Made by a program: the position numbers and the translations under genes | The notes under the pieces: model-generated | Seen by the model: the letters and a program-made list of their open reading frames with translations, nothing else | Database searches by the model: none | What the model was told of the DNA's origin: nothing | Part shown: positions 1-26,780 of the stretch, piece after piece | How positions within the stretch are numbered: the stretch's first letter is position 1 | Layout of the letters: the number at the start of each line of letters is the position of its first letter | IMG/VR virus record: IMGVR_UViG_3300030380_001482 | Location: 1 to 26,780 of that record | Length of the DNA stretch: 26,780 nucleotides | Direction: 5' to 3' (one strand) | Origin: a virus

Positions 1-280
1 TTGCATTTTTTTCAAAATGTTTTTGTCTATCAACACTAGGCATATTAATAGGATCATTTAGTATCTGCTCTGTAGCATAACCAAATGTTTTAAATTCTAA
101 ATTTTCTAATGATGAAGTAAGATCAGATATTCTTTTTGTAAGAACTCTTTGTGCATCTTTTAACTTAACACACCCAGTGCTTTCTGCATTTATTACTACT
201 GACTCTCTGCCAAAACGCAGTGTGCCTTTTATGTAATAGTAGGGTGATCTTCCGTCTTTTCGCTTTTCAATTTTGAGCAT
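1..280 (-). CDS. int: Tyrosine recombinase (integrase), N-terminal part, cut by window edge
   Basis: The minus strand is open from an ATG at 280 to the window edge (93 codons, no stop). The start is supported by a strong ribosome site, AGGAGG, about ten bases upstream (291-296). The protein begins MLKIEKRKDGRSPYYYIKG, then GTLRFGRESVVINAESTG and a helical stretch. The pattern of YYYI-G-T-R, then STG, then a helix rich in Ala/Arg/Lys is typical of the arm-binding and core-binding N-terminus of phage integrases. The catalytic R-H-R-Y domain would lie beyond the left edge, so the class is inferred from the N-terminus only. It is the last visible gene of the leftward operon, and the excisionase-like gene overlaps its first 52 bases. 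It would catalyse integration into and excision from the host chromosome. Confidence 0.8.
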   Translation of the reverse strand, partial: MLKIEKRKDGRSPYYYIKGTLRFGRESVVINAESTGCVKLKDAQRVLTKRISDLTSSLENLEFKTFGYATEQILNDPINMPSVDRQKHFEKNA

Positions 281-459
281 AGTCCTAATACCTCCTTTAA
301 ATCAGTTTCAAAGCAATACCATTTGTTGCCCATGAAATTATTTATAATAGGATTTTTAGGATCTTTCATTCTTATCTCTTTTATATGATTTTGTATAGTC
401 CTTTCATGGCAATCAAAAATTTTTGCTATATCTTTGTATGTATATATTTTGTCTGTCAT
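229..459 (-). CDS. Excisionase-like helix-turn-helix protein
   Basis: 76 aa. The N-terminus (MTDKIYTYKDIAKIFDCHERTIQNHIKEI) reads as a small MerR/excisionase-type helix-turn-helix: 'YTYKDIAKIF' is the first helix, a short turn follows, and 'ERTIQNHIKEI' is the recognition helix. The middle (KWYCFETDLKEVL) fits the wing and closing helix of that fold. It starts with an ATGA overlap on the upstream 81-aa gene and its 3' end overlaps the integrase start by 52 bases, so the two are very likely co-translated. Small HTH proteins next to an integrase commonly act as recombination directionality factors. Here that role is inferred from position and fold. A plain transcriptional regulator is the alternative. 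Confidence 0.65.
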   Translation of the reverse strand: MTDKIYTYKDIAKIFDCHERTIQNHIKEIRMKDPKNPIINNFMGNKWYCFETDLKEVLGLCSKLKSEKTEDHPTIT

Positions 460-701
460 TGAACTTCCATATCTCTGATTGGTATAATTCTTAAAGGTGT
501 TTTATTTTTTCCCACATACATTACCTCACAACTAAAAGCCTTTTCTCTTGAAACTTTATAGGTGTTTGGATAAGTCAATTCACCTTGTTTGTTTTTGTGA
601 ACAATCTTTACTATTGTTCCTTCCTTCCCAATTTTTCTTTCTGCTATACCTACACTTCCTCCGTTCTTCCACATAGGCTCTCTTATCTCTACAGTGTTCA
701 T
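456..701 (-). CDS. Hypothetical protein, 81 aa
   Basis: I do not recognise this protein. It is basic and predicted mostly beta: residues 25-45 carry 'GKEGTIVKIVHKN' and then 'TYPNTYKVSREKAF', and the C-terminus 'PLRIIPIRDMEV' looks like a closing strand. Its beta-rich, Lys/Arg-rich make-up would suit a small nucleic-acid or protein-binding domain, but no family motif is visible. It is joined on both sides by four-base ATGA stop/start overlaps (698-701 and 456-459), so it is clearly an expressed member of the leftward early operon. Confidence 0.7.
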   Translation of the reverse strand: MNTVEIREPMWKNGGSVGIAERKIGKEGTIVKIVHKNKQGELTYPNTYKVSREKAFSCEVMYVGKNKTPLRIIPIRDMEVQ

Positions 702-1051
702 ACTTTTATTCCTTTCTCTTTAGTTGAAGTTTGCCAAGCTGATATGACTATCTGAGCATTTTCTCTTTTAATAAGATTGATAGTATCTGCTTTCATCTTA
801 GACTCTAATTTCTTCAGATACTTATCCCATTCATCACTAGCTCTTGCATTTCGGTCTTGCTTACTAGACTGTGCAACACCATTTTGTTCCTCTTTCAGTT
901 GAAGCTCTGCAAGTTTTTTTGCCTTCCATTCTTTCAACATTTCCTTATTGACTTTAGCCTGTACTACTTCCTCAACACTTTCTAATTCTATTAAGGCATC
1001 GCCAACCTTTTCCTCTAACTGATCTACAAGATTATTGGGAATGATCGCCAT
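698..1051 (-). CDS. Hypothetical helical protein, 117 aa
   Basis: Unrecognised. Almost the whole sequence is predicted helical and charged: residues 8-60 alternate hydrophobic residues with Glu/Lys (VDQLEEKVGDALIELESV, then KEMLKEWKAKKLAEL), typical of a coiled coil. A Ser/Asn/Arg-rich hinge follows near residues 62-72, then a second amphipathic helix (DEWDKYLKKLESKMKADT). The start ATG at 1051 lies 20 bases inside the end of the HNH gene and has GAGGAG upstream. Being sandwiched between an HNH nuclease and an excisionase-like gene suggests a recombination or DNA-processing accessory role, but the sequence itself gives no function. Confidence 0.65.
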   Translation of the reverse strand: MAIIPNNLVDQLEEKVGDALIELESVEEVVQAKVNKEMLKEWKAKKLAELQLKEEQNGVAQSSKQDRNARASDEWDKYLKKLESKMKADTINLIKRENAQIVISAWQTSTKEKGIKV

Positions 1052-1382
1052 TTGCGTATTTCTGCTCCTCTATTCTTACGATTTCTTTAAGATTTTTTAT
1101 GTAAAACTCATGGTTTACTTTTTTATCAACCTCTGCACAGTCATGGCATAATCGACAGAGGGGTATGATGTTTTCATAATAGTCAAGGTATTTACTAGAT
1201 CCCATGGCTCTATTACGATAATGATGAGAATCTTGGGCAAAGCCATTACAGTTTACACAAATTGCATCTTCAGGTATTTTCCAACCCCTACCTTTAAATA
1301 AATTCTTTGTATGTTCTCGCAATTCTAACATCTCCTCTCTTTCTTGTTCATCCAGAACCCATGATTTAAATGCTAGACTCAT
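1032..1382 (-). CDS. HNH endonuclease-like protein with zinc-binding cysteines
   Basis: 116 aa. The nuclease core is easy to read: CxxC at residues 42-45, the histidine pair in 'DSHHYRNRAMGSS' (His53/His54), Asn71 in 'ENIIPLC', and CRLCH at 76-80. The four cysteines would bind structural zinc, and H-N-H make the beta-beta-alpha-metal active site. Residues 1-38 are a charged helical N-terminus. Length and layout match small stand-alone phage HNH proteins, which serve in recombination (NinG-like role) or DNA packaging. Its place beside a RecB-type nuclease in the leftward early operon, far from terminase, favours recombination or DNA metabolism. It starts by an ATGA overlap with the upstream gene. 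Confidence 0.85.
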   Translation of the reverse strand: MSLAFKSWVLDEQEREEMLELREHTKNLFKGRGWKIPEDAICVNCNGFAQDSHHYRNRAMGSSKYLDYYENIIPLCRLCHDCAEVDKKVNHEFYIKNLKEIVRIEEQKYANGDHSQ

Positions 1383-1777
1383 TTTTTGCCATTAAAGTAA
1401 TCAGCTCTTGACTGATTGATAGCACAACTAATCGCTATGGCTCTTTTGTTTTCTTGATCTAGTTCTTTAAGATTCGGATATTCTTCCATCAAATCAAATG
1501 CACGATCAATCAACTGTAAGTTTTTCTCTATCTCACTTGTTTGTATGTTCGCACCATAATTAAAATCATTTTTTGGTTGTGTCTTTTGACCTTCAAATGG
1601 ATCATTTCTTCGTGGTTCATCATCTACAGGATATTTCTTTGGCATTTTTGCAATTACTGCCATTTGTTTTTCTGATGGTGTATACCCCCCATTAATACCT
1701 TTATCGTAAAAACTTTTTTCAAAGTCATTACATTCATCTCTGTTCACAAATTCTAGTGCCTCTTTCATTGTTGTCAT
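1379..1777 (-). CDS. Hypothetical protein, 132 aa
   Basis: The frame is open upstream to an ATG at 1861, but I place the start at the ATG at 1777. It follows the nuclease stop by one base and has AAAGGA about eight bases upstream inside the nuclease 3' end. The longer start would overlap that gene by 83 bases. The protein begins MTTMKEALEFVNRDE and contains 'GYTPSEKQMAVIAKMPKKY' near residues 25-45, a short helix-turn segment. A disordered Asn/Pro/Arg-rich linker then leads to a helical C-terminus (IEKNLQLIDRAFDLM). Phage proteins with the motif 'LS/TPSEKQM..I' often sit in ssDNA-annealing or nuclease operons. I do not assign a family. Confidence 0.65.
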   Translation of the reverse strand: MTTMKEALEFVNRDECNDFEKSFYDKGINGGYTPSEKQMAVIAKMPKKYPVDDEPRRNDPFEGQKTQPKNDFNYGANIQTSEIEKNLQLIDRAFDLMEEYPNLKELDQENKRAIAISCAINQSRADYFNGKK

Positions 1778-1778
1778 T

Positions 1779-2420
1779 TTAACTGTCCTTTCTAAAACAT
1801 TTTTCAATGATTGCATTATTGTCGTATGCCTCCCTAAATAATTTGAATTGATCCCAACCAAGTGCTAGTTGATCCCTTGTAAATTCTTTCAATTCAATTT
1901 TACTATTATTTTTTGGTAGTCTTACAATAATTCCTTTTTCAATTTGGATATTTTCATTTTCATGTATCAACCAACTGTAAGCTCCTAGTTGTATGATCGT
2001 ATCGGTGTAAATTCTTTTACCTGTTTTAAAGTCTATCAGAATATGATTACCCTCTTTATCTTTTACTAACAGATCAGGACAACCTCCATATTCATAAGAC
2101 TCACTGACCATTTGTTTTTCTGTCCAAACAATTTCATAACTTTGTTTATCCCACCATTCTGTAAATTTATTAAAAGCCTTTTGAACTTTCTTATCATCAG
2201 GTATTTCATAATCTAATCCTAGAATATGTTTCTCAGCAAGATCATGAACATTTGTGCCTTGCTCACCAGCTTTGTCTCTTTCTTGACGATAGTCTTTTCC
2301 TTCTTTACCTAAGTTCCATGCCCAATGTATTAATGCACTAGAGTTTTTAAATGCACCAATGACAGTAGTCGTGCCGACTACTAACTGACCACTATCTAGC
2401 TTGTATGTTCCTGTTGGCAT
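1779..2420 (-). CDS. PD-(D/E)XK nuclease, RecB/Cas4-type
   Basis: 213 aa. The order of motifs fits the RecB/Cas4-like exonuclease family: GTNVH (His59) in a helical N-terminal part, GGCPD with Asp116, the catalytic 'LIDFKTGK' (Asp130 and Lys132), then QLGAY (Gln144, Tyr148). These would coordinate Mg2+ and cut DNA ends processively or trim them for recombination. There is no helicase domain and no obvious iron-sulphur cysteine set, so it is closer to phage stand-alone exonucleases than to Cas4. It starts with MPTG at 2420, 29 bases inside the preceding 42-aa ORF, so translation is probably coupled. With the HNH protein it forms the recombination part of the leftward operon. Confidence 0.85.
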   Translation of the reverse strand: MPTGTYKLDSGQLVVGTTTVIGAFKNSSALIHWAWNLGKEGKDYRQERDKAGEQGTNVHDLAEKHILGLDYEIPDDKKVQKAFNKFTEWWDKQSYEIVWTEKQMVSESYEYGGCPDLLVKDKEGNHILIDFKTGKRIYTDTIIQLGAYSWLIHENENIQIEKGIIVRLPKNNSKIELKEFTRDQLALGWDQFKLFREAYDNNAIIEKCFRKDS

Positions 2421-2520
2421 CTTTTAATCTTTGTTGTAATTTTTGTGATGCTTTATCAAAGCGTTGCACAACCTTTATAAATCTTTGAATATCTATTTTT
2501 TCTTTTGGATTTTTTTTCAT
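2392..2520 (-). CDS. Small basic helical peptide, 42 aa
   Basis: A 42-codon ORF read directly from the bases: ATG at 2520, stop TAG at 2392-2394, with AAAGGAAG five to six bases upstream of the start. The product begins MKKNPKEKIDIQRFIK and continues as one amphipathic helix (VVQRFDKASQKLQQRLKDA). It bridges the 62-aa gene upstream and the nuclease downstream, overlapping the latter by 29 bases in another frame. The good ribosome site and its exact fill of the gap argue that it is real. Its function is unknown. It may act mainly as a translational lead-in for the nuclease. Confidence 0.6.
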   Translation of the reverse strand: MKKNPKEKIDIQRFIKVVQRFDKASQKLQQRLKDANRNIQAR

Positions 2521-2544
2521 CTCGCTTCCTTTCAACATGGCAGA

Positions 2545-2733
2545 CTATGTTGCAGAAGTATTTTTGATGTGCAACCAAATCAGTTTTTTACCTAATTTGG
2601 ACAATGAGAAATTACTTATTCGTTTTTTGCAATCTAATTGGACTTTTGCTTCTCTTTTAGATAACTTTGAAATATCGCAGTCTTGCGGAGACAATTTAGA
2701 TTTTCCTAAATGAGAATATTTATAATCTGCCAT
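2545..2733 (-). CDS. Hypothetical basic protein, 62 aa, first gene of leftward operon
   Basis: Starts MADYKYSHLGKSKLSPQDCD. The sequence is lysine/serine-rich and repeats a short pattern of Leu-(Gly/Ser)-Lys (LGKSKLS, ISKLSKRE, LSKLGKKL). No known family is recognised. It is the first gene transcribed leftward from the immunity region, about 40 bases from the operator-like repeat at 2773-2790. That is the position that phages of lambda type use for early regulators such as antiterminators. The basic, small character would fit an RNA- or polymerase-binding protein, but this is inference from position only. Confidence 0.6.
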   Translation of the reverse strand: MADYKYSHLGKSKLSPQDCDISKLSKREAKVQLDCKKRISNFSLSKLGKKLIWLHIKNTSAT

Positions 2734-2772
2734 AAGCAGAAAATAATTGATAATTTTACAAAAAGCAAGAAA

Positions 2773-2790
2773 AATTTGCAGTTTGAGGAA
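2773..2790. promoter_or_regulatory. Operator-like repeat, left copy
   Basis: The 18-base element AATTTGCAGTTTGAGGAA lies just past the repressor stop codon and upstream of the leftward operon. It matches the copy at 3423-3440 at 15 of 18 positions (consensus AATTTGCANNWTGAGGAA). Around it AAATTT (2772-2777) and AAATTT (2789-2794) form a weak dyad. Two copies flanking a repressor gene, one before each divergent early operon, is the layout of left and right operators. Confidence 0.5.
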
Positions 2791-2792
2791 AT

Positions 2793-3386
2793 TTAATATT
2801 CGCCTTGTATTTTGTGTAAATTTGAGTGTTTTAAATAATATATACTAACGATAGGATAACAAACATCATAAGAAATTCTAGAGGTTTTGGTTGTATGAAC
2901 ATTATATACTTCAGCAGATTTTTTTGTTTCTTTAACAATAGAACCTAATAAATTTTGTTTTTTTGATTTTATATAACAATAACTATTAATAATGTTTGTA
3001 TTTTTACAAGAGTTTTTAGGGTTATAAAAAAATACTACTTCTTGTTGTTGTTGAAAAAGTGCATAACAATTTGAACTTGCAATATCATTATCAGCTATAC
3101 AAATATCTATTTCATTTTCCCTTCTCATTCTTACAGATCCATCTAATTCAACATATCCAACAACAGGATATTTAATAATATTGTCATCTAATAATTTTAT
3201 GTACGGAACATCTAGACTTTCACCATATTTTTTTGCGTGTTCAATGCTCATTTTTCTGTGACCAGTTAAATGTAAACTAACAGTGGATTTATCTATTCCT
3301 GTTAATTTTGATAAAGCTAATCCAGTTCCTTTAGTTAATCCCTTTAATTGTGCATATTTACGCAAATTTTCATTCATGTAAGTCAT
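2793..3386 (-). CDS. CI-like phage repressor (HTH plus degenerate S24-like C-terminus)
   Basis: 197 aa. Residues about 5-50 form an XRE-type helix-turn-helix: 'LSKLTGIDKSTVSLHLTGHRKM' is a typical helix, turn and recognition helix. The C-terminal half has the strand pattern of LexA/CI dimerisation domains, opening with 'YPVVGYVELDG' and closing with 'CYPIVSIYYLK'. I do not see the G-D-S-M serine motif or the catalytic lysine region of self-cleaving S24 peptidases. It probably dimerises without RecA-driven autocleavage. The gene faces away from the rightward early operon and lies between two operator-like repeats. Start: ATG at 3386, with in-frame ATGs also at 3377 and 3371. No clear ribosome site is present, so the message could be leaderless. 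Confidence 0.8.
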   Translation of the reverse strand: MTYMNENLRKYAQLKGLTKGTGLALSKLTGIDKSTVSLHLTGHRKMSIEHAKKYGESLDVPYIKLLDDNIIKYPVVGYVELDGSVRMRRENEIDICIADNDIASSNCYALFQQQQEVVFFYNPKNSCKNTNIINSYCYIKSKKQNLLGSIVKETKKSAEVYNVHTTKTSRISYDVCYPIVSIYYLKHSNLHKIQGEY

Positions 3387-3396
3387 GTGCCATATA

Positions 3397-3424
3397 TTGA
3401 AAGTTTAGTCAAATGATATATTAA
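3397..3424 (+). promoter_or_regulatory. Candidate rightward early promoter
   Basis: TTGAAA (3397-3402, one mismatch to TTGACA), a 16-base spacer and TATTAA (3419-3424, two mismatches to TATAAT). It points into the gene starting at 3462. The operator-like repeat at 3423-3440 overlaps the -10 element and would cover the transcription start, which fits repression by the adjacent repressor. In such AT-rich DNA weak matches are frequent, so confidence is limited. Confidence 0.35.
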
Positions 3425-3440
3425 TTTGCAAAATGAGGAA
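3423..3440. promoter_or_regulatory. Operator-like repeat, right copy
   Basis: AATTTGCAAAATGAGGAA, the second copy of the element at 2773-2790, in the same orientation. It lies 22 bases upstream of the GTG start at 3462 and overlaps the end of the candidate -10 box, as a right operator should. Confidence 0.5.
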
Positions 3441-3461
3441 TAATTAGGTAAAGATAGAAAT

Positions 3462-3761
3462 GTGGCTTTTTACAAAGAATTGTTATTTGAAAGAGACATA
3501 GAAAGATACAGGGAAATAAGATTTTTACTTTGTGTATATGATACTTACAAGCAATACATTAAAATTTGTAAAGAGAATCATATTGAATTTTGGAATATGG
3601 AAAACATTATTTGGGAGTCAGCACTAATTGAATACGGAGCAAAACCAAAACAAATGCCCAACTTGCAACAGGTTAAATATTTCAACAGATTATTTGCCGA
3701 CAGAACAAGAAAGGAAGATCATAGATTATATAATGAAGTTCCAATTAAAAAATATGCGTAG
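3462..3761 (+). CDS. Hypothetical early protein, 99 aa
   Basis: GTG start at 3462, with AGGT (3446-3449) upstream as a weak ribosome site. The protein is helical and rich in Arg, Lys and Tyr (ERDIERYREIRFLLCVYDTY at residues 10-29). No family is recognised. It is first in the rightward early operon, where lambda-like phages keep Cro-type regulators, but there is no clear helix-turn-helix. The last 134 bases overlap the LexA-like gene in another frame. The tail after about residue 56 may therefore be constrained by, or be an artefact of, that second reading. Confidence 0.55.
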   Translation: MAFYKELLFERDIERYREIRFLLCVYDTYKQYIKICKENHIEFWNMENIIWESALIEYGAKPKQMPNLQQVKYFNRLFADRTRKEDHRLYNEVPIKKYA

Positions 3762-3906
3762 TCCAAGTTATAGAGATATGGCAAAACATATAGGCGTAAA
3801 GACAACTAACTCTATTCATAAATATTTGTATAGACTTAAAGAAAATGGTTTTGTAGATTTTACTCCTGCTATGAAAAATTCAGTGAGGGTAATAAAGCAT
3901 GATTGA
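3628..3906 (+). CDS. Stand-alone LexA-type winged-helix DNA-binding protein
   Basis: 92 aa from a TTG at 3628, placed directly after an in-frame TAA. An ATG at 3732 would cut off the first helix. Residues 23-90 align by eye with the LexA N-terminal domain: 'LPTEQERKIIDYI' (helix 1), 'SPSYRDMAKHIGV' (helix 2), 'SIHKYLYRLKENGFVDF' (recognition helix and wing) and a final strand 'SVRVI'. There is no peptidase domain, so it cannot self-cleave. A CPTC pair near residues 10-13 precedes the domain. It ends eight bases into the DUF1376 gene. It may be a Cro-like or SOS-box-binding regulator of the early region. The role is inferred from domain and position. Confidence 0.7.
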   Translation: MNTEQNQNKCPTCNRLNISTDYLPTEQERKIIDYIMKFQLKNMRSPSYRDMAKHIGVKTTNSIHKYLYRLKENGFVDFTPAMKNSVRVIKHD

Positions 3907-4717
3907 TAAACTACCTGCTATGTATTTCTTTCCAAATGATTACATAGCTTCTACTAGATCATTAACAATGGCACAGAGAGGTATTTACACAGACCTTTTA
4001 TTTTTTAGCCACACAATGAATGGCAAAGGTTTACCTTGTGATATTAATGAACTTTGCAAACTAATATTTCAAATGACATTTGATTTGGAAGAAATGGAGC
4101 AAAACAGGGCTGATCTCATATATGTTTTAGAAAAAAAGTTTTATATTGAGAATGATCGCTACTTTAATAAAAGGCAACAAATTGAATTTGTAAAGGGTAT
4201 TGAACTGTCTAATAAGAGAAGTCTTGCTAGAAAAAAGTCTAAAGAAAAATTTGATAGCGTTTTGTCAGATCAAATTGATGTCTCCTTAGATAAAGATACA
4301 GATACAGATAAATATTTTAATAATAATATATGGTCTAAGCTAAAAGTAAAAAGAGGATCAAAAAAACTAGCTTTTGATAAGTGGTTTAAAATTAAAGATA
4401 CTATTGATAGTGATTTAATTGTTAATAAATTTAACAACCTTTGCAAAGAAACAAGTGATAATATTTATGTTCCTCACTTTGCTACTTGGTTAAATCAAGA
4501 ACGCTTTAATGACGAGGACATTTTCAGCATTGATAACTTTAAAAAGACTCACAATATTACTGCTAACTTTTTAGAAGAAAAAGATAACCTATTATATTTT
4601 ACCACTAAAGAAAGTTTTGGTGTGATGGATTGGTGTTATGACAAGCAAGGTAATATGATTAGTCAAAAAGATTTGAATGGCAAAAAAGAAAAAGAAACAG
4701 AAAAAAAAGAAATCTGA
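3899..4717 (+). CDS. DUF1376 (YdaU-like) replication-region protein
   Basis: 272 aa. The N-terminal 100 residues carry the DUF1376 signature: 'LPAMYFFPNDYIAST' then 'LTMAQRGIYTDLLFFSH' and 'LPCDINELCKLI', followed by the 'FYIENDRYFNKRQQ' segment. This domain is winged-helix-like and is common in phage replication operons at the place of an initiator. An Asp/Lys linker (about 120-145) leads to a C-terminal part 'IWSKLKVKRGSKKLAFDKW' and 'YVPHFATWLNQERFND', which resembles the C-terminus of phage replication initiator or helicase-loader proteins. It most likely helps start phage DNA replication at the host's expense. It overlaps the previous gene by 8 bases and the next one by 41. Confidence 0.8.
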   Translation: MIDKLPAMYFFPNDYIASTRSLTMAQRGIYTDLLFFSHTMNGKGLPCDINELCKLIFQMTFDLEEMEQNRADLIYVLEKKFYIENDRYFNKRQQIEFVKGIELSNKRSLARKKSKEKFDSVLSDQIDVSLDKDTDTDKYFNNNIWSKLKVKRGSKKLAFDKWFKIKDTIDSDLIVNKFNNLCKETSDNIYVPHFATWLNQERFNDEDIFSIDNFKKTHNITANFLEEKDNLLYFTTKESFGVMDWCYDKQGNMISQKDLNGKKEKETEKKEI

Positions 4718-5210
4718 ACCTATCCAATTAGAGGAAATGGATAGAGGTGGGCAGCCGATATTAACTATTGACGGACAACTATATAGACTTCCAGATATGC
4801 GTAAAATGCGTCAAGGATTAAAGCATATTTATTGTGAAATAAATTCAAATTTACAAAATTACTATTTTCGCAACCTCTTATGTCCACAAGATACTAGAAT
4901 AAATGCTATGCGTTTTGTTGCAGGTGAAAAACTTGAAGCTCTTGCAGTTTATTCTGGTTTACAAAGAAGCACGACTTTCAATTGGGATAGATTAGAGGGT
5001 ATTCCAATGGGTAATTCCTTAGAGATTATGAACATAAATGGCTTTGATGCTCACGACCAGTTCAATAAAGCATTTCTATCAATCCCATATAATTTAAGAT
5101 CATTAACATTCAATCTTATAGTAAACGACCAACCAGTAGGCAGACGCAAGGGTATGGAAAATTTAAAGGAAAGCCTTGATTGTTTAAGAGATTTCTTTAA
5201 AATAGGTTAG
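4677..5210 (+). CDS. Hypothetical protein with polylysine N-terminus, 177 aa
   Basis: Begins MAKKKKKQKKKK, a disordered strongly basic tail, then a beta element 'PILTIDGQLYRLPD' and a helical body. The C-terminal part (AFLSIPYNLRSLTFNLIVND then RRKGMENLKESLDCLRDFF) has the layout of the DUF6456 domain found in alphaproteobacterial regulators and phage proteins: a helix, a short basic turn with RRKG, and a final helix ending in F-F or H-Y. That similarity is by eye and uncertain. It is the last gene of the rightward early operon. The basic tail suits DNA binding, and a late-gene regulator or replication factor are both possible. Its first 41 bases overlap the DUF1376 gene. Confidence 0.6.
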   Translation: MAKKKKKQKKKKSEPIQLEEMDRGGQPILTIDGQLYRLPDMRKMRQGLKHIYCEINSNLQNYYFRNLLCPQDTRINAMRFVAGEKLEALAVYSGLQRSTTFNWDRLEGIPMGNSLEIMNINGFDAHDQFNKAFLSIPYNLRSLTFNLIVNDQPVGRRKGMENLKESLDCLRDFFKIG

Positions 5211-5251
5211 CCCTCATTTCTTTGCAGTCATGCAACTCGCTTTCTGAGGGC
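5210..5251. terminator. Nested stem-loop after the rightward early operon
   Basis: GCCCTCA (5210-5216) pairs with TGAGGGC (5245-5251). Inside, TTGCA (5222-5226) pairs with TGCAA (5231-5235) around a GTCA loop. It begins at the last base of the stop codon of the 177-aa gene. No T-run follows, so a classic intrinsic terminator is not certain. A Rho-dependent end, an antiterminator target or a 3' protective structure would also fit. Confidence 0.5.
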
Positions 5252-5268
5252 ATCTTATATCACTAATT

Positions 5269-5287
5269 TGTTCTATCACTGTTCTAT
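5269..5287. repeat. Pair of TGTTCTAT direct repeats in helical phase
   Basis: TGTTCTAT occurs at 5269-5276 and again at 5280-5287, a period of 11 bases or about one DNA turn. It lies in the 187-base gap between the rightward operon and the gene at 5398, where I find no other gene. Such phasing is common in protein-binding sites but two copies may be chance. Confidence 0.3.
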
Positions 5288-5397
5288 TTCATTATTGGAT
5301 CGTAAATGTTAGTCATTTTATAAAGTGGTGAATTTTCACTAAATCTCAAATAAACATCAAAATAATTCTTGTTTGTTTATATTTTTCTTTTTAATTT

Positions 5398-5649
5398 ATG
5401 GTAAACATGATGAAAAAATCTAATAAAAAATCTAAAAAATCATCTAATGATGAACTACTAGACAAAGACATAAGATGTAGTTTATTCATTCATAACGACC
5501 AAGATAATAACAACAATGTAATAGTCGTATTTCAGGGCTTTGATGATAAAGACGAATGTTTAAAGTTTGTTGAGAACTATAAAAGCGACTCAAAATCTTA
5601 TAGAGAAATAGATCAAGAACACTACGGATCATTGTTTACAATACATTAA
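5398..5649 (+). CDS. Hypothetical protein, 83 aa
   Basis: Starts MVNMMKKSNKKSKKSS, a basic disordered tail, followed by an acidic, probably alpha/beta part with a run of four Asn in 'DQDNNNNVIVVFQGF' (residues 35-49) and 'CLKFVENYK'. No family is recognised. ATGs at 5407 and 5410 are alternative starts. No clear ribosome site is visible for any of them, which lowers confidence. It stands alone on the plus strand, 187 bases after the early operon, and converges on the leftward cassette with a hairpin between them. Confidence 0.55.
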   Translation: MVNMMKKSNKKSKKSSNDELLDKDIRCSLFIHNDQDNNNNVIVVFQGFDDKDECLKFVENYKSDSKSYREIDQEHYGSLFTIH

Positions 5650-5675
5650 GGCAACCCAAGAATATCGGATTGCCT
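5649..5675. terminator. Hairpin between convergent genes
   Basis: AGGCAA (5649-5654) pairs with TTGCCT (5670-5675). After one C/A mismatch, CC/GG (5656-5657 with 5667-5668) extends the stem. It begins at the stop codon of the 83-aa gene and lies 15 bases from the ParB-like stop, so it could end transcripts from both sides. No long T-run is present on either strand. Confidence 0.5.
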
Positions 5676-5689
5676 AAAAATATTATAAT

Positions 5690-6436
5690 TTACTCGAAGT
5701 AATATTTAGCTTTTTGTCTGTTTTTATAATTATGAACAGATAAGATACTTTTTAGATTTTCTTCAACTGTATATGCGTTTTTCCATTGATGAGGAAATTT
5801 AGTAAAGTTTTCTAAAAAGGTATAAATGTCAAAATTATCTTGCTTTCTTAATTTTAGTAAAGCACGAATAAAATAAATTCTATTCCATATTTTAGGCTCT
5901 ATTTTAGATTCTTTTAACATTAATATTTGACCTTTAACTTTTTCAAAAACAGGATTTGGAATTTCTAAGTTTCCATTCCTAAAGTCAAAATAGCTACTTC
6001 TAATTTTATCTTCACCTAAAGATAAATAAGAACAGGCTTCAACAACAGTAGAATGAGATACGCCTAAAGAAACTAATTCTAAATATTTCTTATAATGTTC
6101 TCGATTTTTACTATGTATGACAAAAGCACCCGCAATATCAATATTGTTCCAATTATTTTGAACTGAATTGATATCTCTTATTAAGTCAATTAGTTTGCTT
6201 TTTTCTACATGAAAGACAGAATATCGAATAGGAATGTTTAAAGTTTTACAACATTCAAACCTATTTTGTCCGTCAATAATTTGTTTATATTGATCGACCA
6301 CAATAGGATTTACCAATCCAAATGTTTTTATACTATCAATCATTTTACTTACTTTGGAAGATTTAATTTCTCTATTTCCTTCAACGAATATAAATTCGTG
6401 ATAGTTATTAGAGGTGTAAATCTGATCTTGTTTCAT
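5690..6436 (-). CDS. ParB N-terminal-domain protein
   Basis: 248 aa. The ParB/Spo0J-type domain is clear: a 'GNREI' segment (residues 20-24), 'MIDSIKTFGLVNPIVVD' (32-48) and the 'QIIDGQNRFECCKTL' box (52-66). After it comes 'DINSVQNNWNNIDIAG' and 'HYKKYLELVSLGVSHSTVVEA', a helical middle with an HTH-like turn that I recall from many non-partition ParB-like proteins of phages and mobile elements. The C-terminus is helical and Lys/Arg-rich. In the ParB superfamily this domain can bind CTP/ATP, clamp DNA or act as a nuclease. No ParA partner is present, so plasmid-style partition is unlikely and a DNA-binding regulator is more probable. It is the last gene of the leftward cassette. Confidence 0.8.
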   Translation of the reverse strand: MKQDQIYTSNNYHEFIFVEGNREIKSSKVSKMIDSIKTFGLVNPIVVDQYKQIIDGQNRFECCKTLNIPIRYSVFHVEKSKLIDLIRDINSVQNNWNNIDIAGAFVIHSKNREHYKKYLELVSLGVSHSTVVEACSYLSLGEDKIRSSYFDFRNGNLEIPNPVFEKVKGQILMLKESKIEPKIWNRIYFIRALLKLRKQDNFDIYTFLENFTKFPHQWKNAYTVEENLKSILSVHNYKNRQKAKYYFE

Positions 6437-6452
6437 GATTTATTCTCTTTCT

Positions 6453-6496
6453 AGTATGCTAAATACATACTTAAAAGCCCTATAAAGAGCTTTTAA
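6453..6496 (-). promoter_or_regulatory. Hairpin plus 19-bp dyad upstream of the ParB-like gene
   Basis: A hairpin, TTAAAAGC (6471-6478) with GCTTTTAA (6489-6496) plus two inner pairs, follows the 84-aa gene in the leftward direction. It adjoins a dyad AGTATG (6453-6458) / CATACT (6466-6471) with a 7-base spacer. The ParB-like ATG lies 16 bases further on, preceded by AGAAAGAGAA as ribosome site. The hairpin could end or attenuate the upstream unit and the dyad could be an operator. The same order is seen at 7665-7707. Confidence 0.45.
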
Positions 6497-6504
6497 CTAT
6501 ATAT

Positions 6505-6759
6505 TTAATATTCTGTAGTAAGTTTAAATTTAACTTCTAAATAGTTATCATCACCATAAACTCCACAGTGTTGATCTGAATGATATCTAAGAATTTCTAT
6601 CAATTCTACTAAATCGTAAACATTACATTTAATAGTTTCACCTTTTTTTATATGAGGTTTTTTTAACCTAATTGATTTTTCTTTCTTATTATCCCATTTA
6701 GTTTTAATACATTCAACTTTTGTAATTTCTAAATCATCATAACTAAATATTGGTTTCAT
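6505..6759 (-). CDS. Hypothetical protein, 84 aa
   Basis: Begins MKPIFSYDDLEITKVECIK. It looks like a small alpha/beta protein: strands near residues 10-20 and 40-47 (TIKCNVYDL), one helix (VELIEILRYHS), and a terminal strand (YLEVKFKLT). No family is recognised. The ATG at 6759 lies inside the end of the 62-aa gene (17-base overlap) and has AAAGAGGT eight bases upstream, a good ribosome site. It is followed by the hairpin at 6471-6496, so it is probably the last gene of its unit. Confidence 0.6.
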   Translation of the reverse strand: MKPIFSYDDLEITKVECIKTKWDNKKEKSIRLKKPHIKKGETIKCNVYDLVELIEILRYHSDQHCGVYGDDNYLEVKFKLTTEY

Positions 6760-6931
6760 AATTATTTACCTCTTTATTATTACTAAAATAGTCATAAGAT
6801 AAAATCTTATTGACTCGTTTGCGTTCCTTTAATCGCATAGACCTCTCTCTTTCATAGTAGTATGAGGTCTTACCATTACTGAAACGATATTTATCATTAC
6901 TGATAAACTCTTTTTTTTCTGTTTTAATCAT
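6743..6931 (-). CDS. Hypothetical small basic protein, 62 aa
   Basis: Unrecognised. Starts MIKTEKKEFISNDKYRFSNG, then 'TSYYYERERSMRLKERKRVN' (residues 22-41), a dense run of Arg/Lys/Glu that should form a charged helix, then a Tyr/Asn-rich tail. GAGGATAAAAGACA before the ATG provides a ribosome site. The charged composition could suit RNA or DNA binding. It overlaps the next gene by 17 bases and is part of the middle unit of the leftward cassette. Confidence 0.55.
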   Translation of the reverse strand: MIKTEKKEFISNDKYRFSNGKTSYYYERERSMRLKERKRVNKILSYDYFSNNKEVNNYETNI

Positions 6932-6950
6932 TGTCTTTTATCCTCGATTT

Positions 6951-7265
6951 CTAGGCAACAATATAAATATTATCTATGGTGTTATTATCCAAAACATGAA
7001 TTTCAATACCACAATCTTTAACTCTTAAAAATTCATCTTTGGCTAATTTTTTATTAATATTAGACCTATAAGAAAATATCTTTTGGACTTCGGGCTTATC
7101 CCCGTAATCTATCGGTAATAATTTTATAGATTTATTTAAAACCATAACTGTATTATGGCTTTTTGGTGAATATTTTAATTTTTCAACCCAATGATGACAC
7201 TTTGATATTAATTCATTGTGCCATGGTTCAAGGCTAAAATGATTTATAGGTGTATGACTAGCCAT
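6951..7265 (-). CDS. Hypothetical protein, 104 aa
   Basis: Starts MASHTPINHFSLEPWHNELI. The N-terminal 50 residues hold His and Trp in 'EPWHNELISKCHHWVEKL'. The C-terminus is predicted beta (GIEIHVLDNNTIDNIYIVA). No known family, and the CHH pair alone is not a metal motif. Its start shares an A with the stop of the 35-aa membrane protein gene (TAATG at 7263-7267), so the two are translated in tandem. Coupling to a membrane peptide hints that they work together, but this is an inference. Confidence 0.6.
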   Translation of the reverse strand: MASHTPINHFSLEPWHNELISKCHHWVEKLKYSPKSHNTVMVLNKSIKLLPIDYGDKPEVQKIFSYRSNINKKLAKDEFLRVKDCGIEIHVLDNNTIDNIYIVA

Positions 7266-7372
7266 TATTTATCCTCACTCTCTTTTTTAGCTCTCTTATA
7301 AAGTTTGTAAGATACATAAAAGAACACTATCAATAAGATAATGTCAGCTCCGTCCAAGCCATGAAGCCACAT
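7265..7372 (-). CDS. Small single-span membrane protein, 35 aa
   Basis: A 35-codon ORF read from the bases: ATG at 7372, TAA at 7265-7267. The product starts MWLHGLDGAD, then a hydrophobic stretch IILLIVFFYVSY (residues 11-22), then a basic and charged tail (KLYKRAKKESEDK). This predicts one transmembrane helix with the C-terminus in the cytoplasm by the positive-inside rule. Both ends are locked into neighbours by TAATG overlaps, with the stop of the 91-aa gene upstream and the start of the 104-aa gene downstream. This strongly argues that it is translated. Phage single-span peptides of this size can be superinfection-exclusion factors, holin-like or signalling peptides. None can be chosen from the sequence alone. 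Confidence 0.75.
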   Translation of the reverse strand: MWLHGLDGADIILLIVFFYVSYKLYKRAKKESEDK

Positions 7373-7647
7373 TATATAGACTCACTTACTGAATAATTAA
7401 TCTCTTTTGTTTTAGGATTATACAAAGCAGTTTTAACTATATTGCCGTCAATCATAAAATCAAAACGCATTAAGCCGTCATCTTGATAGGTTAATTGCGT
7501 ACCATGATCTAAAAACTCAAAAGAATTTCTTGAACTTGTGCCAACAAATACTTTTGTTTCAGTGTAGCCATTAGCTCCAAATGATTTGCTATATGGTTGT
7601 TTATAATCTGGGCTATTAACTTGATTATATATTTTATATTGTCTCAT
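7372..7647 (-). CDS. Hypothetical beta-rich protein, 91 aa
   Basis: I start it at the ATG at 7647 (MRQYKIYNQVNSPDYKQPYS). The frame extends seven codons further to a TTG at 7668, but that codon lies within the dyad at 7665-7683. The sequence is Tyr/Ser/Asn-rich with many short strands ('TKVFVGTSS', 'FEFLDHGTQLTY', 'LMRFDFMIDGNIVKTALYN'), suggesting a small beta sandwich or barrel. No family is recognised. Its stop overlaps the start of the 35-aa membrane protein by one base. It opens the middle unit of the leftward cassette. Confidence 0.6.
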   Translation of the reverse strand: MRQYKIYNQVNSPDYKQPYSKSFGANGYTETKVFVGTSSRNSFEFLDHGTQLTYQDDGLMRFDFMIDGNIVKTALYNPKTKEINYSVSESI

Positions 7648-7664
7648 ATTTATTTTCGCTTTCT

Positions 7665-7707
7665 TCAATACTCAGTGTATTGATCTAAGGGCTATTAAAA
7701 GCCCTTA
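7665..7707 (-). promoter_or_regulatory. Hairpin plus 19-bp dyad upstream of the middle unit
   Basis: Hairpin TAAGGGCT (7686-7693) / AGCCCTTA (7700-7707), 8 bp with a six-base loop, then two bases away the perfect dyad TCAATAC (7665-7671) / GTATTGA (7677-7683) with a 5-base spacer. The ATG at 7647 lies 17 bases past the dyad. Order and spacing match those upstream of the ParB-like gene, and both hairpins share TTAAAAGCCCT. The likely roles are a terminator or attenuator plus an operator. Confidence 0.5.
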
Positions 7708-7716
7708 AATAAATAC

Positions 7717-7884
7717 CTAATTAAAAAAAGGTGTTGGAGTTCTTCCAATCTTTACAAGATACAAATTAATTTGATTACAATAATTCTCATATTGTTTAAG
7801 TGTTAATCCTGTAAATTGAACTGTAAGACCTTTATCAATGTTCTTGACTATTTCTTCTAATTGTCTTTGAGTAAGTTTTAACAT
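7717..7884 (-). CDS. Hypothetical small protein, 55 aa
   Basis: ATG at 7884, TAG at 7717-7719. The start lies inside the last codons of the 152-aa gene (7-base overlap, ATGTTAA), a typical coupling arrangement. The product begins MLKLTQRQLEEIVKNIDKG, continues with a short strand (LTVQFTGLTL), and then a helix 'KQYENYCNQINLYLVKI'. No family is recognised. The 'GLTLKQYENY' segment reads as a small strand-turn-helix. It ends ten bases before the hairpin at 7686-7707, so it closes the first unit of the leftward cassette. Confidence 0.65.
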   Translation of the reverse strand: MLKLTQRQLEEIVKNIDKGLTVQFTGLTLKQYENYCNQINLYLVKIGRTPTPFFN

Positions 7885-8336
7885 CTGTAAATAAAGTAAT
7901 TTGAATACTCCTCCTCTACACCGTCATAATTATTTAAAAAATGACCTCTACCGTCAGATCGGATTGCATCTTCTACAAAATGATCGAAGTCATCTATTAA
8001 AGATAATACCGCTTCGTTTGAACTCTCGCATTGTTCAGAAAGTATTTTAAAAACTTCAATACTAGCTTTTGAATGACAAGCTAAGAAAGAAGGATTAAAA
8101 GTCCAAGCAGAATCTTCAATATACTCTTTGACTTTCTCATCTGCTTCTTCGTCAGTAAGAACCATATAAGACTCATTGACATTCTCTCCGTCTAAGTCAA
8201 TGTAAGAAGTATCATCATCATTGATCTTAAATTTGATATGATTCATTTCTTCTTTAGTAAATCCGTCATTAACTAAAAAAGAATGTAGAGCTTTGGCTCT
8301 ATCGTCATGATCGTGATTAATATAATTAACAGTCAT
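7878..8336 (-). CDS. Acidic conserved phage protein with SDGRGHFL motif, 152 aa
   Basis: A strongly acidic protein (Asp+Glu far exceed Lys+Arg). Landmarks are 'YMVLTDEEADEKVKEYIEDSAWTFNPSFL' split over residues 57-85 and, near the C-terminus, 'SDGRGHFLNNYDGVEEE' followed by 'YFIYRC'. I recall the same pair of motifs in proteins of unknown function from many tailed phages, but cannot name a characterised member. The acidic character could suit a DNA mimic, but equally a soluble regulator. GAGG sits nine bases before the ATG. It heads the leftward cassette, reading from a candidate promoter at 8361-8395. Confidence 0.7.
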   Translation of the reverse strand: MTVNYINHDHDDRAKALHSFLVNDGFTKEEMNHIKFKINDDDTSYIDLDGENVNESYMVLTDEEADEKVKEYIEDSAWTFNPSFLACHSKASIEVFKILSEQCESSNEAVLSLIDDFDHFVEDAIRSDGRGHFLNNYDGVEEEYSNYFIYRC

Positions 8337-8360
8337 AATTAATACCTCGCTTTATTAATT

Positions 8361-8395
8361 ATCTATAATAGATCAAATATTATAAATGATGTCAA
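8361..8395 (-). promoter_or_regulatory. Candidate leftward promoter with dyad operator
   Basis: On the minus strand a perfect TTGACA lies at 8395-8390. TATAAT lies at 8384-8379, too close to pair with it, and TATTAT lies at 8370-8365 with a 19-base spacer. A perfect dyad ATCTATAATAGAT (8361-8373) covers the expected start site. This would drive the 152-aa gene and its followers, possibly under repression. The exact -10 box cannot be fixed by eye. Confidence 0.45.
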
Positions 8396-8560
8396 GTAGA
8401 TTTAATGACAAAATACGAAAATAATGGAAAGATTGACAAAATGGGGAATGATAAACAACCAAAAAAACCACGAATGAATTACAACCAAATTAAACGAATT
8501 AACAACTAACTTTAATGAAACATATATTAATTATAATAAGAACTAATAGATATATAGGGA

Positions 8561-8666
8561 GTTAGTAAGATAGACTAATAAATAGATAGATAAGAAGTAA
8601 TTATATTATTAATGTAATAATACATTGATATTGTTAGTTAATATTGATCTTTGTTAGTGGGTTAGT
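8561..8666 (+). repeat. GTTAGT direct-repeat cluster (iteron-like)
   Basis: GTTAGT occurs at 8561, 8633, 8653 and 8661, and as the complement ACTAAC at 8504-8509. The two central copies extend to ATTGAT-(2 or 3 bases)-TGTTAGT, at 8624-8638 and 8643-8658, offset by about 20 bases or two helical turns. Such phased direct repeats in AT-rich DNA resemble iterons of replication origins or activator sites. The base composition makes chance repeats easier, so this is tentative. Confidence 0.4.
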
Positions 8667-9003
8667 ATTTAGGTTTATTGTTGTGGATATATATTATTAC
8701 AAAACATTCTACAAAGTCCTTAAAAGAATACATAAGCAATATAATTACAGTTATAAAACTACATAAATAAACATATAACCAACACTATTGTAATAATTGT
8801 TGTATTTATTAGATAAGAACTACCTAGTCAGAACAGATTTAATTAATTATACGAACAGAATACGCACAAACCCCCATGCACATATATTTCTATATATATG
8901 GAGTCATTACAACTCAGAACACATCTCTCTAAAGGCTCACTAAATAGTAGATTTGTTATAAAAAAAAATTAACATAATTAAAAAAGGCACAATAAGGACT
9001 GAT

Positions 9004-9183
9004 ATGAAAAAAAAGGCAAATAAGAAGGCTACAAAGCCTAAGATAAGTGTGATGAGTGTTTTGTTAGGAGATATGCCAGATAGGTCTCCTGTGGTTCAGA
9101 ACTCAGGAAAAAACCTAGTTTCTGATCGCAGTGTATCTCGTATGAACGATTTTTTAAAGGGTAATCAAAAAGATGATTCATGA
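9004..9183 (+). CDS. Small basic protein in the small-terminase position, 59 aa
   Basis: ATG at 9004 with AAGGA five bases upstream, stop TGA at 9181-9183. It overlaps the large terminase start by four bases (ATGA). The product begins MKKKANKKATKPKISVMS, a lysine-rich tail, followed by 'VLLGDMPDRSPVV' and 'VSRMNDFLKGNQ'. It is the first gene of the late operon, exactly where the small terminase subunit normally sits. It is much shorter than known small terminases (usually over 100 aa) and has no obvious HTH. It may be a reduced DNA-recognition subunit or a separate coupling peptide. I do not assert terminase function. Confidence 0.6.
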   Translation: MKKKANKKATKPKISVMSVLLGDMPDRSPVVQNSGKNLVSDRSVSRMNDFLKGNQKDDS

Positions 9184-10433
9184 ACACGATTACGATCCCA
9201 TACAAGCCTAGAGAATTACAACAACAAGTTCACAGCAATCTAAAAAGATTTAATGTCTTGGTCTGTCATAGAAGATTTGGCAAGACTGTATTAACTGTAA
9301 ATGAGCTGATTAAGAAGTGCCTACAATGTGAATTACCGAGACCTCGGTATTATTATATAGCACCGACATACAGCATGGCGAAAAGAATAGCTTGGGATTA
9401 TCTCAAGTATTACACTTCTGTTTTGCCTAATATGGATTATCACGAGACCGAACTAAGAGCTGAACTCCCCAATGGAGGCAGAATACAATTACTCGGTTGT
9501 GAACGACCACAAACCCTTAAAGGACTCTATATAGACGGAGTAGTCTTAGATGAGGTAGCACAAATGCCTCCTAAGATGTGGACAGAGGTCATACGACCAG
9601 CACTATCAGATCGTGAAGGATTTATGATTGCGATTGGTACTCCTCAAGGTCATAACTCCTTCTTTGATCTGTATAATCATGGTATGCACAATGAAAGTTG
9701 GTATGCTACTAAATTTAAAGCATCAGAGACACAAGTAGTCAAAGAGGAAGAATTAGAAGAAGCAAAAAAATTAATGCCTCCTGAGATATACGAGGCGGAA
9801 TACGAATGTAGTTTTGAAAGCTCTGCAATCGGAGCTATCTACTCACAAGGACTGAATAAAGCAGATGATGATGATAGAGTAACATCTGTACCCTACGATC
9901 CAACGATTAAGGTATCTACCTTTTGGGATCTAGGAATGGCAGATAAAACTGCAATATGGTTTGTTCAACAAAAAGGAACAGCAATTCACCTTATTGACTA
10001 CTTTGAAGATAGTGGTGAGTCGCTAGAATACTACGCTGGAGTTCTTGATAACAGAGGATATGTGTACGATACGCACTACCTACCACACGATGCGAGTGTG
10101 AGAGAGATCGGAACTGGTAAATCAAGAGTAGAGATAGCACAAAGTTTAGGTCTATCGACAAGCATTGTACCCAAAATGAGTGTCGAAGATGGAATTAACG
10201 CAGTCAGAATGACATTATCACGATGTTGGTTTGACTATGAAAAGACAAAAGAAGGATTAGATGCCCTAAGACAGTATAAATGGGCTGTTGATGACAAGGG
10301 TGTAGCAAAAAATAGACCACAACACGATTGGACATCGCACAGTGCAGACGCATTTCGATATTTATGCACTGGATTACAAGAAACTAAAAGCTGGTCTACA
10401 CAAATTAAATATCCGAAATTAGGAATTGTATAA
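9180..10433 (+). CDS. terL: Terminase large subunit
   Basis: 417 aa packaging motor. The ATPase domain has the Walker A-like CHRRFGKT (residues 29-36), the adenine-region 'YYYIAPTYSMAKRIAW' (57-72), and Walker B 'VVLDE' (121-125) with catalytic Glu125. The coupling motif follows at about 'MIAIGTPQG'. The RNase H-like nuclease domain starts with 'STFWDLGMADKTAIW' (Asp250) and ends with 'HDWTSHSADAFRYL' (Asp390), the acidic residues that bind metal. It pumps DNA through the portal and cuts the concatemer. The length is at the short end of the large-terminase range. It is followed by the portal gene with a TAATG overlap, the standard packaging order. Whether ends are headful or cohesive cannot be told. 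Confidence 0.96.
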   Translation: MNTITIPYKPRELQQQVHSNLKRFNVLVCHRRFGKTVLTVNELIKKCLQCELPRPRYYYIAPTYSMAKRIAWDYLKYYTSVLPNMDYHETELRAELPNGGRIQLLGCERPQTLKGLYIDGVVLDEVAQMPPKMWTEVIRPALSDREGFMIAIGTPQGHNSFFDLYNHGMHNESWYATKFKASETQVVKEEELEEAKKLMPPEIYEAEYECSFESSAIGAIYSQGLNKADDDDRVTSVPYDPTIKVSTFWDLGMADKTAIWFVQQKGTAIHLIDYFEDSGESLEYYAGVLDNRGYVYDTHYLPHDASVREIGTGKSRVEIAQSLGLSTSIVPKMSVEDGINAVRMTLSRCWFDYEKTKEGLDALRQYKWAVDDKGVAKNRPQHDWTSHSADAFRYLCTGLQETKSWSTQIKYPKLGIV

Positions 10434-12418
10434 TGAAATTAACAAAAGAAAGACTCAGATCACTAATATCACAAGAGATAACAAACTCTCTAGGATTTTA
10501 TGGTGGTGAACTCACAGAGCAGAGGAAAAATGCCCTAAAGTTTTACTTAGGAGAGCCATTAGGCAACGAAGTAGAAGGTCAATCACAAGTACGATCACAA
10601 GATGTACTCGAAGTTGTCGAAAGTATACTCCCTAGCATGATGAGAATCTTTACACAGGGCGAAAGTATAGTCAGATTTGAACCTCAAATGCCTGAAGATG
10701 TTGCTTACGCAGACCAATCATCAGATTATATCAATCATATCTTCAATAAAGACAATAATGGCTATCAAATCTTGCATACAATGTTCAAAGATGCCCTTAT
10801 TTCTAAAAATGGCTTTGTCAAATACTATTGGAAAACAGATAAAGAGCAAAAAGAAGAATCTTATGAAAATTTAACCACTGCTGAGTACCAAGCAATCCTT
10901 GCAGACACCGAAGTAGAGGTTGTCGAGGTCGAAGATACTACTGAAGAACTAGATATAGCCGCCCAAGACTTCACAGAACAGACTTACAATGTCACTGTCA
11001 AGCGAGTCAAAGAATATGGGCGTGTTTGTATAGAGAATGTAGCACCTGAAAGTATGCTTGTAAGCAAATCTGCTACATCATTAGAAGATTGCAACTTTAT
11101 TGGACAAAGAGTTTTCAAAACTAGGTCTGAATTAATCAGTATGGGTTTTGACAAGAAAATGGTCAATGATTTACCTGTAGCTGATGAAGAAATTTACAAC
11201 ACAGAGGCTGTTACAAGACGATCTTATGACGATCAAGATATGCCTCAAGAGTATCAAAACATAGATCCTCTTTTAACAAGAGTGGCAGTCATTGATTGTT
11301 ACATGAAGTGTGATTACGATAACGATGGTATAGCAGAACTAAGACACATAGTGGTTGGCGGTACAGGACAAAACGCTTATCACATCTTAGAGAATGAACC
11401 CATAGAGCAAATACCTTTTGCGATGGTAACAGCGATACCAATGCCTCACAGATTTTATGGTTTGTCGATATACGATTTGATAGGTGATGTTCAAGAGATC
11501 AAAACAACCCTATTAAGACAAACTTTAAACAACGCTTATCTACAAAACAATGCTAGAACTGTTGTAGTAGATGGACAAGCAAACATAGATGACCTCCTTA
11601 CATCGAGAGCTGGGGGGATTGTACGAGTAAAGTCACCAAATGCAGTAACTCCCCTCGCCTCTCCTAACTTTATGAGTCAAGGTCTAGCCATGTTAGACAA
11701 AGTAGATAACATTAGAGAATCAAGATCAGGCGTATCAAAAGTTCAAATGGGATTAGATGCCGATCAGATTAATAAATCACACACGACAGCAACCAGTGCC
11801 AATGTGATGATGAACGCTTCTACTCAAAGAATAGAACTTTACGCTAGAAACTTTAGTGAAGGTATCAAAAGAATGTTTCAAGGTATCTTGACTTTAGTAT
11901 GTAAGTATCAAGATCAAGAAAGAATTATTAGATTAAGAAATCAGTTTGTACCAATGAATCCTAGAGAGTGGGTTGATAGGTATAACGCAACAGTACAAGT
12001 TGGACTTGGTACAGGATCACAAGATCAACGACTAGAAGTCTTAGGTCGTGTTCTTGCAGTCCAAGAGAAACTAATCGGTGCTGGTGGTATGGGTATTGTC
12101 GATCCTCAAAAGATATATAACACCCTAGAGAAGTATTTAGAAAATGCTGGTTACAAAGATGCAAGTCAGTTCTTTAATAATCCTCAAGTTAATCCACCAA
12201 GACCACAACCAAAAAGACCTGATCCAGCAATACAATTAGCTCAAGCAGATTTACAAAGACAACAAGCTAAAGATCAAGCAGAATTACAACTTAAAGCACA
12301 AAAACTTGAACTCGATCAACAAAAATTAGCATCACAACTTATCAAAGAAGATGATGCAAAAGAATCACAAAAAGAAAAACTAGCAACACAAATATTACAG
12401 CAAGGAATTAAAAGATAA
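10433..12418 (+). CDS. Portal protein (P22-like, podovirus type)
   Basis: 661 aa, starting in a TAATG overlap with the terminase. Residues 40-72 carry 'GEPLGNEVEGQSQVRSQDV' and then 'ESILPSMMRIF', a segment I recall from long portal proteins of podoviruses. The middle includes 'VIDCYMKCDYDNDGIAELR' and 'HRFYGLSIYDLIGDVQEIKT', shared with that family's clip and crown region. The last 90 residues are Gln/Lys/Ala-rich and helical (QRQQAKDQAELQLKAQKLEL), comparable to the helical barrel at the C-terminus of P22-type portals. Twelve copies would form the DNA channel at the capsid vertex and the docking site for terminase. Confidence 0.9.
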   Translation: MKLTKERLRSLISQEITNSLGFYGGELTEQRKNALKFYLGEPLGNEVEGQSQVRSQDVLEVVESILPSMMRIFTQGESIVRFEPQMPEDVAYADQSSDYINHIFNKDNNGYQILHTMFKDALISKNGFVKYYWKTDKEQKEESYENLTTAEYQAILADTEVEVVEVEDTTEELDIAAQDFTEQTYNVTVKRVKEYGRVCIENVAPESMLVSKSATSLEDCNFIGQRVFKTRSELISMGFDKKMVNDLPVADEEIYNTEAVTRRSYDDQDMPQEYQNIDPLLTRVAVIDCYMKCDYDNDGIAELRHIVVGGTGQNAYHILENEPIEQIPFAMVTAIPMPHRFYGLSIYDLIGDVQEIKTTLLRQTLNNAYLQNNARTVVVDGQANIDDLLTSRAGGIVRVKSPNAVTPLASPNFMSQGLAMLDKVDNIRESRSGVSKVQMGLDADQINKSHTTATSANVMMNASTQRIELYARNFSEGIKRMFQGILTLVCKYQDQERIIRLRNQFVPMNPREWVDRYNATVQVGLGTGSQDQRLEVLGRVLAVQEKLIGAGGMGIVDPQKIYNTLEKYLENAGYKDASQFFNNPQVNPPRPQPKRPDPAIQLAQADLQRQQAKDQAELQLKAQKLELDQQKLASQLIKEDDAKESQKEKLATQILQQGIKR

Positions 12419-13344
12419 TGGCAACCCCTAATATGCCTTCTTCGGCACAAGATATTATTAACAACTTTTTATCAGGTGGATATTCAACACAGGCACAAGC
12501 TAATCCCTATAGAGTAGATGTAGATCCTTTTAGACCACCTGTTTCTGATAAACCTGAAGAAGATGATAAATTACCAACTGATCCTTGCCCTGATGGTTTT
12601 ATATACGATCCTGTAATGAAAAGGTGTATGCCTATTGAAGAAGAATCAAGCGATAGACCTGACGAACCAGATCGTGATAAGATGATGTTCGATCAAATGA
12701 AAAGGGATAATAGTACCATTTTTGGTGCTTCTAATACTTTAGATGATTACCTTATAGATACAAAAGGTGGTGGTGATATCTTATTAAGATTTGATCCTAA
12801 TGTTGGTAAACCAAACATACCTTTTATGCCACTATTAAGTGCTGGTGCAGGTTTGTTAGATTCTTTTTTTGGTGGAGACAAAAGACGAGAAGATAGATTT
12901 AATGAAGCTATGCAAACATACATAGACGCTGGATATGGACAACAGTTAAACAATGGAACTTTCCAAGTTTTCAATCCTCAACAATACTACAGTAATGTTA
13001 TGAATGATATAGTAAGTGGTGCTAGACAAACTGTTCCACCAAGTATGGGAGGATCAGCTCCAGTAACTGTAGGTCAAGCAGTAGATGCAGCAATAAGTAA
13101 CGACTATAGTGGTATATCTAGTGGAGGATCACCAATAGCACAAGATATGTCAGGTGGTTTATTGGGTAGAACACCATTAACTTCAGTAGATTCACAAGGT
13201 AATAGAACTAGAAATGACGATGCTTACAAAGCATCAATAGCTCGGAATATTAAGAGAAATGAACAAAACTCACCATACGGAACAAGTGGATTTTCTATGA
13301 ATGTGGGTGGTACTGGTATGGCTGGATTTACTCGTGGCAGATAG
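12418..13344 (+). CDS. Structural-module protein with Cys-loop motif, 308 aa
   Basis: Starts in a TAATG overlap with the portal. The N-terminus holds 'DIINNFLSGGY' then a Pro/Asp-rich linker and a two-cysteine loop 'CPDGFIYDPVMKRCMP' (Cys57, Cys70). A similar C-P-x-G-F-x-(Y/F/W)-D-P-x-x-x-x-C element recurs in proteins of marine phages as I remember them. Residues about 140-155 are hydrophobic and Gly-rich ('FMPLLSAGAGLLDSFFGGD'). The C-terminus is Gly/Ser/Asn-rich and probably flexible. It may be a minor head protein or a decoration, neck or ejection component. The function is not known. Its stop overlaps the next start. Confidence 0.6.
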   Translation: MATPNMPSSAQDIINNFLSGGYSTQAQANPYRVDVDPFRPPVSDKPEEDDKLPTDPCPDGFIYDPVMKRCMPIEEESSDRPDEPDRDKMMFDQMKRDNSTIFGASNTLDDYLIDTKGGGDILLRFDPNVGKPNIPFMPLLSAGAGLLDSFFGGDKRREDRFNEAMQTYIDAGYGQQLNNGTFQVFNPQQYYSNVMNDIVSGARQTVPPSMGGSAPVTVGQAVDAAISNDYSGISSGGSPIAQDMSGGLLGRTPLTSVDSQGNRTRNDDAYKASIARNIKRNEQNSPYGTSGFSMNVGGTGMAGFTRGR

Positions 13345-13564
13345 TGAAATAAAGAGAAGTGACCAAGCCAAACGAATACTTGAAGATGAAATATTTATAG
13401 AAGCAATACAAAAGATTAGAGCAGAGTTGAATACTGAATGGTTAAACTCTGATCCAAAAGATTCAGAACAACGAGAAAACATCTTTGTCATGAGAAGAAT
13501 GTTAGAGGTTGTCTTGATGCAAATACGATCTGTTATGGAAACAGGCAAGATCGTCAAAAAATAA
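13334..13564 (+). CDS. Small helical phage protein next to scaffold, 76 aa
   Basis: I start it at GTG 13334 (MADSEIKRSDQAKRILEDEI), 11 bases before the end of the preceding gene. The frame reaches an upstream ATG at 13301, but those residues (MWVVLVWLDLL) are out-of-frame shadow of that gene. The product is almost all helix: 'AKRILEDEIFIEAIQKIRAE', 'RENIFVMRRMLEVVLMQIRS', then 'METGKI'. Small proteins with this E-A-x-x-x-I/L plus 'GK' ending occur between portal and scaffold in many alphaproteobacterial phages. Their role, perhaps capsid assembly, is unproven. Confidence 0.65.
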   Translation: MADSEIKRSDQAKRILEDEIFIEAIQKIRAELNTEWLNSDPKDSEQRENIFVMRRMLEVVLMQIRSVMETGKIVKK

Positions 13565-13576
13565 TAGGAGTAAAAT

Positions 13577-14614
13577 ATGGCAGAACAACCAGTAATGGAC
13601 TCTGCAACAGAGACTCAAGCAGAGCCTGTTGCACCAACGCCCAAGCCTCTTAATACTGGAGAGGCGGCTGAAGCCCTGAAGAACTTATTAAATGTAAACG
13701 CCTCAGAGACTCAGGAAACAGCAAGTGAAGAATCAAAGAAAGAGGTAAGCGACTCGGAAACGAATATCGAAGATGCTTTCAATGATGATGAACTGATAGA
13801 TCAAATTGAAGATGAACAACCATCTGTTAGTAATCAGGAACTTTATAAAGTTGTTGTCGATGGACAAGAACAAGAAGTCACCCTTGATGAACTCATGAAA
13901 GGTTATTCTCGACAAAGCGATTATACTCGTAAAACCGAAAGACTATCGCAAGATAGAAAAAGTGTTGAACAATTAAAAAATGAATACACTAGGCAAAACG
14001 AGGAGGCTAAAATCAAACGAGATCAATACGAAAAGCAAATTCAAGTATTATCCGAACAATTAAAACAAAGTGAACCATCAAAGGTAGATTTAGATAAGTT
14101 GTATGAAGATAATCCAGCGGAGTATGTTCGTGTCAAAGCTGAACAAGATCGTAGGAGAGAACTTCTAGAAAAATCTAGACAAGAGCAAGAAAGAATACTT
14201 GCTGAAAAACAAGAGGAGCAAACAAAACAATATAACGCTTATCTTGAACAGCAAAAACAACTTCTTGCAGAAAAACTACCTATCTACGCTGACAAGGAGA
14301 AAGGTGCAGAGTTTACTAAAAACTTAATAAACTATGCAAAAGAGATTGGTTATACCGATCAAGAAATCAATATGTTAGTGGATCATAGATCAGTTATTAT
14401 GTTAGCTAATGCCTATCGTTACGATAAGTTAAAAAAAGCTAATTTAAAAAACAAAAAAGTAACAAAAGTATCTAAGGTCGTAAGTTCATCAAGTCCAAAG
14501 GTTCAAGATGAGAATGAAGTTGCAAAGCGTATTAAATCTAAAAAAGCAACTCTAAGAAATTCAGGGAAGGTTAATGATGCCGCTTCTGTTTTACAAGAGT
14601 TGTATTCTCAATAA
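13577..14614 (+). CDS. Capsid scaffolding protein
   Basis: 345 aa with a clean ribosome site (AGGAG) before the ATG. The N-terminal 85 residues are acidic and Ala/Glu-rich, probably disordered. Residues 88-120 contain 'YKVVVDGQEQEVTLDELMKG' and 'YSRQSDYTRKT', the element that precedes the coiled coil in a common family of phage scaffolds. Residues about 120-255 are a long Gln/Glu/Lys coiled coil. The last 60 residues are Lys-rich and basic, as in scaffolds that dock on capsid by a helix-turn-helix. Position directly before the major capsid gene supports the call. It would guide procapsid assembly and then be released. Confidence 0.85.
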   Translation: MAEQPVMDSATETQAEPVAPTPKPLNTGEAAEALKNLLNVNASETQETASEESKKEVSDSETNIEDAFNDDELIDQIEDEQPSVSNQELYKVVVDGQEQEVTLDELMKGYSRQSDYTRKTERLSQDRKSVEQLKNEYTRQNEEAKIKRDQYEKQIQVLSEQLKQSEPSKVDLDKLYEDNPAEYVRVKAEQDRRRELLEKSRQEQERILAEKQEEQTKQYNAYLEQQKQLLAEKLPIYADKEKGAEFTKNLINYAKEIGYTDQEINMLVDHRSVIMLANAYRYDKLKKANLKNKKVTKVSKVVSSSSPKVQDENEVAKRIKSKKATLRNSGKVNDAASVLQELYSQ

Positions 14615-14634
14615 CATATAGAAAGGAATAAGTA

Positions 14635-15612
14635 ATGGCACAACCAACCAATACTTTTGATACCTATGATGGTGCAAACTCTATAAGAGAAGATTTAGCT
14701 GATGTAATTTATAATATTAGTCCATCAGAAACTCCTTTTATGAGTAATGCAGCAAAAGGTACAGCCTCAAGTACATTGTACGAATGGCAAACAGACTCAC
14801 TAGCTGATACTGCGGCTAACGCACAGATCGAAGGTGATGATTATGACGGAGATGCAAGAACTGCAACTGTCAGACTTAACAACAGAACACAAATCTCAGC
14901 AAAGTCAGTAACTATTTCAGGTACAGACGATGCAGTAGATAACGCTGGAATGTCTACACAAATGGCATACCAACTTGCAAAGATGGGTAAAGAACTCAAG
15001 CGAGACATGGAAAGAGCTTTTGTAGGAATTGAAAATGCAAAAGTTGCTGGTAATGCTTCAACAGCTAGAGAACTTGCATCTGTAGGAACTTGGTATGGTG
15101 GTAACAAACCTGGTACTTCAAGTGCCGCTGGTAACTTTTCTGTAGGTGGTTCACCTTCAGCAAGTCCAGCAGGTGATGGATCTACAGCTATCGCTGGTGG
15201 TTCTAACAGAACTTTTACAGAGGCACTACTAAAAGCTGGTCTTTTAAAAGCCTTTGAACTAGGTGGAGAACCTGAGACTATATTGATGACACCATCACAT
15301 AAGCAAACAGCATCTGCATTTGCAGGGGTGGCAACAAAATATAAAGATGCCAGTGATAGAGTATCTATTGGTACTACTGACATCTATGTATCAGACTTCG
15401 GTGAAGTTGCATTTGTACCTAACAGACACCAAAACGCAAACAGAGTAGATATCCTACAAATGGATATGTGGAGTGTGGACTTTTTAAGACCATTCCAAAC
15501 TACTGATCTTGCAAAAACTGGTGACGCAGACAAGAAGCTACTCTTAACTGAGTACACTTTATGTGCAAAAGCACCAAACGCAAACTTTGGTATATTTAAC
15601 TTAACTGCATAA
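14635..15612 (+). CDS. Major capsid protein, DUF5309/SU10 type
   Basis: 325 aa with AAAGGA in the 20-base spacer before the ATG. The opening 'LADVIYNISPSETPFMSNA' then 'YEWQTDSLADTAANAQIEGD' and 'RTQISAKSVTISGTDDAV' is the typical start of the DUF5309 (SU10-like) HK97-fold capsid family. 'AYQLAKMGKELKRDMERAF' forms the long spine helix. The C-terminus has 'VSDFGEVAFVPNRHQ' and 'LAKTGDADKKLLLTEYTL', strands of the P domain. A Gly/Ser/Ala-rich loop lies around residues 150-190. No protease or maturation cleavage site is obvious. A strong terminator follows, fitting a need for high message level. Confidence 0.94.
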   Translation: MAQPTNTFDTYDGANSIREDLADVIYNISPSETPFMSNAAKGTASSTLYEWQTDSLADTAANAQIEGDDYDGDARTATVRLNNRTQISAKSVTISGTDDAVDNAGMSTQMAYQLAKMGKELKRDMERAFVGIENAKVAGNASTARELASVGTWYGGNKPGTSSAAGNFSVGGSPSASPAGDGSTAIAGGSNRTFTEALLKAGLLKAFELGGEPETILMTPSHKQTASAFAGVATKYKDASDRVSIGTTDIYVSDFGEVAFVPNRHQNANRVDILQMDMWSVDFLRPFQTTDLAKTGDADKKLLLTEYTLCAKAPNANFGIFNLTA

Positions 15613-15627
15613 TTGTAGCTAAAGGAC

Positions 15628-15655
15628 AGGGAGGGATTATATGCCCTCCCTTTTT
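15628..15655 (+). terminator. Intrinsic terminator after the capsid gene
   Basis: GGGAGGG (15629-15635) pairs with CCCTCCC (15644-15650), with an extra A-T pair outside, an 8-base loop, and TTTTT (15651-15655) directly after. It is the clearest Rho-independent terminator in the window, 15 bases past the capsid stop. It should end or reduce read-through to the neck and tail genes. Confidence 0.9.
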
Positions 15656-15671
15656 AATTAGAGAGGAAACA

Positions 15672-15893
15672 ATGACAGTATTCGCAAATAAAAAACATTC
15701 ATCAAGACTTTATAAAGTAGTGGCAAACTCAATTAAAAAAGATCAAACAATCTCAAGAGGACTTGGTAAAAGACAATCCAAACAAACTTCAGGTGGAGAT
15801 AGAAAGTATGATCCAATGTTGAGTATGAGAAGCAATCAAGGTCTAGAAATACAAGACACAGTTGATATGATGATTGCAAAAGCTATAAAGTAA
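15672..15893 (+). CDS. Small basic head/neck-module protein, 73 aa
   Basis: Starts MTVFANKKHSSRLYKVVAN. AGAGAGGAAAC before the ATG is a good ribosome site, the first after the capsid terminator. It is strongly basic and Ser/Gln-rich ('SRGLGKRQSKQTSGGDRKYD', residues 28-47), ending in a helix 'IQDTVDMMIAKAIK'. No family is recognised. The stop overlaps the next start by one base (TAATG). Being between capsid and adaptor genes, it is probably a minor head or connector component. Confidence 0.55.
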   Translation: MTVFANKKHSSRLYKVVANSIKKDQTISRGLGKRQSKQTSGGDRKYDPMLSMRSNQGLEIQDTVDMMIAKAIK

Positions 15894-16246
15894 TGACAAA
15901 AAAATTCTCGCTTAATGATCCTGACGATCAAGCATCTGTAAAAACTAATTTAATTGTAGATGAAGCTGAGAATAAATTTCATATTGAAAACTATCAAGAT
16001 CAAGAAACTATTAAAGAAATCTTAGATGCAAACAAAGTAGCTCAAAACGAAGGTGCTTATAAGTCTCAAGCATTAAAAAATGAAAAAGGTTATCGAGTTG
16101 CAAGACTACCAAACATAGTGGTTCACCAATTAGCAAAACAAGGCATACTGAATTACAATGGTACAGTCCTTGATAAGCCAAGATTTTTTAGATGGTTGAA
16201 CGATTCAGATAATAGACATTTTAGAATTTATACAGGTAACTTATAA
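15893..16246 (+). CDS. Conserved phage protein of neck module, 117 aa
   Basis: TAATG overlaps at both ends. The N-terminus is charged (KFSLNDPDDQASVKTN). The C-terminal half has 'GYRVARLPNIVVHQLAKQGI' and 'FFRWLNDSDNRHFRIYTGNL'. The W/F-L-N-D-x-D-N-R-x-F-R ending is familiar to me from small proteins that sit between capsid and head-tail adaptor genes in podoviruses. Their function is not established. It is likely a virion or assembly protein. Confidence 0.65.
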   Translation: MTKKFSLNDPDDQASVKTNLIVDEAENKFHIENYQDQETIKEILDANKVAQNEGAYKSQALKNEKGYRVARLPNIVVHQLAKQGILNYNGTVLDKPRFFRWLNDSDNRHFRIYTGNL

Positions 16247-16875
16247 TGGCAATAGATACATACACAAATCTCAAAACATCAATAGCTAACTATCTTAATA
16301 GAAGTGATTTGACTGCTTTTCTTGGTGATTTTATTACTCTTACAGAAGCAAGATTGAATAGAGAGTTGCGTGTGAGAGAAATGGTAAACACAGACACATC
16401 AACTACTACTGTTGCTGGTACACAAAGCTATGCCTTACCAACAGGATATATAGAGGCAACCACAGTAATCTATCAAAGTGATCCCTATTGCACACTTAAA
16501 TTTATAAATAACAGTGATTTTTATAACAAATATAACGATAGTCAGAGTAGAGGAAAGCCACAATTCTTCACTATAGTTGGCACAAATATTCTTTTAGGCA
16601 GACCACCTGATTCAGCAACAACACTACAAATAAACTTTTACAAAAAATTAGATACTCTTTCTGACACAAACACTACAAACACAATATTAACAAATTATCC
16701 TGAACTCTATTTATATGGTGCATTAGCAGAGTCAGCTCCATTTATTATGCAAGATGAAAGAATAAATACATGGGGTACTCTTTACAAAGAGTCACTAAAA
16801 AATGCTAACGAAGCATCATCAAGGGGTTCAACAACTACATCACCACTACAGATGTCCACAACACAGGTAGCATAA
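16246..16875 (+). CDS. Head-to-tail adaptor protein
   Basis: 209 aa. The N-terminal helices 'TYTNLKTSIANYLNRSDL' and 'FITLTEARLNRELRVREM' followed by the strands 'TSTTTVAGTQSYALPTGYIE' are the recognised start of the podovirus adaptor family (gp4/gp6-like ring under the portal). The middle has 'GTNILLGRPPDSATTLQINFYKKL' (split), and the end 'LYLYGALAESAPFI' then 'WGTLYKESLKNANEAS' is the C-terminal helical tail. Twelve copies would join the portal to the nozzle. TAATG overlap upstream. One base separates its stop from the next start. Confidence 0.85.
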   Translation: MAIDTYTNLKTSIANYLNRSDLTAFLGDFITLTEARLNRELRVREMVNTDTSTTTVAGTQSYALPTGYIEATTVIYQSDPYCTLKFINNSDFYNKYNDSQSRGKPQFFTIVGTNILLGRPPDSATTLQINFYKKLDTLSDTNTTNTILTNYPELYLYGALAESAPFIMQDERINTWGTLYKESLKNANEASSRGSTTTSPLQMSTTQVA

Positions 16876-16876
16876 A

Positions 16877-18355
16877 ATGATTGAATTTGGTGATTTACAA
16901 GCCGATCTTCCTTCTTATGAAAACTCAGGTGCATTAGTTGTAGATAATGTTTTACCTCTTGCAAAAGGCTACAAAAGCCTAGCTGGTTTTCAGGCATTGA
17001 GTGGAACAGGATTAGGTAATCCAGCAGTAGGATTATTTACAAGTTTTAGTGCCAGTGGTTCTACTAACTATGCTGGTGATGCTACTAAATTATATCAGAT
17101 GGACTCCTCGCTAGTCTTTCAAGATAAAAGTAAAGCTGGTGGTTACAACAACTCTACTACAGAAAACGCTAGAGACTTTTGGGCATTTACACAGTTTGGA
17201 TCAAACATCATCGCAACTAACTTTGCAGATAACATACAAAAGTTTGAAGAAGGTGTAGATAGTGCCTTCAGTGATCTAATAGCATTAAAAGCTAAGTTTA
17301 TAGCTGTTATAAGAGACTTTGTTGTTGTTGGTTATACCAACGAGTCAAGTGTAGAGTACAATCAAAGAGTTAAATGGTCAGGTATCAATGACAGTTCTAC
17401 ATGGACTCCAAGCCAAGCAACACAATCAGGCTTTCAAGATATTGTTGGTAGTCATGGTAATGTTCAAGCAATAGTTGGTGGTGAGTCTGCTGGTGTCATC
17501 TTTATGGAAAAGGCAATCTACAGAATGTCTTATGTAGGTGTTCCATTAGTATTTCAATTTGACAAGATCGCAGATAACATTGGAGCATTTGCACCTAAGT
17601 CTGTGGCTTCTTACGGAAACATGATTTTTTTCTTAGCACAAGATGGTTTCTATAAACTGACTGGTGGACAACAACTGACACCGATTGGAAATGGTAAAGT
17701 AGATAACTTCTTCTTTGATGATCTATCATCTAATCTAGATGGTATTACATCTGCTGTCGATCCCAATAATAGTATTGTTGTATGGTCTTATCGAGGATCA
17801 GGAGCTACAGGAACAACTAATAACAAGTTACTGATATACAACTATGCAGTTGATAAATGGAGTACAGGATCAGGACAAGACTTAGAGTTTATTGCTAGTG
17901 CATCACAAGAGGCATTTACTACATTAGAAAGCCTTGATGTGTTAGGCGACTTAGATAACTTACCTAAATCTCTAGACTCATACTTCTACAAAGAAGGTAT
18001 TGTTGGTCTTGCTGGTTTTAACTCAGCAAACAAGTTTGGAAAATTTATTGCAAACAGTTTATCAGCTACAGTAGATACGACAGAGTTTGAGGGTGCAAAA
18101 GGCAAAAGATCAACACTTATCGAGTGCAGACCTATTGTTGATGGCACATCAAATACCTCTGTTACAGTAACACCAATAACAAGGCAATCACAACTTGATA
18201 CCACAACAACTGGCACTGCTGTTGATACTAATGATACTGGCACTTGTCCTTTACGATCTACCTCAAGGTATCATCGCATCAGGGTTAATGTGACAGGTAA
18301 CTTTAATACTCTTAGCGGTGTAGATATAGAAGCGAGACCTGAAGGTGGCAGATAA
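16877..18355 (+). CDS. Tail nozzle/hub protein, gp10-like beta-propeller
   Basis: 492 aa. The opening 'FGDLQADLPSYENSGALVVD' and 'NVLPLAKGYKSLAGF' is the start I know from tail hub (packaged-DNA stabilisation, P22 gp10-like) proteins. Repeating blade-like units follow, for instance 'FIAVIRDFVVVGYTN', 'VIFMEKAIYRMSYVGVP', and 'GNMIFFLAQDGFYKLTGGQQ', as expected of a beta-propeller. 'NKLLIYNYAVDKWS' is a typical late blade. It would sit below the adaptor ring and gate DNA exit. Its last 11 bases overlap the next gene. Confidence 0.82.
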   Translation: MIEFGDLQADLPSYENSGALVVDNVLPLAKGYKSLAGFQALSGTGLGNPAVGLFTSFSASGSTNYAGDATKLYQMDSSLVFQDKSKAGGYNNSTTENARDFWAFTQFGSNIIATNFADNIQKFEEGVDSAFSDLIALKAKFIAVIRDFVVVGYTNESSVEYNQRVKWSGINDSSTWTPSQATQSGFQDIVGSHGNVQAIVGGESAGVIFMEKAIYRMSYVGVPLVFQFDKIADNIGAFAPKSVASYGNMIFFLAQDGFYKLTGGQQLTPIGNGKVDNFFFDDLSSNLDGITSAVDPNNSIVVWSYRGSGATGTTNNKLLIYNYAVDKWSTGSGQDLEFIASASQEAFTTLESLDVLGDLDNLPKSLDSYFYKEGIVGLAGFNSANKFGKFIANSLSATVDTTEFEGAKGKRSTLIECRPIVDGTSNTSVTVTPITRQSQLDTTTTGTAVDTNDTGTCPLRSTSRYHRIRVNVTGNFNTLSGVDIEARPEGGR

Positions 18356-18674
18356 TCAGTTTCCTACAGTTCCATTGTCAATACCTGACACTGGACAACA
18401 TTTAAGACTAGTTTCAACATCATTAAACAATACAATTAATGGTAAATTAAACAGCACAGGAACAGTAACATTAAGAGCAAGTCAAACAACAACGACTCTT
18501 ACCGATGCAAGAATAGGTGGAAACTCAATAATATTGTTCATGCCAACAACTGCAAATGGTAGCACAGCTCTCAATGGACTTCATGTTTCTGCTAGAGCAA
18601 GTGGAAGTGCAACATTAACTCATGCAAGTTCAACAAACGCAGACCAAAACTTATCATACTGTGTCATTGGATAA
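18345..18674 (+). CDS. Small beta-rich tail-associated protein, 109 aa
   Basis: GTG start at 18345 inside the nozzle 3' end (MADNQFPTVPLSIPDTGQHL). The body is Thr/Ser/Ala-rich with regular strands: 'TVTLRASQTTTTLTDARIGG', 'NSIILFMPTTANGSTAL', 'LHVSARASGSATLTHA'. The 'T-x-x-x-DARIG-x-x-S-I-I-x-x-x-P-T-T-A-N' stretch is common in small phage tail proteins and in fibre ends. It is probably a trimeric beta domain of the tail or a fibre attachment factor. The exact role is unknown. Confidence 0.65.
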   Translation: MADNQFPTVPLSIPDTGQHLRLVSTSLNNTINGKLNSTGTVTLRASQTTTTLTDARIGGNSIILFMPTTANGSTALNGLHVSARASGSATLTHASSTNADQNLSYCVIG

Positions 18675-19068
18675 TGTAGTCACTAGAGTACCTAGTGAAG
18701 ATGTTGAATTTATATGGAGTCAAGTAGCTCCATTATTAGAAAAAGCATTAGACGAAACTTATAGTATCAAGGACATACTGTACGGATTAGCTAATGATCG
18801 TATGCAACTATTTATTAGTTGGAATAATAACAAAGTAGAAAGTGCTGTTGTAACTGAAGTAGCACAATACCCTCAGTCTAAAGTCTTACGATACTTTTTG
18901 GCTGGAGGAAACAACCTAGATAACTGGTTAGAAAGAATACAAGAAGTAATAGAAAAATTTGCAAAAAAACAAAATTGTACTCACCTTGAAGTAGCTGGAA
19001 GAAAAGGCTGGGTGAGAAAATTGAAAGGATTTAGAGTTAAAGCATACTTACTAAATAAGGAAATATAA
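18661..19068 (+). CDS. GNAT-like protein of tail module, about 135 aa
   Basis: I prefer a GTG start at 18661 (MSLDNVVTRVPSEDVEFIW), coupled to the preceding stop with a 14-base overlap. An ATG at 18622 would give 13 more residues, and neither has a clear ribosome site. The order of elements resembles the GNAT acetyltransferase fold: N-terminal helix, 'RMQLFISWNNNKVESAVVTE' (strands), 'KVLRYFLAGG' and 'WLERIQEVIEKFAKKQNCTH' (strand and helix), 'LEVAGRKGWVRKLKGFR'. The 'GR-x-GW-x-(R/K)-x-L' ending recurs in phage proteins of this position as I recall. The acetyl-CoA P-loop is not evident, so it may be a non-catalytic structural relative. Confidence 0.6.
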   Translation: MSLDNVVTRVPSEDVEFIWSQVAPLLEKALDETYSIKDILYGLANDRMQLFISWNNNKVESAVVTEVAQYPQSKVLRYFLAGGNNLDNWLERIQEVIEKFAKKQNCTHLEVAGRKGWVRKLKGFRVKAYLLNKEI

Positions 19069-19069
19069 A

Positions 19070-19900
19070 ATGTCAAAAGGATCATCACCACAAAATGTAA
19101 CTACAACATCATCTGCTGAACCATCAGAGTTTATAAGACCATATCTGACACAAGCGATTGATTACAGCCAAGATTTATTTGAGTCTGATTTACCAAACTT
19201 TTTTCCAAATAATACCTTTGTAGCTCCAGCCGCTGAAACACAAGCGGCATTAGATTTAGCATCTGCAAGAGCTGTAGCTGGAAATCCGTTACTAAATCAA
19301 TCACAAAATCTTGCTCAACAAACACTAGCTGGAGACTTTCTATCTCCTACTACTAATCCCTATTCACAAGCATTGTTTAATCAGATGGCTGACGATGTAA
19401 CATCTAAAGTACAATCACAGTTTAGTAGAGCTGGTCGTTTAGGATCAGCCGCCAATCAAGAAGTGTTATCTGATTCATTAGGTAGATTAGCAAATCAAGT
19501 TTATGGAGATCAGTTTAATCGTGAAAGAGCATTACAAGCTCAAACCATGATGACAGCACCACAACTAGGTGAAATGGATTACAATGATGTTTCAAGATTA
19601 GCACAGGTGGGAGCAGATAGAGAAAGTATAGAACAAGCAAAACTACAAGATGCAATCGCAAGATTTGACTTTGAACAACAAAAACCATTTCTTAAATTAA
19701 ATCAATTCTTAGGTGCATTAGGTTCACCAGTACCAACACAAACAGTATCAACACAACCTGTCTTTAGAAACACAGGTGCTGGATTACTGGGTGGTGCGAT
19801 GGCAGGAGCTGACATAGCTGGAATGATGCCACAAGGCTCTATGTTTGCTAATCCTCTCTTTGGAGCAATCGGTGGTGGATTATTAGGAGGGTTCTTTTAA
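19070..19900 (+). CDS. Probable ejection (internal virion) protein, 276 aa
   Basis: Begins MSKGSSPQNVTTTSSAEPSE. The middle is helical with 'QSQFSRAGRLGSAANQEVLS' and 'LGRLANQVYGDQFNRERAL', a repeated family signature of podovirus proteins between tail hub and large internal protein. The C-terminus is small-residue and Gly-rich (GAGLLGGAMAGADIAGMM, then LFGAIGGGLLGGFF), which could insert into membranes. I infer that it is ejected with the DNA, like P22 or T7 ejection proteins. Its stop overlaps the next start by one base (TAATG). Confidence 0.62.
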   Translation: MSKGSSPQNVTTTSSAEPSEFIRPYLTQAIDYSQDLFESDLPNFFPNNTFVAPAAETQAALDLASARAVAGNPLLNQSQNLAQQTLAGDFLSPTTNPYSQALFNQMADDVTSKVQSQFSRAGRLGSAANQEVLSDSLGRLANQVYGDQFNRERALQAQTMMTAPQLGEMDYNDVSRLAQVGADRESIEQAKLQDAIARFDFEQQKPFLKLNQFLGALGSPVPTQTVSTQPVFRNTGAGLLGGAMAGADIAGMMPQGSMFANPLFGAIGGGLLGGFF

Positions 19901-20877
19901 TGGATAGATTAATGAATGTAAGAAATCAAATTATAGATGGTTTATTACAAAGTAGAATACAACCTATTATTCAAAAATATAACCAACCAAAACAAACAGG
20001 ATTATTAAATTATGTTAGAAGTCCTCAAGGTCGAGACATCGCTACAGGATTACTAGCACAATCAGGTTACTCTACTATGCCTCAAAGTTTTGGTCAGTCT
20101 TTAGGTGTTGCCATGCAGAACGCACAAGATCGTGCTATGGTTAGAGATGCTAATGAATTAAATGCCATTTCTACATTTGCAGATATTCAAAACCTATTTA
20201 AAGGACAAGATCAAAAAGATAGGCAAATAGATCAAACTGATGAACAAATAAAACTTGAAGGAGATAGAACAAAATCAAGTATTGAATTACAAGGAAAACA
20301 AGGCGATCAGATAGAAAGCAATATTGAAATAGATCAACAAAGAATCGATCTTGATGAAGATAAGTTTGATCTTCAAAAAGATATGTACAACTTTGAAAAA
20401 GAAAAGTTTACTTGGGAAAAAGAGAACCCTGATGCTAAATCAGAAATCGGTCAATTAGTACAAGATAAAAATAATGGTATTATAGATCAGGATCAATTAG
20501 ACAAAGGTTTAACAGATATTTTAGGCACAGATGGAACAACAGCAACTATTCAAAATTATCAATATGTAGCTAAACAACTTTTTGATGGAGATGAGTCAAA
20601 AGCTATATTATTCTTAGAGTCAAGCAAAGGTGAATCACAAGAGGATTTCGTTAAACAATGGATTGCAGACGCTAAAAATAACCCAGCTAGACCTGATAAT
20701 TTAGGCTACTTAACAGCAGAAGCAAACTATGCTTGGAATTTAAGTAGTGCAAAACCATTACCAAATAGCGTAGATGATGCAGAAAAAGGAACTTATTATT
20801 ATAACAACGCTGGAGAATTAGCTTTATTTGATGGAACAAACCTTATTCCAGTCACTAAACCAGTATTACCTCAATAA
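19900..20877 (+). CDS. Probable internal virion protein with long coiled coil, 325 aa
   Basis: TAATG overlaps at both ends. The N-terminal part includes 'GLLNYVRSPQGRDIATGLLA' and 'SFGQSLGVAMQNAQDRAM'. Residues about 105-175 form one long Asp/Gln/Lys coiled coil ('DRQIDQTDEQIKLEGDRTKS', 'LDEDKFDLQKDMYNFEKEKF'). The C-terminus is more globular with 'AEKGTYYYNNAGELALFDGT', a small beta domain. Its position between two putative ejection proteins suggests it is the second component of an ejection channel. The function is inferred from context. Confidence 0.6.
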   Translation: MDRLMNVRNQIIDGLLQSRIQPIIQKYNQPKQTGLLNYVRSPQGRDIATGLLAQSGYSTMPQSFGQSLGVAMQNAQDRAMVRDANELNAISTFADIQNLFKGQDQKDRQIDQTDEQIKLEGDRTKSSIELQGKQGDQIESNIEIDQQRIDLDEDKFDLQKDMYNFEKEKFTWEKENPDAKSEIGQLVQDKNNGIIDQDQLDKGLTDILGTDGTTATIQNYQYVAKQLFDGDESKAILFLESSKGESQEDFVKQWIADAKNNPARPDNLGYLTAEANYAWNLSSAKPLPNSVDDAEKGTYYYNNAGELALFDGTNLIPVTKPVLPQ

Positions 20878-23800
20878 TGACACAGTTATTAAGTTTTGAT
20901 GAATTTAGCAAAAACAAAAATGTGCAACAAAGTAGTAACAATGTTTTGTCTTTTGAAAGTTTTAAAACCCAAAATAATGTAGATAGTTTTAATCAGGAAA
21001 AGAAAGAAACAATATCTTTTGATGATTTTAAAAATCAAACTGGCACAAATACTCAATTTGAAAACAAGACTAATCAACAACCTTCACAGCTTAATATTGA
21101 ATACATAAATCAACACCCTGATTTTGAATCAAGTGGTGGTTTTGATGTTAGGTTAATACCTGATTTTGATTCTATAGAAGATGCCTCTGCATACTATGGT
21201 TTACCTGTAGATCAATTAACTAATGAGATTGTTCCTGAAGTGCCGATGCAAGGTGATAATAGTTACGACAATGTAAATTATAAAAAAAAATATATACCTA
21301 ATCTGCCTATAGAAGATGGTTATTATGATAAGGGTAGCTTTAATCCTTTTGATGATAAAAAATCTGATTGGTCACTTACAAGCAGAACAATGGATTACAT
21401 TTGGAGTGATGAATTAGGTATTAATAAACAAACTGTAGAAGAAATAGAAAATCCTTTTTTTAAAAAAATTGCTGGTAGTCCTGTTGTTATGGGAGCTAGT
21501 GACATACTAGATGGTACACTACGAACAATACAGACAGCGATTTATGGTGGAGCTGGTGTTGTAGGTGATACTGTAACAAATATTACAGGTGATAAAGCAG
21601 ATGGTGCTAGAACGCAAAGAGATTTAATTGCATTGTTTGAATCAACATTACCACAACAAATGTCCACTGCTGGTGCTAGTGCAAGATCGTGGGGATATAC
21701 AAAAAATCAAGTCAAACAATACGATACATTAGGAAAAAAATCTATAGATCAATATGTTGATACTACTTTTAAAAACAGTCCAAATAAAAACAAAATAAAA
21801 AAAGAGTTAAATAAAAAGTTTGATGAAGGTATTGTTAAGGCAGATACAATTATCAATAAATTAGAAAAGAATGTTGAAAAGGTTCTTAGCGATAAAAGAG
21901 TAAACTTTAAATACTTTGATGACAATGTAATGAAGTCAAGGTTCAAAGACAACAATATAAAACTTGGTAAGCCTGATGATATTAAAAACTTATTGCAGTT
22001 TAGTGAAAGTAGTATTCTTAGAAATGTAGATAGATTTATACTTGCACCTTTTAGAACAAGAGGAAAAAAAACTCCTCAAATGCAAAAATTGTATGAATTA
22101 TATCAAGGTAAAATTAGAGGCAACAATCATAGAGCTGTATCAACTGCAAAACAAATTGAGAGACAAGTTAATAAAATAGCTAAAAAGTTTGATCCTAATA
22201 AGTTTAATGTAAAGTTTAAAAATAAAAAAGAATTTAAAACTAAAATATTTGATGACATACAAGAAGTTTTAGTAGGCAACAAATCAATAAATACTTTAGA
22301 TGAATCACTTAGACCATTAGTAGGTAAAGCTAGGTCTTTAATAGATAATTTAAGTGGTCAGTTAGTACAAAGCAATAGTTTAGGAAAATCAATAAAAAAA
22401 ATTATTGAGAACAATGTTGGTTCTTATGTTAGACAAAGCTATAAATTATACAGAGGTGGTTTTAACCCTAACAAACAAATTAGACAAAACGCTTTTGAAT
22501 ATATACAAAAACAAGATCCTTCACTGACTAATGCTGAAGTTAATGGTGTTATTAACAAAATATTAGATAAAGGTGATAATACAAACTTCGCTTCCACTGT
22601 AGAATCTTTACCCAAGCAATCACAATCGTTATTCTTAAAGAAAAAAGACATAGCTCCTGAGATTAAAGCTCTTTTGGGTGAAGTAAAAAACCCCTTAGAA
22701 AATTTAATCAATACTATTGATGATTTAACTAAATGGGTAGAATCTGATAAATACTTTAATAGAATAAAACAAACAGGTTTTAATAAGTATATTTATAAAA
22801 AACCAACAGGTAGGTTTGCTACTGAGATTATTGGTAATAAATACAATCCACTTAAAGGTTATCACACAAGCCCTGAAATAGCTCAAGTTTTAAAATCTAT
22901 AGATGAAACTTCTATTAGTAATATTTTGTTGCCTTACAAAGTATTTTTATTTGGTAAAGGTGTCAGTCAATATTCTAAAACAGTTCTAAACCATGTAACA
23001 CAATTAAGAAATTTACAGGGTGGAATTTTGATGGCTATGTTTAATGGTGTCAATCCTTTTAGTAAAACAGGTTGGTCAGCATTTAAAACTGTAGCTAATG
23101 ACATAGGAAAAATGTCAGATGAGGTATTAAATTTAAAATATCAAGAATATTTAGATTTAGGCGTTGTTCGTACAAGTGTTAAAATAAACGAACTTAAAGG
23201 TGTCTTTAAAGATGTTGAAATGGCAAATTCAATGTTTAGTTTTGTTGATAAGATAACTAACAATATAGTTTTTAAAAATGCCAAAAAACCCTTAGATTTT
23301 TTACAAAATGTTTACATGGGTGTTGATGATCTTTTTAAGATTATTGTTTATGAAAAAGAATTAGCAACTCTTAAAAGAGCTTATCCTGACATGGTAGCTA
23401 ACCCTGTTAAATTAAAACAATTAAAAAAACAAGCTAGTGAAATTACTACCAATACTATGCCTACTTATGATAAAGTTCCACCAGCAATAAAATATTTAAG
23501 AAGATTGCCTATTGGTAACTTTGTATCTTTTCCAGCAGAGATATTAAGAAATACTGTTTTTTCTGTAAAACAAGGAATAAAAGAATTAGGCACAGCAAAC
23601 AGTGTTATTAAAACAAGAGGTGCAAAAAGATTTGCTGGTAATATAGTTATAGGTGGTTTTGGTTTAAAAGTTGCAAACGAAACCTACAACACAGCTAGGG
23701 GTTATACAGAAGATACAATAAAGGCAATTAAAGCATTTGTTCCTTCATGGAGTAAAGATTCTAATATTACTGTCTTAAATGATAATCCTGAAAATATACA

Positions 23801-24671
23801 ATATGTTGATTCTAGTTATACATTTCCGTATGACATTTTACACAGACCAATCAGAACAGCAGTAAATGAATGGTATAATGGTAAAAGAGATAATAAAACT
23901 TTAGATGAAGTAATTATTCAATCAAGTATTGCAAGTATAGAAGAATTTGCTAGATATTTTTTAGATGAATCCATTTTAACATCTAAAATATTAGACATAA
24001 CAAGAAACAAACAATCTAATGGCAGACAAGTTTATAATCCTGAACTACCAGTTGCAGATCAAGTTAATGCTATGTTCCTTCATGTACTTGATGCTTTTGT
24101 TCCTGCTGGTTATGACCAACTAGAAAAATTATACAAATCATTTAATGGTATTGTTGAACCTTATGGTAAAGAATACGATCCAAAGATAGAATTATTAGCT
24201 AACTTTGGAGGTCTGAGAGTTTCTGAAATTGACATTAAAGAAGCATTTAATTTTAAGATTCCTGAACATAACCAAAATGTAAACAATGCCGAAAAGATAT
24301 TTCGTAAAATAGCAAACAATCAAAATGTAGTTACAGAACAAGAATATATAAACGCATATATTACAGCAGAAAAGGCAAGATATCAAAATTGGACAGAAAT
24401 GAACAACTTGGTTCAAAGTGCGTTTGAGTTAGGATTAGGAAAAACAGAGGTAGCAAAAATTTTGTTAGAAAACAATATAAGTAAAAATGATGTTGGTATG
24501 TATTTATCTGGTAAATACTTACCTTATTTTCCTTCTAAAGAAACTATAGGTCGTATTAATGAATCAGGTAATTCTTTTCCAATTAACACAATTAGAAAAA
24601 TATACAGAAATTTATCAGGAGTTCCTTTAGGAGATTACCAAAATTTTGAACAGAGTATTCAAAAAAATTAG
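20877..24671 (+). CDS. Large internal virion/ejection protein, 1264 aa
   Basis: By far the largest gene of the window. The first 52 residues carry three copies of a short motif: LSFDEF (5-10), LSFESF (24-29), ISFDDF (46-51). A Gly/Ala-rich segment 'GASDILDGTLRTIQTAIYGG' then 'AGVVGDTVTNITGD' follows near residues 205-240. The remainder is Lys/Asn-rich and mostly helical without a recognisable catalytic motif. I looked for a lysozyme or transglycosylase active site and did not find one. Length, position before the fibre and the Gly-rich segment match large internal or ejection proteins of podoviruses. DNA channelling across the envelope is the inferred role. Confidence 0.68.
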   Translation: MTQLLSFDEFSKNKNVQQSSNNVLSFESFKTQNNVDSFNQEKKETISFDDFKNQTGTNTQFENKTNQQPSQLNIEYINQHPDFESSGGFDVRLIPDFDSIEDASAYYGLPVDQLTNEIVPEVPMQGDNSYDNVNYKKKYIPNLPIEDGYYDKGSFNPFDDKKSDWSLTSRTMDYIWSDELGINKQTVEEIENPFFKKIAGSPVVMGASDILDGTLRTIQTAIYGGAGVVGDTVTNITGDKADGARTQRDLIALFESTLPQQMSTAGASARSWGYTKNQVKQYDTLGKKSIDQYVDTTFKNSPNKNKIKKELNKKFDEGIVKADTIINKLEKNVEKVLSDKRVNFKYFDDNVMKSRFKDNNIKLGKPDDIKNLLQFSESSILRNVDRFILAPFRTRGKKTPQMQKLYELYQGKIRGNNHRAVSTAKQIERQVNKIAKKFDPNKFNVKFKNKKEFKTKIFDDIQEVLVGNKSINTLDESLRPLVGKARSLIDNLSGQLVQSNSLGKSIKKIIENNVGSYVRQSYKLYRGGFNPNKQIRQNAFEYIQKQDPSLTNAEVNGVINKILDKGDNTNFASTVESLPKQSQSLFLKKKDIAPEIKALLGEVKNPLENLINTIDDLTKWVESDKYFNRIKQTGFNKYIYKKPTGRFATEIIGNKYNPLKGYHTSPEIAQVLKSIDETSISNILLPYKVFLFGKGVSQYSKTVLNHVTQLRNLQGGILMAMFNGVNPFSKTGWSAFKTVANDIGKMSDEVLNLKYQEYLDLGVVRTSVKINELKGVFKDVEMANSMFSFVDKITNNIVFKNAKKPLDFLQNVYMGVDDLFKIIVYEKELATLKRAYPDMVANPVKLKQLKKQASEITTNTMPTYDKVPPAIKYLRRLPIGNFVSFPAEILRNTVFSVKQGIKELGTANSVIKTRGAKRFAGNIVIGGFGLKVANETYNTARGYTEDTIKAIKAFVPSWSKDSNITVLNDNPENIQYVDSSYTFPYDILHRPIRTAVNEWYNGKRDNKTLDEVIIQSSIASIEEFARYFLDESILTSKILDITRNKQSNGRQVYNPELPVADQVNAMFLHVLDAFVPAGYDQLEKLYKSFNGIVEPYGKEYDPKIELLANFGGLRVSEIDIKEAFNFKIPEHNQNVNNAEKIFRKIANNQNVVTEQEYINAYITAEKARYQNWTEMNNLVQSAFELGLGKTEVAKILLENNISKNDVGMYLSGKYLPYFPSKETIGRINESGNSFPINTIRKIYRNLSGVPLGDYQNFEQSIQKN

Positions 24672-24680
24672 GAGTAAAAA

Positions 24681-26603
24681 ATGACAGTATCAAATTACAG
24701 CACAACAGCTAGTAGTAATACAGCTATTAATGGAGTTAATATCTCTGAGGGTATGTCACCCTCTGATGTAAACAATGCCATTAGAGAACAATTAAAAGAT
24801 GTAAGATCAGTATGGAACGACAAAGAGTGGTTCTTATTAGGTGATGGTGATGGCACAACAACCTTTACAAGAGCCTCTGCAGCATCAGTCACAGTAGCAT
24901 CAAACATAACTTCTACTCACCATGTAGGTCGTAGAGTCAAAGTTATTGGATCTAATACAGGAACTATCTTTGGTAAGATTGCTACAAGTGCATTTTCTTC
25001 ACCAAACACAACCTTAACTTTTACTTTCGACAGTGGCTCACTAAACTCAGGTGATACTACAGTTGCAGTCTATGTTGGTTCAGTATTTACAAATCCAGCT
25101 AATCCTGTTGTCGATGAAGATAACATGGCTAGTGACAGTGCTTTACTGCCTCCTTCTCAACAATCCGTAAAAGCATTTGTTACTTCAGGCACAGTTACTC
25201 TATCAAACAAAACTATAGCATTAGGCAGTAATACAGTATCAGGAACTACTGCTCAATTTAACTCTGCGTTATCAGATGGGAGCTTTGCTACATTAGCTGG
25301 ATCAGAGTCTCTTACAAATAAAACTCTAACAAGTCCTGTTATCAACACATCAGTATCAGGATCAGCGATCTTAGATGAAGATAATCTAGCATCAAACTCA
25401 GATACACAACTAGCTACCCAACAATCTATTAAGGCTTATGTGGACTCACAAGTCACAGCACAAAACCTAGATATAACAGATGGTAGTTCTACAATTAGTA
25501 TTGATTTTATATCCGAAACATTAGGTCTCTTAGGTGGTACAGGAATAGATGCAACTGCATCAGGAAACAATGTAACCCTTGCCATTGACTCTACTGTAGC
25601 TACCAAGACAGGCTCAGAGACCTTAACTAACAAAACTATGAGTGGTGCATCGAATACATTTTCTGCCATTCCTACCTCTGCATTATCAGGCACAGTATCT
25701 AATTCGCAAGTAGGTACAGGCATAGATGCTACCAAGATAGCTGATGGTTCTGTAACAAATACAGAGTTTCAGCATATCGGTACTGTGTCATCAAATGTTC
25801 AAACTCAGTTAGATGGTAAACTTACAGCAAGTAATAATTTATCAGATATAGGCACAGCAGCTACAGCAAGATCAAACTTAGGTCTTGGTAGTATGGCTGT
25901 TCAGAACTCAGGTACAGTCTCTATAAGTGGGGGATCAATCACAGGATTATCAGATCCATCAAGTAGTTCAGATGCAGCTAATAAAAGCTATGTCGATCAG
26001 GCTGTTGCTGGTCTTAGAACAAGAACTATTGCTGAGGTAGCAACTACAGCAAATGTTAATCTTACAAATGGATTAGAAGCTGGTGATACCATAGATGGTG
26101 TTACTCTTGTTGCTGGTGATAGAGTCTTAGTCAAAGATCAATCTACTGCTACAGAGAATGGTTTATACTTAGCAGTATCAAGTGGAGCAGCATCGAGAGA
26201 TCCTGAACACGATAGTATCGCTGAGTTAAGTGGTGGTATGGTTGTGGTGAACCAAGGATCTACCAATGACAACAAGATATTCCTCTGTACTACAGATAGC
26301 GATGGCTCACTTGGTACAACAAACATAACTTATACACAAGTTACTCCAAGTAACACAGGAACAGTAACAAGCATTGGTATAACCCAATCAGGTTCAGAAT
26401 TTTCTATATCAGGATCACCAGTTACATCTGCTGGTAATATAACACTAGATGTAAACAGAATTAGTGCTACTAAAATTGGTGCTAACTCAAATGTTTCAGA
26501 TACAGAATATGGGTTTCTCGATGGAGTAAGCTCATCAATACAAACACAAATTAACAACAAAGCTGGTGCTGGTTTCGCAGTAGCGATGGCAATAGCTTTA
26601 TAA
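24681..26603 (+). CDS. Tail fibre protein with repeated beta modules, 640 aa
   Basis: Ribosome site AGGAG seven bases before the ATG. The N-terminal domain includes 'NISEGMSPSDVNNAIREQLK' (residues 19-38), a widespread virion-attachment element of marine podovirus fibres. The shaft is made of repeats: VDEDNMAS...QQSVKAFV is followed later by LDEDNLAS...QQSIKAYV. GSESLTNKTL and GSETLTNKTM alternate with them. SVTNTEF...VQTQLDGK and NVSDTEY...IQTQINNK close the shaft. 'SDAANKSYVDQAVAGL' leads to a conserved 'VLVKDQSTATENGLY' domain. No intramolecular chaperone or enzymatic domain is evident at the end (AGFAVAMAIAL). It should bind the host receptor. Confidence 0.85.
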   Translation: MTVSNYSTTASSNTAINGVNISEGMSPSDVNNAIREQLKDVRSVWNDKEWFLLGDGDGTTTFTRASAASVTVASNITSTHHVGRRVKVIGSNTGTIFGKIATSAFSSPNTTLTFTFDSGSLNSGDTTVAVYVGSVFTNPANPVVDEDNMASDSALLPPSQQSVKAFVTSGTVTLSNKTIALGSNTVSGTTAQFNSALSDGSFATLAGSESLTNKTLTSPVINTSVSGSAILDEDNLASNSDTQLATQQSIKAYVDSQVTAQNLDITDGSSTISIDFISETLGLLGGTGIDATASGNNVTLAIDSTVATKTGSETLTNKTMSGASNTFSAIPTSALSGTVSNSQVGTGIDATKIADGSVTNTEFQHIGTVSSNVQTQLDGKLTASNNLSDIGTAATARSNLGLGSMAVQNSGTVSISGGSITGLSDPSSSSDAANKSYVDQAVAGLRTRTIAEVATTANVNLTNGLEAGDTIDGVTLVAGDRVLVKDQSTATENGLYLAVSSGAASRDPEHDSIAELSGGMVVVNQGSTNDNKIFLCTTDSDGSLGTTNITYTQVTPSNTGTVTSIGITQSGSEFSISGSPVTSAGNITLDVNRISATKIGANSNVSDTEYGFLDGVSSSIQTQINNKAGAGFAVAMAIAL

Positions 26604-26613
26604 GGAGAAAACA

Positions 26614-26780
26614 ATGGCTCAAGATTTTGAAAGATCATACGCTAGTTCGATTTCAAACTCATCAGGATCGCCAACAACATTGGTCACTTCAAACTCTGAT
26701 GACGCATTGATTTCAATTAGATTAGTAAACAAACACACAGCATCAGTAAATGCCTCTGTGATTATATCATCAGGTGGTAC
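26614..26780 (+). CDS. Tail-module protein, N-terminal part, cut by window edge
   Basis: ATG at 26614 with AAGGAG nine bases upstream, 10 bases past the fibre stop. 55 complete codons are open to the window end. The product begins MAQDFERSYASSISNSSGSP and continues TTLVTSNSDDALISIRLVN. The pattern of 'D-A-L-I-S-I-R-L-x-N' followed by strands is known to me from small phage proteins encoded right after tail fibres, perhaps fibre tips. The rest lies beyond the window. Confidence 0.75.
   Translation, partial: MAQDFERSYASSISNSSGSPTTLVTSNSDDALISIRLVNKHTASVNASVIISSGG

Follow-up and report, generated by a model that had tools for sequence, protein, structure and literature searches.

In the trp and erm leader attenuators, alternative RNA structures are gated by the ribosome. 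In the early region of phage T7, RNase III sites are intergenic hairpins of approximately 20 bp with an internal mismatch, and these divide the polycistronic mRNA; we know of no T7 RNase III site with a second, mutually exclusive helix or a fixed stop codon position. Integron attC sites recombine through their bottom strand. The ESAS of Cluster K mycobacteriophages are repeated inverted repeats lying just upstream of the starts of many unrelated non-structural phage genes; they comprise imperfect 17-bp inverted repeats, whose consensus varies by subcluster, beside a 13-bp SAS of the GGGATAGGAGCCC type (PMC3203893).

The window analysed here is the whole of a 26,780-nt stretch of viral DNA (IMG/VR record IMGVR_UViG_3300030380_001482). 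It contains a block of eight leftward ORFs (Table 1), as the initial annotation had described, flanked by rightward early genes, which end at 5649, and rightward late genes, which begin at 9004. The leftward promoter proposed for this block is supported by conservation, since 13 other loci keep positions 8337–8415 regardless of which gene comes first. A comparison of this region with the CI region revealed no common operator, the sole match being an AT-rich 11-mer. What the evidence supports is a leftward accessory operon, separate from its surroundings, that has a conserved promoter of its own and contains a repeated gap module. At the DNA level, gene F has a relative in gp07 of Pelagibacter phage HTVC121P.

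Table 1. Genes, promoter region and RNA element copies of the leftward operon.
Feature	Position	Strand	Description
Gene A	5690..6436	(-)	248 aa, ParB/Srx-type N-terminal domain (PHROG 12305); 12 relatives
Gene B	6505..6759	(-)	84 aa, no assigned function; own TAA is nt 1-3 of copy 1
Gene C	6743..6931	(-)	62 aa, no assigned function, semi-conserved
Gene D	6951..7265	(-)	104 aa, no assigned function, rare
Gene E	7265..7372	(-)	35 aa, single-TM protein, near-universal at locus
Gene F	7372..7647	(-)	91 aa counted from ATG, no assigned function
Gene G	7717..7884	(-)	55 aa, no assigned function; own TAG is nt 1-3 of copy 2
Gene H	7878..8336	(-)	152 aa, weak PHROG 15770 match, first gene of operon
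Leftward operon promoter region	8337..8415	(-)	TTGACA 8390-8395, 17 nt, TCTATT 8367-8372
Element copy 1 (class II), between B and A	6444..6507	(-)	fold and covariance-model match
Copy 1 stop codon	6505..6507		TAA
Copy 1 arm 1	6498..6507		
Copy 1 central stem	6486..6496 with 6471..6481		
Copy 1 alternative dyad	6453..6471		
Copy 1 SD	6444..6452		start of A at 6436
Element copy 2 (class I), between G and F	7656..7719	(-)	fold and covariance-model match
Copy 2 stop codon	7717..7719		TAG
Copy 2 arm 1	7712..7719		
Copy 2 central stem	7700..7710 with 7683..7693		
Copy 2 dyad	7665..7683		
Copy 2 SD	7656..7664		start of F at 7647

The eight genes had been read as one self-contained system for superinfection exclusion or defence, an idea to be abandoned if relatives failed to keep the set together. 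Among 39 loci with this region, the genes are exchanged almost independently and only the small membrane protein E is near-universal: E occurs in 29, C in 13, B in 12, A in 10, G in 5 and H in 3, genes D and F each occur in only one or two other loci, and no relative carries all eight. A single eight-gene system is therefore rejected. A role in exclusion or defence likewise finds no support, as PADLOC defence models returned no more than marginal matches to MTase_II (E 0.002 and 0.011). The hairpin–dyad gaps are real and of more interest than the gene set.

The gaps at 6437–6507 and 7648–7719 are homologous copies of one RNA element. They share the plan originally noticed, namely a hairpin, a 19-nt dyad and, 16 and 17 nt beyond it, a start codon, with similar ribosome sites of the AGAAAG type. 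The predicted folds of both are far superior to those of dinucleotide shuffles (z -4.5 to -6.2; none of 200 shuffles equal). A covariance model trained solely on relatives of the copy at 7656 detects the copy at 6444 (34.8 bits, E 0.002), and model R2, whose training set includes both window types, finds no site across the 26.8-kb window beyond these two copies, apart from their own reverse-strand shadows. The sequence TTAAAAGCCCT, previously taken as common to both hairpins, is not the conserved feature and was rejected as a shared signal: one copy has it within an arm, the other has it spread over loop and arm, and the stems of relatives are quite different. What is conserved is a third segment that had been missed, a stop-codon arm able to pair with the first arm of the dyad.

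The element begins at the upstream gene's stop codon (nt 1–3) and reaches the ribosome site of the gene that follows. It consists of a central hairpin and two mutually exclusive helices with one common arm, 2a. In S1, stop-codon arm 1 pairs with 2a, forming one long hairpin which in most copies has 8–9 bp, a 1x1 mismatch and 9–11 bp; in S2, 2a pairs with 2b, forming a second hairpin beside the SD. The predicted energies of S1 and S2 lie within 3 kcal/mol of each other in 86/92 copies (39/43 and 47/49), although this near-equality may derive partly from the similar lengths of the AU-rich helices.

In total, 113 copies (88 distinct) were found on marine phage contigs with different terminases. 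They join 62 different gene pairs, with 39 gene families upstream and 49 downstream; one contig carries nine copies, one at each consecutive gene boundary. The small genes that the element separates are exchanged freely among ocean phages, both related and unrelated. Tying of the element to the gene on one side was considered and rejected, just a weak gradient being seen. In the first lineage the upstream stop codon occupies exactly nt 1–3 in 42 of 43 copies, and the dyad usually ends 13–23 nt before the downstream start codon. The SD is AGAAAGCGA or AAAGGAG-like. Lineage 2 has the element at each gene boundary plus one leader copy ahead of the first gene; the leader copies contain no stop codon, so an upstream gene is not required for the element to be present. 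The lineage-2 terminase is present on more than 600 contigs of a very common marine phage group, a count of terminase-bearing contigs rather than of element carriers. Among cultured phages, the regions around terL of HTVC023P, HTVC027P, 023Pt_psg01 and DSL-LC04 contained no element, and HTVC106P, HTVC121P and Venkman no convincing one; a search for the host among genome contigs yielded distant terL relatives only. Scanning with a structure descriptor alone, in place of a covariance model, was insufficiently specific, and a first wide pattern scan produced many chance matches lacking the central hairpin. Searches of the window and of eight other loci against Rfam gave no match approaching the gathering score, and no mention of pelagiphage intergenic hairpins was found in literature drawn mostly from open-access journals. 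The element is apparently undescribed so far.

Covariation supports both helices. Among 31 diverse copies, S1 covaries in 13 of 18 pairs with a score of 0.526 against 0.201 (0/500 shuffles), and controls in which the pairing was slid all scored far lower. In class I, both partners have changed in 10 pairs of the central stem and dyad (0/500 shuffles); taken within this class alone, the stop-codon helix does not covary. In lineage 2, the covariation scores of the lower S1 helix and of the dyad were each reached in none of 500 shuffles, and the dyad, which R2 does not model, is paired in 94.9% of cells. Even the third base of the stop codon covaries with its partner (G-C 18, A-U 11; in lineage 2, A-U 24, U-A 5, U-G 1). 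Exchanging arm 1 between elements weakens the pairing from -6.0 to -2.4 kcal/mol (permutation p ≤ 5e-5).

The central stem contains 62 G.U pairs versus 0 A.C across the 88 unique copies, counted over cells that are not independent, and 29 versus 0 in the gap-derived set. For this stem, the asymmetry points to folding of the mRNA strand. Support for RNA is weaker in the stop-codon helix, because A.C mismatches recur there at nt 4 or nt 7 (G.U 38 versus A.C 29). The dyad, with stems of 6–9 bp whose sequence differs by class, is almost purely Watson–Crick (638 versus 1 G.U), and a DNA palindrome would look alike. Taken as a whole, the RNA-level nature of the element and its anatomy are well supported.

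Predicted accessibility of the SD and start codon hardly changes between S1 (0.69/0.58) and S2 (0.77/0.63), so a classical SD-sequestering switch is rejected. A third state pairing the 3' central arm with the SD, suggested by eye in class II, was unsupported by folds with the stop codon blocked. In most copies neither the central stem nor S1 is followed by a T-run, unlike an intrinsic terminator with its GC-rich hairpin and T-run; a terminator scan called only copy 1 in the window, with few T after the stem.

Our tentative reading is that the element acts as a portable, cis-acting intercistronic RNA punctuation mark, the fold of which is set by the ribosome at the stop codon and which separates the expression of neighbouring genes. 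In the folding model, arm 1 would pair with 2a ahead of transcription of 2b, and S1 would then be the state without a nearby ribosome. A ribosome at the stop codon would cover approximately the first 12 nt, releasing 2a and permitting S2. The choice between S1 and S2 may then set how far downstream expression is separated from that of the upstream gene, through initiation, mRNA processing or stability; both the gating by the ribosome and its output in translation, processing or stability are inferred. Separation of this kind might allow genes and their punctuation to be exchanged yet still expressed.

The main rival is a constitutive mRNA-processing site, in which RNase III or an enzyme like it cuts S1, an intergenic and irregular hairpin of about 20 bp, at each gene boundary. 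The downstream mRNA would then carry the re-formed dyad as a protective 5' hairpin, and the operon would be split into separate mRNAs. The geometry of S1 suits such a site, as does the distribution in lineage 2, where each gene boundary has a single copy and another precedes the first gene; two alternative helices are also accounted for without SD sequestration. Processing alone nevertheless leaves the exact position of the stop codon unexplained, and the alternative helix is not known from the T7 sites; we regard this explanation as rather unlikely.

Site-specific recombination, in which cassettes of gene plus element move via a folded single-strand site as at attC, would suit the permuted gene–element arrays with a leader copy at their start, the better conservation of structure than of sequence, and the gene families that phage lineages have in common. 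It is improbable, as the G.U bias of the central stem is consistent with a folded coding strand and attC recombines through the bottom one, and as the second helix with its own covariation is left unexplained. In copies inspected by eye, the arm ends read TAR(N)TATT / AATAYYTA, with no AAC/GTT boxes. No integron integrase was seen in the window, whose integrase, cut to 93 aa at the contig end, matched no NCBIfam family. Equally improbable is a homology linker, whereby the repeats are mere joints for homologous gene exchange and the hairpins have no other role. Homology among relatives does often end near the element edges, and 5' parts are more alike with the same upstream gene and tails with the same downstream gene, a weak trend confounded by relatedness; compensatory changes, however, maintain the structure as the sequence drifts apart, the reverse of the requirement for such a joint. 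Dyads acting as DNA operators for a phage regulator, such as the ParB-like protein A or CI, at a promoter of each unit are very improbable: the dyad is a near-perfect palindrome almost free of G.U and fairly constant in class I (TCAATAYC), but it differs entirely between classes (TCAATA, TGAATA, AGTATG, AGTATC, CTTAGG) with compensation, elements occur in loci without A, no conserved promoter lies inside the element, and a promoter scan yields fewer sites than shuffles.

The punctuation reading extends to a broader and more doubtful one, that the small accessory genes of abundant uncultured marine phages are gene-plus-RNA units, tradable between unrelated phages and still expressed, each ending in a bistable stop-codon-to-SD element that reads the terminating ribosome and prepares the following gene for expression. 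If true, this would be a modular operon grammar, read by ribosomes, for which no counterpart has been described. The element itself is strongly covarying and occurs in a very common group of marine phages, and by marking gene boundaries it annotates many uncharacterised small phage genes at once. It also offers a concrete idea for how phage operons remain expressible despite gene swapping. Should ribosome gating hold, the signal for each successive gene along the operon would be the ribosome that terminates on the gene before it.

Each known system shares part of this arrangement. Like the trp and erm attenuators, the element has one RNA segment with two possible partners, between which a ribosome could choose; unlike them, it is repeated at gene boundaries, the ribosome terminating on the preceding gene replaces the leader peptide, and neither a terminator U-tract nor SD sequestration was found. 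It shares with the T7 early sites an intergenic hairpin of matching length and mismatch, and differs in its second exclusive helix and fixed stop codon position. The element resembles both the attC site and the mycobacteriophage ESAS, yet belongs to neither. As in integron cassettes, gene and structured element occur in permuted arrays with structure kept and sequence varying, but the element has a second helix, and its central-stem asymmetry (62 G.U versus 0 A.C in non-independent cells) fits the coding strand rather than bottom-strand folding. As with ESAS, it lies just upstream of the start codons of diverse genes (49 downstream families). Its shorter dyad stems and class-dependent dyad sequence differ from the ESAS repeat and its SD from the SAS, and the parts of the ESAS description considered here mention neither a stop-codon arm nor an alternative helix nor covarying stems (PMC3203893). 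In the marine phage element, by contrast, the sequence is variable and it is the structure that is kept.

The host of the window's phage is likely to be a SAR11-type marine bacterium, because its portal protein is closest, within the phage collection, to that of Pelagibacter phage HTVC106P (43.6%). The record is that of a linear virus of 26,780 bases, and its features are listed below.

Features of the window and of the leftward block under study
Feature	Position	Orientation	Remarks
Putative integrase	left end of window		cut off
CI-like repressor	2793-3386		
Exonuclease, primosomal and replication genes	between CI-like repressor and late genes		
Leftward block (genes H to A)	5690-8336	leftward	flanked by rightward early and rightward late genes
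Element copy, class II	6444-6507	leftward	between genes B and A
Gene E	7265-7372	leftward	
Gene F	7372-7647	leftward	
Element copy, class I	7656-7719	leftward	between genes G and F
Promoter region	8337-8415	leftward	TTGACA-17-TCTATT
Region from leftward promoter to late genes	8416-9003		AT-rich, without convincing genes; patchy conservation only
Terminase, portal, structural genes	from 9180		

Relatives were collected via the terminase (80) and via the ParB-like protein (12), and gene content was counted in the 39 loci with sufficient upstream sequence. In these loci the block is usually leftward, with its content largely exchanged: gene E occurs in 29, C in 13, B in 12, A in 10, G in 5 and H in 3. 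The initial annotation had described the eight genes as a self-contained unit, possibly for defence; however, no relative carries all eight together, and protein libraries yield no defence family for the block genes, their only result being a ParB-type domain in gene A. The suggestion that the block has its own promoter has fared better, as the promoter region is kept in 13 other loci whatever the first gene. The block is thus an accessory operon in which gene turnover is high. Gene E, its sole near-constant gene, encodes a 35-residue protein with one membrane segment (GLDGADIILL-FFYVSYKLYKR) and is a candidate for the operon's core function. At the DNA level, part of gene F (7510-7647) is related to 1432-1563 of the T7-like pelagiphage HTVC121P, a region beside the integrase.

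All leftward intergenic gaps of 40-260 nt in the relatives' loci were compared without selection for folding. One plan, that of the two long gaps of the block, recurred repeatedly between differing gene pairs. It consists of a stop codon opening a short arm (arm 1; TAGRTATTTAT or a related sequence), a hairpin whose sequence varies, a dyad (arms 2a and 2b, separated by a loop), and a start codon preceded by a purine-rich ribosome site. Trained on 20 copies of the 7656 type, a covariance model recovered the 6444 copy with 34.8 bits; over 662 kb its strong matches fell within these leftward operons and on the strand of the genes, the opposite-strand matches being palindrome shadows. The two copies in the window fold much more stably than shuffled sequences, and Rfam gave no convincing match for the element. 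The element's plan is also seen in a gap of 108-120 nt in three viral loci (L025, 6273-6380; L092, 9025-9132, and L085, 3749-3868, both reverse complement), where TAAACTAA pairs with TTGGTTTA and the dyad is CTTGG..CCAAG; the central domain of this gap is elaborated and ends in a strong T-run. In L016, L033 and L041 the end of the block nearest the promoter is occupied by a gene family of 355 residues, f46; in L033 and L041 a nearby gap contains a strong terminator-like hairpin, and the element match is no more than weak (E 0.02-0.03).

Scanning 2.9 million viral contigs for the element's pattern, together with a second covariance model (R2), placed it in no fewer than two phage lineages: that of the window (lineage 1) and another (lineage 2), whose terminase is different and 58% identical to those of Pelagibacter phages HTVC023P and HTVC027P. 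The terminase regions of these two phages lack the element. The 113 copies collected (88 distinct) lie between 62 different pairings of gene families, 39 families being represented upstream and 49 downstream, and certain families are common to both lineages. Lineage-2 operons are arrays; one of them, L194, has nine elements, each between single genes, and a leader copy ahead of the first gene. Such leader copies (TATGTATTTTTGATAGGG; L194, L183, L188 and others) read T ATG TAT TTT TGA/TAA where other copies open with a stop codon, which is thus replaced by a start codon with a possible frame of three codons. Most lineage-2 operons also have a conserved noncoding leader (..AATCGGTGACACCGATAAGGAAACAGTC..) ahead of the first element, some 130 nt before the leader element (L183, L188, L194, L177 and others); neither a tRNA nor a convincing Rfam match was found in it. 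L255 has four copies and a more distant terminase, with 39% identity to that of lineage 2, and is possibly a third lineage.

The upstream frame's stop codon is exactly nt 1-3 in 42 of 43 lineage-1-type copies (four from L162 included), and the dyad usually ends 13-23 nt ahead of the start codon. In lineage 2 a stop codon at nt 1-3 closes an ORF of 30 codons or more in 33 of the 42 stop-bearing copies; in others, the gene's stop immediately abuts the element. Arm 2a is complementary to both arm 1 and 2b, so two folds are mutually exclusive: S1, in which arm 1 pairs with 2a and encloses the central hairpin, and S2, comprising the central hairpin and the dyad. Their predicted energies lie no more than 3 kcal/mol apart in 39 of 43 and 47 of 49 copies, to which similar AU-rich helix lengths may contribute.

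Class I copies show two-sided changes in 10 of 18 pairs of the central stem and dyad, a level reached by 0 of 500 shuffles; within this class alone the arm 1 helix gave no covariation signal. Across classes, S1 has compensatory changes at 13 of 18 pairs in 31 diverse copies, with a covariation score of 0.526 against 0.201 and all slid controls far lower. At the third position of the stop codon, either G faces C or A faces U; in lineage 2 the stop codon TAA faces TTA, and in leader copies TAT faces ATA. Swapping arm 1 among elements costs about 3.6 kcal/mol. Lineage-2 copies were found with a model containing S1, not the dyad, and have the dyad paired in 94.9% of cells. The score of each helix was reached in 0 of 500 shuffles. 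Shuffle counts, here and above, are not probabilities because the copies are related, and the S1 test in lineage 2 somewhat favours the model used to find them.

The central stem contains 62 G.U and 0 A.C pairs over 88 unique copies under symmetric scoring, and 29 and 0 in the 31 copies located by gap position. Since G.U on the coding strand is A.C on the other, this asymmetry points to folding of the mRNA strand, and away from both a palindrome in double-stranded DNA and a site that folds from the bottom strand, as attC does. In the dyad nearly all pairs are Watson-Crick (1 G.U), which does not discriminate between RNA and DNA. The arm 1 helix is the least certain, because it has 29 A.C, mostly at nt 4 and nt 7, besides 38 G.U.

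With the element's position, structures, covariation and central-stem strand asymmetry established, a mechanism can be proposed. A ribosome at the stop codon would occupy some 12 nt at the start of the element, the stretch that forms arm 1, and would thereby block S1. Otherwise arm 1 could pair with 2a ahead of the synthesis of 2b, so that S1 would form in the absence of a nearby ribosome. In this way the element could report translation of the upstream gene. Because predicted accessibility of the ribosome site and start codon barely differs between the folds, and the element has no terminator tail, the candidate outputs are mRNA processing, stability, or initiation efficiency via the hairpin adjoining the ribosome site. 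The main rival is constitutive RNase III-type processing, which accounts well for the leader copies and for an S1 of roughly 20 bp with a single mismatch, but leaves the exact stop-codon position unexplained. Site-specific recombination would account for the arrays, though for neither the strand asymmetry nor the second helix. A pure homology linker leaves compensatory change unexplained.

By kind, we class the element as an intercistronic regulatory or processing RNA. Within the open-access literature the closest described kind is the ESAS of Cluster K mycobacteriophages, which the available text describes as inverted repeats ahead of many non-structural genes, of unknown function (PMC3203893); an earlier description elsewhere is possible. 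As far as that text describes ESAS, the present element differs in its variable sequence with structure kept, and is set apart by its stop-codon arm and alternative helix.
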